DNA of 51,890 bases from Desulfovibrio aminophilus (GTDB taxonomy: Bacteria; Desulfobacterota; Desulfovibrionia; Desulfovibrionales; Desulfovibrionaceae), in the NCBI RefSeq assembly GCF_023660105.1, contig NZ_JAMHGA010000005.1, positions 1 through 51,890 on the forward strand, read 5' to 3'. Made by a program: the position numbers and the translations under genes. The notes beneath the pieces are model-generated. The model saw only the letters and a program-made list of their open reading frames with translations. It had not been told where the DNA came from and made no database searches. Positions within the stretch are counted from its first letter, which is position 1; every line of letters starts with the position of its first letter. Shown here piece after piece: positions 1 to 51,890 of the stretch.

Positions 1-35
1 CCCCCGGCCCCCCCCCCCCCCCCCCCCCCCCGGTT
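1..35. repeat. Long poly-C tract at window edge
   Basis: After CCCCCGG there is an uninterrupted run of about 24 C, followed by GGTTCACGG, which resembles the right side of an R1 repeat stem. It may be a degenerate R1 copy, a slippage-prone tract, or an assembly artefact. No gene overlaps it. Confidence 0.6.
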
Positions 36-59
36 CACGGTCGGCCGGAAAAACGAAAA

Positions 60-555
60 CCTTCTCTCGCCTTTCTCAAACAGTCCCCCCGGCTTCGCCC
101 CCCCTTCGGGGGTTCATAGAAAGGCAAAGAGGCTCCCCTCTCCCCGCTTTTCTGAAACGGGCCGAAGGCCCCCCCTTCGGGGGTTCATGGAAAGGCAAAG
201 AGGCTTTCGCCTCTTTTGACACCTTCGGCCGCACGCCAAAGGCGGACGCGAGGCGTGTTTTCACGAGCCAGGCAGGGGCAAGGCGGCGACTGCCTGAAAC
301 GCCGACATGACATATGCCGCGACTCGCCCCCCCTGCATCGGGAGTGAACCGCCCCTTGCCTTGTCGTGAAAATACCCGAGGGTCCGCCCGCCGCCTTCGC
401 CCCGGCTTCGCCGGTTTGCAGAAAGGCAAAGAGGGTCCCGCTTCCCCGCCTTTCTGAAGCGGGCCGAAGGCCCCCCCTTCGGGGGTTCATAGAAAGGCCA
501 AGAGACTCCCGGCTTTCCGCCTTTCTATAATCCGCCGAAGGCGGCGGCGGGGCGG
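60..555. repeat. Cluster of R1 hairpin repeats flanking an R2 element
   Basis: This gene-free stretch holds at least four R1 units (about 99-172, 171-216, 408-474 and 472-552). Each begins with a stem closed by TTCG, continues GGTTCATAGAAAGGC (or CATGG), and ends with the approximate reverse complement, CTTTCTGAAACGGGCCGAAGG. Between them lies the R2 element at 241-387. The cluster abuts the 3' end of the lipoprotein gene that stops at 562. Apparent reading frames here are repeat-derived. Confidence 0.85.
241..387. mobile_element. R2 element copy 1, MITE-like with terminal inverted repeats
   Basis: The left end reads GCGGACGCGAGGCGTGTTTT then CACGAGCCAGGCAGGGGC. The reverse complement of the right end reads GCGGACCCTCGGGTATTTTC then ACGACAAGGCAAGGGGC, so the element has about 37-bp imperfect terminal inverted repeats around a short non-coding core. 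Related copies are at about 17493-17637 and 26780-27013, with a solo end at about 35286-35332. No transposase is encoded inside. Calling it a non-autonomous mobile element is inference. Confidence 0.6.
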
Positions 556-561
556 AGCAGG

Positions 562-1194
562 CTAGATGATGACGTTGGAGACAGGCATGCGCACGGACCA
601 GAGGGTGTCCTGGGCCGGGATGGGGACGGCCTGGGCGTCGGCCAGGCTGGGCCAGTCGGGCAGCGTGGGCAGGGGCAGGGGTTTGGCCTCCGGGACCCGG
701 GCCGGACCGGCGGCCGCCTGGACGGGCGCGGGCTTGGGCGCGGGCGCGACGGCCTGGACGGCCGGAGCGGGAACCGGAGCGGGGGCCAGATCGGCCAGAA
801 GCACGGATTCGAAGGGCGAGGGCACGGCCTCGGGCGCCTCGGGCGCGGCGTCGGGCAGGCCGTTCAGGCCGTAGGAGTCGGAGAGCGCGGCCAGGGCCAC
901 GGGCGTGCGCGGCGCGGAATCCTTGCGGTCCAGGCCGGTTTCCCACGGCCCGATGTAGTCCGGGCCGTCCAGGATGTCGACCACCGTGGCGATCTTGTCC
1001 TTGATGACCTCGTCCGGGGTCTTGTCCTCGACCACCAGGGCGTAGCTGTATTCGCAGACGGAATAGGCGGTCGAGGCGTACTGCACCGGCCCGCCGAGGA
1101 CGTAGCCTCCGGCGGTCACGGCCGCGCCGACGACCATGCAGCCCGGAAGGGCCGGAAGGAAGGCCAAAAGAAGGAGTGCCGCAAGGCGTTTCAT
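562..1194 (-). CDS. Proline/alanine-rich lipoprotein
   Basis: A 210-aa protein with a lysine/arginine N-terminus, a hydrophobic stretch and LPGC at about residues 16-19, i.e. a slightly imperfect lipobox (Pro at -2) placing a lipidated Cys near residue 19. A short globular region follows, including a DKTPDEVIKDKIATVVDIL segment, then a long Pro/Ala-rich linker (APAPVPAPAVQAVAPAPKPA) typical of extended envelope anchors. The frame continues upstream for 58 codons, but those codons lie in R1 repeat sequence, so the ATG at 1194 is chosen. No family is recognised; an envelope-anchored structural role is inference. The stop is followed at once by R1 sequence. Confidence 0.75.
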   Translation of the reverse strand: MKRLAALLLLAFLPALPGCMVVGAAVTAGGYVLGGPVQYASTAYSVCEYSYALVVEDKTPDEVIKDKIATVVDILDGPDYIGPWETGLDRKDSAPRTPVALAALSDSYGLNGLPDAAPEAPEAVPSPFESVLLADLAPAPVPAPAVQAVAPAPKPAPVQAAAGPARVPEAKPLPLPTLPDWPSLADAQAVPIPAQDTLWSVRMPVSNVII

Positions 1195-1306
1195 TGGTCG
1201 CTCCATCTGGAAACATGCGCTAGCCTGTTTCGACCTTTTTGTAAAGAAGGCCGACCCCGGCAAAACGACGGAATTCCGCCGTTCGCGGAAACCGATGCAA
1301 ACTTCG

Positions 1307-1350
1307 CTCCGGCTTCGCCGGTCTGCAGAAAGGCAAAGAGAGTCCCGCCG
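1307..1350. repeat. R1 half-copy
   Basis: CCGGCTTCGCCGG stem followed by GCAGAAAGGCAAAGAGAGTCCC, an R1 left arm lacking a clear right arm. It lies between the small-peptide terminator and the lipoprotein start. Confidence 0.7.
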
Positions 1351-1399
1351 TTCTGCCATGTTGTGCATCCCCCGACGGAGGCTTTCGACTCCCTGATGA

Positions 1400-1430
1400 A
1401 TAAGGGCGGCCCGAAGGCCGCCCTTGAAAT
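1400..1430 (-). terminator. Hairpin terminator with UUCG loop
   Basis: On the minus strand AAGGGCGGCC-TTCG-GGCCGCCCTT is a perfect 10-bp stem closed by a UUCG tetraloop. It lies about 25 nt past the stop of the 23-aa peptide gene. The following T tract is weak (TTATTC). Confidence 0.75.
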
Positions 1431-1450
1431 TCTGTAGCTACCCGAACATC

Positions 1451-1522
1451 CTAGTCAATGTGGATGTTCACGATGACGTTGATCTTGAACAAGATCAACA
1501 CGAAGTAAAGGATGGCTTCCAT
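1451..1522 (-). CDS. Small hydrophobic peptide (23 aa)
   Basis: A 23-codon frame starting MEAILYFVLILFK and ending in INVIVNIHID. It has a textbook ribosome-binding site (AAAAAGGAGATAAGG before ATG) and a strong hairpin terminator just downstream, so it looks like a complete monocistronic transcription unit. The peptide is almost entirely aliphatic with one Lys in the middle, suggesting membrane insertion. The coding DNA contains a perfect inverted repeat GTTGATCTTG-AA-CAAGATCAAC (1478-1499), and the start codon lies in a GGATGG/CCATCC hairpin (1510-1524), so translation may be structure-controlled. It could be a membrane micropeptide, a type I toxin-like peptide, or a leader. It is not recognised from any family. 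Confidence 0.5.
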   Translation of the reverse strand: MEAILYFVLILFKINVIVNIHID

Positions 1523-1688
1523 CCTTATCTCCTTTTTCGAAAGGTGGCGAGCAAAACAATCGCCAAAAATGCCGGGTAATGCCCCGAAGGGAGGGAGGAG
1601 CGGGGTCGAGAAGCCCCTGCTCCGATGCAAGGTAACATCAAAAGAAACCAAGTCAAGCCGTGTGGCGAAAAACGTCTCTCCGCCTTGC

Positions 1689-4235
1689 CTATGCCTCCCC
1701 CGCTGGAGGCCGGAGGATGCCGCCGAGCACGGAGTCGAATTCCTCCAGGCTCACGGGCTTGGCGATGTAGCCGTTCATTCCGGCGGCCAGGAAGCGTTCG
1801 CGGTCGCCCTTCATGGCGTGGGCGGTCATGGCCACGATGGGGATGTCCCGGGCCTTGGGGGCCTCGCCCTCGCGGATGCGGCGGGTGGCCTCCAGGCCGC
1901 TCATCTCGGGCATCTGGATGTCCATGAGCACGCAGTCGTAGGTCCCGCGCGCCAGCAGGTCCAGGACCTGGCGGCCGTTCTCGGCCAGGGTCACGCTGTG
2001 CCCGGCCTCCTCCAGGAAGCTCGTGGCCGCCAGCTGGTTGATCTTGTTGTCCTCGGCCAGGAGGATGCGCAGGCCCGAGGGCTTGCCCCGGCCCGAGGCG
2101 GCGCGGGCCGGTCCCTCCACGGGCTCCAGGCCCGCGTCGGCGGCGTGGGCCAGGAGGTGCAGGATGACCTTGGTGCCCCGGCCGGGTTCGGATTCCAGGC
2201 GCACGTCGCCGCCCATGAGCCCCACGAGGCGCTTGACGATGCCCAGGCCCAGGCCCGTGCCCTGGTACTTGCGGGAGAAGGAGCCGTCGGCCTGGGTGAA
2301 GGAGTCGAAGATCTTCTCCAGCATGTGGCCCGGGATGCCCACGCCGGTGTCCGTGACCTCGAAGTCGAGGCGCACGCGGCCCTCGGGCTCCAGTCCCGGC
2401 TTGCGCGAGGCCAGCACGTGGACGAACCCGGCCTCGGTGAACTTGATGGAGTTGCCCACGAGGTTGAAGAGCACCTGGCGCAGGCGTCCCGGGTTTCCGG
2501 CGACCTCGTCGGGGAGGTCGCCCTCGGCGGTCCAGGTCAGGGTCAGGCCCTTTTCCAGGGCCTGGGGCCGGAAGATGTCCAGCACGGAGTCCAGCAGTTC
2601 GGGCAGATTGAAGCGTTCGCGGGCGATCTCCACCTTGCCCGCCTCGATCTTGGACAGGTCGAGGATGTCGCTGATCACGGCCAGGAGGTTCTGGCCCGAG
2701 TTGAGGGCCGTGTCCACGTACTTGCGCTGCTTGCCGTCCAGGGGCGTGCGCTGGAGGAGCTGGAGCATGCCCATGACGCCGTTGAGCGGAGTGCGGATCT
2801 CGTGGCTCATGTTGGCCAGGAACTCGCCCTTGGCCAGGCTGGCGGCCTCGGCCTCCTCCTTGGCGCGGATGAGGGCCATTTCCAGGCGCTTGCGCTCGGT
2901 GATGTCCACCACCGCGCCGATGATCTTCAGGGGTCGGCCCCCGGCGTCGCGCACGCAGGTGCCGCGCACCTCGACCCAGCGGTACTCGCCGTCGCGGTGG
3001 GTGAGCTGGGTCTCCACCTCGAACTCGGACCGGCCGCTCCTGATGAAGCGCTCGAAGTGCTCGCGCGCGCCCTCGCGGTCCTCGGCGCGCATGAGTTCCG
3101 CGATGCTGTCCAGGTCGTCGGGCACCTCGTCGGGGTCGTAGCCGAGAAGCTCCTTGAACACCGGGTCCACGTAGGTCTGGTCCAGGACGAAGTCGCGCTC
3201 CCAGACGCCCACCTTGCCCGCGCGGGCGGCCAGGGCGAAGCGCTGGCGGTTGCGCAGCAGGGCGGCCTCGGTCTTGCGGCGCTCCTCCACCTCCTTGCGC
3301 ATGTCGCGCTCGCGGGCCTCGATGGTCAGCAGGTCGCGGCGCTGGCGTCCGGCGCGCAGGCCGAAGAGCGTGGCCAGGATGAGCGCCGCCGCGACCACGG
3401 CCAGGCCCAGGGCCAGGCCCAGGCCGAACCACTCGGGCAGGGCGTGCCCGTGGTCGCGGTCCAGCCAGCGTTGCAGGGAGGCGTGCAGGACCGAGCCCCG
3501 GTCCATGACCAGGCGGTCCATCTGGCGGTCGAACCCCTTGAGAATCCAGGCCTTCTGCCCCTTGAGCACGGCCGCGGCCTCGAAGGAGGGCATGAAGGTG
3601 ATCGTGGCGGGCGCCACGCCGTACATGGAGGCCGCATACTCGCCATAGAGGCGGCAGACCACGCCCGCCCCGGCCTCGCCCCGGGACACCGCGCCCAGGA
3701 CCTCGGGCTGGGTGTTCACCCAGTGGGCCGAGACCGAGAGGCCGTATTCCTCCATGAGCTCCAGGAATCCCTGGGCCAGGCGCGAACCGCGCGCCAGGGC
3801 CACCGTGCGGCCCGCCATGTCCATGAGGCTGGCTGGTTTCTCGCCGGGCCGGGTGTAGACCGCGCCCCAGGTGCGGGTGTACTTGCGGCGGCTGAAGTCG
3901 AGGAACTCCGCGCGCTCCTCGGTCTGGGCCACGTAGGGCAGCACGTCCACGCGCTCCTGGCGCATGAAGCCGACGCACTCCTGGCCCGAGCAGGGCACCC
4001 ACTCCAGGTCCCAGCCCTCGGCCCGGGCCACCTCCTCCATGACCTCCACGGCCAGGCCCCGGGGGCGGCCCTCCTCGTCCAGGAAGGCCCCGGGCGGCAG
4101 GCCCGAAAGGGCCGCGCGCACCCGAGGGCGGGGCTCGTCGGCGTGGAGCATGGCCGCGGGGGCGGCCAGCGCGGCGGCCAGCAGCAGGAGGAATATGAGG
4201 ACATGCGCCCGGCGCGGGCGCAAGGCGGATTTCAT
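1689..4235 (-). CDS. Hybrid sensor histidine kinase with periplasmic solute-binding sensor domain
   Basis: About 848 aa. Order: signal peptide/TM (to about residue 33), a type-3 family solute-binding fold (about 35-255) carrying the segments RPRGLAVEVMEEVARAEG and RVDVLPYVAQTEERAEFLDF, a TM helix (about 265-290), a PAS/PAC domain (about 325-450), HisKA with SHEIRTPLNGV (His about 478), HATPase_c (DTGVGIPGHMLEKIF, GTGLGLGIVKRLV), and a C-terminal receiver with phospho-acceptor Asp about 772 in LMDIQMPEMSG. It is therefore predicted to sense a small amino-acid-like ligand in the periplasm and run an internal phosphorelay (BvgS/EvgS-like architecture). A separate phosphotransfer domain is not visible. 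The ATG at 4235 is preferred over an upstream GTG at 4250. No output regulator is adjacent. Confidence 0.93.
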   Translation of the reverse strand: MKSALRPRRAHVLIFLLLLAAALAAPAAMLHADEPRPRVRAALSGLPPGAFLDEEGRPRGLAVEVMEEVARAEGWDLEWVPCSGQECVGFMRQERVDVLPYVAQTEERAEFLDFSRRKYTRTWGAVYTRPGEKPASLMDMAGRTVALARGSRLAQGFLELMEEYGLSVSAHWVNTQPEVLGAVSRGEAGAGVVCRLYGEYAASMYGVAPATITFMPSFEAAAVLKGQKAWILKGFDRQMDRLVMDRGSVLHASLQRWLDRDHGHALPEWFGLGLALGLAVVAAALILATLFGLRAGRQRRDLLTIEARERDMRKEVEERRKTEAALLRNRQRFALAARAGKVGVWERDFVLDQTYVDPVFKELLGYDPDEVPDDLDSIAELMRAEDREGAREHFERFIRSGRSEFEVETQLTHRDGEYRWVEVRGTCVRDAGGRPLKIIGAVVDITERKRLEMALIRAKEEAEAASLAKGEFLANMSHEIRTPLNGVMGMLQLLQRTPLDGKQRKYVDTALNSGQNLLAVISDILDLSKIEAGKVEIARERFNLPELLDSVLDIFRPQALEKGLTLTWTAEGDLPDEVAGNPGRLRQVLFNLVGNSIKFTEAGFVHVLASRKPGLEPEGRVRLDFEVTDTGVGIPGHMLEKIFDSFTQADGSFSRKYQGTGLGLGIVKRLVGLMGGDVRLESEPGRGTKVILHLLAHAADAGLEPVEGPARAASGRGKPSGLRILLAEDNKINQLAATSFLEEAGHSVTLAENGRQVLDLLARGTYDCVLMDIQMPEMSGLEATRRIREGEAPKARDIPIVAMTAHAMKGDRERFLAAGMNGYIAKPVSLEEFDSVLGGILRPPAGEA

Positions 4236-4299
4236 TCCATTTTCATACACGGGCCAAGTCCGCCTGTAAACGAGACGGGCAGGTCATCCCCATTCTTTC

Positions 4300-4575
4300 T
4301 CAGCGCGGTTCGAAACATCGGGCCCTGGCCGCGCGCTCCGAAACCGCCCGGGCCTCGGCCGACTCGCGCAGCTCGGCCAGACAGTCCTCCGTGGGCTCGA
4401 ACCCCGGGCAGGACCCGGCCGAGGTCCAGGACGGCGGCCGCACCGCCACCCCGGGCCAGCCCGCCGCGCGCAGGGCCTCCGAGGCGGCCTCGCAACAGCC
4501 CCCGGCCAGGTTGCGGCAATCCCCGCAGCGGCCCCCCAGGTCTCGGGCATACGTTTCGGTCACACGGCTGTTCAT
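4300..4575 (-). CDS. Small cysteine-rich protein
   Basis: A 91-aa protein with an N-terminal cluster GGRCGDCRNLAGGCC and further Cys in GSCPGFEP, EDCLAEL and ARCFEPR: eight Cys in all, suggestive of a metal- or Fe-S-binding knuckle. The start ATG lies 10 nt after the stop of the upstream small gene (4586-4810) and has no Shine-Dalgarno of its own, which fits translational coupling. The 10-bp palindrome GTCAATTGAC spans the upstream gene's last codons. No family is recognised; function unknown. Confidence 0.55.
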   Translation of the reverse strand: MNSRVTETYARDLGGRCGDCRNLAGGCCEAASEALRAAGWPGVAVRPPSWTSAGSCPGFEPTEDCLAELRESAEARAVSERAARARCFEPR

Positions 4576-4585
4576 AGACAACAAT

Positions 4586-4810
4586 TTAGTCAATTGACAA
4601 TACGACGTCAAGCCCCACCGACTCGCTGTTTGCGGCCGCCCCTGATTCCCCCGGCCCGGAATCCGGCGGCCGTTCCCGGCCGGGCCCCGGTTCCGAAGCG
4701 GGCCGGTCCGCGCCCACGGCGTCTGACAGGCGGAAGCCCAGGCTCCGCAAGTCCCCGGCCGAGGGCAGGCCGCCGTCCTCGCGGGGCAGCAGGATCATGC
4801 AATGCACCAT
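4586..4810 (-). CDS. Small hypothetical protein, first gene of a two-gene unit
   Basis: A 74-aa frame starting MVHCMILLPREDGG, preceded by GGAGGAACGAAC before ATG, a strong ribosome-binding site that decides this start. The second half is disordered in composition (Pro, Gly, Ser, Glu). The same frame stays open upstream to about 4983 (a possible ATG giving MQKEKYIRLENALLEL), but that stretch is AT-rich and looks like promoter DNA; an N-terminally longer protein cannot be excluded. The gene is followed after 10 nt by the Cys-rich gene. Function unknown. Confidence 0.5.
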   Translation of the reverse strand: MVHCMILLPREDGGLPSAGDLRSLGFRLSDAVGADRPASEPGPGRERPPDSGPGESGAAANSESVGLDVVLSID

Positions 4811-5097
4811 GTTCGTTCCTCCAGGCCGGGCGACCGCGGCATTCAGTATCGCCCGCGCCATAGTGGTGCGTCTATAGTGCATCATTGATCTGAAAGTCCA
4901 GCATAATCTATAATTTCCCCATAGGATAGCCTGTTTGAGTTCCAAAAGAGCATTCTCTAGCCTGATATATTTTTCCTTTTGCATTGTGCTTCGTCTGTTG
5001 TGTTGTGGATGATCGCCTATCCACACGGGAAGACTACGGAAGGATGTCGTGCATCATCCTGCCGCGTCAGGGGGCGCCGGGGAGGAAACGCCGGTGT

Positions 5098-5622
5098 TCA
5101 GCGGTGGCAGCGGCCGCATTCCAGCGGCCCGTGCGGCAGGTAGTTGGCCTTGAAGCGGGAATGGCAGCCCAGGCAGCTGCGCGGCGAGCCCGCCAGGTGG
5201 AAGGCCCGGTGCAGCGACCGGGGCGGATCGTCCTCGCGGGTGATCAGGGAATGGCAGGCCGCCTCGGAGGAGCAGCTCGCCGGATCCTTGTGGTGACAGC
5301 TGCGGCAGGAGGTGCGGCCGCCCTGGACGTGGCGGGCGTGGGAGAAGAAGACCGGAGGCCGGGTGCGCTGGGAGGGCCAGGACAGGTAGCCGTCCTTGGG
5401 CATGTGCTCCGGGGTCCAGGTCCCCTCCACGCCGAGGCTGTAGTTCTCGGGGCTCACGGGCCGGACATCCGCCAGCTTGTGCTGGGGCCCGTGGCCGCTC
5501 GCGGCCGCGCCCCGGACCAGGGCCGGAACCGCCGCCAGGGCGAAGAGGAGGATCAGGGCCGACACGGCCAGGACGGGAGACGGACGCCCCCGCCCGGGGC
5601 GGCCCGGCGCGGACTCGGTCAT
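5098..5622 (-). CDS. Tetraheme cytochrome c3-family protein
   Basis: About 174 aa with an N-terminal membrane/signal segment (SPVLAVSALILLFALAAVPAL) and then a class III cytochrome pattern. VFFSHARHV supplies axial His residues ahead of CRSCHH (heme 1); CSSEAACH, CLGCHS and CGRCHR follow at the C-terminus. Three motifs are CX2CH. The second has five residues between the cysteines (CX5CH) instead of the CX2CH or CX4CH usual in c3, which I confirmed codon by codon. Predicted to be periplasmic or membrane-tethered and to shuttle electrons; a periplasmic hydrogenase lies 2 kb away, so it could accept its electrons, but that link is inference. The ATG at 5622 is preferred over an upstream TTG. It is divergent from the Fic gene. 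Confidence 0.88.
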   Translation of the reverse strand: MTESAPGRPGRGRPSPVLAVSALILLFALAAVPALVRGAAASGHGPQHKLADVRPVSPENYSLGVEGTWTPEHMPKDGYLSWPSQRTRPPVFFSHARHVQGGRTSCRSCHHKDPASCSSEAACHSLITREDDPPRSLHRAFHLAGSPRSCLGCHSRFKANYLPHGPLECGRCHR

Positions 5623-5721
5623 GGCCCCATGTATAGAGGAAAGCGGGGTCGAGGCCAAGGCCGAACCCGGCCCGCCGCCCGCTTCCGGGCTCGGATTTCT
5701 TGCATTCTATTATTAAAAATT

Positions 5722-5784
5722 CGTTGCAAGATTGAAACAAATTTTATATGAACATCTTGAAAATCCATTTTGTTTGCGTTGCAA
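5722..5784 (+). promoter_or_regulatory. AT-rich promoter region of Fic gene 1 with repeated CGTTGCAA
   Basis: CGTTGCAA occurs at 5722-5729 and again at 5777-5784, each followed by an AAACAA-type tract, in otherwise AT-rich DNA between the divergent cytochrome and Fic genes. TTGAAACAA at about 5732 recurs as its complement TTGTTTCAA just upstream of the second Fic gene (about 49389). A shared repressor site is possible but unproven. Confidence 0.35.
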
Positions 5785-5800
5785 AACAAGGTGCGGAACC

Positions 5801-6910
5801 ATGCGCGGAAAAACCCTGGTGCTCAGCGCGGACAATCTCCAGTTCTCGCGCCGCTTCGACCGCGTGCGGGTCCAGCCCGTCCTGGCCCGGGTCCAGACCC
5901 TGGCCGCCGTCCTGGCCGAACTGCCCGTGCTTCCGGAAACCGCCGAAGCCCTCGACGCCGATCTCCGCCTGCGCTCCATCCTCGCTTCCGCCGCGCTCTC
6001 GGGCAACGCCCTGGGCCCGGAACAGGCCGCCCGCGCCCTGGACGCCGCCGAGCCCCCGGCCGACCCCGCGGCCCGCGAAATCCACAACCTCGGCCGGGCG
6101 CTGCGCCCCCTCACCAAGCCCCGCCGCGAGTTCGGCGTCATGGAGGTGGCCGAGGCCCACCTGCGCAAGCTCCACGCCGGCATCACCGAAGGCCTGGACT
6201 ATCCCGCGTCCGAACCCGGCGCGTACCGGTCCCGCTCCATCGAGGTGGGCGACGAGTCCCAGGGCGGCTCCTACGTCCCGCCCCGCCACGTCCAGGACGT
6301 CCGCCGCCTCATGGAGCGCTTCGCCGCCTGGATCAACTCCGAGCCCCTGCGCCACGAGCCGCCCCTGCTCCGCGCCGCCATCTGCTCCTTCCACCTGGCC
6401 TGCATCCACCCCTTCGACACCGGCAACCACCGCGCCGCCCGCGCCCTCCACGCCCTCATTCTCTCCGCCGCCGGGCTGCGCCGCCTCTCCTGGCTCCCGG
6501 CCATCCAGGAACACCGCGCCCCCCTGGAGTCCTACCGCGCCTTCCTCGACTCCCTGCGCCACGACCTGGACCTCACCGCCTACCTCGAACACCACCTCCT
6601 GGGCCTCCTGGACCAGCTCACCGAGATCAAGGCCCGGCTCCTGGCCCCCCTGGCCCGGCTCACCGCCGAGCACCACCTCCAGGCCCTCCTGGACCAGCGC
6701 CGCATCTCCCGCCGCCAGCTGGACCTCCTCCACCTGCTCCAGGAGCACGGCCGCCCCCTCACCCTCCAGCAGATCCTCGCCACCCGGCCCTTCAGCATCC
6801 TCTACCGCGACCGCACCTCCCACTCCGCCCGCCGCGACCTGCTCAACCTCGTGGAACAAGGCCTGCTCCACCGCTCCGCCCACGCCTTCTCCCCCTTCGG
6901 GGGTTCATAG
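5801..6910 (+). CDS. Fic-fold protein with degenerate catalytic and inhibitory motifs
   Basis: About 369 aa with the DUF4172/Fic/winged-helix layout of stand-alone bacterial Fic proteins. The Fic motif reads HPFDTGNHRAAR (His203). Compared with the canonical HPFx[D/E]GNGR, the metal-coordinating acid is Thr207 and the third Gly of the anion-hole loop is His210. The N-terminal inhibitory motif ([S/T]xxxE[G/N]) reads SAALSGN, so the autoinhibitory Glu is Ser67. Both losses suggest a divergent or non-AMPylating enzyme. A winged-helix-like C-terminus (about 290-360) could bind DNA. The start is ATG 5801 with AAGGTG upstream; an earlier TTG is unlikely. The last codons, stop included, are R1 repeat sequence (CCCTTCGGGGGTTCATAG). 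A canonical paralogue sits at 49417. Confidence 0.88.
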   Translation: MRGKTLVLSADNLQFSRRFDRVRVQPVLARVQTLAAVLAELPVLPETAEALDADLRLRSILASAALSGNALGPEQAARALDAAEPPADPAAREIHNLGRALRPLTKPRREFGVMEVAEAHLRKLHAGITEGLDYPASEPGAYRSRSIEVGDESQGGSYVPPRHVQDVRRLMERFAAWINSEPLRHEPPLLRAAICSFHLACIHPFDTGNHRAARALHALILSAAGLRRLSWLPAIQEHRAPLESYRAFLDSLRHDLDLTAYLEHHLLGLLDQLTEIKARLLAPLARLTAEHHLQALLDQRRISRRQLDLLHLLQEHGRPLTLQQILATRPFSILYRDRTSHSARRDLLNLVEQGLLHRSAHAFSPFGGS

Positions 6911-6962
6911 AAAGGCAAAGAGGCTCTCGCCTTTCCACCTTTCTGAAACGGGCCGAAGACCC
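6889..6962 (+). repeat. R1 hairpin repeat at 3' end of Fic gene 1
   Basis: CCCCCTTCGGGGG stem, TTCATAGAAAGGC, then CTTTCTGAAACGGGCCGAAG as right arm. It supplies the C-terminal residues FGGS and the TAG stop of the Fic gene. Confidence 0.85.
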
Positions 6963-7021
6963 GGCGAAAGGGATGCCGATTCTTTCATTCCCCCATTGAC
7001 CCGACCGCCGATCTCCACTAC

Positions 7022-7050
7022 GGTAACACTAAAATGAAAAAAGTGTTACC
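7022..7050. promoter_or_regulatory. Inverted repeat GGTAACACT/AGTGTTACC upstream of hydA
   Basis: Perfect 9-bp arms separated by 11 A-rich bases, 115 bp before the hydA start. The core GTAACAC recurs in the larger palindrome at 10615-10643. Operator or transcript hairpin; the binding protein is unknown. Confidence 0.5.
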
Positions 7051-7164
7051 GCACCCGCCGGATGCCCTTGGTTGAAGGTTTCCAGGCGTTGCGGAGCCCG
7101 AAGGAGGTGAGCGGGATTCAACACCGTCGGCTGTGGACCCAAAATCAGCAAAACGGAGGAACGT

Positions 7165-8418
7165 ATGAGCCGCATTGAAATGGAAAAGATTTTCTACGAG
7201 GACAGCGCGCCGGACCCGAAGGCGAACCCGGACAACCTCTACTTCATCCAGATCGATGAGAAGAAATGCATCGGCTGCGACACCTGCCAGCAGTACTGTC
7301 CGACCAACGCCATCTTCGGCGACTCCGGCGAACCGCACAAGATTCCGTACAAGGAACTGTGCATCAACTGCGGCCAGTGCCTGACCCACTGCCCGACCGC
7401 GGCCATCTATGAATCCCAGTCCTGGGTCAGCCAGATCGACAAGAAGCTCAAGGACAAGAAGCTCAAGACCGTGGCCATGCCCGCCCCGGCCGTGCGCTAT
7501 GCCCTGGGCGAGTGCTTCGGCATGGCTCCGGGCTCGGTGACCACGGGCAAGATGCTCTCGGCCCTCAAGCAGCTGGGCTTCACCCACGTCTGGGACAACG
7601 AGTTCACCGCCGACGTGACCATCTGGGAGGAAGGCACCGAATTCGTGGGACGCCTGACCAAGAAGATCGACGCGCCCCTGCCCCAGTTCACTTCCTGCTG
7701 CCCGGGCTGGCACAAGTACGTGGAATCCTATTACCCCGAACTGCTGCCGCACCTGTCCACGGCCAAGTCGCCCATCGGCATGGACGGGGCCCTGTCCAAG
7801 ACCTACGGCGCGGACACGCGCAAGTACAACCGCGCGGACATGTACACCGTGTCCATCATGCCCTGCACGGCCAAGAAGTACGAAGGCATGCGCGCGGACC
7901 TCTGGTCCTCCGGGTACCAAGACATCGACGCCACCATCGACACCCGCGAGCTGGCCTACATGCTCAAGAAGGCGGGCATCGACCTGAAGAAGATGTCCGA
8001 AGGCAAGCGCGACGACCTCATGGGCGACTCCACCGGCGGCGCGACCATCTTCGGCGTCACCGGCGGCGTCATGGAGGCGGCCCTGCGCTTCGCCTACCAG
8101 GCCGTGACCAAGCAGAAGCCCGCGTCCTGGGACTTCAAGGCCGTGCGCGGCCTGGAGGGACTCAAGGAGGCCACGGTGAACATCGGCGGCACGGACGTGC
8201 GCGTGGCCGTGATCCACGGGGCCAAGCGCTTCAAGAAGGTCTGCGACCTGATCAAGAGCGGCAAGTCCAACTGGCACTTCGTGGAATTCATGGCCTGCCC
8301 CGGCGGCTGCGTCATGGGCGGCGGCCAGCCGATCTTCCCCGGCGTGCAGCAGGCCGACAGCGGTCTTCTCGGCCGCTGCCTGGCTGGATGGAACAACCGT
8401 CTCGCGGACAACGCCTAG
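7165..8418 (+). CDS. hydA: Periplasmic [FeFe] hydrogenase large subunit
   Basis: 417 aa, the length of the Desulfovibrio periplasmic enzyme. Two 4Fe-4S ferredoxin motifs lie at the N-terminus ([11 protein letters not shown] from Cys35, and [11 protein letters not shown]). The H-cluster motifs are TSCCPGW (Cys179), MPCTAKK (Cys234) and [14 protein letters not shown] (Cys378, Cys382); these positions match the ligand numbering I recall for the D. desulfuricans enzyme. It reversibly oxidises H2 and passes electrons to periplasmic c-type cytochromes. It has no signal peptide of its own and is exported with HydB, whose Tat signal serves both. Good ribosome-binding site (CGGAGGAACGT). hydB follows after 11 nt. 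Maturases HydE, HydF and HydG are not in this window. Confidence 0.97.
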
Positions 8419-8429
8419 GAGGTGACGGA

Positions 8430-8801
8430 ATGAACACGTTGCACATCACCCGACGCAGCTTCCTGAAGACCTGCGGCGTGCTCGGCGGCGCGACCCTGCT
8501 CAACGCGGGACTTCCGGCCCTGGTCCGGGCCGCCAATGAAAAGGCGCTCAAGGACTACATGAACGACCGCATCAGCGCGGTCTACGGCGCGGACGGCAAG
8601 TTCCCCATCCGCGCCTCCCAGGACAACCCCCAGGTCAAGGCCCTGTACAAGAACTGGCTCGGCGAGCCCGGCAGCGAGAAGGCCCACCAGTTCCTGCACA
8701 TGCACTTCACGGACCGCTCCCAGAACATCAAGCGCCTGGGCGACAAGGCCGTGAACCCCAGGGCCAAGGAGTTCGAAGGCCAGCCCTATCCCTACGAATA
8801 A
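8430..8801 (+). CDS. hydB: Periplasmic [FeFe] hydrogenase small subunit with Tat signal
   Basis: 123 aa. The N-terminus carries the twin-arginine motif TRRSFLK followed by a hydrophobic stretch and an ALVRAA cleavage region. The mature part (DYMNDRISAVYGADGKFP onward) is the small subunit that wraps the large subunit in Desulfovibrio [FeFe] hydrogenase. The ribosome-binding site AGGAGGTGA overlaps the hydA stop codon, showing tight coupling for 1:1 synthesis. The downstream 100 bp carries no convincing terminator. Confidence 0.96.
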   Translation: MNTLHITRRSFLKTCGVLGGATLLNAGLPALVRAANEKALKDYMNDRISAVYGADGKFPIRASQDNPQVKALYKNWLGEPGSEKAHQFLHMHFTDRSQNIKRLGDKAVNPRAKEFEGQPYPYE

Positions 8802-8903
8802 GCCCCGCGATCACTCCTCCCCTCTCTTGCCTGCGGCGAGGAACGTTTCTGACCCAAGGGCACATTCCCTTTTCGGCATGGCGGATTGCGCGCGCTCCCG
8901 AGA

Positions 8904-9422
8904 CTACGGAGCGAGAAGCCCCTCCTCCTGGAGCAGGGGACTGTAAAACCGCCTCGCCAGGCTGGTGGAAGAAAAAACGATCTCGTCAATGAACGTGACC
9001 GCGCCGCCCGCCGAGCGGCAGGCGAGGCTTTCCGCGTACATGACCGTGGAGGGGTCGTCCATTTCGGCTCGCCGCTCCCGCCCCTTGAAATAGACGGCGG
9101 GCCGCAGCATGGCCAGCGCCTCCACGGCCGTGGGCCAGCGGTTCACGGCGACGGCGTCCACCATGCCCAGGGCGGCCAGGACCTCGGCCCGCTGCTCCGA
9201 GGAGAACACCGGCCGGTGCGGCCCTTTGTTCAGATATGCATCGGGCGTCACGGTGACGGCGAGAAAGCCGCAATGCTCCCGGGCCCGGGCCAGGTAGCGC
9301 ACATGCCCGAGGTGGAGCACGTCGAAGCAGCCGTGCGCCAAGCCGGTGGAGACGCCTTTGCCGCGCAGTTCCGCCATAGTCCGGGCCAGTTCCTCCAGGC
9401 CCATGACCTTGCTTCTGTGCAT
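8904..9422 (-). CDS. Cytidylyl/adenylyltransferase family protein (RfaE2-like)
   Basis: About 172 aa with the nucleotidyltransferase signature GCFDVLHLGHVRYL, which binds the nucleotide via HxGH, and a later GRERR/SSTSLARRFYS region resembling the ISSTxI motif. Family members join a CTP or ATP nucleotide to a sugar- or polyol-phosphate for surface polysaccharide assembly. The start ATG shares one base with the stop of the upstream epimerase (TGATG), so the two are translationally coupled and probably act in one sugar-nucleotide pathway. The exact substrate cannot be read from the sequence. Confidence 0.82.
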   Translation of the reverse strand: MHRSKVMGLEELARTMAELRGKGVSTGLAHGCFDVLHLGHVRYLARAREHCGFLAVTVTPDAYLNKGPHRPVFSSEQRAEVLAALGMVDAVAVNRWPTAVEALAMLRPAVYFKGRERRAEMDDPSTVMYAESLACRSAGGAVTFIDEIVFSSTSLARRFYSPLLQEEGLLAP

Positions 9423-10429
9423 CACGCCCCGCGCCCCAGGCAGGTGAACCACTTCCTCGTGGCCCGCGCGATGCCGTCCGTGTCCCAGAGAATGGCGTCG
9501 CGGTAGTCCTCGATGTTGGCGAGAATCTCGGCCACGCCCTCCTCGAAGCCGATCTCCGGCCTCCAGCCGAACAGGGCCGAAATCTTGCCGATGTCCGCCC
9601 AGGTGGCGTCGGGCTCACCCGGACGCTTGGGCAGATGAACCCGCTCTCCGCCCAACAGATCGGCGAGGCGGTTCACGGATTGCGGAGCGCCGCTGCCCAC
9701 GTTGAACGTCTCGCCGTGGCGGGTGCCGGTTCCAGCCAGAACGAACGCCCGCGCCACATCCCGCACATGAATGAAATCCCGCTGCTGCGACCCGTCGCCC
9801 ACGATGGTGAAAGGCCGCCCGGCGAGCTTTTGCGGCAGGAAGACCTTGAACACTCCGCCGTACGCCCCATGGGTCTGCGCACGCGGCCCATAGACGTTGA
9901 ACAGCCGGAGTGAATTCGCCTCCAACCCATAGACCCGGGCCCAGTGCAGCACGCAGTCCTCGCCCAGCCGCTTGGACAGGGCATAGGGATACTGCGGCCG
10001 CAGTTCCGCCGTCTCCGGGGTGGGGTAGATGTCCGGGATGCCGTAGCATGAGGAGGAGGCCGCGTAGACGAAGCGTCCGACACCCGCCAGCCTGGCGGCC
10101 TCCAGCACGTTCACCGTGCCCTCCACGTTGGCGTGCAGATACGGCCGGGGCACCTCGACGCTGGGCACGATGTCGGCCAGGCCCGCGAGGTGGAACACCG
10201 TGTCCGCGCCCTGGAAATGGCGGCAGACGGCATCGAAGTCCATAATGTCTCCCCGGACGAGGGAGCACAACCCCGAAGCCTCGGCCTGGGCGAGATTTTC
10301 TGGACGGCCGTTGACCATGTTGTCCAGCGCGAGAACCTCCACCCCCATCGCCACAAGGGCGTCGGCCAGATGCGAGCCGATGAACCCGGCCCCTCCCGTG
10401 ACGACCGCCTTGCGCATGGTTCGCATCAT
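9422..10429 (-). CDS. NAD-dependent nucleotide-sugar epimerase/dehydratase (extended SDR)
   Basis: About 335 aa. The Rossmann motif TGGAGFIGSH is at residues 11-20, DNMVNGRPENL binds the cofactor ribose, and YALSK is the catalytic Tyr-Lys pair, preceded by SSSCYG. RPFTIVGDGSQQRDFIHVRDVARAF and the C-terminal substrate region are typical of UDP-sugar 4-epimerases and dehydratases. The start ATG-ATG is preceded by GGGAGTGGCGGT; 50 upstream codons are rejected. It is coupled to the nucleotidyltransferase gene. The likely role is making an activated sugar for LPS, O-antigen or capsule; the sugar is unknown. A 29-bp palindrome lies about 190 bp upstream. Confidence 0.9.
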   Translation of the reverse strand: MMRTMRKAVVTGGAGFIGSHLADALVAMGVEVLALDNMVNGRPENLAQAEASGLCSLVRGDIMDFDAVCRHFQGADTVFHLAGLADIVPSVEVPRPYLHANVEGTVNVLEAARLAGVGRFVYAASSSCYGIPDIYPTPETAELRPQYPYALSKRLGEDCVLHWARVYGLEANSLRLFNVYGPRAQTHGAYGGVFKVFLPQKLAGRPFTIVGDGSQQRDFIHVRDVARAFVLAGTGTRHGETFNVGSGAPQSVNRLADLLGGERVHLPKRPGEPDATWADIGKISALFGWRPEIGFEEGVAEILANIEDYRDAILWDTDGIARATRKWFTCLGRGA

Positions 10430-10788
10430 ACCGCCGCCACTCCCTTGGGCCTTCTCCCGCTTTCTTGGCGCATCCCGCCTCCTGCGCGTTTTGCCCGCGC
10501 GCGTCCCTCTCCAGGGCCACGGCGCGGCCAAAGCCGCCGTGGCGCGGGAATCCCGCCCGTCCAGTCCGGGCGGAACCATTTTTCCAACGCACGCGGGATG
10601 GACACAACCTTGTTCGTGTTACTAATTTGAAATTAGTAACACGAAAGGAGAAGGGAAGACAAGACCGCAGCCAAGCTCCGCCTGATTTCGGCGGCACGGC
10701 GGGTCAGTGATGCCGGATTCTGAAAATCAGGCCTCTCATGCCACTTTTTTAATTATCGCGGCACGAAGGTGGTGCGGCAGAACGGAGG
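10430..10788. other. Gene-free region between cheV and the epimerase gene
   Basis: This 360-bp stretch contains the perfect palindrome at 10615-10643 and a second inverted repeat (GCCTGATTT at 10680-10688 with AAATCAGGC at 10724-10732), plus an A/T-rich segment near 10745. No convincing gene is seen. Confidence 0.6.
10615..10643. promoter_or_regulatory. Perfect 14-bp-arm palindrome upstream of the epimerase operon
   Basis: Arms CGTGTTACTAATTT and AAATTAGTAACACG surround a single G. There is no T tract, so an operator is more likely than a terminator. The GTAACAC core is shared with the hydA upstream inverted repeat, in opposite arm orientation. Confidence 0.6.
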
Positions 10789-11745
10789 CTAGCCTGCCGG
10801 AACCGCGGACTGGGCCTCAATGAGCCCGATGGCGGTGCGGGCCATCTGGTCCAGGTCCGGCTTGGCCACCTGGGCGTCCGCGCCCACGCTCTCGCCCTTG
10901 TGGCGCAGCTCGTCGGTGATGATGGAGGAATAGAGGATCACGGGCAGGGACTTGAGCACCGGGTCGTTCTTCACGGACTTGGTCAGGCTGAAGCCGTCCA
11001 TGAGCGGCATCTCGATGTCCGAGATGAGCACGTCCAGGAACTCGGTGACGGGCTTGCCCGCGTCATGGGCCGCGTTCTTGACCTCCTGGAGCCGGTCCAG
11101 GGCCTCGGAGCCGTTGTTGGCCATGAGGACCTCGAATCCGGCGGCCTCCAGGTTGTTCTGGAGCATGGCCCGAATGGTGGCGGAGTCGTCGGCCACCAGG
11201 GCGCTGTAGTGCGTCTCCACGTGGGCCGAGGTGCTCCAGGCCTGGGCCGCGCGGGCCGGGTCCAGGTCGGCCAGGATGTACTCCAGGTCCAGGAGCTGGA
11301 TGAAGCGGCCGCCGCGTTCCACCAGACCCACGATGCTGGCCGTGTCCACGCGGCCCAGGGCCTTGGACGGCGGGATGACCTCGGGCCAGCCCACGCGGTG
11401 GATCTCGGTGACGCCGGAGACGAGGAAGCCGGTGACCGCCTGGCTGAACTCCGTGACGATGACCACCTCCTGGTCGTGGCCCGCCTTGTCCAGGTTGAGC
11501 CACACGGCCAGGTCGATGACCGGCAGGATGTGGTGGCGCAGGGGGATGACGCCCAGGAACGAGGGGTGGGTGGCGGATTCCGGGTGCGTGAGCCGGGGGC
11601 TCTCGATGACCTGCATGACCTTGGCCACGTTGACCCCGAAGTGGCAGGGCACGGGCCCGGCCGGGGTCTGCTCGTCGATGTGGAACTCCAGGATTTCCAG
11701 CTCGTTGGTGCCGGTCTCCAGGAGGATTTCCGTCTTCTTGGCCAT
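10789..11745 (-). CDS. cheV: Chemotaxis coupling protein CheV (CheW-receiver)
   Basis: 318 aa. The N-terminal half is a CheW-like domain (HFGVNVAKVMQVIE, GVIPLRHHILPVIDLAVWL, GRFIQLLDLEYIL) and the C-terminal half a receiver (ALVADDSATIRAMLQNNL, phospho-acceptor Asp in LISDIEMPLMDG, Lys in QVAKPD). It links chemoreceptors to CheA in a phosphorylation-tunable way. The ribosome-binding site GGAGGCGGTC decides the start. Two chemoreceptor genes lie elsewhere in the window (24295 and 28620), but no other cheA/W/R/B genes do. The stand-alone receiver next door at 11834 is on the same strand, upstream. Confidence 0.95.
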   Translation of the reverse strand: MAKKTEILLETGTNELEILEFHIDEQTPAGPVPCHFGVNVAKVMQVIESPRLTHPESATHPSFLGVIPLRHHILPVIDLAVWLNLDKAGHDQEVVIVTEFSQAVTGFLVSGVTEIHRVGWPEVIPPSKALGRVDTASIVGLVERGGRFIQLLDLEYILADLDPARAAQAWSTSAHVETHYSALVADDSATIRAMLQNNLEAAGFEVLMANNGSEALDRLQEVKNAAHDAGKPVTEFLDVLISDIEMPLMDGFSLTKSVKNDPVLKSLPVILYSSIITDELRHKGESVGADAQVAKPDLDQMARTAIGLIEAQSAVPAG

Positions 11746-11833
11746 GACCGCCTCCGCGCGGGTTGGCAGGCGCGCATGCTGACCATAGCGCGGCGCGGCG
11801 GGAGGGGAAAGGAAACGCGGGAAAAAATAACGT

Positions 11834-12217
11834 TCAGAACACGGGCAGGCGGTTGGACACGATTTCGCGCAGCTCGGGGCGGCGCAGGGGCTTGACCAGG
11901 ACCCCGTCGAAGCCCGCCTCGGCGCACTGGCGGGCGTGCTCCTGGTCCTCGTGGGCCGTGAGGGCCAGGATGGGCGTGCGCTGGCGCTGCCCGACGGCCT
12001 CCAGCGAGCGCATGGCCCGGACCGCGTCCAGGCCGTGCATCCCGGGCATCTCCAGGTCCAGGAGCACGAGCACGTAGCCGTTGGCCCGGAACAGCTCCAC
12101 GGCCTCGGCCCCGTCCGCCGCCTGGTCCACGGCGCAGGGCAGATCCTTGAGGAAGAGCATGGCGATGGCCCGCTGGGCCTCGGCGTCGTCCACGAGAAGA
12201 AGGCGTTCCATATTCAT
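11834..12217 (-). CDS. Stand-alone CheY-like receiver
   Basis: About 127 aa consisting only of a response-regulator receiver: acidic pair in LLLVDDAEAQ, phospho-acceptor Asp in LVLLDLEMPGMHG, Thr in ILALTAHE and Lys in GVLVKPLRR. There is no output domain. It could act in the chemotaxis relay with CheV or as the target of an orphan hybrid kinase such as the one at 1689. The start is ATG 12217 or the second ATG at 12211; no clear ribosome-binding site is seen. Divergent from the PHP gene. Confidence 0.9.
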   Translation of the reverse strand: MNMERLLLVDDAEAQRAIAMLFLKDLPCAVDQAADGAEAVELFRANGYVLVLLDLEMPGMHGLDAVRAMRSLEAVGQRQRTPILALTAHEDQEHARQCAEAGFDGVLVKPLRRPELREIVSNRLPVF

Positions 12218-12280
12218 AAAATAGCACCGCCCCGGGACGCCCGCAAGGCGGGATGGACCAAAAAGCGGTTCCATTCTATC

Positions 12281-13150
12281 GTGCGCGCCGTGAGCATCGA
12301 CCTGCACACCCACTCCACGGCTTCCGACGGCACGGACACGCCCGCCGAAATGGTCCGCAAGGCCCGCGCCGCCGGGCTTTCCGCCCTGGGCCTCACGGAC
12401 CACGACACCGTGGGCGGACTGGACGAACTGCGCCGGGCCGGGGCCGAGGCCGGGCTGTACGTGGTGCCCGGGGTGGAGCTCTCGGCCTCCGCGCCGCCCG
12501 GCTCCGGGCCGCTCCACCTGGTGGGGCTCTGGCTGCCCGAACAGCCGGAGCACCTGCTCCGCCTCCTGGACTGGGCCATCCAGGCCCGCGAGGCCCGCAA
12601 CCGCGAGGTGGCCGACAAGCTGGCCGCCCTGGGCACGGGCGTGACCTATGAGGAGGTCCGGGAACTGGCCGGGGGCGTGGTGGGCAGGCCGCACTTCGCC
12701 CAGGCCCTGCTCCGGCGCAAGGCCGTGACCTCGCTGGAGGAGGCCTTCCGCCGCTACCTGGGCCGCTGGGGCAAGGCCTACGCGCCCAAGGCCAAGGTCA
12801 CTCCGGCCCAGGCGCTGGGGGCCCTGCGCGCCGACGGGGCCACCACGGTGCTGGCCCACCCGGGCCTGCTGGGCCTGTCCCCGGCCGAGCTGGAGCCCGT
12901 GGTCCGCCGGCTGCGCGACCTGGGCCTGGAAGCCGTGGAGGTCCACTACCCCGAGCACTCGCCGCGCCAGATGGACCAGTACGCGGCCCTGGCCGGACGC
13001 CTGGGGCTCCTGCCCTCGGGCGGCAGCGACTACCACGGTTCGGTGAAGCCGGGCCTGCTCCTGGGCCGGGGCAAGGGCTCCCTGTGCGTGCCCGACTCCG
13101 TGCTCGCCCGGCTGCGCGAACACCGCGCCGGCCAGGGGCTGTGGAGCTAG
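12281..13150 (+). CDS. PHP-domain phosphoesterase (YciV/TrpH, RNase AM type)
   Basis: About 289 aa. PHP motifs: DLHTHSTASDGT (metal His residues), GLTDHDTVGGLDEL, VPGVELSA, a HPGL motif in VLAHPGLLG and the C-terminal SGGSDYHG. The arrangement matches 3',5'-nucleoside bisphosphate phosphatases, some of which are 5'-3' exoribonucleases trimming rRNA ends. No ATG is available near the domain start; GTG at 12281 or GTG at 12290 is used. The last codons overlap the start of the next small gene. Confidence 0.88.
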   Translation: MRAVSIDLHTHSTASDGTDTPAEMVRKARAAGLSALGLTDHDTVGGLDELRRAGAEAGLYVVPGVELSASAPPGSGPLHLVGLWLPEQPEHLLRLLDWAIQAREARNREVADKLAALGTGVTYEEVRELAGGVVGRPHFAQALLRRKAVTSLEEAFRRYLGRWGKAYAPKAKVTPAQALGALRADGATTVLAHPGLLGLSPAELEPVVRRLRDLGLEAVEVHYPEHSPRQMDQYAALAGRLGLLPSGGSDYHGSVKPGLLLGRGKGSLCVPDSVLARLREHRAGQGLWS

Positions 13151-13344
13151 AAACCGGACGCGCGGGCGGCACGGCGGCCTGCTTCCATCCCCGCGTGAGC
13201 CGGGGCTCGGTGGTCATCTTCGAGGTGAAGTCCGACGAGGCCCTGCAGGACCTGCCCGCCCGCCGGGCCGACATCGTTCCGACCCGTTTCGGCCTCTTTC
13301 CCCTGGTGGACGAGGACGCCGCCCGGCGGCCCCTGGACGACTGA
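13141..13344 (+). CDS. Small conserved-looking protein overlapping the PHP gene
   Basis: A 67-aa frame from GTG 13141, overlapping the PHP stop by 10 nt and preceded by an AGGGGCT purine tract. It contains a coherent beta-rich segment (GSVVIFEVKSDEALQDLPA) and an acidic C-terminus (LVDEDAARRPLDD). Overlap with an operon partner suggests coupled expression. No function is recognised. Confidence 0.55.
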   Translation: MELETGRAGGTAACFHPRVSRGSVVIFEVKSDEALQDLPARRADIVPTRFGLFPLVDEDAARRPLDD

Positions 13345-14191
13345 ACATCTCCAACCATGCCGAATTGATAGCACTATCTAGATAATCTCATGATTTTCCC
13401 TGGAGCCATTCCGGGCCGCGTCCGGGACGGTTTTTCGCGGGGCATCGCCCCTCCGCCCGCTTGACGAAGCCCGGATCGTGCTTACCTTGTGTCTGACCGG
13501 GAGGGCGGACCTCCCGAGGAAATAGGACGAACCCCAGCGGAGGGTGAAAAGGAATAATCACCGAATGGTTTACCGACAGAATGGCGGATCGAGCCGCCCC
13601 GAGCCCTGAAAGAGCGCAGTGAGCCGAAAAAATCCCCCTGGGTCCAGAGAGAAAAGGGGAACGCCGGGAAGACACCGGAATCGGCTCACAACCTTTTGTT
13701 TTTCATCACCATTCACCAAAACGTCGCACGAACGTCCCCGAATCCCTCCGCATTCCCCGAACCTCCCGCTTCTCCGCCTCCAACCTCGCGCCGCCGTTGA
13801 CGATAAAAAACGTGGACAGCCGTTGCCGCCAGGCGTAACAGGTGAATCAACGGCAAAGGCCCTGAAAGGCCGTTCGGCCATGAACCGAAACGGAGGGAGG
13901 GGCGAAATAGAAGCAGAGGCTTTTCACCATATGGCGGATAGAGCCGCCCCCGCCACGACAGAGCGCGTGCGCCATGAATGAACTCCCCAGGCCTCGGCCG
14001 GGAACCGACCGGAACTCCGGCATGGCGCACATTCATGTTCCTCCCCCCCGAAAATCGCGAATTTCCTTGACTGAAATTTTCCGACCGCATATGGGTCAGC
14101 TTTCTGCCGGATTCCGGTTGTCTCCGCTTGGCACGGAGCCGAGTGGGTCGGAAGGCAAATTTTGTTTTCTCTTTTAAGGAGTTTGGGTTTT
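13345..14191 (+). promoter_or_regulatory. Long gene-free leader with duplicated structured elements upstream of the RRM gene
   Basis: 850 bp with no convincing gene. The 20-mer ATGGCGGATMGAGCCGCCCC occurs at 13581-13600 (M=C) and 13931-13950 (M=A); each forms a GGCGG/CCGCC hairpin. Each is followed, after an AGAGCGC motif, by a long-range inverted repeat: GTGAGCCGA (13619-13627) with TCGGCTCAC (13680-13688), and GTGCGCCATG with CATGGCGCAC (about 13967-14030). This looks like two related structured RNAs or duplicated leaders. I could not match either to a riboswitch class. Confidence 0.45.
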
Positions 14192-14455
14192 ATGAAGTCC
14201 ATTTACGTCGGGAACCTTCCCTTCAGCGCCACCGAGGACCAGACCCGCGACCTGTTCGCCCGTTACGGCGAAGTGTCTTCCGTCAAGTTCATCATGGACC
14301 GCGAGACCGGCCGCTTCCGCGGCTTCGGCTTCGTGGAGATGGAGGACAACGCGGCTGATGAGGCCATCCGCAGCCTGAACGGCGCCGATTTCGGCGGCCG
14401 CACCCTCAAGGTCAACGAGGCCAAGCCCCGCGAGGAGCGTCGCCCCCGCTGGTAG
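14192..14455 (+). CDS. RRM-type RNA-binding protein
   Basis: 87 aa, a single RNA-recognition motif: RNP2 IYVGNLPF at residues 4-11 and RNP1 RGFGFVEM at 43-50, with a basic tail (KPREERRPRW). This matches the small bacterial Rbp family, several of which respond to cold in cyanobacteria; it probably acts as an RNA chaperone. AAGGAG lies 10 nt before ATG. The very long structured upstream region suggests post-transcriptional control. A strong terminator follows at 14488. Confidence 0.95.
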   Translation: MKSIYVGNLPFSATEDQTRDLFARYGEVSSVKFIMDRETGRFRGFGFVEMEDNAADEAIRSLNGADFGGRTLKVNEAKPREERRPRW

Positions 14456-14487
14456 TTGGAAGCTCCGACTTTCCAGTATGACCACCA

Positions 14488-14525
14488 GCCGCCCGGCCCT
14501 CACGCCGGGCGGCTTCTTTTTCCCC
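14488..14525 (+). terminator. Intrinsic terminator of the RRM gene
   Basis: GCCGCCCGGC, a short loop, then GCCGGGCGGC followed by TTCTTTTTC. Confidence 0.9.
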
Positions 14526-14672
14526 CGGCTTCGCCGGTTTTCAGAAAGCCCAAGAGGCTCCCTTCGTCTTTCCGCAGGCCGGCGAAGCCGAGGGGGGGGG
14601 CTTCGCCCCCATTTACGGAAAGGCGGAAGAGGCGGGAGTCTCTCGGCCTTTCTCTAGACCGCCGAAGGCGGA
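14524..14672. repeat. Two R1 repeats between convergent genes
   Basis: One copy begins CCGGCTTCGCCGG then TTTTCAGAAAGCCCAAGAGGCTCCC. A second contains GGGGCTTCGCCCC, ACGGAAAGGCGGAAGAG, and ends GCCTTTCTCTAGACCGCCGAAGGCGG directly at the stop of the minus-strand ATPase gene. Confidence 0.8.
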
Positions 14673-15797
14673 TCAGAGGCGACGCAGCCATTCCGTGAAG
14701 AACGGGTCCACCACGCGCCAGAGGCCCGCGTCGTCCTTCTCGATCAGGTCGCGGCTGACCAGTTGCTTGCGGGAATAGGCGGCCGTGGATGCGCCCAGGG
14801 ACCAGCGGGCCAGGTAGTCCGCCGCCAGCGGGGCGGGCGTGGGGTCGGCGGCCAGGGCTCGGAGGAGCTGGATTTGCGGGGCGGGCAGGTCGCGCACCTG
14901 GGCCTCGTGGCCGAAGCGTTCCTGGTCCTGGACCATTTCCCGGGCCGTCGCGGCGTGTTCCGGGGCCAGGCGTTGTCCGGCCAGGGCGAAGGCGTGGAAG
15001 CCCAGGGCCTGGGCGTACCAGGAATAACCGGCGGAGAGGTCGGCCAGGGTTTCGGCCACGGCCTCGGGGCATTCCTTGCCTCCGGCCGCGCAGCGGGCGC
15101 GCAGGAAGGCGACCAGGTCCGCGCGCGGCAGGGGCGGCAGGGCGTGGAGCAAGGCGCTCTGGTAGAACGGGCGTTTCCGGGCGGTGAACATGCCGAGCAG
15201 CACGGAGCGGCGGCTGCCCACGAAGCAGTACGCGGCGCGCTGGCCCTGGATGTGCGTGCGCAGCAGGGCCTCCACGCGGCCGTCGCCCAGTTCGGAAATC
15301 TCCTGGAACTCGTCCAGCGTCACGTGGACCGGGATTTCTCCGCGATCCAGGAAGGCGTCCAGGTCCTCCAGAACCCGCGCGAGCACGTCGAGCCCGGAAT
15401 CCCGGCGCGAGGCGCGTTCCACGGACAGGCTCACGCCGCCCTCGGGGGTCGGGGTGAACACCGGCCGGAAGGACCGGAACACGCCGAGCCAGCGGCGGCC
15501 CTTGTCCAGCAGGGATTCCCTGGAGTGCAGGGCTTCGAGGACCTGGCGGGCCAGGCGGTCGGCCAGGTCGTCCACGGAGGTGATCGCGTAGCAGTCGCAG
15601 AAGACGGTCAGGAATCCCCGGTCCGCGAGCCCGGCCTGGAGACGGCGGCAGAGCGAGGTCTTGCCGTAGCGGCGCGGCGAGTAGAGCACCACGTTCTGGC
15701 CCGCCTCGGCGTAGGCGGCCAGGTCGGACAGATCCTTCTCCCGGTCGCAGAACGGCTGGTCCGGGCCCAGGGTCTTGAGCGTGAAGGTGTTGGGCAT
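14673..15797 (-). CDS. Archaeal-type (STAND-like) AAA ATPase
   Basis: 374 aa. The P-loop SPRRYGKTS (Lys46) with two Arg inside the loop and the Walker B LDEFQEI (mid-protein) are hallmarks of the archaeal ATPase-2/MNS-type STAND NTPases; the C-terminus (SRKQLVSRDLIEKDDAGLWRVVDPFFTEWL) is a winged helix. In many bacteria these are orphan proteins of unknown role, some tied to defence or selfish elements. The start is ATG 15797 with GGGAGGAGCCGCC upstream. AT-rich promoter DNA with two TTGCAA motifs lies at 15810-15860. The stop codon touches an R1 repeat. Confidence 0.88.
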   Translation of the reverse strand: MPNTFTLKTLGPDQPFCDREKDLSDLAAYAEAGQNVVLYSPRRYGKTSLCRRLQAGLADRGFLTVFCDCYAITSVDDLADRLARQVLEALHSRESLLDKGRRWLGVFRSFRPVFTPTPEGGVSLSVERASRRDSGLDVLARVLEDLDAFLDRGEIPVHVTLDEFQEISELGDGRVEALLRTHIQGQRAAYCFVGSRRSVLLGMFTARKRPFYQSALLHALPPLPRADLVAFLRARCAAGGKECPEAVAETLADLSAGYSWYAQALGFHAFALAGQRLAPEHAATAREMVQDQERFGHEAQVRDLPAPQIQLLRALAADPTPAPLAADYLARWSLGASTAAYSRKQLVSRDLIEKDDAGLWRVVDPFFTEWLRRL

Positions 15798-15868
15798 GGC
15801 GGCTCCTCCCTGTGTTCCTGTCATTGCAATACTTATGTTACAAATATTTTGCAACAACAAGTTGGCAG

Positions 15869-16136
15869 CGCCCCCCCGGCTTCGCCGGATCATGGAAACG
15901 CGGAGAGCCGGGAGCCTCTTGGCTGTTCTGAAGCCCCCCGAAGGGGGCGCGAAAGACCGCGCCGCTATCGGGTCCAGGCCTCAGGCCTGGCGAGGGGGCT
16001 GGGGGCGAGGAGCCCCCAGGGATTCGACTTTTCCGCAGACCGCCGAAGCCGGGGGGCCTTCGGCCCGTTTCAGAAAGGCGGAGAGACGGGAGTCTCTTTG
16101 GTTTTCTGTAACCCGCCGAAGGCGGCGGCGAAGCCG
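15869..16136. repeat. R1 copies with an embedded R3 palindromic repeat
   Basis: R1 material at 15869-15950 and 16025-16136 flanks R3 at 15951-15992, which shares about 40 identical bases with 32149-32189 and contains the palindrome CCAGGCCTCAGGCCTGG. A GC-rich hairpin (GGGGGCT/AGCCCCC) follows R3. No gene is seen between 15798 and 16137. Confidence 0.8.
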
Positions 16137-16137
16137 G

Positions 16138-16443
16138 TCAACTGGTGGGCAGGCCGAACTCGGCCACGAACGGAGCCAGGTCCCCGCGCACGACGAGGCC
16201 CCCGGGCCCGCGGTCGATCTCCATGTCCCCGCGCAGCGCGGCGGACAGGCCCCGTTCCACGGCCAGCGGCACGCCCTGGACCTCCAGCAGGTCGTCTCCC
16301 TCTCGCGGCCCCTCCAGGGCCGCCGCCAGGCGTCGCCTGGCCCCGCCTCAGCCCGCCGTGAGAGAGATCCGCAGCCGTTCCGCGCCGGAGGCGGGCAGCA
16401 GGAATCCGATCTCGTCCAGGGCCGCGCTCGTGAACCGGATCAT
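16138..16443 (-). CDS. HesB/IscA-like selenoprotein with in-frame UGA
   Basis: A 102-codon frame from ATG 16443 (ribosome-binding site GGAGAGTTGTCC) is interrupted by one TGA at 16348-16350. Read as selenocysteine it gives 101 aa with Sec32 in RISLTAG-U-GGARRRLAAALEG. The rest (GDDLLEVQGVPLAVERGL, then MEIDRGPGGLVV) matches the HesB/IscA fold, where this position holds the first metal-binding Cys (GGCSGP-like). HesB-like selenoproteins are known in Sec-using deltaproteobacteria. A tight hairpin starts 6 nt after the UGA, the place expected for a bacterial SECIS. Role: probably Fe-S or metal handling. An alternative is a nonsense pseudogene, but the frame remains homologous on both sides. Standard gene calling would truncate or miss it. 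Confidence 0.85.
16325..16341 (-). promoter_or_regulatory. Candidate bacterial SECIS hairpin
   Basis: On the minus strand GCCAGGC-GAC-GCCTGGC forms a perfect 7-bp stem with its apical loop about 14-16 nt after the UGA (16348-16350) and a G at the first loop position, as bacterial SECIS elements require. Confidence 0.7.
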
Positions 16444-16509
16444 GGACAACTCTCCAAGTCTGCTTATCCTTACGCTTCAGGCACCCTAGCCCAATAAGGA
16501 CCAAAAATC

Positions 16510-17349
16510 ATGCCCGAACTGCCCGAGGTGGAGACCATCGCCCGGGGCCTGGACCCCGCCCTGCGGGGCCGCCGCATCCGTTCCGTGGACGTGCTCGACG
16601 CCATCAGCGCGCCCCAGGGGCCCAAGCCCTTGGCCAAGCGGCTGGCCGGACGCCGCGTCCTGGCCGTGCGCCGCCGGGCCAAGCTCCTGCTTCTGGACCT
16701 CGAGCCGGACCTCGTGCTGGCCGTGCATCTGCGCATGACCGGCGGCGTCACGGCGGACCTGGACACCGACGAGGTGCGCCGCTTCGCCCGCATCCGTTTC
16801 AACCTCGACGACGGCGGCTTCTTCGTCTTCACCGACATCCGCCGTTTCGGCTCCTGCCAGGCCTTCGCGCCCGCCGAACTGGCCGCCTGGCCGTTCTACG
16901 CCTCCCTCGGGCCCGAGCCCCTGGACATGTCGCCGGAGCTCTTCGTGGAACGTCTGGGCGCGGGCTCCCGGGCCATCAAGGCCGCGCTCCTGGACCAGAC
17001 GGTCCTGGCGGGGGTGGGCAACATCTACGCCGACGAGTCCCTGTTCCGCGCCGGAATCCGGCCCCAGGACAAGACCTCGGCCGTCTCCGCCCCCCGGCTG
17101 CGGCGACTCCACAAGGAACTCCAACAGGTCCTGGCCCAGGCCATCCGCGAAAACGGCTCCTCCATCCGCGACTACCGCGACGCGGGCGGCAACGCCGGGG
17201 CCTTCCAGAACCACTTCAACGTCTACGGCCGCGCGGGCGAAGCCTGCCGCGCCTGCGGCGCCACCCTGCGCGGGGCCAAGGTCGGCGGCCGGAGCACCAC
17301 CTACTGCCCCAAATGCCAACCGGCTTCGCCGCCGCCTTCGGCGGTCTAG
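16510..17349 (+). CDS. mutM: Formamidopyrimidine-DNA glycosylase
   Basis: 279 aa. The catalytic N-terminus PELPEVET (Pro1 and Glu2 after Met removal), the active-site Lys in RRRAKLLLL, VGNIYADESLF of the helix-two-turn-helix, and the C-terminal zinc finger CRACGATLRG...YCPKCQ are all present. It excises oxidised purines such as 8-oxoguanine. AAGGA precedes ATG by 9 nt; the gene is divergent from the selenoprotein gene. The protein normally ends just after the second zinc-finger CxxC; here nine extra residues (PASPPPSAV) are encoded by an R1 repeat, which also supplies the stop. Confidence 0.96.
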   Translation: MPELPEVETIARGLDPALRGRRIRSVDVLDAISAPQGPKPLAKRLAGRRVLAVRRRAKLLLLDLEPDLVLAVHLRMTGGVTADLDTDEVRRFARIRFNLDDGGFFVFTDIRRFGSCQAFAPAELAAWPFYASLGPEPLDMSPELFVERLGAGSRAIKAALLDQTVLAGVGNIYADESLFRAGIRPQDKTSAVSAPRLRRLHKELQQVLAQAIRENGSSIRDYRDAGGNAGAFQNHFNVYGRAGEACRACGATLRGAKVGGRSTTYCPKCQPASPPPSAV

Positions 17350-17480
17350 AGAAAGGCCGAGAGACTCCCGCCTCTTCCGCCTTTCCGCAAAAGGGGCCGA
17401 AGGCCCCCCGGCTTCGCCGCCGCCTTCGGCGGTTCACAGAAAGCAAAGAGGCCCTCGCCTTTATACCCCCTTCCGCCGCA
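17322..17480 (+). repeat. R1 repeats at 3' end of mutM
   Basis: CCGGCTTCGCCG/CCGCCTTCGGCGG stems, then TCTAGAGAAAGGCCGAGAG, and a second unit with GCAAAAGGGGCCGAAGGCC and GGTTCACAGAAAGC. It encodes the last nine codons and stop of mutM. Confidence 0.85.
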
Positions 17481-17492
17481 CGCCGCAGGCGG

Positions 17493-17637
17493 ACGCGAGA
17501 TGTGTTTTCACGAGCCAGGAAGGGACGGGGCAAGCTCGGCCCAACGAGCCGACACGACACCCATGGCCGGGGATGGATCGGGAATCGAGAGTGCGCGGCC
17601 CATGCCTGGGCGAGAAAACACACGAGTGGCCGTCCGG
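17493..17637. mobile_element. R2 element copy 2
   Basis: The left end GGCGGACGCGAGATGTGTTT then TCACGAGCCAGGAAGGG pairs, imperfectly inverted, with a right end whose complement reads GGACGGCCACTCGTGTGTTT then TCTCGCCCAGGCATGGGC. Non-coding core; R1 units flank it on both sides (the right one at about 17634-17705). The 475 bp between mutM and murJ contain only these repeats and the murJ promoter. Confidence 0.6.
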
Positions 17638-17824
17638 CTTCGCCGCCGCCTTCGGCGGTCTAGAGAAAGGCCGAGAGACTCCCGCCTCTTCCGCCTTTCC
17701 GCTCAGCCTTTTCGTGCCTCAACGGGGAGATAGAGATAGTCTTGATTTTTTGTAGGCAATCGTCGGAAAATAGGCTAGCTGCGGATTCAGGGGGTTGGGC
17801 CCGCGCCCGCCGCCAGGAATCCGC

Positions 17825-19369
17825 ATGACCCAGTCCGAGCATCGCCAGATCGCCAAGAACGCCTCGGTGGTGGCCGCCGCCACCCTGCTCTCCCGCATCC
17901 TCGGGTTCATCCGCGACGCCGTGGTGGCCGCCACCCTCGGCGCGGGCCTCGGCGCGGACGCCTTCTTCGTGGCCTTCCGCGTGCCCAACGTCCTGCGCCG
18001 CCTGTTCGCCGAAGGCTCCATGACCATGTCCTTCATCCCCGTGTTCCAGCGCCGCAAGGCCGAACTGGGCCTGGACACGGCCTTCGTCATGGCCCGCTCC
18101 ACCCTGCTCTGGCTCGTGGCCGTGGTGGGCGCGGTGGTCATCCTGGGCGAGGTCTTCGCCGGGCCCCTGACCCAGGCCATCGCCCCGGGATTCGGAAACA
18201 ATCCCGGCCAGCTGGAAACGGCCACGAACCTGCTGCGGATCTGCTTCCCGTACATCCTGCTCATCTCCGGCGTGGGCCTGTGCATGGGCGTGCTGAACAG
18301 CCTGGGCCACTTCACGGCCCCGGCGCTCTCGCCCGTGGTGCTCAACATCGCGCTCATCGCGGCCGCTCTCCTCGGCTGGCGGCTCGGCCTGGACGTGGCC
18401 CACTGCCTGGCCTGGGGCGTGCTGGCCGGCGGCGCGCTCCAGTGGCTCTCGCAGCTGCCGGCCCTGCGCGCCCGGGGCTTCACCTGGCGCGGCGAACGCT
18501 CCTGGCGCGACCCCGGGGTCAAGCGCATGGGCCTGCTCATGCTCCCCACGGTGGTGGGCGCGGCGGTCTACCAGCTGAACATCCTGCTCGGCACGCTCCT
18601 GGCCTCGTTCCTGCCCGTGGGCAGCATCTCCTACCTCTACTACGCCGACCGGCTGGTGGAGTTCCCCCTGGGCGTGTTCGGGCTGGCCGTGTCCACGGCC
18701 GCGCTGCCGAGCCTTTCGGCCCTGGCCGCCACGGGCAAGGACCAGGAGTTCGGCTCCGTGCTCTCCTCCACCATGCGGCTGACCCTGTTCATCAGCCTGC
18801 CCGCCATGGCCGGACTGATGGCCCTGGCCGAGCCCATCGTGGGCCTGCTCTTCGGGCGCGGGCGCTTCGATCCCCAGGCCGTGGCCGCCACGTCCCAGGC
18901 CCTGCGGGCCTTCGCCCTGGGCCTGCCCTTCGCGGCCCTGGCCCGGCCCCTGGCCTCGGCCTTCTACGCCCGCGAAAACACGCGCACTCCGGTGGTCGTG
19001 GCCGGGGTCTGCATGGTGGTCAACGTGGGCCTCGGCGCGCTGCTCATGCAGGTGCTGGCGCACGTGGGGCTGGCCCTGGCCGTGGCCGCGTCCTCGGCCG
19101 TGAACTTCTCGGCCCTGGCCTGGATCATGCGCCGCCACGTGGGCAGGCTCCTGCCCTGGCGCTCCCTGGCGCGGATGGCCGGGCTCTCGGCCCTGGTCTT
19201 CCTGGCGGCCCTGGCCACGGCCGGCGCGCCCTTCTGGATCTGGCTCGGCGGCATCCCGCTCTGGGCCGCGCTCTATGTCCTCGCGGGCCGTCTCATGGGC
19301 ATGGACGAAGCCCGGATGTTCACCGGCATGCTCCGCTCCCGGCTCCCGCGCCGCGCGGGCGGGGCGTGA
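17825..19369 (+). CDS. murJ: Lipid II flippase MurJ (MviN)
   Basis: 514 aa, a polytopic MATE-like membrane protein of about 14 helices with MurJ signatures: SRILGFIRDAVVAATLGAG, ADAFFVAFRVPNVLRRLFAEG and FIPVF. It translocates the peptidoglycan precursor lipid II across the inner membrane. The ATG at 17825 (AGGAATCCGC upstream) is preferred over a GTG 30 nt earlier. A long hairpin (19378-19414) separates it from the following methyltransferase gene on the same strand. Confidence 0.95.
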   Translation: MTQSEHRQIAKNASVVAAATLLSRILGFIRDAVVAATLGAGLGADAFFVAFRVPNVLRRLFAEGSMTMSFIPVFQRRKAELGLDTAFVMARSTLLWLVAVVGAVVILGEVFAGPLTQAIAPGFGNNPGQLETATNLLRICFPYILLISGVGLCMGVLNSLGHFTAPALSPVVLNIALIAAALLGWRLGLDVAHCLAWGVLAGGALQWLSQLPALRARGFTWRGERSWRDPGVKRMGLLMLPTVVGAAVYQLNILLGTLLASFLPVGSISYLYYADRLVEFPLGVFGLAVSTAALPSLSALAATGKDQEFGSVLSSTMRLTLFISLPAMAGLMALAEPIVGLLFGRGRFDPQAVAATSQALRAFALGLPFAALARPLASAFYARENTRTPVVVAGVCMVVNVGLGALLMQVLAHVGLALAVAASSAVNFSALAWIMRRHVGRLLPWRSLARMAGLSALVFLAALATAGAPFWIWLGGIPLWAALYVLAGRLMGMDEARMFTGMLRSRLPRRAGGA

Positions 19370-19377
19370 TGATCGTT

Positions 19378-19414
19378 CGCCGGAACAACCCGGAAAACCG
19401 GGCCCATTCCGGCG
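19378..19414 (+). promoter_or_regulatory. Intergenic hairpin between murJ and the methyltransferase gene
   Basis: CGCCGGAA pairs with TTCCGGCG and an inner CCCGG pairs with CCGGG around AAAA. It is followed by an A-rich rather than T-rich tract, so it is more likely a processing or partial-termination hairpin than a strong terminator. Confidence 0.5.
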
Positions 19415-19459
19415 ACGGAAAAAGAAAAATCAGCGATCACGCAACGTTGGGGCCTCGGC

Positions 19460-20227
19460 ATGGATGACCGTATCCGCATGCAGCGATCCGCCTTCCCGCG
19501 CGGGCTGTCGCAAAGCAAGACAGGCCATAGGTTTTCCGTGGATTCCCTGCTCCTGGCCTCCTTTGCGAGAATCCGTCGGAAAGACCGCCGGGGGCTCGAT
19601 CTGGGCACCGGCTGCGGGGTGGTGGGGCTGGCCCTGCTCCTCCTGCACCCGGACCAGAACCTGCGGATCACGGGCCTGGACATCGACCCGGAAATGGCGC
19701 GCCACGCCTCGATCAATGCGGAACGTCTCGGACTCCAACAGCACTTCAACATACTGAACGAAGACGTGTCGTCATACAGAACGTCGAACGAACCACCCCA
19801 TGACTTCGTATCGTGCAATCCGCCCTGGCGCGATCCCGCAAGCGGGCGGCTGAGTCCCGGGCCGGACAAGGCCCGCGCCAGGGCCGAACTGGACGCCGGA
19901 CTGGACGCCTTCGCCTCGGCCGCGTCCCGGGCCCTGGGCGCGCGCGGCCGCTTCTTCCTGCTCCACACCCCGGACCGCCTGGAGGCCGTGCTGGCCTCCT
20001 GCCGGGCCCACGGCCTGGCCCCCAAGCGCCTGCGGCTCGTCCACGGCCACGCCGAGGCCCCGGCCCGGGCGCTCCTCCTGGAGGCCGTGCGCAACGGCGC
20101 GCCGGGGCTCGCCGTGGAGCCGCCGCTCCTGCTCTATCGCGGCCCGGAGCCGAACGCCCCGCACACCGGGACGGCCCTTGCCTTTTGCCCGTTTCTGGGG
20201 TGCAATCGGGCGGCAATGAAGGAGTGA
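19460..20227 (+). CDS. SAM-dependent methyltransferase, tRNA1(Val) A37 N6-type
   Basis: 255 aa. SAM-binding motif I DLGTGCGVVGLALL, an acidic motif ITGLDIDPEM and the catalytic CNPPW (NPP[Y/W], N6-adenine or glutamine methylation). The N-terminal SKTGHRFSVDSLLLASF matches the TrmN6/YfiC-type start, so N6-methylation of A37 in a tRNA is the likely reaction. The next gene follows after 4 nt. Middle codons (19740-19810) are noticeably less GC-biased than their surroundings. Confidence 0.85.
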   Translation: MDDRIRMQRSAFPRGLSQSKTGHRFSVDSLLLASFARIRRKDRRGLDLGTGCGVVGLALLLLHPDQNLRITGLDIDPEMARHASINAERLGLQQHFNILNEDVSSYRTSNEPPHDFVSCNPPWRDPASGRLSPGPDKARARAELDAGLDAFASAASRALGARGRFFLLHTPDRLEAVLASCRAHGLAPKRLRLVHGHAEAPARALLLEAVRNGAPGLAVEPPLLLYRGPEPNAPHTGTALAFCPFLGCNRAAMKE

Positions 20228-20231
20228 CCCC

Positions 20232-20678
20232 ATGCGACAAGCGCACCTCGCCCGGCTGGCCCCCTGCGGCCTGAACTGCGGCGCCTGCCTCGCCTTTTCC
20301 GGCGGCCCGGTCCAGGAGGCGGCCCAGGCCCTGATCCGCGCCCTGGGCCCCAACTTCGCGCCCTACGCCGAGCGCTTCACGGCCATGAACCCTGTCTTCG
20401 CCGACTATCCGGCCTTCGCCCGGCTCCTGGAATTCCTGGGCCACGGCTCCTGCGGCGGCTGCCGCCAGTCCGGCTGCCTGTTCCAGGCCTGCGGGGTGCA
20501 TGCCTGCGTGCGCGACAAGGGCCTGGACTTCTGCTTCCAGTGCGACGACTTTCCCTGCGATTCCCACGGCCTGCCCCCGGCCCTGGCCGAGCGCTGGCGG
20601 GCCAACAACGAGCGCATGCGCGACGAGGGCCCGGAGGCCTACTGGCTGCGCATCAAGGACAAGCCGAGATACCCGTAG
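20232..20678 (+). CDS. DUF3795-like cysteine-rich protein
   Basis: 148 aa. Cys pattern LAPCGLNCGACLAF, CGGCRQSGCLFQACGVHACV and FCFQCDDFPCDS, typical of DUF3795 proteins believed to bind zinc or an Fe-S centre; enzymatic role unknown. GGAG precedes ATG by 7 nt. Its TAG stop directly abuts the ATG of the next gene, so it lies in the same transcript as the split Rad50-like cassette, though a shared function is not implied. Confidence 0.85.
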   Translation: MRQAHLARLAPCGLNCGACLAFSGGPVQEAAQALIRALGPNFAPYAERFTAMNPVFADYPAFARLLEFLGHGSCGGCRQSGCLFQACGVHACVRDKGLDFCFQCDDFPCDSHGLPPALAERWRANNERMRDEGPEAYWLRIKDKPRYP

Positions 20679-22016
20679 ATGATCGCCCGCCTCACCTTGG
20701 AAAACTTCATGGCCCACGCCCGCACCGAGCTGGAGCTGGGCCCGGGCGTCACGGCCCTCACCGGCCCCAACAACGTGGGCAAGTCCGCCGTGGTCGAGGC
20801 CCTGCGCTGCCTGACCCAGAACCCCGCGCCGCGCCACGTCATCCGCCACGGGGCCAAGGAGGCCCGCGTGAGCGTCGAGCTGGACGACGGCACCCGCGTG
20901 GTCTGGATCAGGAAGAAGGCCGGCGCGGGCTACCAGCTCTGGCGGCCCGGGGCCGAGGCCCCGGAGGAGTTCTGGAAGCTCGGGCGCGGCGGCGTGCCCG
21001 ACGAGGTGCGCGAGGCCCTGCGCCTGGAGACCGTGGCCCTGGAGAACCGCGACGACGCCATCGACGTGCACCTCGGCAACCAGCGCCAGCCCATCTTTCT
21101 GCTCAACGAGCCGCCCTCGGTGGCGGCCTCCTTCTTCGCCGCCTCCAGCGAGAGCGCCCACCTCCTGGCCATGCAGGACGCGCTCAAGCGCCGGACCCAG
21201 GACGCCCGGCGCGACCAGGCCCGGGCCTCCGCCCGCCTGAAGGACATCCAGGACGCCCTGGACCGCCTCTCCGGCCTGCCGGACCTCGATCTGGCCCTGG
21301 CCGAGGCCCGCGACGAGGAAGACGCGCTGCGCCGCTCCGGCGAGGGCATTCCGGCCCTGGAGGACTGGCTTTCCCGCCGCGCGGGCCTGAAGCGCGATGC
21401 CGAGGCCGCCGCCCGCCGCGCCCGCGTCCTGGAACCCCTGGCCGCGCCGCCCGCCGCGGCCCCCACGGACCGCCTGGCGGCCCTGCTCCGCGACCTCCGT
21501 TTTGCCCGCGCCGCCCGTGAATCGTCCCGGGCCAAGGCCGCCGCCCTGTCTTCCCTCTCGGAACCCGCGCCCCCGGCCGCGACCGCGCGGCCCGCGGGGA
21601 TGCTGGCCGAGCTGCGCGGCCTGCTCCGCCGGCGCGCGGCCGTATTGGCGCGAACCGCCGCCCTGGCCCCGCTGGCCGAGGCCCCGGCCCCGGCTCCCAC
21701 GGCCCGGATCGCGGAGCTGGCCCGGGGCATCCGGTCCCTGAAGGCCGAGGAAAAGGCCCTCTCCGGCCGGTTCGCGGCCCTGGCCGCATTGCGCGAGTCC
21801 CCAGCCATCCGCAAGGCCGACGCCCTGGCCGACCTGCTGCGCCGCCTGTCCGAGTCCCGGGCCGCCCAGGACGCCGCCCGCAAGGCCTTCGAGGATTGCG
21901 CCGCGCGGCTCGACGGCCTGCGCGCCGAGATCGCCGCCCGGCTCGACGCCGTCGGCGTCTGCCCCACCTGCGGCGCGGGCCTGGACCTGGCCCGCTTCAT
22001 CCGGGAGGACGCATGA
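20679..22016 (+). CDS. Rad50/SbcC-like ATPase, N-terminal half only
   Basis: 445 aa. A RecF/SMC-like head: IARLTLENFMAHARTELEL, then Walker A GPNNVGKSA (Lys35). A beta-rich lobe (LDDGTRVVWIRKK) follows, then about 280 residues of Ala/Arg/Glu-rich coiled coil. The protein ends near a zinc-hook-like CPTCGAG (about 433) and a short tail. No signature motif, Walker B or D-loop is present: the protein stops where Rad50 turns at its hook. The missing C-terminal head half is encoded two genes downstream (23261-23917). The stop overlaps the nuclease gene start (ATGA). The two halves presumably assemble into one ABC ATPase head. Confidence 0.85.
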   Translation: MIARLTLENFMAHARTELELGPGVTALTGPNNVGKSAVVEALRCLTQNPAPRHVIRHGAKEARVSVELDDGTRVVWIRKKAGAGYQLWRPGAEAPEEFWKLGRGGVPDEVREALRLETVALENRDDAIDVHLGNQRQPIFLLNEPPSVAASFFAASSESAHLLAMQDALKRRTQDARRDQARASARLKDIQDALDRLSGLPDLDLALAEARDEEDALRRSGEGIPALEDWLSRRAGLKRDAEAAARRARVLEPLAAPPAAAPTDRLAALLRDLRFARAARESSRAKAAALSSLSEPAPPAATARPAGMLAELRGLLRRRAAVLARTAALAPLAEAPAPAPTARIAELARGIRSLKAEEKALSGRFAALAALRESPAIRKADALADLLRRLSESRAAQDAARKAFEDCAARLDGLRAEIAARLDAVGVCPTCGAGLDLARFIREDA

Positions 22017-22969
22017 GCCTGCCCCGCGTCCGGGCCTCGGGCCTGCTCTTCGCCGCCGACCCCCACGTGGCCGACACGCCCCCGGGCCAACGCCTGCCCG
22101 GCTACCGCGAGCAGGTCCTGGACAAGCTGGCGGCCTGGCTCGACCTGGCCCGCGGGCTGGACGCCCTGCCCGTGCTCCTGGGCGACCTCTTCCACTGGCC
22201 GCGCGAGAACTCCAACGCCATGCTGGTGGCGCTCATGCGCCTGTTCTCGCCCCAGCGGCCCTTCGTCCTGGTGGGCAACCACGACAAGCACCTGGCCCGG
22301 CTCACCAGCGACGTCTCCCTCTCCGTGCTGGCCGAGGCCGGGGCCCTGCGCCCCCTGTCCGAGCCCGGGCCCGCCTTCGTCCTGGAAACCCCGACCGGCG
22401 AGGCCCTGGTCGGCGCGAGCCCGGACGGATCGCCCCTGCCCTCGCGCTTCGAGCCCGCGCCCGGCGATCCCGGAACCGTGGTCTGGCTCACGCACCACAA
22501 CATCCGCTTCCCGGAGTTCGAGGCCCGGGCCCACGGCATCCACGAGCTGCCGGGCATCGACCTGGTGGTCAACGGCCACATCCACCGGCCCCAGCCCGAC
22601 GTGCGCGCCGGGGCCACGCTCTGGGTCAACCCCGGGAACATCACCCGCCTGACCTTCACCCGCCGTTCCAAGGAGCGCCGCCCGGCCGTGTTCTTCTGGG
22701 CCCCGGGCCGCGAGGCCCTGGAACGCCGCGAACTGCCCTTCCTGCCCTTCGAGCAGGTCTTCCCGGACCAGGAGTTCCCGCCCGAGGAACAGGAGGCCGA
22801 GGGCGAGTCCCGCTTCATCCAGGGCCTGGAACGCCTGGCCTGGCGGCGCACCGGCGAGGGCACCGGGCTCAGGCAGTTCCTGCAAACCAATCTGAACCCC
22901 GAACTCCCGGAGAGCGCGCTCGTCTGGGAGCTGTACAAGGAGGTCGTGCATGGTTCCGAAGCCGAATGA
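22013..22969 (+). CDS. SbcD/Mre11-like metallophosphoesterase nuclease
   Basis: 318 aa. All five calcineurin-like motifs of Mre11/SbcD nucleases are visible: ADPHV (DxH), LGDLFHW (GDxxH/D), VGNHDKH (GNHD), LTHHN and NGHIHRPQ (GHxH). The C-terminus (about 230-318) carries an acidic stretch (PEEQEAEGESRF) instead of the usual SbcD capping domain. Predicted to be the manganese-dependent DNA nuclease partner of the split ATPase. It overlaps the preceding gene by 4 nt and the following one by 20 nt. Confidence 0.88.
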   Translation: MSLPRVRASGLLFAADPHVADTPPGQRLPGYREQVLDKLAAWLDLARGLDALPVLLGDLFHWPRENSNAMLVALMRLFSPQRPFVLVGNHDKHLARLTSDVSLSVLAEAGALRPLSEPGPAFVLETPTGEALVGASPDGSPLPSRFEPAPGDPGTVVWLTHHNIRFPEFEARAHGIHELPGIDLVVNGHIHRPQPDVRAGATLWVNPGNITRLTFTRRSKERRPAVFFWAPGREALERRELPFLPFEQVFPDQEFPPEEQEAEGESRFIQGLERLAWRRTGEGTGLRQFLQTNLNPELPESALVWELYKEVVHGSEAE

Positions 22970-23264
22970 GGACCAGGCCCTGGAGGCCGAACTGGAGGCC
23001 CTGCGCCGCCGCTACGAGGGGCTCAAGGAGCAGAAGGTCCGGCTGGAGCAGGACCAGGCCCACCTGGCCGGACGCATCACCGAGCTGGAGGACGCGGCCC
23101 GGGCCGAGTTCGGCACCGCCGACCCGGCCGAGCTGGAACGCCTCCTGGAAGAGCGCCGGGCCGAGAACCGGCGGCTCGTGGAGGAGTACCGCAAGCATCT
23201 GCAAGGCATTCAGGAAAACCTCTCAACCATTGAGGCCCAAGCCTCCGGGGACGAGCGCCGGTGA
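22950..23264 (+). CDS. Short coiled-coil protein between nuclease and ATPase half
   Basis: 104 aa, nearly all predicted coiled coil (heptad-rich EAELEALRRRYEGLKEQK and ELERLLEERRAENRRLVEEY). Excellent ribosome-binding site (AAGGAGGT) inside the nuclease gene; the stop overlaps the next start (GTGA). Position and overlaps suggest it is a structural subunit of the same complex, possibly providing the descending coiled-coil arm missing from the split Rad50-like ATPase. No family recognised. Confidence 0.75.
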   Translation: MVPKPNEDQALEAELEALRRRYEGLKEQKVRLEQDQAHLAGRITELEDAARAEFGTADPAELERLLEERRAENRRLVEEYRKHLQGIQENLSTIEAQASGDERR

Positions 23265-23917
23265 ACGGACCGCAAGACTCCCCCATGCCCGACGCGCGCG
23301 CCCTGGAGCGCCGCCTGGACCGGCTCCAGGCCCGGGCCGAATCCCTGGCCGCCGAGCACGGCCGCGTGCGCGCCGAGGAGGCCTCCCTCTCGGCCTTCCT
23401 GGACCTCGCGCCCCGCGCGGCCCGCACCCTGGAAGACCTGGCCACGGCCCTGTTCGGCGAGCTGCTGGACGAGATCGAGGCCAATCTGACCTACGCCGTG
23501 CGCGAAATCCTGGGCCAGGACCGCACCGTCACCAGCCTGCGCGAGGTCAAGAACAACCGCCTCCAGGTCACGTTCCAGATCCACGCCGGAGACCGGCCCG
23601 AGGACCTGGAGGACATCCTCCTCGGCCAGGGCGGCAGCGTCTGCAACATCCTCTCCGTGGGCCTGCGGCTCATCGCCCTGTCCCAGCTCGACCCAGCACG
23701 GCACCGGCCCTTCCTGGTCCTCGACGAACAGGACTGCTGGCTGCGGCCCGCCCTGGTGCCCCGCTTCATGAAGTGCATCGCCGAGATCGCCAAGCGCCTC
23801 AACCTCCAGGTCCTGGTCATCAGCCACCACCCCCTGGACCTGTTCGTCAACGCCTGCGACCGCGTCCTCACCCTGGTCCCCGACCGCCTCCTCGGCGCGG
23901 GCTTCGCCCGTTCATAG
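23261..23917 (+). CDS. Rad50/SbcC-like ATPase, C-terminal half
   Basis: 218 aa from GTG 23261 (or ATG 23285). A coiled-coil start (about 10-70) leads into an ABC-ATPase C-lobe: LGQGGSVCNILSVGLRLIAL in the place of the signature helix (degenerate LSGGQ), Walker B FLVLDEQD (Asp155, Glu156) and the H-loop VLVISHHP. There is no Walker A, so it must pair with the N-terminal half at 20679. It is the last gene of the overlapping cassette; its final codons (GCCCGTTCATAG) run into an R1 repeat. Confidence 0.83.
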   Translation: MNGPQDSPMPDARALERRLDRLQARAESLAAEHGRVRAEEASLSAFLDLAPRAARTLEDLATALFGELLDEIEANLTYAVREILGQDRTVTSLREVKNNRLQVTFQIHAGDRPEDLEDILLGQGGSVCNILSVGLRLIALSQLDPARHRPFLVLDEQDCWLRPALVPRFMKCIAEIAKRLNLQVLVISHHPLDLFVNACDRVLTLVPDRLLGAGFARS

Positions 23918-24112
23918 AAAACCGAAGAAGCTCCCATCCCCTGTCTTTCTGAAGACCGGCTTCGCCGCCCCCTTCGGGGGTCTCCAGAACAGCCAAGAGA
24001 CTCCCGGCTCCCCGCCTTTCCGAAACGGGGCGAAGCCCCCCCATTCGGGGGTTCATGGAACGGCCAAGAGGCTTTCGTCTCTCCGCTTTTCTGAAACGGG
24101 GCGAAGCGCATG
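23902..24112 (+). repeat. R1 repeats downstream of the split-ATPase cassette
   Basis: Three consecutive R1 units with CCGGCTTCGCCG, CCCCCTTCGGGGG and CCCCCATTCGGGGG stems and TTTCTGAAACGGGGCGAAGC right arms. The rest of the 377-bp gap (24113-24294) is the promoter and leader of the chemoreceptor gene; TATGATAGGG near 24200 could be a -10 element. Confidence 0.8.
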
Positions 24113-24294
24113 CCGGTTTCCCATGAAGGGCCGAAGCTCGCTGGGCCGCCTTTATATTTTCCTATTCGTCACGCGATTTCGATTGCCCCAACGTCCCATT
24201 ATGATAGGGATTCCCCCTGCCGCCGCGCCGCCATCGGGGGGAGCGCACGGCGCAACGCCACGTCCTCACCTTCTCTTCATCTCAGGGGAAACGC

Positions 24295-26610
24295 ATGTTC
24301 CGCAAAAGTCTCGCCTCCGTCTTCATCGCTTCCGTGGCCTTGGCCCTGGTTCTGACAATGTCCGCCATCATCCTCTACGTCACCGACTCCTCCTACCACA
24401 TGGCCTTGAGCCTGGAGGAACAGGCCATGCGCCAGTCGGCGGCATCCGCCCGCGACGCCCTGGGCCTCTATGTGGAAAACGCCAAGGGCATGATCCAGTC
24501 CCTGTCCGGTCAGCGCCTCGTGCGCGAGGCCTTCTCCGGCGACACGGCCCCGGCCCGGAAGCGCATCGCCGAAACCCTGCGCGCCAACCCCGGCGTCTGG
24601 AGCATCATCGTCTTCGACGACAAGGGGCTGGTCATCGCCGGAGCCAACGCCGACGGCCAGGAACTCACCGGCCAGAGCCGCGCCGACCGCGGCTACTACC
24701 AGGCCGTCATGTCCGGCCAGGACCTCTTCCTGGGCAAGACCATCCTCGCGGCCAAGAGCGGCGGCGGCGACATCCACATCCTCACGGCGGTCAAGGCCGT
24801 CCACGACGAGTCCGGCAAGGTGATCGGCGGGATCGGCATCTTCCCCCGCTGGGAGGCCTTCACCAAGGTCTTCATCGACCCCGTGCGCTTCGGCGAGCAC
24901 GGCTACGGCTTCATGCTCGACTCCAAGGGCGCGTTCATAGCCCATGCCGTGGACAAGAGTCTCATGCTCAGCGACGCCTCGGGCCAGGAATTCGCCAGAA
25001 AGGCCCTGGCCACGAAGTCCGGCAGCTTCTTCTATGACTGGAAGGGCGCGCGCAAGTATCTGGCCCTGGAGACCGATCCGGTCACAGGCTGGACCATCTG
25101 CATGAGCGCCTACGCCTCCGAACTGACCGAGACCGCCTCGGCCCAGCGCAACATGCTCATGGGCATCGGCGCGGCGGCCGCGCTCCTGCTCACCGCCATC
25201 ATCTTCCTCATCATGAACCGCCTCGTGGTCCGGCCGATCCACGCCATCGAGGCCTTCACCTCGGCCATCGCCAAGGGCGACTTCTCGGCCGTCCCGCCCA
25301 CGGGCTTCCGCTTCGAGTTCAGCCACCTGGCCGAGAACATCCGGGCCATGGTGGCGGAACTGAAGAACAAGCTCGGCTTCGCCCAGGGCGTGCTGGACGG
25401 CTTCGTCCTGCCCTGCGCCGTGGCGGGCACGGACAACCGCCTCACCTTCGTCAACCCCCGCCTCATGGAGGCATTCGAGAAGCGCGGCCAGCCCCGGGAG
25501 GTTCTGGGCCAAATCTCGGGCCAGTTCCTGTTCAACGACCCGAGCCACGACACCTACCTTCACAAATCCATGCGCGAACTGCGCACCGTGGCCGGCGAGG
25601 TGGAGTACGACCTGCCCTCCGGCGCGCACAAGATCTTCAACGTGACCGCCCATCCCATCAAGGACATGGACGGCGAACTCATCGGTTCGCTGGCCGTGTG
25701 GTTCGACCTCACCGAACTGCGCGCCCAGCAACGGCGCATCGCGGACCAGAACGCCCGCATCGCCAAGGCCGCCGAGTCGGCCAACCAGATATCCGACCAG
25801 GTGGCCTCGGCCTCCGAGGAACTCTCGGCCCAGATCGAACAATCCAGCCGGGGCTCCGAGGAACAGCGCTCGCGCACCGGCGAGGCCGCCGCGGCCATGG
25901 AGGAGATGAACGCCACGGTCATGGAGGTGGCCCAAAGCGCCTCCCATGCCGCGGGACTGGCCGACACCGCCCGCGGCAAGGCCCAGGAGGGCGAACGCCT
26001 GGTGGGCGAGGTGGTGACCACCATCACCCGCGTCAACGAACAGGCCGAAACCCTCAAGGCCGACATGACCGAACTGGGCAGGCAGGCCGAGGGCATCGGC
26101 CGGATCATGAACGTGATCACCGACATCGCGGACCAGACCAACCTCCTGGCCCTGAACGCCGCCATCGAGGCCGCCCGCGCGGGCGAGGCCGGACGCGGCT
26201 TCGCGGTCGTGGCCGACGAGGTCCGCAAGCTGGCCGAAAAGACCATGACCGCCACCAAGGAAGTCGGCGACTACATCCAGGCCGTGCAGGAAAGCGCGCG
26301 CAAGAACATCCAGGGCACCGAGGCCACCACCCAGGCCATCCTGGCGGGCACCGAAACCGCCGAGAAATCCGGCGCGGCCCTGCGCGAAATCGTGGACATG
26401 GTGGAAAAGACCGCCGACCAGGTGCGCTCCATCGCCACGGCCAGCGAACAACAGTCCGCGGCCAGCGAACAGATCAGCCGCTCCACCGAGGAAATCAACC
26501 GCATCGCCTCGGAAACCGCCGAGGCCATGACCCAGTCCGCCCAGGCCGTGTCCGACCTGGCCCGGCTGGCCCAAAACCTCAAGACCACCATCGACGACAT
26601 GCGCCAATAG
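24295..26610 (+). CDS. Methyl-accepting chemotaxis protein (dCache-HAMP-PAS)
   Basis: 771 aa. TM1 (about 8-28), periplasmic double-Cache sensor (about 35-275, with [16 protein letters not shown] and [10 protein letters not shown]), TM2 (about 285-305), HAMP, a PAS domain (about 365-475) and a long cytoplasmic signalling coil with the conserved hairpin tip [20 protein letters not shown] and [13 protein letters not shown]. It senses a small ligand outside and possibly a second cue through PAS, and signals to CheA/CheW. AGGGGAAACGC precedes ATG. A stretch of about 95 nt encoding the tip is identical to the receptor gene at 28620. Confidence 0.95.
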
Positions 26611-26611
26611 G

Positions 26612-26760
26612 CCCCTTCGGGGCGTTCCAGAAAGGCGGGGAGCTTCGCCCCGCAATGGAAGACGGAAAGGCGGGAGACAGATTCCCGCCTTTCTCTTTTT
26701 TCCGCCTTTCCCGGCTTCGCCGGTTCACGGAACAGCCAAGAGGCTCCCATCCCCTGCCGC
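26612..26760 (+). repeat. R1 copies downstream of the dCache receptor gene
   Basis: CCCCTTCGGGG-type stem immediately after the TAG stop, then CCAGAAAGGCGGGGAG. A further arm CCGGCTTCGCCGGTTCACGG with AACAGCCAAGAGGCTCCC is at about 26710. Confidence 0.75.
26666..26702 (+). terminator. Intrinsic terminator of the dCache receptor gene
   Basis: AAAGGCGGGA, a 7-nt loop, then TCCCGCCTTT followed by CTCTTTTTT. It is built from R1-like sequence. Confidence 0.9.
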
Positions 26761-26779
26761 CCCTGCCCCCCCGCCGCAC

Positions 26780-27013
26780 GCGACAGGCGGGCGCGAGGCG
26801 TGTTTTCACGAGCCAGGCAGGGGCATGGCAAGCTCGGCCCGGAGGCCTCACACGACATTCACCGAGGCCCGTCACCCTTTTGCAGGACGGCAAAAGGGGA
26901 CCGCCGGTTCCTCCGGCGGCCCGGAGGGCGGGCCACAGGACGTGGCCCGTCACCCTGCATCGGGAGTGAACCGCCCCTTGCCTTGTCGTGAAAATACCCG
27001 AGGGGCCGCCCCA
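26780..27013. mobile_element. R2 element copy 3, larger
   Basis: The same ends as copy 1 (GCGAGGCGTGTTTTCACGAG on the left; CTTGTCGTGAAAATACCCGA on the right) enclose about 235 bp, with an extra inner segment holding a CCGCCGG/CCGGCGG hairpin. Part of the left interior (GGCAAGCTCGGCCC) matches copy 2 and the right interior (CCCTGCATCGGGAGTGAACC) matches copy 1. The 530-bp interval 26611-27139 contains only repeats and the terminator. Confidence 0.6.
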
Positions 27014-27027
27014 CCTCTCGCGGAGCA

Positions 27028-27175
27028 TCCCCCGGCTTCGCCGGTTCATGGGACGGCCAAGAGGCTTTCAGCTCTCCGCCTTTCTGGAAACCGGCGCCGC
27101 CTTCGGCGGTTCATGGAAAACCAAAGAGGCTCTCGTCTCTCAGCTTTTCTGAAACGGGGCGCAGCCCCCCAGCAG
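27028..27175. repeat. R1 copies at the 3' end of the sirtuin gene
   Basis: CCGGCTTCGCCGG and CCGCCTTCGGCGG stems with GGTTCATGGAAAACCAAAGAGGCTC; the right arm TTTTCTGAAACGGGGC encodes, on the minus strand, the last sirtuin codons (APFQKS). Confidence 0.8.
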
Positions 27176-27910
27176 TTCCGCCAAGGCCGCCAGGGTCTCG
27201 GCGGCCGGGCCCTGGAGAAAGATGTCCGTGACCGCGTCCGTGAAGTGCGAGGGCCGGACGTTGATCTCCACGATGGTCGCGCCGTGGCGGCGGGCCTCCT
27301 GGGGGATGTAGGCCGCCGGGTAGACCTCGCCCGTGCTGCCCACCACGAGGCAGCACTTGCTGAACCGCGCCAGGGAGAGCGAGGCCTCCTGCACCTCGGC
27401 CGGAATGGCCTCGCCGAAGAAGATGAAGTCCGGCTTGAGCAGCCCGCCGCAGGCCGGGCAGCGCGGGGGCAGGTCCTCCAGGCTCACCGCGCCCAGGGCC
27501 GGGGTCCGGCCGCACTCCAGGCAGCGCAGCCGCCGCATGTTGCCGTGGAACTCGTAGACCACGCGGCTCCCGGCGGCCTGGTGCAGGCCGTCGATGTTCT
27601 GGGTCACGATCCCGGACAGCCGCCCGGCGCGCTCCAGCCGCGAGAGGGCCTCGTGGCCCGCGTTGGGCGCGGCCCGGCCCAGGGTGTCGAAGAAGACCTG
27701 CTTGATGATCCGCCAGGATTCCAGCGGACGGGCGCGGAAGGCGTCGATTTCGAACAGGGAGGGGTCGAGCGTGGTCCACAGGCCGCCCGGGCCCCGGAAC
27801 GGCGGAATGCCGCTCTGCACGGACATGCCCGCGCCGGTGAAGGCCATGGGGTGGCTGCCGCGCAGGGCCTCGGCGGCTTCGAGAAGGCGATGGCGCTCGG
27901 GCAGGGACAT
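27140..27910 (-). CDS. cobB: Sirtuin NAD-dependent deacylase
   Basis: About 256 aa. Sirtuin motifs: [17 protein letters not shown] (NAD binding), [12 protein letters not shown], the catalytic His in [12 protein letters not shown], a CxxC-CxxC zinc site (CLECG and CPACG), and [12 protein letters not shown]. It removes acyl groups from lysines using NAD. The start ATG 27910 has GGGGGAGGAAAC upstream. It lies 75 bp downstream of trxC on the same strand, probably co-transcribed. The GNAT-deacetylase fusion at 35459 is a second lysine-acylation enzyme in the window. Confidence 0.93.
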
Positions 27911-27985
27911 GTTTCCTCCCCCGGGCCGCGGGTCGCGGCCCCTGGCCCGGGCATAGCACCCCCGGACCCGGGCCCGCAACACGCC

Positions 27986-28414
27986 TCAGCGCAGGGCCGA
28001 ACGGGTCCAGGTCACGATGTCCCCGGCGCGCATGGCCCCGGACTGCCGGGCCGCCTCGCGGCCGTCGCGGAACAGGATCAACGTGGGAATGGACTGCACG
28101 CCGAAACGCGCGCCCAGGGCCTGCTGTTCCTCGGTGTTCACCTTGCCGAGGCGCACGGACGGGCCCAGCAGCCCGGCGGCCTGCTCGAAGGCCGGGCCCA
28201 TCATGCGGCAGGGGCCGCACCACGGGGCCCAGAAATCCACCAGCAGGGGCAGGGCGTCGCGGGTCAGCAAGCGTTCCAGGAACGCGGCGTCCAGGTGCAG
28301 GGGGGCGTGGCCCCCGGCCAGGGGCAGGCCGCACTTGCCGCACACGGCCCGCTCCAGACGTTGCGGGTCCGCGCGGTTCACCGCCGAACAGGAGGGACAG
28401 ACGAGGGTGTTCAT
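27986..28414 (-). CDS. trxC: Thioredoxin 2 (zinc-finger thioredoxin)
   Basis: 142 aa. An N-terminal zinc ribbon ([13 protein letters not shown]...CGKCG) precedes a thioredoxin domain with the active site WCGPC, cis-Pro in SIPTLILF, and [13 protein letters not shown]. This is the TrxC architecture; in E. coli TrxC is oxidative-stress-responsive and cytoplasmic. ATG 28414 gives the usual family length; an upstream ATG at 28426 is possible. Followed by the sirtuin gene. Confidence 0.95.
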
Positions 28415-28448
28415 GCCCCCGAACATAACCACCCCGTTCCCAAAGACA

Positions 28449-28518
28449 AGCCGCCTTCGGCGGTTCATGGAAAGGCCGAGAGGCTCCCGGTTTTCTGAAA
28501 CGGGCCGAAGGCCCGGCC
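28449..28518 (+). repeat. R1 hairpin repeat upstream of trxC
   Basis: CCGCCTTCGGCGG stem, TTCATGGAAAGGCCGAGAGGCTCCC and right arm TTTTCTGAAACGGGCCGAAGGCC: one of the most complete single copies. It sits between the divergent trxC and chemoreceptor genes, so it is not at a 3' end here. Confidence 0.85.
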
Positions 28519-28619
28519 GCGCGTTATTATCATCCCTCCGCAGCCAAACAACGTGGACGGCAAACCCTTTTTCAGGGTATGCTCCATTCTCTCCACAACA
28601 ACCCAATGGAGCGCCGCAT

Positions 28620-30773
28620 ATGCTGAACAACCTCAAGATGCGCTGGAAAATACTCCTGCCGGTCTGCCTGGCGGTGATCGTGGTCTTCGCCGCGACCATC
28701 TTCCTCATCCATCGCAAGCTGCGGCAGACCTCCGAGGCGGACATCGCCCTCCTGGGCCAGGAAATGAGCCTGCGCCACGGCAACGCCGTGGGCCGCGAAC
28801 TGGATTCCGTCATGAGCCTGGCCGAGGGCCTGGCCCAGATGCTCGCCGGGGCCAAGACCTCCGGCGGCGTGGACCGCGCGGCCCTGGAGGCCATGCTCAA
28901 ACCCGTGCTGGAAGACTCGCCCGACCTCTTCGGCGTCTGGACCACCTGGGAGCCCGACGCCTTCGACGGCAAGGACGCCGAGTACGCGGGCAAGGACGCC
29001 TTCCACGACGCCACCGGACGGCTCATCCCCTACTGGTACCGCGAAGGCGCCAAGATCACCGGCGGCGTGACCACCACCTACGAAGGCCCCTCCCCAGGCT
29101 CGGACTGGTACCAGAAGCCCCTGCGCGGCAGGAAGCCCTACGCCACTCCGCCCACGGCCTACGACGTGGGCGGCAAGTCCATCATGCTCGTGAGCTTCGG
29201 CGTGCCGGTCATGGTGGACGGCAAGGCCCTGGGCGTGGCGGGCGTGGACCTCTCCCTGGAAAAAATGGCCGACATGGCCTCGGCCATCAAGATCTTCGAA
29301 ACCGGCTACGGCTATCTCCTGGCCGGTGACGGCATGGTCGTGGCCCATCCCAGGCGCGAACTCATCGGCAAGGCCGCCGAGGAGGCCGCGGGCAAGGCCA
29401 ACGCGGCCGAAGTCCTGGCGGCGGTAAAGGCCGGACGGCCGTACAGCTTCCGCCAGCAGACCCCGGCCGGGGTCATGCTCAACGTGCTCACGCCCATCCG
29501 CATCGGCGACACGGACACCGCCTGGAGCTTCGGCGTGACCATTCCCGAGGCCCGCGTCATGGAAAACGCCGACGCCCTCACCCGCCTGCTCCTGATCCTC
29601 GGCGTGGGCGGCGTGCTCTTCGTCATCCTGGCCGTGTTCCTCATCTCCCGCGCCATAGTGAACCCGGTCAACACCCTCGTTGCCGGGGCCGAGGCCGTGG
29701 CCAAGGGCGACCTGGACCGCGACATCGGCGTGCGCCAGAAGGACGAGATCGGCATCCTGGCCGAGGCCTTCCGCAAGATGGTCGCCGGACTCAAGGACAT
29801 GATCGAGACGGCCAACACCAAGACCCGCGAGGCCGAGGAAATGACCCGCAAGGCCCGCGTCGCGGCCGACGAGGCCGAGGCCGCCCGCCGCCAGGCCGAG
29901 CAGGCCAAGCGCGAGGGCATGCTCGACGCGGCCCGGCGCATCGAGGCCATCGTGGAACGCGTGACCTCGGCCTCCGAGGAGCTGGCCGCCCAGATCGAGG
30001 AGTCCAGCCGGGGCACCGAGAACCAGCGCGAACGCACCTCCGAGTCCGCCACGGCCATGGAACAGATGAACGCCTCGGTCATGGAGGTGGCCCGCAACGC
30101 CTCCGAGGCCGCCGGAGACGCGGACAGCGCCCGCGACGAGGCCCAGCGCGGCGCGGACGTGGTGAACAACGTCATCGCGGCCATCAACGAGGTCCAGACC
30201 CAGGCCCAGCGCATGCACGAAAGCCTCGGCGTCCTGGGCGAACAGGCCGAGGGCATCGGCCGGATCATGAACGTGATCACCGACATCGCGGACCAGACCA
30301 ACCTCCTGGCCCTGAACGCCGCCATCGAGGCCGCCCGAGCGGGCGACGCCGGACGCGGCTTCGCCGTGGTCGCCGACGAGGTCCGCAAGCTGGCCGAGAA
30401 GACCATGACCGCCACCAAGGAAGTGGGCGAGGCCGTGTCCGGCATCCAGACAGGCACCCATCAGAACATCAAGAGCATGGAAGCCTCCGGCGAAGCCGTG
30501 GACAAGAGCACCGGGCTGGCCGGAGAGGCGGGCAAGGCCCTGGGCAACATCGTGGGCCGCATCGAATCCACCGCCGACAAGGTCCGGGCCATCGCCACGG
30601 CCTCCGAGGAACAGTCCGCGGCCAGCGAACAGATCAGCCGGGGCACCGAGGAGGTCAACCGCATCGCGGCCGAGACCGCCCAGGCCATGAACCAGTCCGC
30701 CCAGGCAGTGGCCGAACTGGCCTCCATGGCCCAGGAACTCCAGCGCCTCGTGGACCAGATGAAAAACGCCTAG
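28620..30773 (+). CDS. Methyl-accepting chemotaxis protein (dCache-HAMP)
   Basis: About 717 aa. TM1 (about 10-30), a periplasmic Cache sensor (about 35-310; [38 protein letters not shown] and [12 protein letters not shown] are typical of ligand-binding Cache domains), TM2 (about 320-345), HAMP, a heptad-rich linker, and the signalling domain with [20 protein letters not shown]. No cytoplasmic PAS, unlike the neighbouring receptor. GGAG precedes ATG by 8 nt. An R1-derived region and a strong terminator follow. Confidence 0.95.
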
Positions 30774-30950
30774 CCGGCTGCGCCGGTCTTCAGAAGACAC
30801 AAGGCGGGGGCCTTCGACCCGCGATGGAAAACCAAAAAGGCGGGAGAGCATCTCCCGCCTTTTTTCGTGCCCGCGCCGGGCCATGGAAAGGCGGCGAGCC
30901 GGGCGCCTCTTCGGCCTTCCCAGAGTCCGGCGAAGTCGGCGGCGGAGCCG
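30774..30950 (+). repeat. R1 copies around the chemoreceptor terminator
   Basis: CCGGCTGCGCCGG stem starting right at the stop codon, then TCTTCAGAAGACACAAGGCGG; a further decayed unit at about 30872-30950 (CATGGAAAGGCGGCGAGCCG, AGAGTCCGGCGAAGTCGG). Confidence 0.7.
30834..30866 (+). terminator. Intrinsic terminator of the second receptor gene
   Basis: AAAAAGGCGGGAGA, a short loop, TCTCCCGCCTTTTTT. It has nearly the same design as the terminator at 26666. Confidence 0.92.
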
Positions 30951-31024
30951 GTGGCGCGCCCGGCGCGGGCATGGTATGCTGACGTCATCCTTCCATTCCA
31001 ATCGCTTTCGAGAGGAGGCCGCGC

Positions 31025-31480
31025 ATGGGCAAAATCGAATGGAACGACACGCTGCGCATGGACGTCGAGCCCATCGACTCGCAGCACAAGGAACTCATCC
31101 GCATCGCCAACGGGCTCATCAACGCCGTTTCCCTGGGCCGGGACACGCGGACCCTGGAGAACGTCATCCGCAGACTGCGCGAGTACACGGTCTTCCACTT
31201 CCACGAGGAAGAGGCGCTCATGGAGCGGCTGCGCTACGAACACCGCGCCGAACACGCCCTCGAACACATTCGCCTGAAGGAGAACGTCAAGCAGTGCCCG
31301 CGGCTCATCTACAAGAAGGAAGAGCTGACCCCCGAGGCGGTGCTCGACTTCATGAAGCATTGGCTCCTGCACCACATCCTGGAGTCCGACCTCCAGTTCG
31401 CCCGCTTCGTCCATCGGAGGCGGCAGCAAGGGCTCCAGGACGCGGCCCCCGGCTCCGCCGCCGCCTCCGGCGGTTCATAG
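31025..31480 (+). CDS. Bacteriohemerythrin
   Basis: 151 aa. The diiron ligand pattern of hemerythrins is visible: His in IDSQHKEL, HFHEEEALM (HxxxE), HRAEHALEH, and LLHHILESD (HxxxxD). It binds O2 reversibly and in anaerobes is thought to deliver or scavenge oxygen. GGAGG precedes ATG by 6 nt. The final residues SAAASGGS and the TAG stop come from an R1 repeat (GCCGCCTCCGGCGGTTCATA), shared with the convergent hydrolase gene, which overlaps by 6 nt. Confidence 0.93.
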   Translation: MGKIEWNDTLRMDVEPIDSQHKELIRIANGLINAVSLGRDTRTLENVIRRLREYTVFHFHEEEALMERLRYEHRAEHALEHIRLKENVKQCPRLIYKKEELTPEAVLDFMKHWLLHHILESDLQFARFVHRRRQQGLQDAAPGSAAASGGS

Positions 31481-31515
31481 AAAGGCCGAGAGGCTTCCGG
31501 CCTCCCCCCTTTCCA
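31449..31515. repeat. R1 repeat shared by two convergent gene ends
   Basis: One R1 unit supplies the stop codons of both the hemerythrin gene (plus, TCATAG) and the hydrolase gene (minus, CTATGA): the tract GGTTCATAGAAAGGC reads as a stop in both directions. Confidence 0.85.
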
Positions 31516-32068
31516 GCACCTTCCGCAGCCTCGCGGAGGCCCGGGGCGAGAAGTTCACGGACAGGGGGTTCAGGAACCCGTGCAGCCAGGGCGTGCGCAG
31601 CACGCGCACGTTGGGGCGGCCCCGCAGGGAGCGGGCCAGGGCCCGCACGTCGAAGGACGGCTCGCTCCGGGGAAACACGAGCAGGGTTTCCCGCCTGGGC
31701 GCGAGGTCCGGGTAGTCGCGGATGCGCGAGCCGTAGAAACAGACCGCCCGGCCCGGGCCCGGAATCTCGGCCGCCACGCGCCAGACGGCCGCCGCGCCCA
31801 CGCTGAAGCCCACCAGATCCACCGGCCCGGCAACACCCGCCACGGCCTCGCGGAGCAAGTCCGTCAACCGTTCCAGCCCGCACTCGGCCTGGAACGCGGC
31901 ATGGGCCTCGGCCTCGTCCGCGAAGGACCGCAACGATCCGCAATAGGGGTCCACGATGAGCGGCGCGGCGTCCCGCGCGAACCAGGACGCGCATTCCTCC
32001 AGATGCGGCGTGCGGCCGAATATATCCGCAACGACCACCACCGACTTCGGCGGTTCATGGAAAGGCAT
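31475..32068 (-). CDS. Alpha/beta hydrolase, dienelactone-hydrolase-like
   Basis: About 197 aa. VVVVADIFGRTPHL at the N-terminus, the nucleophile elbow VGFSVGAAAVW (Ser in GxSxG), RAVCFYGSRIRDY, and a C-terminal His in TPWLHGFLNPLSVNF define a small dienelactone-hydrolase-type fold. Substrate unknown. The annotated ATG at 32068 lies in an R1 repeat (MPFHEPPKS is repeat-encoded) and lacks a ribosome-binding site; a GTG at about 32041 before VVVADIF may be the ancestral start. The C-terminal SLSAFL is also R1-encoded, so repeats bound the gene on both sides. Confidence 0.78.
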   Translation of the reverse strand: MPFHEPPKSVVVVADIFGRTPHLEECASWFARDAAPLIVDPYCGSLRSFADEAEAHAAFQAECGLERLTDLLREAVAGVAGPVDLVGFSVGAAAVWRVAAEIPGPGRAVCFYGSRIRDYPDLAPRRETLLVFPRSEPSFDVRALARSLRGRPNVRVLRTPWLHGFLNPLSVNFSPRASARLRKVLERGEAGSLSAFL

Positions 32069-32148
32069 GAAGAGGCTCCCGTTTTTGTCAGGCCCTTCGC
32101 GGCGCGGGATTGCACGGGACGAGCGCGCCGGAGGCGCGACGGGCCGTG

Positions 32149-32189
32149 GAAGACCGCGCCGCTATCGGGTCCAGGCCTCAGGCCTGGCG
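32149..32189. repeat. R3 palindromic repeat, copy 2
   Basis: Shares GAAGACCGCGCCGCTATCGG then GTCCAGGCCTCAGGCCTGGC with 15951-15992, again followed by a GC-rich hairpin (here GGGGGGC/GCCCCCC) and an R1 unit (about 32217-32262). Confidence 0.8.
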
Positions 32190-32288
32190 CGGGGTCCGGG
32201 GGGCGCGCAGCCCCCCGGCTTCGCCGCCGCCTTCGGCGGTTTCCAGAAAGACGAAAATCCGCCCGGCCGGGCTTTCGGGTCTGTGTCC

Positions 32289-33461
32289 CTACTTCGTCCC
32301 GCCTTGGCCGAGCTTGCCGAGGTCGATGCGCACGGTTTCGCCGTCGCGGCGCACGGTGAGGACCAGGGGCGCGTCGTCCTTGTGGGCGCGCTGCCCGGCC
32401 TTGTGCAGGTCCATGAGGCTGCGCATCCGCTTGCCCTGGAAGGCCTCCAGCACGTCGCCGGGCCGCAGTCCGGCCAGGTCGGCGCGGGAGCCGCGCTTGA
32501 CCTCGCTGACCGTGACGCCGCCCTGGCCTTCCACCAGGGTCATGCCCATGCGGCTGGTGTAGATGTTCGGACAGTAGAAGAAGGCGTCGGCCGCGCCGGG
32601 CTCGAAGTTCTCCACGCCGCGCCAGGGGGTCAGGCTGACCACGGCCGCGCCCCGGTCCAGGACGTTCAGGCGCTGGGCGATGCCCCAGCCGAAGTCCACG
32701 TGTCCCGCGCCCGCGATGATGAGCACGGGCCGCCTGTACTCGCGGCGCATCCACACGGCCCGGGCGGCCATCTGGGTGTCCCACAGGCTCTGGACCAGGA
32801 AGAAGCGGTCCACCTGCTCGGGGTCCTTGGCGTCCTTGCCTTCGTGGCCGAGCATGACCTCCTTGAGAAAGGCCTCCTGCTCGGCGGGCTGGCGGATGAT
32901 GTAGGCCGGGATCATGCCCTGCTCCTCGTCGGTGAGCGAGTCCAGGCCCTCGCGGGCGACCTTGCGCACGATCTCGGGCGGGGCGTTCAGGGCGGCCACG
33001 GGCAGATGCTTGTCCTTGGCCAGGTGGAACAGGGGTTCGAAGAGCTCGAAGGGGTAGCCCCAGCGCTCATCCCAGTCCAGGCGACCGGGCAGGTCGTCCA
33101 CGCCGAGCCGGCCCTGGTTGAAGGCGTCCAGCACTCCCTGGCGGTCGGCGGCGACCATTTCCAGGCCGATGGCCGGGGGACGCGGTCCCTGGGCCAGGGC
33201 CCAGGTGAGTTGCTGCTGCACGGTGTGGTCACAGGGGTTCTTGTGCCCTTCGCCGATGAGCACGTAGTCCGCGTCGGCGGCCAGGGCCATGACCTGGCCC
33301 AGGCTCAGGCGCGAGCCGTCGCGGGCGATGAATTCGCCGTCCGTGGGCACGAAGGTGACGCCCAGGGGCTTGTGGGTCTGTTTCGCGGCGCAGCCCGCCA
33401 GCAGCGCGAGACAGAAGAGGAAGCCGAGCAGGACGGGGACGCGGGACGATGAGCGGTTCAT
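32289..33461 (-). CDS. ChaN-family lipoprotein with C-terminal PDZ domain
   Basis: 390 aa. Signal peptide with lipobox LLAGC (Cys about 24). A ChaN/Tiki-type domain follows: YVLIGEGHKNPCDH and GLEMVAADRQ near the start, VLIIAGAGHVDFGWGI at the end, with the conserved GExH and GxGH motifs. A PDZ domain occupies about 315-385 (RGSRADLAGLRPGDVLEAFQG). ChaN proteins bind heme or iron cofactors at the outer membrane; the PDZ may recruit a partner or peptide. GGAG lies 7 nt before ATG. A stable hairpin sits in the leader at 33492-33520. Confidence 0.9.
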   Translation of the reverse strand: MNRSSSRVPVLLGFLFCLALLAGCAAKQTHKPLGVTFVPTDGEFIARDGSRLSLGQVMALAADADYVLIGEGHKNPCDHTVQQQLTWALAQGPRPPAIGLEMVAADRQGVLDAFNQGRLGVDDLPGRLDWDERWGYPFELFEPLFHLAKDKHLPVAALNAPPEIVRKVAREGLDSLTDEEQGMIPAYIIRQPAEQEAFLKEVMLGHEGKDAKDPEQVDRFFLVQSLWDTQMAARAVWMRREYRRPVLIIAGAGHVDFGWGIAQRLNVLDRGAAVVSLTPWRGVENFEPGAADAFFYCPNIYTSRMGMTLVEGQGGVTVSEVKRGSRADLAGLRPGDVLEAFQGKRMRSLMDLHKAGQRAHKDDAPLVLTVRRDGETVRIDLGKLGQGGTK

Positions 33462-33491
33462 GATGTTCTCCAGTAGCGGCGTTTCGCCTCC

Positions 33492-33520
33492 GGCCGGAAA
33501 CCGGACCTCCGGTCCCGGCC
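33492..33520 (-). promoter_or_regulatory. Leader hairpin of the ChaN-PDZ gene
   Basis: Outer arms GGCCGG/CCGGCC and inner arms ACCGGA/TCCGGT stack into one nearly perfect hairpin about 30 nt upstream of the start codon. Operator or mRNA structure. The remaining gap to 33872 becomes AT-richer toward the toxin-antitoxin genes and shows no further gene. Confidence 0.5.
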
Positions 33521-33872
33521 GTGAAGAACATCATAATGCCGAAATCCCCGACTGCATACCCCCTTCGATACTTGAAACGGCCGTCAGACAGGCCGTACGG
33601 ACTCCAGCGCATCACGGGCAGCTTCTCATGGCCGGGGCTCCCACGGCACGATTCCGGTCCGGCCAGGTATTACCAAAGGGAATTGCAGGACGAAATTTCC
33701 CCTCGACGATATGGCGTGGAAAACGGCTTGCGCAATTAACATATTGGTTTCATGAAATAAATAAAATTCGGTAACGGACTTGCTTCCAAGCGCACATGAA
33801 TTTACTTCTTCCTGGAAATATGTAAGCTGGAACTTCCAAAGCATGGCGTACGCCAGCGGAGGTCAGCAGAAT

Positions 33873-34433
33873 ATGCTGCCACAAGCGAAGCCAATCCAAA
33901 TCATTGATGCCATCCGCGAACGGCTTGAACGTGGTCCATTTTCAGAAATGGATTTCGCCCGTTTCACACGCGAAGCTGAAAAGATGAAGAAGAGCGACCC
34001 GGCGACGGCCTATGATGCGCTCGGCGCGCTAGCCTGCATTCGCGGGGATATTGATGGGGTCCATGCCAACCACAAACGTTCAATCAAGGCAGCTGAAAAC
34101 CCCAGTACCGCATGGTACAACTACGCGGTCTCATTAGCTTTTATGACAAAATATATTGAGTCGATTGAAGCGGCGATCCGCGCGCTGAACTCGGACGGAA
34201 CCAATGTAGCCGCCTTAGGGCTGATTATCCAGACCTCGCACACCATCGGGGATATTGAGTCCATGAATTCATGGCTTGAAAAGTGGCACAAGCTCACCGA
34301 GGAGAGGCACCCGGTGGAAGACCTGCTGCTCGAAGACGCCGACGACGCTGAGTTGGTGGACGAGGCCCTGGCCGACGTGGAGGCCAATGGCGCCATCCCG
34401 TGGGAAAAGCTCAAGGCCGAACTCAACCTCTGA
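33873..34433 (+). CDS. Chimeric TPR-like protein with antitoxin tail
   Basis: 186 aa from ATG 33873, chosen because GGAGGT lies 9 nt upstream; ATG 33843 is an alternative. Residues about 1-140 are helical and TPR-like (AYDALGALACIRGDIDGVHA, SIEAAIRALNSDGTNVAALG) with AT-rich, mixed codon use. From about residue 145 the DNA becomes GC-rich and the protein reads LLLEDADDAELVDEALADVE then ANGAIPWEKLKAELNL, the C-terminal tail style of RelB/Phd-type antitoxins that wraps the toxin. The usual small DNA-binding N-terminus is replaced. The RelE gene follows after 12 nt, so this is presumably the antitoxin. Confidence 0.7.
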   Translation: MLPQAKPIQIIDAIRERLERGPFSEMDFARFTREAEKMKKSDPATAYDALGALACIRGDIDGVHANHKRSIKAAENPSTAWYNYAVSLAFMTKYIESIEAAIRALNSDGTNVAALGLIIQTSHTIGDIESMNSWLEKWHKLTEERHPVEDLLLEDADDAELVDEALADVEANGAIPWEKLKAELNL

Positions 34434-34445
34434 TTCCGCGCGGCG

Positions 34446-34709
34446 ATGGCCTACACCATTGAACTCTCCCCGCTCGCCGCGCGTGAACTCAAGAAAATCC
34501 CAAGACAATTTCAGGAACAGGTCAGCGACGCCATTGACCTCCTCGAAGAGAACCCTCGGCGCTACGGCGTCGAAAAATTAACCGCCAAGGACGCCTATCG
34601 ATTCCGTTCCGGCGACTACCGCATCCTTTTCCAGATCAACGATGGCAAACTGATGATCCTCGTCCTGCGCATCGTCGACCGCCGCGAAGCCTACAAGAAA
34701 AAACGCTGA
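34446..34709 (+). CDS. RelE/ParE-family toxin
   Basis: 87 aa. MAYTIELSPLAARELKKIP, an RRYGVEKL segment, DAYRFRSGDYRILFQIN and VLRIVDRREAYKK are classical RelE features, including the C-terminal basic catalytic residues. RelE toxins cut mRNA in the ribosomal A site. It lies 12 nt downstream of the chimeric antitoxin gene on the same strand. Codon use is GC-rich like the antitoxin tail, unlike the antitoxin N-terminal part. Confidence 0.92.
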   Translation: MAYTIELSPLAARELKKIPRQFQEQVSDAIDLLEENPRRYGVEKLTAKDAYRFRSGDYRILFQINDGKLMILVLRIVDRREAYKKKR

Positions 34710-34836
34710 TCCCGTCCCTCGCCCGCCTGATCCAGTATTGAAAAGGGGGTCCAAGCCGCCGTTCCTGGCACCCCCCCGAAGGGCGACAGGCCGCGCGGCC
34801 CCCAGCCTCGGCCGCAGCTCGGCCTCCATGCCAAAG

Positions 34837-35163
34837 TCAAGCGTATAGATGGTACATCCGCAGCACAATGCTGATGATGGATGCAAGCAAAAAGAACAAG
34901 TTTTTTGATTTCATCCCGCCAGCAATAATAAAAAAAGCAAGAATTGCCGTAGCGACAAAAGGCATCCTTGAACCATAAACAGAACCAGCAGCATAAAAAG
35001 TTGCATATACCGCAAGGGACCCGGCGATGATCGTCGGGAGCGCGCTAAAAAATGTCCACCTGATCTTTTTTATCCCAGCTTCCATTGCTGTAGCTGCAAG
35101 CAGAAAAACAAACCCGCTGATCGAAAAAACAATGATGCCGACAAGCACAGAAAGAACAGCCAT
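34837..35163 (-). CDS. Small polytopic membrane protein of foreign composition
   Basis: 108 aa with four hydrophobic segments (VLVGIIVFSISGFVFLLAA, TFFSALPTIIAGSLAVYATF, FVATAILAFFIIAGG, FFLLASIISIVLR). The gene is clearly AT-richer than the surroundings, suggesting acquisition. GGAGG lies 9 nt before the ATG. No family is recognised. It could be cargo of the same island as the toxin-antitoxin pair. Confidence 0.65.
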   Translation of the reverse strand: MAVLSVLVGIIVFSISGFVFLLAATAMEAGIKKIRWTFFSALPTIIAGSLAVYATFYAAGSVYGSRMPFVATAILAFFIIAGGMKSKNLFFLLASIISIVLRMYHLYA

Positions 35164-35285
35164 CCTCCCCCACCTCCCGTTTTACAGCCTATACCGGAAA
35201 ACAGGAGCCGTCGACAACTTCACTCCGCTCGTCTCAGTTTCCGGCTCCTCTCGGCCTCAGTCGGTGAGCTGGGCCTGACTTGCCC

Positions 35286-35482
35286 CTGCCTGGCTCGTGA
35301 AAACACATCTCGCGTCCGCCTTTCGGGGGCCTTCGGCCCCTGTTGCGGAAAGACGAGAGCCTCCTGGCCTTTCCATGAACCCCCGAAGGGGGGGCCTTCG
35401 GCCCCATTTACGGAAAGGCGCTGTTCCTCTTCGGTTTTCTATAAACCGCCGAAGGCGGCTATGAACCCCCGAAGGGGGCGGA
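35286..35482. repeat. Solo R2 end followed by R1 copies
   Basis: CCCCTGCCTGGCTCGTGAAA then ACACATCTCGCGTCCGCC is the complement of one R2 terminus with no partner end. R1 units follow (GGGGGCCTTCGGCCCC, CCATGAACCCCCGAAGGGGG, CTATAAACCGCCGAAGGCGG). The last unit encodes on the minus strand the C-terminal APFGGS and the stop of the deacetylase fusion. Confidence 0.75.
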
Positions 35483-37198
35483 GAGGCCCTGGAAGAAGTG
35501 GCGGGCGTTGGAGCCCAGGGAGCGGGTGCGGTAGCCGCCCTCCTGGACGACCACGGTGGGCAGGTCCAGTTCCGCGACCATGCGGCCGTTGGCCAGGAAG
35601 TCGCGGGCGGAGAGGGTCCAGGTGCCGGTGGGATCGCCCTTGGCCGGGTCCAGGCCCAGGGCCAGCACGAGGAAATCCGGCTTGAAGGCCCGCACCGCGT
35701 CCAGGGCGCGGCGGAGCACGTTGCGGTACATGCGGCCGTCCACGCGCTCGCCCAGGGGGAAGTTGCGGTTGAAGCCCAGGCCCTCGCCCTCGCCGCGCTC
35801 CTCGCGGAAGCCGCTGAAATAGGGATAGGCGAAGCTCGGGTGGCCGTGGATGCTCACGGTGAGCACGTCGGCGCGGGAATAGAAGATGTGCTGCGTGCCG
35901 TTGCCGTGATGGTAGTCCAGGTCGAGCACGGCCACCCTGCCCAGGCGCGAGAGGTGCTGGGCGGCCAGGGCGGAGTTGTTCAGGTAGCAGAAGCCGCCGA
36001 AGCTGCGGCGCTCGGCGTGGTGCCCGGGCGGCCGGACCAGGGCGTAGGCCAGGCGTCGGCCGTCGGCCACGGCGGCGGCCGCGGTCAGGGCGCAGTCGGC
36101 GGCGCGGCGCGCGGCGCGCCAGGCGTTCGGGTTCAGGGGCGTGAAGGTGTCGATGCAGTAGTAGCCCGCGCGCACGGGCAGTTCGCGGGGCGGCCGGGCC
36201 TGGTTGCGGATGGGGAAGACGTAGGGATAGACCGAGCGGCCCGCCGGGATGCGCAGGCAGACGCGCTTGAGATAGTCCACGTAGTCCGCGTCGTGGACCT
36301 CCTTGATCCGGGCGTCCGGGAAGCGGTGCGCGGGAATCTCCTCGAACAGGCCGGAGCGCCGCAGGGGCTCCAGGATGCGGCTCACGCGCACCGGGGCCTC
36401 CACGTAGCCGCGTTCGCGCACGTGGTGGATCTCGTGGCGGTCGTTGACCACCAGGGCGATGCGCCGGTCCGGGGGCAGGGACGGTCCGGGGGCCGGGGCG
36501 GCCGCTGGCGCGGCGTAGCGCGGCGGCCGAAGGGCCACGGGCCCGTCGCGGAAGGAGCGGGCCACCAGATCCACGTATTCCGGCGGGCAGACGCCCCGGT
36601 ACTTGCGTTCCAGGATCGCGCGCACGATGCGCCGGGCCGCGCGGCCGGACAGGGGCCGTTCCCGGCCCAGGGCGTCGAGCACGAGGTAGGGCGGGCAGTC
36701 GCCGCCGGGCTTGAGCGGCGTCTCGTAGGCCGTGCCCGCGATGGGCCGGGCCCCGTAGCGCTCATAGAAGCGCAGCCTGGCGCGGTTCTGGGCCAGGACG
36801 CCCGGGTCGGCGCAAAGCGCGGGGTCGTCGGGCAGGCACTCGAAGAACAGGCCCCAGGACTTGAGCGCCCGGGCCTCCTGGCGCATCCGCTCGTAGAGCG
36901 CCCCGCCCAGGCCCCGGCTGGTCATGGCCTTGGGCACGGAGATGAAGTCCAGGTAGCAGAAGCGCAGGTCCGGGAAGTGCATCAGCAGGGCGAAGCCCTG
37001 GACCTTGCCGCGCACGTCGGCCACGAAGAGCACGGTGCGGAAGCCGTGGCCCACGGGGTCGCGCAGCAGGCCGGGCAGTTCCTCGATCTCCTCCCGGCTC
37101 AGGAGCTGGAACTGTTCGCGGAGGATGGACTGGGCCGTGGCGATGGCCTCGCGGTCCTGGGGCAGCGTGTCGTCGTGGATGCGGCGAATGCGGAACAT
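35459..37198 (-). CDS. GNAT acetyltransferase-histone deacetylase-like fusion
   Basis: About 579 aa. Residues about 1-190 form a GNAT domain (VLFVADVRGKVQGFALLMHF, YLDFISVPKAMTSRGLGGAL with the acetyl-CoA pyrophosphate loop, NRARLRFYERYGARP). After a Pro/Ala linker (about 240-260), residues about 265-575 form a class II HDAC/acetylpolyamine amidohydrolase: VRPPGHHAERRSFGGFCYLN, the zinc site LDLDYHHGNGTQ and GLDPAKGDP, and QEGGY. One chain thus carries opposing acetyl-transfer and deacetylase folds; possible substrates are polyamines or protein lysines. ATG 37198 lacks a clear ribosome-binding site. The last residues are R1-encoded. Confidence 0.9.
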   Translation of the reverse strand: MFRIRRIHDDTLPQDREAIATAQSILREQFQLLSREEIEELPGLLRDPVGHGFRTVLFVADVRGKVQGFALLMHFPDLRFCYLDFISVPKAMTSRGLGGALYERMRQEARALKSWGLFFECLPDDPALCADPGVLAQNRARLRFYERYGARPIAGTAYETPLKPGGDCPPYLVLDALGRERPLSGRAARRIVRAILERKYRGVCPPEYVDLVARSFRDGPVALRPPRYAAPAAAPAPGPSLPPDRRIALVVNDRHEIHHVRERGYVEAPVRVSRILEPLRRSGLFEEIPAHRFPDARIKEVHDADYVDYLKRVCLRIPAGRSVYPYVFPIRNQARPPRELPVRAGYYCIDTFTPLNPNAWRAARRAADCALTAAAAVADGRRLAYALVRPPGHHAERRSFGGFCYLNNSALAAQHLSRLGRVAVLDLDYHHGNGTQHIFYSRADVLTVSIHGHPSFAYPYFSGFREERGEGEGLGFNRNFPLGERVDGRMYRNVLRRALDAVRAFKPDFLVLALGLDPAKGDPTGTWTLSARDFLANGRMVAELDLPTVVVQEGGYRTRSLGSNARHFFQGLSAPFGGS

Positions 37199-37260
37199 GG
37201 CGGCATGATAGGCCAAAAAAGCGCTCTTGCAAACAGGCCCGCGCGTTCGCGGCGCGGGGA

Positions 37261-38292
37261 TCAGCGCATGACGCCGAAAGCGATGAGCGCCAAAAGGAAG
37301 ACCAGCAGGATCGCCCAGAGCAGGACCATCCGCACCGTGAGGGCTCGCGCGCGCTCCCGCTCCCACCAGTTGATCGGCCGGATGCCCTGGGCCAGGAACG
37401 TGACCACGCCCGAGAGATTCAAACCGATGAGGTTGGCCACGAAGAGCATGGCCGCTCCGACGGCGGAGGCCCCGTCCCCCGCGCCAGCGTAGAGGCCGCA
37501 GGCCGTGAGCGGAGGAAGCAGGGCCAGGGCCACCATGACGCCGACCAGGGCCAACGCCCCTCCCAGGGTCACGGAGATGATCCCGGCCGCGCCGGCCACA
37601 AGGGCCAGCAGCACATCCGGATAGTCGATCACGGCCCGCGCGGCCAGTTCCTCCGATCGTTCGGGAAGGCCGAACAGCAAGCCGGCGGCGAGGGATATCC
37701 CCAGGACGAGGCAGACGCTCACGGCCAACGTCGCCAGGGAGCGCTTGCCCAGGTCGATGTCGCCCAGGGTCGTGGCCAGGGACAGCCCCACGTTCGGCCC
37801 GAGCAGCGGCGCGAGCACCATGGCCCCGATGATGACGGCCACGTTGTCGCGCCACAGTCCGATGATGGCGACCAACGTGGCGCAGACCGTCAGGACGACG
37901 AAAATCCGGTTCAATTGGGCCATGTCGAGGATGTCGGCGTAGAGTTCTTCCCGGCTGATGCGGTTCACCGATTTGCTTCCGGCCGGATCGTCCCGCGGGG
38001 CCTCCGCCTCGGGCTCCTTGGCGGAAGCCCCCTCCAGGCGCGGCAGGGTCGCCTCGACGGGATAGACGATGATGCGGTAGTTCTCGGTCCAGGTGAACAG
38101 TGTGGCCAGCTTGTCCAGCACGTTCTCGGAGTCCTTCACGTCGAGGACGATGCGGATGCAGACATCCGTCTCGTCCTCGACGGGGTAGACCCAATAGGTG
38201 TATTCGCCGGAGCTTGCGTGCCCCCCGAGCGAGTCGAGGACCGTCCCCTTGTCCGAGCGCGGAGCCACGACTTCTATGGATCGCAGGGCCAT
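37261..38292 (-). CDS. DUF389 family membrane protein
   Basis: 343 aa. An N-terminal soluble regulatory domain of about 90 residues (SIEVVAPRSDKGTVLDSL, ENYRIIVYPVEATLP) precedes six or so TM helices with the DUF389 core (DNVAVIIGAMVLAPLLGPNVG, LATTLGDIDLGKRSL, LVGVMVALALLPPLTACGL). Function unknown; proposed as a transporter. AAGGACGGCAT precedes ATG. It lies 62 bp upstream of the deacetylase fusion on the same strand. Confidence 0.92.
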   Translation of the reverse strand: MALRSIEVVAPRSDKGTVLDSLGGHASSGEYTYWVYPVEDETDVCIRIVLDVKDSENVLDKLATLFTWTENYRIIVYPVEATLPRLEGASAKEPEAEAPRDDPAGSKSVNRISREELYADILDMAQLNRIFVVLTVCATLVAIIGLWRDNVAVIIGAMVLAPLLGPNVGLSLATTLGDIDLGKRSLATLAVSVCLVLGISLAAGLLFGLPERSEELAARAVIDYPDVLLALVAGAAGIISVTLGGALALVGVMVALALLPPLTACGLYAGAGDGASAVGAAMLFVANLIGLNLSGVVTFLAQGIRPINWWERERARALTVRMVLLWAILLVFLLALIAFGVMR

Positions 38293-38769
38293 ATGCCGTC
38301 CTTGGGCGAGGGTGTGGCGGAACGCGCGGCCGATTGCGCGCGATCACCGGACATGCCTGTTTTCTTCGCACCAGGGGCGCGTGAGGTCAATGCCCCGCCC
38401 CGCCGGACACCGGCCAAGAAAATAAAATAAATAATCCCAACTAATTGATCTTGATTTGCAATTATAGATAAAAAATGTTTTCATTGCGCGGATTGAACGA
38501 TTGAGAGAATCGGCCCCGTCACACTCACCTTTTACTGCAATACAACACCACCTCGATTCTTGAGGACGCGCGCCCAGCGGCATGATCGCCGCACGCCGTC
38601 GCCGTTTCAGGCGTGGCGTGTCCGAAGGCGCGCAACTGACCGCCATTGCTGTGTCACAGCATGGTCATTGCGTCAGACGATCAATCATGGACCATGTCGA
38701 TCCGGCGGGATGAATCGCCTCCTTTCGCGGCAAGGCCCATGACGGACCCCAACGACCAAGGAGGTTTCC
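38293..38769 (+). promoter_or_regulatory. Promoter region and structured leader of the ABC/aminomutase operon
   Basis: AT-rich promoter DNA (38410-38480) leads into GC-rich sequence with nested stems: GCGCGCC (38568-38574) with GGCGCGC (38627-38633), enclosing GCGGC/GCCGC and ACGCC/GGCGT hairpins; then TGCTGT/ACAGCA inside CTGAC/GTCAG. GGAC (38564-38567) can also pair with GTCC (38620-38623), crossing the first stem as a pseudoknot or alternative fold. This suggests a riboswitch-like leader, and lysine would be the logical ligand, but I cannot confirm the L-box core. No gene is seen here. Confidence 0.4.
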
Positions 38770-39549
38770 ATGATCCGCACCCGGCTTTTCCTGGCCCTGG
38801 CCCTGGTCTGTTCCCTGCTGACGGCCGCCTGCTCCGAACGCAAGGCCGACTCCCTGGAACGGGTGAAAAAGGCCGGGGAGATCAGCCTGGCCATGAGCGG
38901 CGGCTACCCGCCCTTCAACTTCTTCAACGACAAGAACGAACTCGTCGGCTTCGACGTGGACGTGGCGGGCGAGGCGGCCAAGCGCCTGGGAGTCCGGCTC
39001 AAGCCCGTGACCACGGACTGGAGCGGAATCATCGAGGGCCTGCGCTCGGGCGTCTACGACGGCATCCTGGGCTCCATGGCCGTGACCCCCGAACGGCTCA
39101 AGGTGGTCGATTTTTCCGAGCCCTACTACTATTCCGGGGCCCAGCTCCTGGTGCGCGCCGACTCCCCCTTCCGCGCCCCCGAGGACCTCAAGGGCAAGGT
39201 CGTGGGCGTGGCCACGGGCACGACCTTCGAGAACGACGCCAAGAAGCTCGGCGTGGCCGAAACCCGCCTCTACCGCGACGACACCCAGACCCTCATGGAA
39301 CTGGACAACGGCGTCATCGACGGCGTGATCACCGACCGGGTCGTGGGCGTGAACGCCGTGAACCAGGAGCGGTTCCGCGTCCGGCTCCTGGGCTCGCCCC
39401 TGCGCGCCGAGGACATCGCCGTGGCCTTCCGCAAGGGCGACGACAGCCTGCGCGAGGCCGTGAACGGCGTGCTGCGCGACATGCGCGCCGACGGCACGCT
39501 CACGTCCCTGTCCCGAAAGTGGCTCAAGGCCGACGTGACCGTCCGCTAG
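38770..39549 (+). CDS. Amino-acid ABC transporter substrate-binding lipoprotein
   Basis: 259 aa. Signal peptide with lipobox LTAAC (Cys about 21), then a type-3 solute-binding domain ([53 protein letters not shown]). AAGGAGGTTTCC gives a strong start. First gene of a five-gene operon (permease, ATPase, ablA, ablB follow with 20 nt, 8 nt and two overlaps). From the context, lysine or a related cationic amino acid is the likely substrate (inference). Confidence 0.93.
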
Positions 39550-39569
39550 GCCCGGCGAGGAACACCCCG

Positions 39570-40229
39570 ATGTACTACGACGCCTCGGCGCTCATCAAAT
39601 ACTTCCCCTACTTCCTGCCCGCGGCCTGGATGACCATCAAGATCTCCGTGCTCGGCATCCTCCTCGGCCTGGGCCTGGGACTGACGGCGGCCTTCGCCCG
39701 CATCTCGCGGCGGACGGTCCTGAACGCCCCGGCCCGGGCCTACGTCTACGTCATCCGGGGCACGCCCCTGCTGCTCCAGCTCCTGTTCATCTACTACGGC
39801 ATGCGCTCCGTGGCCGGACTGGACGCCGTGCCCTCGGCCGTGCTGGCCCTGGGCGTCCACAACGGAGCCTACATCGGGGAGATCTTCCGGGGGGCCATCC
39901 AGTCCATCGCCCCGGGCCAGATGGAGGCCGCGCGCAGCCTGGGCATGTCCCACTGCCGGGCCATGATCCGCATCATCCTGCCCCAGGCCCTGAAGCGCGC
40001 CGTGCCGCCCCTGGGCAACCAGTTCATCATCGCCCTCAAGGACTCCTCCCTGGCCTCGGCCATCACCATCAACGAACTGCTGCTCAAGGCCCAGCAACTG
40101 GCCTCGTCCAACTTCATGATGATGGAGATGCTCACGGTCGCGGCCTTCTTCTACCTGTTCTACACCGGCGTCTTCACCTGGCTCTTCGCCCGCGTGGAGG
40201 CCCGCCTGGCCGTTTCGGCCCGCACATAG
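39570..40229 (+). CDS. Polar amino-acid ABC transporter permease
   Basis: 219 aa, HisM/GlnP-type: about five TM helices, the early [17 protein letters not shown] helix, [18 protein letters not shown], and the coupling-helix EAA loop [21 protein letters not shown]. It works as a homodimer because no second permease gene is present. Located between the binding protein and the ATPase of the same importer. Confidence 0.94.
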
Positions 40230-40237
40230 GAGGTTTC

Positions 40238-40986
<749 letters not shown>

Positions 40987-40990
<4 letters not shown>

Positions 40991-42303
40991 ACCATTCCCT
41001 TTCCGAACGACAACGCGAGGTGGCCCGCGACCTGGACCACGAGGGCTGGAAATCCAGCTGGACCGACTGGAAGTGGCACATCCGCCACGGCGTCCGCGAC
41101 CTGGAGGGCTTCGAGCGCCTGCTCGGAACCCGTTTCGACGAGCGCCGCCGCCGGGCCCTGGAACGCACCGCCGCCCGCTTCCCCCTGGCCGTGACCCCCT
41201 ACTACCTCTCGCTCATCGACACCTCGGACCCGCTCAACGACCCCGTGTTCAAGCAGTGCTTCCCCTCGCCCCGCGAGCTGGACATCGGCCGCTTCGACAT
41301 GACCGACCCGCTGCACGAGGACCGCGACAGCCCGGCCCCCTGCATCACCCACCGCTACCCCGACCGGGCCCTGTTCCTCGTCTCCGGCCTCTGCGCCACC
41401 TACTGCCGCCACTGCACCCGCAAGCGCCGCGTGGGCGACGTGGACCGCATCCCCGACGACGACGAAATCCTGGCGGGCATCGAGTACATCCGCGACACCC
41501 CGCAGATCCGCGACGTGCTGCTCTCGGGCGGCGATCCGCTGATGCTCTCCAACGAGCGGCTGGACTGGATTCTCGGCCAATTGCGGGCCATCGAGCACGT
41601 GGAGGTCCTGCGCATCGGCACGCGCATGCCCGTGGTCCTGCCCTACCGCGTCACCGACGAGTTGGCGGCCATGCTCAAGCGCCACCATCCGCTGTGGATC
41701 AACACCCACTTCAACCATCCCCGGGAGCTGACGGCCAGCAGCCGCGCGGCCCTGGCCCGCCTGGCCGACGCGGGCATCCCCCTGGGCAACCAGAGCGTGC
41801 TCCTGGCCGGGGTCAACGACTGCCCCAGGCTCATCAAGACCCTCAACCGCAAGCTGGTGAAGAACCGCGTGCGGCCCTACTACCTCTACCAGTGCGACCT
41901 CTCCGAGGGCCTGAGCCACTTCCGCACCCCGGTGGCCGCGGGCATCGAGATCATGGAAAGCCTGCGCGGCCACACCAGCGGCTTCTGCGTGCCGACCTTC
42001 GTGGTGGACGCCCCGGGCGGCGGGGGCAAGATTCCGGTCATGCCCAACTACGTCGTCTCCTGGGGCGCGGGCAAGGTGGTCCTGCGCAACTACGAGGGCG
42101 TGCTCACGACCTACGTCGGGCCGGAGAAGTACGAGCGCCCGGCCTGCGACCGCAACTGCGCGGACTGCTCCCTGACCCTCAAGGAGGAAGGGGCCGAGGA
42201 ACGCTGCATCGGCGTGGAGCGCCTGCTCTCGGACAGCAACGACACCCGCAGCCTGACCCCGGCGGACAACGCGCGCATGGAGCGGCGCAACCATGTCGCC
42301 TGA
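40987..42303 (+). CDS. ablA: Lysine 2,3-aminomutase
   Basis: 438 aa. Radical-SAM motif CATYCRHC (Cys136, Cys140, Cys143), the KRRVGD region, PLP/lysine-binding segments ([33 protein letters not shown]) and a C-terminal Cys set ([10 protein letters not shown]) typical of KamA/AblA. Converts L-lysine to L-beta-lysine using SAM, a 4Fe-4S cluster and PLP. ATG 40987 is chosen because GGGAGG lies 6 nt before it; ATG 40981 is in frame but inside that site. The next gene overlaps by 11 nt. Confidence 0.95.
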
Positions 42304-43198
42304 CGTCCTGGCCACCATCGGCGCGTCCCAGGTCCAGCACGGCCCGCTCAACGACCGGATCTACCTCATGAAGCTGGCCCGCGAGGACTGCCCGGGCATG
42401 GCCCCCAGGCTGGAACGGCTGGCCCGCCGCCAGGGCTACGGCAAGATCTTCGCCAAGGTGCCGCACTGGGCCGTGGAGCACTTCCAGGACCACGGCTTCA
42501 GCACCGAGGCCGTGGTTCCGGGCCTGCTGCGCGGACGCGAGGCCGTGCACTTCATGGCCCGCTACCTCAAACTCTCCCGCCGCATCCCCCGCGACCGGGT
42601 GCGCCTGGGCCGCATCCTGGCCCTGGCCCAGGCCCGGGCCAAGGCCGCGGGGCGGCCGCGCCGCCCCCTGCCCCGGGACTGCGAGATCGTGCCCCTGGGC
42701 CCGGCCCAGGCCGAGGAAATGGCCGCGATCTACTCCCGCGTGTTCGAGAGCTACCCCTTCCCGGTGCAGAACCCCGGGTTCCTGCGCCGGGGCATGGCCG
42801 AGGACGTGCGTTTCTTCGGCGTCCGCCGCCAGGGGGAGCTGGCCGCCCTGGCCTCGGCCGAGATCGACCGCGAGGGGGCCAACGCCGAAATGACCGACTT
42901 CGCCACCCTGCCCGAGCATCGCGGCCAGGGCCTGGCCTCGGCCCTGCTGGAGCACATGGGCCGGGCCGTGCGCGAGGAGGGGGTGCGGACCCTCTACACC
43001 ATCGCCCGGGCGGCCTCCCCGGGCATGAACGCGGTCTTCGCCCGGGCCGGATACCGCCTCGCCGGAACCCTGCCCAACAACACCCACATCGCCGGAAGCA
43101 TCGAAACCATGAACGTCTGGTCCACTCCCCCGACTTCGCCGCCCCCTTCGGGGGTTCATGGAAAGACAGGGAACGGGAGCCTCGCGGCTGTTCCGTAG
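42293..43198 (+). CDS. ablB: Beta-lysine N-acetyltransferase
   Basis: 301 aa. An N-terminal AblB-specific region ([38 protein letters not shown]) is followed by a GNAT domain with [21 protein letters not shown] and the terminal [15 protein letters not shown]. It acetylates beta-lysine at N-epsilon, finishing synthesis of the compatible solute N-epsilon-acetyl-beta-lysine. AblB usually ends near MNVW; here about 20 further residues ([19 protein letters not shown]) are an R1 repeat read in frame, a recent-looking C-terminal extension. The 11-nt overlap with ablA couples their translation. Confidence 0.92.
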
Positions 43199-43282
43199 AC
43201 CGCCTTCGGCCCGGCTTCGCCGGTTTTCGGAAAGGCAAAACGCCGAACGCCTCTCCGGTTTACCGGCGAAGCCGGAGGGCGG
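43128..43282 (+). repeat. R1 repeats at the 3' end of ablB
   Basis: CCCCCTTCGGGGG stem with TTCATGGAAAGACAGG (translated as the ablB tail), then CCGGCTTCGCCGG with TTTTCGGAAAGGC and CCGGCGAAGCCGG. Confidence 0.85.
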
Positions 43283-43290
43283 GTCAAAAA

Positions 43291-43341
43291 CCGCGTCCGC
43301 AAGGCGCGAAAAAAGGCCGAGCCCTTGCGGACCCGGCCTTT
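43291..43341 (-). terminator. Terminator of the PaaK-like ligase gene
   Basis: On the minus strand AAAGGCCG...CGGCCTTTTTT forms a terminator. A further perfect inverted repeat GTCCGCAAGG/CCTTGCGGAC overlaps it. Confidence 0.75.
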
Positions 43342-43400
43342 GTGCATTTCCGTGAACCCTTGCATCGCAACGCAGCCGCCAGGGAATTTTCAGCGGCTCG

Positions 43401-44666
43401 TCAATCCCAGGTGCGCTTGTCCTCAATGGGCCGGATTTGAGGCGGAAGCGTGCCCGGGGCCAGGATCTTCAGTTCGGGGCGCAGCTTGATCTTCTCGCGG
43501 AAGAGGTGCAGCAGCTCCTCCTCGCGCTTGAAGTTGCCGGCCTCGATGGAGAGCACCATCTCGTCGATGCCGCCGGGGTTGGTGACCTCGATCTGCCAGC
43601 GCTTGACCTCCTCGAAGCGGGCCATGACCTGCTCCACCTGGTGAGGGTAGACGAACATGCCCTTGATGCGGGCGGTGGTGTCCACGCGGCCCACGATGGA
43701 GCCCAGGCGCGGGCTGGAGCGGCCGCACTGGCAGGGCGCGGAGTCGATGTAGCCCAGGTCGCCGGTGGCCAGGCGGATGAGCGGATAGGTCTTGTTGAAG
43801 GCGGTCACGACGATCTCGCCGACCTCGCCTTCCTTGAGCGGGATGCCGGTGTCGGGGTGGCAGATCTCCACGTAGGCCCGGTTGGACAGGTGCAGGCCGT
43901 TCTTGTGGAAGCACTCGTAGCCGATGCAGCCCACGTCGGCGGTGCCGTAGCCCTGGCGCATGATGCAGTCGAACTTCTTCTCCAGGGTGGAGCGCATCTT
44001 CTCGGAGAACTTTTCGCCGGTGACGAAGCAGACTTCAAGGAACAGGTCCTTGCGCAGGGACAGGCCCATCTCCTCGGCCTTCTGGGCCAGGTGCATGAGG
44101 TAGGAGGGCGTGCCCACGTAGCCGGTGACGCGCAGCTTCTGCATGATCTCCAGCTGGTTCGTGGTGTTGCCGGGGCCGGCGGGCATCACGGCGCAGGCCA
44201 GGTTCTTCAGCGGCTCCTCGAACATGAGGCCCGCCGGGGCCAGGTGGTAGTTGAAGGTCAGCTGCACGAGGTCGCCGGAGCGGAATCCGCAGGCGTAGAA
44301 GCCCTCGGTCCAGCCCCAGTAGTCCTCGTGGCGGTCTTCGGGGTCGAAGATCGGGCCGGGCGAGAGGAACACGCGGCGCAGTTCGCCCAGGTCCTTGGTG
44401 AGCAGTCCGCCCAGGCGCGGGCCCATGCTCTGAAGAAAGATGAGTTCCTTCTTCTTGATGATCGGGATGTGCTTGAGGTCGGAGAGGGTCTTGAACTTGT
44501 CCACGTTGAACTGGGCGCGGTCGAAGCGCTTCTTCACGTCCTCGGAGTAGCGGTAGGCGTAAGAGAGGAGCTCCTTGAGCTGGAGCTGGTAGTATTGCCT
44601 GCGCTCGGACTCGTCGAGGACCTCGCGACGGCTGTAGATGCCTTCTGTGCGGTCTTTCCGGGTCAT
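43401..44666 (-). CDS. Phenylacetate-CoA ligase-like (PaaK) AMP-forming enzyme
   Basis: 421 aa of the PaaK family: YYQLQLKELLSYAYRYSEDV, a glycine-poor phosphate loop region MPAGPGNTTNQLE, QGYGTADVGCIGYEC (adenylate binding), RLATGDLGYID, GRVDTTARIKGMFVYPHQVE and a C-terminal domain with AMP-binding Lys/Arg. It activates an aryl or small carboxylate as acyl-AMP/CoA; the substrate is unknown. AAGGAG lies 6 nt before ATG 44666; the upstream ATG 44672 touches the ribosome-binding site. An 8-bp inverted repeat (CCGGAGCG 44762-44769, CGCTCCGG 44795-44802) in its promoter region could be an operator. Confidence 0.9.
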   Translation of the reverse strand: MTRKDRTEGIYSRREVLDESERRQYYQLQLKELLSYAYRYSEDVKKRFDRAQFNVDKFKTLSDLKHIPIIKKKELIFLQSMGPRLGGLLTKDLGELRRVFLSPGPIFDPEDRHEDYWGWTEGFYACGFRSGDLVQLTFNYHLAPAGLMFEEPLKNLACAVMPAGPGNTTNQLEIMQKLRVTGYVGTPSYLMHLAQKAEEMGLSLRKDLFLEVCFVTGEKFSEKMRSTLEKKFDCIMRQGYGTADVGCIGYECFHKNGLHLSNRAYVEICHPDTGIPLKEGEVGEIVVTAFNKTYPLIRLATGDLGYIDSAPCQCGRSSPRLGSIVGRVDTTARIKGMFVYPHQVEQVMARFEEVKRWQIEVTNPGGIDEMVLSIEAGNFKREEELLHLFREKIKLRPELKILAPGTLPPQIRPIEDKRTWD

Positions 44667-44815
44667 GTTCATCTCCTTCTGAACAGGAAGTTCGGGATGT
44701 GAGCGGGCATTTTAGCACGCCGAAAAAATATTGCAAGAAAAATAAAAAAAATTGTGCAATGCCGGAGCGTTGGGATGACATTTCGGAAAAATGGCGCTCC
44801 GGGGAAAATGAGCTC

Positions 44816-44845
44816 TTGACAGGAAAGCTCCGCCTCGGGTATCCA
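44816..44845 (+). promoter_or_regulatory. Sigma70-type promoter of the tRNA unit
   Basis: TTGACA at 44816-44821, an 18-bp spacer and TATCCA at 44840-44845, about 18 bp before tRNA-Lys. Confidence 0.7.
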
Positions 44846-44862
44846 AGGTTTCCTTTTTGAGC

Positions 44863-44938
44863 GGGCCGTTAACTCAGACGGTAGAGTATCTGCCTTTTAA
44901 GCAGAGAGTCACTGGTTCGATCCCAGTACGGCCCACCA
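44863..44938 (+). tRNA. tRNA-Lys (anticodon TTT)
   Basis: 76 nt. Acceptor stem GGGCCGT/ACGGCCC, anticodon loop CTTTTAA in a CTGC/GCAG-type stem, T-arm GGTTCGATCC, and an encoded CCA end. First gene of a two-tRNA transcript. Confidence 0.97.
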
Positions 44939-44949
44939 GAAAGTCGCGT

Positions 44950-45025
44950 GTCCCCATCGTCTAGTGGCCTAGGACGTCGGCCTCTCACGCCGATAACACC
45001 GGTTCAAATCCGGTTGGGGACGCCA
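44950..45025 (+). tRNA. tRNA-Glu (anticodon CTC)
   Basis: 76 nt. Acceptor stem GTCCCCA/TGGGGAC, anticodon stem TCGGC/GCCGA with loop CTCTCAC (anticodon CTC), T-arm GGTTCAAATCC, encoded CCA. It lies 11 nt after tRNA-Lys and is followed by a terminator. Confidence 0.97.
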
Positions 45026-45036
45026 CCGAAATCAAC

Positions 45037-45066
45037 AGCCCCCGGAGCGATCCGGGGGCTTTTTTT
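45037..45066 (+). terminator. Intrinsic terminator of the tRNA transcript
   Basis: AGCCCCCGGA-GCGA-TCCGGGGGCT followed by TTTTTT: a 10-bp stem with a GNRA-type loop. Confidence 0.96.
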
Positions 45067-45266
45067 ACCTGAGAAGCTCTCCCTGCCGACTTCCCCCTAA
45101 CGAACAAACCCCACCAGGGAATGATTTCCCCCAGCAACTTTTCCCTTCGGTCCTCGTTGGTCTCTATACAGGCATTGCCATTTATCACCAATATGATAGT
45201 TGCTGGGCAAAAAACTAGCGACAGAGTGCCTGCGGGACGTGATTAATAAACAAAGAGGGAGGGGCC

Positions 45267-46061
45267 ATGCGCTCGGTAAAGGCGGACAATGCCCATGTTG
45301 CGAAATCCATTCGCGACGCTATCGAGGAATCACCGAAAAAATCGAAGCGCATCCTCCTTAAGACACTTTTAAAAATGTATGGTCATAAAACCCGCCAACG
45401 GCATTGGCTTGAAGAGATGTCAGACAGTCTTCGGGAGGCAGGCGTAATGATCGCCCCGCCTCTTGTGGAAGTTGAGCGTGATGGGTGGGTGGCTCTTTCC
45501 GTGACAAATCCGCGATTGCCGGTAGGAGAATTTATTCCCCCTGTCCGGCTAGACGCTGAAGGCAACGATAATTCCCCTGACCTGTGGTTATCCACGATCG
45601 CCTCAAAAGCCTTCAACAGTGAGAAAGAGGTTGAGATCCGCTTTGTCCTCCCCCTACTTGAGCGACTTGGTTATACAGAAGAAGATAGGGCAGATGGCTA
45701 CCCTGTCGAGCAAATAGTTGGAGTTCGTAAAACTCGAACGGAGGCAGATTTTGTCCTTTTCAATGGTCTGAACCGGAGCAAGGATAGTGCTCTGTTAGTC
45801 ATCGAAGCGAAAAACATCGGGAAAAAACTAGCCGACAACATCGGCCAAGCGCGAAGCTATGCGATGTTTTTATGTACTCCGTACTTCATGGTCACGAATG
45901 GAGATGAAATTAGAGTGTTCCTTTACAGGAGCCCCATAGAGTCCGACGTTGAGGTCTTTAAATCGACTCGCCACGATCTTGTTTCGACATTCCCTGTGCT
46001 GTTCAATCTTGTGAGCAAACAAGCGATCATCGAATACAAACAAAGGCGAGCCACCATCTAG
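45267..46061 (+). CDS. Solitary HSDR_N-type PD-(D/E)XK nuclease-like protein
   Basis: 264 aa. The C-terminal half (about 120-255) reads LERLGYTEEDRADGYPVEQ, TEADFVLFNG and ALLVIEAKN, the D...ExK core of the type I restriction HsdR N-terminal/PD-(D/E)XK fold. The N-terminal 60 residues are basic and helical (KKSKRILLKTLLKMYGHKTR) and could bind nucleic acid. There is no helicase domain and no hsdM/hsdS neighbour. The gene is markedly AT-richer than its neighbours and begins just after the tRNA terminator, suggesting horizontal acquisition, possibly as a defence gene. GGGAGGGGCC precedes ATG. Confidence 0.82.
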   Translation: MRSVKADNAHVAKSIRDAIEESPKKSKRILLKTLLKMYGHKTRQRHWLEEMSDSLREAGVMIAPPLVEVERDGWVALSVTNPRLPVGEFIPPVRLDAEGNDNSPDLWLSTIASKAFNSEKEVEIRFVLPLLERLGYTEEDRADGYPVEQIVGVRKTRTEADFVLFNGLNRSKDSALLVIEAKNIGKKLADNIGQARSYAMFLCTPYFMVTNGDEIRVFLYRSPIESDVEVFKSTRHDLVSTFPVLFNLVSKQAIIEYKQRRATI

Positions 46062-46076
46062 GTTAGGAACGCCCCC

Positions 46077-47060
46077 CTACCCCCGCACCAGCTCGCGCAC
46101 GGCCCGGGCCACGGCCTCGGCCGAGGGCTTGTAGAAGGCCTCCTGCGGCGGGGTGAAGGGCACCGGGATGTCCGGGGCCGCGACGCGGCGCGGCGGGGCC
46201 TTCAGTTCGCCGTGGCAGGCCTCGGCCACCGTGGCCACCAGCTCCGCGCCGAAGCCGCAGAAACGCGTGGCGTCGTGCAGGGCCAGGAACCGGCCGGTCC
46301 GGCGCACCGAGGCCAGCACCGTGGCCGTGTCCAGGGGCAGCAGGCTGCGCAGGTCCACGACCTCCAGGGACAGCCCCTCCTCGGCCAGCATCTCGGCGGC
46401 CTTGAGCGCCACGTGCACCGCCCCGCCATAGGTCGCCAGGGTGGCGTCCGCGCCCAGCCGGGCGATGCGGGCCTTGCCCAGGGGCACGCGCTGGTCGCCC
46501 TCGGGCGCCTCGGCGTGGATGCTCCAGTAGAGCGGCATCTCCTCGATCACCACCACGGGGTCGGGGTCGAAGATGGCCGAGAGGAGCAGGCCCTTGGCGT
46601 CCGCCGGGGTGGAGGGATAGGCGACCTTCAGCCCGGGCACGTGGGCCAGCCAGGCCTCCAGGTAGTGCGAGTGCTGGCAGCCAGCCGAGAACGCGCCGGA
46701 CTTGACCCGCACGGTGAGCGGGAAGTTCGACAGCCCGCCGCTCAGGTAGCGCAGCTTGGCCGCGTGGTTCACGATCATGTCCGAGGCCAGGGTGATGAAG
46801 GGGAAGAACATCACCTCCACCACGGGCTTGAGGCCCATGCAGCTCGCGCCCACGGCCAGCCCGGCGATGGCGGCCTCGCTCACCGGCGTGTCGCGCACCC
46901 GCTCCGGGCCGAAGCGCTCCAGCAGCCCGAAGGTCGGCAGGTGCGGGTTGACGTGGATGGAGGCGCCGACGCCCTCGCCCGCCAGAAACACGTTCGCGTC
47001 CATCTCCAGGGCCAGGCCCAGGGCCTCGGCCACGGCCTGTCCCATGCTCTTCACGGCCAT
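46077..47060 (-). CDS. 2-oxoacid dehydrogenase E1 component, beta subunit
   Basis: 327 aa of the PdhB/AcoB family: VFLAGEGVGA, RVRDTPVSEAAIAGLAVGAS, EVMFFPFITLASDMIVNHAA, HSHYLEAWLAHVPGLKVAYP and a transketolase C-terminal domain (GADATLATYGGAVHVALKAA). It pairs with the alpha subunit encoded 3 nt upstream to decarboxylate a 2-oxoacid using TPP. No E2 or E3 gene is adjacent; downstream lies the convergent nuclease gene. Confidence 0.93.
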   Translation of the reverse strand: MAVKSMGQAVAEALGLALEMDANVFLAGEGVGASIHVNPHLPTFGLLERFGPERVRDTPVSEAAIAGLAVGASCMGLKPVVEVMFFPFITLASDMIVNHAAKLRYLSGGLSNFPLTVRVKSGAFSAGCQHSHYLEAWLAHVPGLKVAYPSTPADAKGLLLSAIFDPDPVVVIEEMPLYWSIHAEAPEGDQRVPLGKARIARLGADATLATYGGAVHVALKAAEMLAEEGLSLEVVDLRSLLPLDTATVLASVRRTGRFLALHDATRFCGFGAELVATVAEACHGELKAPPRRVAAPDIPVPFTPPQEAFYKPSAEAVARAVRELVRG

Positions 47061-47063
47061 GTC

Positions 47064-48050
47064 TCAGACCTCCCGCGCGATGGGGTTGGCGTACACGTGC
47101 TCCAGGGCCTCCTCGGGCGGCGGATAGGGGCTCGCGTCGGCAAAGGCCACGGCCGCGTCCACGATGCCGGAGGCGTGCACGGCCAGGGGCTCCACGGCGT
47201 CCAACAGGCCGTCGCGGCGCAGGACCTCGGCGTACCGGACGATGGGGTCGCGCCCGGCCCAGGCGGCCAGCTCGGCCTTGTCCACGTAGTGCTGGGGGTC
47301 GTGCTCCCCGTGGCCGTGCATGCGGTAGGTCCGGCACTCCAGCAGCGCCGGGCCGTGGCCCGCGCGGCGGCCCTCCAGGAGGTCCAGCGCGGCCTCGTGC
47401 ACGGCCTCCACGTCGTTGCCGTCCACCGCCTCGCCGGGCATGCCGTAGGACGCGGCGCGGTCCGCGATCCGGCCGATGGGGCAGTGCTCCCTGTGGGCCT
47501 GGGCCCCGGCCCAGCAGTTGGACTCGCAGACGAAGAGCACGGGCAGTTTCCAGACCCCGGCCAGGTTCATGGCCTCGTGCACGCTGCCCTCGGCCGCGGC
47601 CCCGTCGCCGAAGAACACGCAGGTGGCGGCCTTCTCGCCCCGGTAGCGCTGGGCGAAGGCCGCGCCCACGGCCAGCGGCGGCGCGGCCCCGACCACGGTG
47701 GAGGTCATGAGCACGTTGCGCGAGGGGTCGGCCAGGTGCAGGGTGCCGGACTTGCCCCGGTTCAGGCCGTCGCGCCTGCCCATGATCTCGGCCATGAGCG
47801 CGTTCGGGTCCACGCCCCGGGCCAGCAGGTGGCCGTGGCCGCGGTGGTTGGTCACGACGACGTCCTCGGGCGTCAGGGCCCGCACCACCCCGGCGGCGAC
47901 GGCCTCCTGGCCGTGGCAGGTGATCTGCATCCCGGGCAGGCGGCCCTGCTCGTGGGCCAGTTGCGTGACGCGGTCCTCGAAGGCCCGGATGAGCAGCATG
48001 TCGGTAAGCAGCGCGAGACGCTGGGCGCGGTCGAGCGGGGGTCGTTGCAT
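47064..48050 (-). CDS. 2-oxoacid dehydrogenase E1 component, alpha subunit
   Basis: 328 aa of the PdhA/AcoA family. The TPP-binding segment GDGAAAEGSVHEAMNLAGVW ends with CESN (second Asn of the motif); HRGHGHLLARG, GRRDGLNRGKSGTLHLAD and YRMHGHGEHDP are typical. CAAGGAGGCTCC before ATG 48050 decides the start; 22 upstream codons are rejected. The substrate could be pyruvate or acetoin; acetoin-type E1 often occurs as AcoAB. Operonic with the beta subunit. Confidence 0.93.
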   Translation of the reverse strand: MQRPPLDRAQRLALLTDMLLIRAFEDRVTQLAHEQGRLPGMQITCHGQEAVAAGVVRALTPEDVVVTNHRGHGHLLARGVDPNALMAEIMGRRDGLNRGKSGTLHLADPSRNVLMTSTVVGAAPPLAVGAAFAQRYRGEKAATCVFFGDGAAAEGSVHEAMNLAGVWKLPVLFVCESNCWAGAQAHREHCPIGRIADRAASYGMPGEAVDGNDVEAVHEAALDLLEGRRAGHGPALLECRTYRMHGHGEHDPQHYVDKAELAAWAGRDPIVRYAEVLRRDGLLDAVEPLAVHASGIVDAAVAFADASPYPPPEEALEHVYANPIAREV

Positions 48051-48268
48051 GGAGCCTCCTTGCGGTGAGACGTTCCATTCAGCGAATGAGGGGAAGGACG
48101 GCCCGACTATGGCCATTTTTCAGCGGGATTGTCCAGAGCGAGCCCTCTGCGGCGGCGATTTCCCGCCGGTTCGGACCGGAATGGGCGGAAACCCGCCCAA
48201 AAAACTCTGGATCGCTGAGCCGTTTCAACGTATAGCGTCGCATGTATCCGCAAAAGGGAGGATTATTC

Positions 48269-49192
48269 ATGAAGCGATTCCAGCGTGTTCTGCCCCATCT
48301 CGCCTGCCTGCTCGCCCTCGCCCTCATGGGGGCCGACGCCTCGGCGCAGGGCTTCAACAACGTGCCGCCCTTCACGAAGCTCGGCGACCTGGAGACCTGC
48401 TCCCAGCAATGGAACCGCTCCGAGAATTGCCTGAGCCGCCTCTCGGACTACGTGCGCATGCACCCCGAGGAGGAGCTCGCGGCCGCGCGGCTGGTCCGCC
48501 TCAATTACCGCCCGCACGCGGCCCTGGCCTTTTTCGAGGGCCCCATCGAGCGCAACGAGCCTGGGGTCTGCGCGGACAAGGACCTGAGCCTGGCCGTGTC
48601 GGCGGGCCTGGCCCTGCCCCCGGACTTCCCGGACGCCGCCCGCGCGCGCAAGATCTTCGCCGGGAAATGCCGCGCGGCGTTGGAACCGGCCATCATCGCG
48701 GAAGTGAAGAGCGCGTCAGGGGGATACCTCCAGGACAACGCCTGCCCGATCCTCGCGAAGAACGGCAAGGCCCCCGAGGTCTGCACGTCCAGGCAGCAGT
48801 CGGCGGAACCCGCGCCCGCGGCCGACGCCCTGCCCAAGCTCGACAAGGGGAAGGTCGTCCTGGACACAGGAAAGGCCTATAAGGGAGGAGAAGGCGAAAT
48901 CGTCATCATGGTTCCCGTGAAGGGCGGCGACTTGTGCCTCATCCACTTCGTGGGAATACGCGGCCCCTGGAACGGCAAGACCATCCTGCACAAGCGGGAG
49001 GACCGGGGCGGCAACGGCGAAAACTACTGGACCATGCACGACGGCGCGCGCTGGAACACCCTGGTGCGGAACTACCAGTTCGAGGTCTTCGCTCCCGGAT
49101 ACAAGGCGGCCAACGGCTTCTCCGTCTATTACTCCGACGATGCGACGAACGCGATCAACCTCCAGTCCATCCTGGACGCCTGGAAGCAGTGA
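48269..49192 (+). CDS. Secreted protein of unknown function
   Basis: 307 aa from ATG 48269 (GGGAGGATTATTC upstream). Signal peptide (VLPHLACLLALALMGADASA). Residues about 25-165 are helical with four Cys (ETCSQQWNRSENCLSRL, GVCADKD, GKCRAAL), followed by a Pro/Ala linker. A beta-rich C-terminal domain (about 205-300: EIVIMVPVKGGDLCLIHFVG, YQFEVFAPGYKAANGFSVYY) follows. Two-domain periplasmic architecture; not recognised. Confidence 0.85.
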   Translation: MKRFQRVLPHLACLLALALMGADASAQGFNNVPPFTKLGDLETCSQQWNRSENCLSRLSDYVRMHPEEELAAARLVRLNYRPHAALAFFEGPIERNEPGVCADKDLSLAVSAGLALPPDFPDAARARKIFAGKCRAALEPAIIAEVKSASGGYLQDNACPILAKNGKAPEVCTSRQQSAEPAPAADALPKLDKGKVVLDTGKAYKGGEGEIVIMVPVKGGDLCLIHFVGIRGPWNGKTILHKREDRGGNGENYWTMHDGARWNTLVRNYQFEVFAPGYKAANGFSVYYSDDATNAINLQSILDAWKQ

Positions 49193-49416
49193 CCGGACAC
49201 GGCGGGGCAGGCCGTCCCGAGGCTTGCCCCGCCTCCGCAACAACGACGCCTTCCCCTTCCCTCGCCGTTTCGCGCCCTCACCTCTGCCCCAATCCCCCCT
49301 TGCCTTTGCGCCTGAACTGGCGCAAAAAGAACTACAAATTTCAACAATAAAATACGACAAAATTTGTCTAGAAAAATGTTGATCGCAAATTGTTTCAAAT
49401 AATTACGAGCGACAAA

Positions 49417-50601
49417 ATGAACGACAGAAATACCGACAAATCCAGCGCCGAAAATCCCGTCGTCAAGGTCCAGACCTTCAAGTCGGGCAAGGTTTCCTTC
49501 ACCCGCGTCTTCGACCGCGAGGCCATCAGCAACAATTACATCCTGTTCGAAGCCCTGCTCCTGTCCCTGTCCCAGATGCCCATCCTGCCCGCGCTGGCGT
49601 CCAGGCTGGACGCCGAACTCGTCCGCCGGGCCATCTTCGGCACCGCGGCCATCGAAGGCAACCCGCTCTCCGAGGAGCGCGTGGCCGAGATCATCGAGGA
49701 GCCGAGCCTGAACGGCCTGCGCGAACGCGCCGAGCAGGAGATCGTGAACCTCAAGGAGGCCTACCGGCTCCACGCCGTTCCCGGCCCGTCCAAGGACCGG
49801 GAGACCCTGGCCGTGAGCGAGGCCTTCATCCGCGAGATCAACGCCCTGGTGACGCGCGGCGTGGGCGGCGAGTTCCACGCCCCGGGCCAGTACCGCGACC
49901 ACCCGGTGGAGGTGGGCGACCTGGGCCACGGCGGGGTCTACAAGCCGCCCAAGATCCGCGCGGACATCGAGACCCTCATGGCGGCCTTCGTGGACTGGCT
50001 CAACTCCGAGGAGGTCCGCAAGGAGTGGCCGCCGGTGCGCGCGGCCCTGGCCCACTACCACCTGGCCCTGATCCATCCCTTCGGCGACGGCAACGGCCGC
50101 ACCGCCCGGCTCCTGGAGGTGGCCATCATGGCCCGGGCCGGATACCGCTACGTGCCCACCATGCTCTCCAACTACTACTACCGGAACATCGACGCCTATT
50201 ACGTCGCCTTCCGGGAGTGCGAACGGAGCCGGGAGCACGACCTGACGCCCTTCCTGCGCTTCTTCTCCGAGGGGCTGCGGGAATGCGTGCTCGACCTCCA
50301 GACCACCATCAACACCCACATCCGGCTCCTGGCCCTGGGCGACCACTACCGCACCCTGCGCCAAAAGAAGGTCCTGGGCCAGCGCCAGCACGACCTGCTC
50401 ATGATCCTGCTCCAGACCCCGGACAAGGTGCTCCAGCCCCCGGCCCTGCGCTCGGACCCCCTGCTGGCCCCGCTCTACCGCAAGACCAGCGAGGCCACCC
50501 CGCGCCGCGACCTCAAGCGCCTCCGGGAGCTGCGCCTGCTCGTCCCGGCCGACGGCGGAGGCCTGCGACTGAATCAATTCACCGGCTTCGCCGGGTTATA
50601 G
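49417..50601 (+). CDS. Fic family AMPylase with canonical motifs
   Basis: 394 aa. The inhibitory motif TAAIEGN (Glu80) and the Fic motif HPFGDGNGRTAR (His220, Asp224, Arg228) are intact, followed by a winged-helix C-terminus (SEATPRRDLKRLRELRLLVP). Predicted to transfer AMP to a Ser/Thr/Tyr of a target protein, with autoinhibition. It is a homologue of the degenerate protein at 5801, sharing the layout VEVGDLGHGGVYKPP / HYHLALIHPF. The start is ATG 49417; an upstream TTG is rejected. The promoter is AT-rich, with GACAAA-A-TTTGTC and TTGTTTCAA. The C-terminal TGFAGL and stop are an R1 left arm. Confidence 0.93.
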   Translation: MNDRNTDKSSAENPVVKVQTFKSGKVSFTRVFDREAISNNYILFEALLLSLSQMPILPALASRLDAELVRRAIFGTAAIEGNPLSEERVAEIIEEPSLNGLRERAEQEIVNLKEAYRLHAVPGPSKDRETLAVSEAFIREINALVTRGVGGEFHAPGQYRDHPVEVGDLGHGGVYKPPKIRADIETLMAAFVDWLNSEEVRKEWPPVRAALAHYHLALIHPFGDGNGRTARLLEVAIMARAGYRYVPTMLSNYYYRNIDAYYVAFRECERSREHDLTPFLRFFSEGLRECVLDLQTTINTHIRLLALGDHYRTLRQKKVLGQRQHDLLMILLQTPDKVLQPPALRSDPLLAPLYRKTSEATPRRDLKRLRELRLLVPADGGGLRLNQFTGFAGL

Positions 50602-50810
50602 AAAGGCGGGGGAGGGTCGTCCCACCTCCTCCCCACCCCCTGCCCCTCCTTTCTCGTTTCGCCCCCTCCGCCGAAAGTCCGTCAAGCTGCAATCACCTGC
50701 ATTTCCTATGCGGATTCATGTCGTTTCTCTGCCGGGCCAAAAACAGCGGGTATGCTCGTCGGGATTCCCGGGGATGGTCTCCGGGAACGAAGCGCCAGGG
50801 GGAAGAACCC

Positions 50811-51890
50811 ATGAGCGACGTGTATTCCTGTCGGCTGAGGCGCGGCCCGGACGGCCGCATCGCGGAGAAAATCGAAACCGTCCAGGGCCGTGACCGGCGC
50901 TGGGCCTACTCCTACGACGCGCGGGGACGGCTCACCGAGGCCCGCCTGGACCAGCGGCTGATCTGCCAGTGCTGCTACGACCGGGACGGCCGCAGGCAGC
51001 GGGACTACTTCCCGGCCTCCCACGGCTTCTCCACCCGCGACTACCGCTACACCCCGGACGACCGGCTCCTGGCGGCCGGAAACAACGGCTACGTCCACGA
51101 CGCCAACGGGTTCCGGTCCATCTGGAACTCCGAGGGCCGATACACGCTCTACGCCTACGCCCCGGACTACCGGCTGCTCCGGGTGGAGAAGCCGGACGAC
51201 GGCGTCGTGTTCGAGTTCGCCCACGACGAGGACGGCCGCCGCGCGGTCAAGTTCCGCGACGGCCGCCCGGTGGAGGCCTACCGCTGGCTCGACTTCCTGC
51301 GCCTGGCCGGGTTCCGCGACGTCGGCTGCTGGTACGAGTTCGCCTACGCCAGGGGCGAGCGCACGCCCTTGGCCATGCGCCGCGACGACGGCGCGGTTTT
51401 CCGGCTCCATTGCGACCAAATCGGCTCGCTGCGCGTGGTTGCGGACAGTGACGGTCATGTCCTAAAGGAAGTCCTGTACGATCCGTTCGGCGGGATCATC
51501 GAGGACTCCGCCCCGGACCTGCGCATCCCCATCGGCTTCGCGGGCGGGCTGCACGACCGCGACCTGGGCTTCGTCCGGTTCGGCTGGCGGGACTACGACA
51601 CCTTCACCGGCCGCTGGACCGCGCCCGACCCCCTGGGCGACGCGGGCGGCGACCCGGACTGGTACGGCTACTGCCTCGACGACCCGGTGAACGGGGTGGA
51701 CCCGTTGGGGCTGGAAGGCGGCTTCTGGGACGGGCTCAAAAAGATCGGGGCCGGATTCGGCAAGCTCTGGGACACCGCCCCGGCCGGTATCGGCGAGGCC
51801 ATGTCCAAGGGCGCGGACGGAGCGGGAGAGGCGATCGGCAAGACCGTTGACGCCTTCAAGACGAACGAGGACTTGCAAAAGTATACCGCC
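50811..51890 (+). CDS. Rhs-repeat-associated core protein, partial (runs off window)
   Basis: At least 360 codons from ATG 50811 (AGGGGGAAG upstream) and still open at the window end. YD-type repeats (YSYDARGRLTEARLD, CYDRDGRRQRDYFPA) and RLHCDQIGSLRVVADSDGHV lead to the Rhs core end RFGWRDYDTFTGRWTAPDPL and YGYCLDDPVNGVDPLGL, after which a variable C-terminal region begins (EGGFWDGLKKIGAGFGKLWD). Rhs proteins encapsulate a C-terminal toxin; this one is short, with about 280 residues before the core end and no visible N-terminal PAAR or secretion domain. The toxin and any immunity gene lie beyond the window. Confidence 0.88.
   Translation, partial: MSDVYSCRLRRGPDGRIAEKIETVQGRDRRWAYSYDARGRLTEARLDQRLICQCCYDRDGRRQRDYFPASHGFSTRDYRYTPDDRLLAAGNNGYVHDANGFRSIWNSEGRYTLYAYAPDYRLLRVEKPDDGVVFEFAHDEDGRRAVKFRDGRPVEAYRWLDFLRLAGFRDVGCWYEFAYARGERTPLAMRRDDGAVFRLHCDQIGSLRVVADSDGHVLKEVLYDPFGGIIEDSAPDLRIPIGFAGGLHDRDLGFVRFGWRDYDTFTGRWTAPDPLGDAGGDPDWYGYCLDDPVNGVDPLGLEGGFWDGLKKIGAGFGKLWDTAPAGIGEAMSKGADGAGEAIGKTVDAFKTNEDLQKYTA

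Follow-up and report, generated by a model that had tools for sequence, protein, structure and literature searches.

A four-gene locus with a conserved order

The window analysed here, a 51,890-nt stretch of a Desulfovibrio aminophilus contig, contains four genes (g1 to g4; Table 1) whose open reading frames overlap successively by 4, 20 and 4 nt (g1/g2, g2/g3 and g3/g4), with coordinates that agree with the positions and overlaps given in a preliminary description of this DNA. That description had proposed a Rad50-type ATPase split at its hook, with an Mre11-type nuclease between the halves and a small extra protein, and the lobe matches, motifs and gene order described below confirm that the split-ATPase cassette is real. 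By scanning for relatives with g4 motifs, 80 loci were obtained, of which 65 have all four genes; at each of the 65 the genes, g3 included, lie in the same order on one strand, so a check of gene order that the preliminary description had called for came out in favour of the cassette. A frameshifted ordinary sbcC, which it had named as one finding that would refute it, is ruled out because another gene separates the halves and because the split is kept both at these loci and in phages. Three features described below go beyond the preliminary description: an arm built of repeats, the joint presence of the halves where they are unlinked, and the versions in phages. In the open-licence literature, no description of such a split four-gene set was found. 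The classification of ABC ATPases by Krishnan et al. in 2020 may include split forms.

Table 1. Features of the four-gene locus and its upstream neighbours (window coordinates)
Feature	Position	Strand	Size or residues	Description and basis
Small-domain methyltransferase	19460-20227	+		Conserved upstream neighbour; MTS, E 2.6e-9; homologue at 16/80 loci
DUF3795 protein	20232-20678	+		Conserved upstream neighbour; DUF3795, E 5e-15; homologue at 14/80 loci; its stop codon adjoins g1 directly
g1	20679-22016	+	445 aa, ATG start	N-half of Rad50/SbcC type; Walker A in an ABC N-lobe, then an arm of 39-aa repeats and a hook motif at the C-terminus
Walker A GPNNVGKS	20763-20786	+	g1 29-36	Read in sequence
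Four 39-aa arm repeats	21429-21896	+	g1 251-406	Autocorrelation and AlphaFold helices
Hook motif CPTC	21960-21971	+	g1 428-431	Sequence and profile match to solved hooks
g2	22013-22969	+	318 aa, ATG start	Mre11/SbcD-type metallophosphoesterase
g3	22950-23264	+	104 aa, ATG start	Small protein
g4	23261-23917	+	218 aa, GTG start	Rad50/SMC-type C-half: long helix, then C-lobe
Signature-like motif GQGGSV	23624-23641	+	g4 122-127	
Walker B FLVLDE	23711-23728	+	g4 151-156	Longer reading FLVLDEQD
H-loop histidine (ISHH)	23825-23827	+	g4 H189	Read in sequence; invariant in 65 aligned rows

Complementary ABC lobes in g1 and g4

Profile and structure comparisons match g1 and g4 to complementary lobes of Rad50/SMC heads. 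The g1 protein matches Pfam AAA_23 (E 2.5e-10), and a profile search places Smc6 first (E 1.2e-9), followed by Rad50 N-lobes (from E 1.5e-8), while its C-terminal part matches the hook of P. furiosus Rad50 (6zff, E 8.8e-6; 1l8d, E 1.4e-4), the terminal CxxC being a zinc hook predicted from sequence. When the g1 AlphaFold model was compared by Foldseek, the lowest E-values belonged to Rad50 N-lobes (1ii8_A, 9a9j_A and 1f2u_A/C first); this model has a pTM of 0.40, and its three-dimensional arrangement of the arm is not reliable. The g4 AlphaFold model (pLDDT 91.3) has as its top VIA-align match chain 1f2u_B, the C-lobe of P. furiosus Rad50 (Z 12.7, with 141 residues aligned at an rmsd of 2.9), with SMC heads close behind the Rad50 lobes in these comparisons or ahead of them elsewhere: the lowest Foldseek E-value for g4 is that of the SMC head 5h66_B, ahead of Rad50, and its sequence profile finds the cohesin Smc1 head (E 2.1e-4). 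These two placings, and that of Smc6 for the g1 profile, count against the Rad50 reading, in that Rad50 does not lead every comparison. The 1f2u structure has its Rad50 lobes as separate chains, 149 and 145 residues long, which shows that a Rad50 head can physically be made of two chains.

The motifs divide in the same way. As the preliminary description had it, g1 of the window carries Walker A and a CPTC hook-like end and has no Walker B, and g4 carries a degenerate signature, Walker B and the H-loop without a Walker A. A motif scan of the 65 four-gene loci found that each half lacks the motifs of the other: CxxC lies near the g1 C-terminus in all 65, and the Walker A pattern occurs in 56 g1 and in no g4 sequence. 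We read the remaining nine g1 as having lost their start at a contig end, and loose Walker B matches in four of the 65 g1 are taken as chance. The GQGG pattern is present in 63 of the 65 g4, a count that is partly by construction because g4 motifs were used to find the loci, and is invariant in 13 aligned g4 homologues. The canonical Rad50 signature is LSGG; g4 has GQGGSV instead, and its D-loop region, QDCWLRP, is also unusual. Both H189 and the Walker B Glu of g4 are invariant in an alignment of the window sequence with 64 of 75 rows (L114, L126 and L130, the bins labelled Clostridiales, Sumerlaeia and Bacillota, being absent), and the tree from these rows broadly tracks taxonomy. In g1, Q135 is invariant among rows preselected for having both the pattern GxNNxGKS and a CxxC at the end; this selection kept 56 of 65, and 54 of these (without L088 and L094) were aligned with the window sequence.

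Co-occurrence of the two halves

The two lobes lie in separate genes here and at the 65 four-gene loci, and in some genomes they are unlinked. Among 297 genomes of the phylum, each of the 14 in which g4 matches strongly (E < 1e-45) also carries g1 at E <= 1e-20, and only one of the others has a g1 match, an 82-aa fragment (Fisher p 4e-23, uncorrected for relatedness). Matches to g4 were found in 45 of these genomes; 31 were weak (E between 2e-6 and 1e-3) and were set aside as reflecting a general resemblance among ABC and SMC proteins, as were 2 of 11 g4 matches in a planctomycete set. The halves are on different contigs in two of the 14 genomes (G073 and G106), and g1 also lies apart from g4, elsewhere in the genome, in G297, G298 and G301; some planctomycetes have g4 unlinked to g1-g3. 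Among genomes of unstated completeness, G299 and G300 have g4 without g1, and G302 has a g1 fragment only.

The g1 arm consists of 39-residue units

The preliminary description had called the middle of g1 a coiled coil. An arm is present, but it is largely a series of 39-aa repeats and not an ordinary coiled coil, each unit comprising, in the model, one helix and a loop rich in Pro (AlphaFold helices at residues 264-291, 303-329, 342-369 and 381-425). Across 55 g1 homologues, autocorrelation peaks at a lag of 39 (z 35), and arm length is quantised: in 44 of 53 homologues it is exactly 237, 276, 315, 354 or 393 residues, and in 49 it is at most 2 residues from one of these values. Total g1 lengths had suggested a step of about 41 aa; measurement between conserved points gave 39 aa. 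The arm varies by whole repeats, whereas the measured part of g3, at 50 of 65 loci, shows no matching change in size (Spearman -0.07).

The g2 nuclease and the g3 small protein

The sequence of g2 marks it as a nuclease partner of the Mre11/SbcD type, its metal-binding motifs intact. It matches Pfam Metallophos (E 4.8e-7), it is closest among proteins of known structure to Thermotoga maritima SbcD/Mre11 (E 7.2e-11), and the five Mre11-type motifs attributed to it at first reading are all present as DPH, GDLF, GNHD, THH and GHIH. In an alignment of bacterial homologues these motifs are kept and the C-terminal region is conserved. The g3 protein has no Cys and a conserved mid-protein turn, (F/Y)GT; it is probably helical and may form a helical hairpin.

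Related sets in phages

Sets split in much the same way are found in Bacillota phages and in large phages. A scan with g4 of a Bacillus phage gave 27 viral loci, the query phage included; one with the g1 alignment gave 37, of which 18 (E 5e-10 or better, some of them near-copies) were used and 19 were dropped as matches over short stretches. Viral scans with the g4 alignment and with the halves from a Microcystis phage found no relatives, and tblastn against annotated phages gave none for g4 and seven records for g1. In Escherichia phage IME392, one long protein stands at the g1-matching place.

The Bacillus-phage set (phrog_16465, 'exonuclease', and phrog_15167, 'ATPase', for example in vB_BboS-125) likewise clusters an N-half with a terminal CxxC, a small protein, a C-half and an SbcD-type nuclease, but in the order N-half, small protein, C-half, nuclease; an AP2-domain gene intervenes in 7 of 27 phage contigs, and the arm has a periodicity of 47 rather than 39 (18 sequences). 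In large-phage recombination modules (L279 and L268) the hooked N-half, Mre11-type gene, small protein and C-half are also separate genes, but are interleaved with genes for a PD-(D/E)XK exonuclease and a sliding clamp and preceded by UvsX/RecA. Of the 18 large-phage loci, 11 have UvsX/RecA close to the N-half and 9 have an Mre11-type gene there; at 7, only the N-half was found within the stretch examined. The cassette may act in DNA-end processing, as is suggested by the genes for UvsX, a sliding clamp and PD-(D/E)XK proteins around some of the large-phage versions.

Comparison with SbcCD and other Mre11-Rad50 systems

With SbcCD and Mre11-Rad50 the cassette shares both ABC lobes, the CxxC hook and an Mre11-type nuclease, with close structure and sequence matches; it differs in the splitting of the ATPase at the hook into two genes, the third small protein, the 39-aa-repeat arm and the GQGG signature-like motif. 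It also differs in the absence from its own genome, searched in full, of any match to the SbcC model TIGR00618 at E 0.001; in control genomes such a match was found in 14 of 14, above the curated cut-off in one. A replacement of SbcCD by the cassette is not supported, because there is no anticorrelation with SbcC: matches below E 1e-20 occur in 1 of 14 cassette carriers and 5 of 44 other genomes (Fisher p 1.0), the 44 being hand-picked from the g4-search list and not random. At E 0.001, 46 of the 58 genomes have some match, mostly short.

Mre11/Rad50 fusion proteins described from Mimivirus and others rearrange the same two partners, but such a fusion of nuclease and ATPase is the opposite of a split (PMC3175470). 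As described for Lamassu, LmuB is, like the cassette ATPase, a short Rad50-like ATPase (about 650 aa), often with a hook, but it has both ATPase ends in one chain, and the systems carry effector domains such as the Cap4 nuclease (PMC10586767).

A proposed multi-chain complex and its alternatives

We consider it likely that g1-g4 encode a single Mre11-Rad50/SbcCD-like DNA-end-processing complex in which Rad50 would be assembled from separate chains. The motifs, lobe folds, gene order, co-occurrence and quantised repeats are observed directly, and from them we infer the assembly, the ATPase and nuclease activities and the biological role. The N-lobe, arm and hook would come from g1, the C-lobe and base helix from g4, and g3 would be a third, small subunit. 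Together, g1 and g4 would make one ABC head; two such heads would close on ATP with each Walker A opposite the partner's signature motif, and g2, bound near the head, may cut the DNA at its end or at a hairpin. Two g1 chains could be joined at their CPTC hooks via Zn2+ and so tether ends. Since g3 does not change in size with the arm, a chain of 39-aa units that differ in number from species to species, the distal arm probably needs no matching return strand, and g3 might brace the hook or the head-proximal coil.

The unusual GQGG signature and D-loop region, the SMC and cohesin heads that appear among the matches, partly before Rad50, and a variable-length arm suggestive of a tether could also fit a paralogous ABC machine without canonical catalysis, a structural DNA tether or chromosome organiser with the nuclease as an accessory. 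This is unlikely, given the invariance of the g4 Walker B Glu and H189 and of g1 Q135 (in its preselected rows), the Mre11-type motifs retained in bacterial g2 homologues, and a hook that ends g1 where SMC proteins have a hinge. It is very unlikely that g1 and g4 belong to separate heads with other partners, such as RecN or another SMC-like protein, and co-occur through operon inheritance only: the joint head is a proposed one and some planctomycetes have g4 apart from g1-g3, but the halves co-occur in 14 of 14 genomes although two have g1 on another contig, their motifs are complementary, and further phage groups are similarly split.

Of the two roles that the preliminary description had suggested, DNA-end processing is favoured by the large-phage neighbours and by the place of the cassette behind mutM-murJ in part of the host family, whereas defence finds little support. 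An anti-phage complex of the Lamassu, Gabija or Wadjet type, which senses DNA ends and destroys invading DNA, would accord with the hooked Rad50-like ATPases known in Lamassu (PMC10586767) and with PADLOC matches, in which g1 finds LmuB at E 3.1e-11 and GajA at E 3.4e-9, and g4, weakly, mad3 (E 1.9e-5). However, of the 25 models listed among the 77 that g1 matches, 24 have their best stretch ending by residue 81 (residues 4-81 of 445 for the best LmuB model, PDLC03863; another LmuB model covers 2-200), the listed GajA stretches lie within residues 2-53, and g2 has no PADLOC match. A full-length LmuB, with both lobes in one chain, is not what g1 encodes. GajA (OLD/Gabija) is an ABC ATPase fused to a Toprim nuclease; the four proteins contain no such fusion, with no Pfam match to Toprim in g1-g4 at E up to 1. 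The neighbours considered, too, argue against defence: the cassette follows mutM-murJ-methyltransferase-DUF3795 in part of the host family, and accD adjoins the stand-alone g4 of a planctomycete. With a g4 tree that broadly follows taxonomy and phages that have versions of their own, a defence function is improbable.

Implications

The database record of Bacillus phage vB_BboS-125 leaves the SbcD-type gene without annotation and names the halves 'exonuclease' and 'ATPase', which suggests that annotation can overlook an equivalent of SbcCD in genomes that, judged by standard models, seem to lack it. More tentatively, and with somewhat less than even confidence, the cassette may represent a self-standing Mre11-Rad50 class common to chromosomes and phages, with an obligate multi-chain Rad50 (N-half, small subunit and C-half) and a hook on a modular tether whose reach depends on the number of 39-aa units, in place of a signal-carrying paired coiled coil between hook and head. 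Those two parts would then be mechanically uncoupled, or coupled through g3 only. The long coiled coil of Mre11-Rad50 is thought to relay signals between hook and ATPase, a notion difficult to test as long as one chain comprises head, coil and hook. In a natural system whose chains are separate and whose arms differ in length by whole 39-aa units, one could vary the arm, the hook and the head independently.

Composition of the cassette

The four open reading frames of the preliminary description were found at the coordinates it had claimed, with overlaps of 4, 20 and 4 nt. As read in the sequence, g1 (the N-half of a Rad50/SbcC-type ATPase, 445 aa) has a Walker A motif, GPNNVGKS, and ends 14 residues past CPTC; g2 (an Mre11/SbcD-type nuclease, 318 aa) has the metallophosphoesterase motifs DPH, GDLF, GNHD, THH and GHIH; g3 (104 aa) contains no cysteine; and g4 (the C-half, 218 aa) has GQGGSV, FLVLDEQD and ISHH. 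Pfam profiles identified g1 as AAA_23 (E 2.5e-10) and g2 as Metallophos (E 4.8e-7), and gave no match above cut-off for g3 or g4. In profile comparisons with solved structures, Thermotoga SbcD/Mre11 was nearest to g2 (E 7.2e-11), g1 matched Smc6 first (E 1.2e-9), followed by N-lobes of Rad50 (starting at E 1.5e-8), the C-terminal part of g1 resembled the hook of P. furiosus Rad50 (6zff, E 8.8e-6; 1l8d, E 1.4e-4), and g4 weakly matched a cohesin Smc1 head (E 2.1e-4).

The AlphaFold model of g4 (alignment of 65 rows) has a mean pLDDT of 91.3; in VIA-align it matches 1f2u_B best, a chain that forms the C-lobe of Rad50 (Z 12.7, rmsd of 2.9 A over 141 residues), and Foldseek gave the lowest E-value to the SMC head 5h66_B and placed Rad50 at rank 4. 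The g1 model (55 rows) has a pLDDT of 81.1, yet a pTM of 0.40; Rad50 comes first among the matches of its N-lobe (1ii8_A, 9a9j_A, 1f2u_C), and the arm between N-lobe and hook is predicted as a series of helices whose mutual arrangement is unreliable. Both Rad50 lobes in 1f2u are separate chains, so a two-chain Rad50 head is physically possible.

A repeat-built arm

Measured from a conserved N-lobe point to the hook in 53 homologues (two of the 55 rows were unmeasurable), the arm is exactly 237, 276, 315, 354 or 393 residues long in 44 and at most two residues off in 49. When lengths were drawn uniformly at random, 0 of 2000 sets were this regular, a comparison that ignores kinship. Inside the arms L and P recur with a lag of 39 (z 35 versus shuffles), each repeat consisting of a ~28-residue helix and a ~11-residue loop in the g1 model, and phage N-halves show a similar regularity with a lag of 47 (18 of 27 sequences from IMG/VR contigs). 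The measurable part of g3 shows a Spearman correlation of -0.07 with arm length (50 of 65 loci). From the length regularity, the lag repeats and the constancy of g3, the distal arm therefore seems to be made of repeats that would need no matching strand.

Genomic context

Upstream of the cassette lie mutM (formamidopyrimidine glycosylase), murJ, a methyltransferase gene and a DUF3795 gene, which abuts g1 with zero gap and is a common neighbour in the host family; across 80 loci, many with little upstream sequence, these neighbours occur at 10, 13, 16 and 14, respectively. On the question raised earlier of whether the genome also has ordinary sbcCD, no SbcC match was found in the whole genome, which encodes RecN (our reading of L001) and adjoining UvrD-helicase and PD-(D/E)XK proteins (Pfam domains), a pair that to us looks like AddAB. 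Because few of the genomes tested have ordinary SbcC, be they carriers (1 of 14) or not (5 of 44), the cassette cannot be claimed as a replacement for SbcCD.

Coordinates of the cassette and of features observed in related loci
Feature	Source	Position	Strand
DUF3795 gene	window	20232-20678	
g1-g4	window	20679-23917	+
dCache methyl-accepting chemotaxis protein, downstream	window	24295-26610	
dCache methyl-accepting chemotaxis protein, downstream	window	28017-30773	
Nuclease with GQHD, GDTH in place of GNHD, GHxH	L040, phage Mvi-JY20	5936-6895	
SbcD-type metallophosphoesterase gene, missing from the record's annotation	L039, phage vB_BboS-125 (NC_048735)	8250-9230	
Mre11-type gene in two ORFs (6463-6834, 6862-7518)	L268, viral	6463-7518	
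82-aa open frame resembling the g1 P-loop region	G211:C13	2284-2439	
RNB-domain (RNase II/R-type) gene between g3 and g4	L042, genome G277	6864-9056	-
Lone g4 ahead of accD	L101, Pirellulaceae bin	6947-8557	

Conservation and distribution

Strong g4 matches (E below 1e-45) occur in 14 of 297 phylum genomes, and g1 at E <= 1e-20 in the same 14 (Fisher p 4e-23, kinship ignored). One more phylum genome, G211, which lacks a strong g4 match, has just the 82-aa g1 fragment, perhaps what is left of a lost cassette. Named genomes, when scanned, yielded 124 g4 relatives, the best 80 of which were kept; going by title, these come mostly from Desulfovibrionaceae, other sulfate reducers and Planctomycetota, while one bin each carries the label Clostridiales, Bacillota or Sumerlaeia. 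Conservation of the four-gene order, proposed earlier as a check, held: the complete set of four was recovered by profile at 65 of the 80 loci, on the same strand and in order at every one.

By our reading, eight of the 15 remaining loci are cut by a contig end and seven are not (L074, L101, L102, L104, L106, L112, L134). A genome-wide g1 search covered the genomes of these seven plus G106 and G073, both without g1 beside g4; G073 shares its coordinates with the genome of L134, leaving eight distinct genomes. Among them, g1 was found elsewhere in G297, G298, G301, G073 and G106 and as a fragment in G302, and was not found in G299 or G300. In the Pirellulaceae bins L101, L102 and L104 a lone g4 lies immediately 5' of accD (Pfam-confirmed in L101, by eye in the others), and two of these three genomes have g1 at another site.

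Carriers of g4 account for 55 of 149 genomes and 18 of 44 genera in the host family, and strong matches for 9 of 199 in the phylum of one planctomycete carrier, itself counted. A g4 tree (65 rows, leaving out the bins labelled Clostridiales, Bacillota and Sumerlaeia) largely tracks taxonomy, with the window g4 among Desulfovibrionaceae, the probable family of the host, and one Desulfobacterales branch within the planctomycete side.

Phage versions

SbcC/SbcD are nearly universal in jumbo phages, according to a survey whose consulted passages make no mention of a split SbcC (PMC7824862).

Microcystis phage Mvi-JY20 has four genes ordered as in the cassette; since GQHD and GDTH replace motifs of the other nucleases, its own may be altered in catalysis. 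Bacillus phage vB_BboS-125 has the order N-half, AP2 gene, 78-aa protein, C-half, 118-aa protein and SbcD-type gene. Sets of this type occur on 27 IMG/VR contigs, vB_BboS-125 included, and in all 27 the order is N-half, small protein, C-half, nuclease and the N-half terminus is CPLC or CPTC; none of the 27 C-halves has a Walker A, and 22 have a Walker B pattern. An AP2-domain gene, possibly (as a guess) a former homing endonuclease, separates N-half and small protein in seven of these 27 Bacillota phage cassettes (L229, L230, L231, L245, L247, L248, L254).

Searches with g1 found 18 further viral loci, near-copies among them, which were compared against the viral locus L279. The N-half terminus is CPxC in all 18, with UvsX/RecA nearby in 11 and an Mre11-type gene in nine; in seven the N-half alone was found within the fetched stretch. 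Both small protein and C-half were found in L279 and L268, the L268 small protein at E 0.001 only. In L279 the set is accompanied by UvsX/RecA, a PD-(D/E)XK exonuclease, a sliding clamp and a RuvC-like gene, the last read by eye and without a Pfam match. The two-ORF Mre11-type gene of L268 reflects either a split or a sequencing error.

A probable variant of Mre11-Rad50

The best account of the cassette is a DNA-end-processing complex that would act like Mre11-Rad50, its ATPase consisting of two half-chains plus one more, small subunit, g3; our best guess is that g3 acts as a brace for the hook or for the coil next to the head. An anti-phage defence role has little support. Searches of the open-licence literature found no title or abstract on a split Rad50/SbcC, which does not establish its absence from print.

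LSGG is the canonical signature motif of Rad50/SbcC. One defining feature of SbcC is a single chain, from which the cassette ATPase departs, and it also lacks two SbcC sequence features, the LSGG signature and a match to the curated SbcC model. Because of its two chains, missing LSGG and missing curated-model match, the cassette is filed as a variant, rather than an ordinary member, of SbcCD/Mre11-Rad50.
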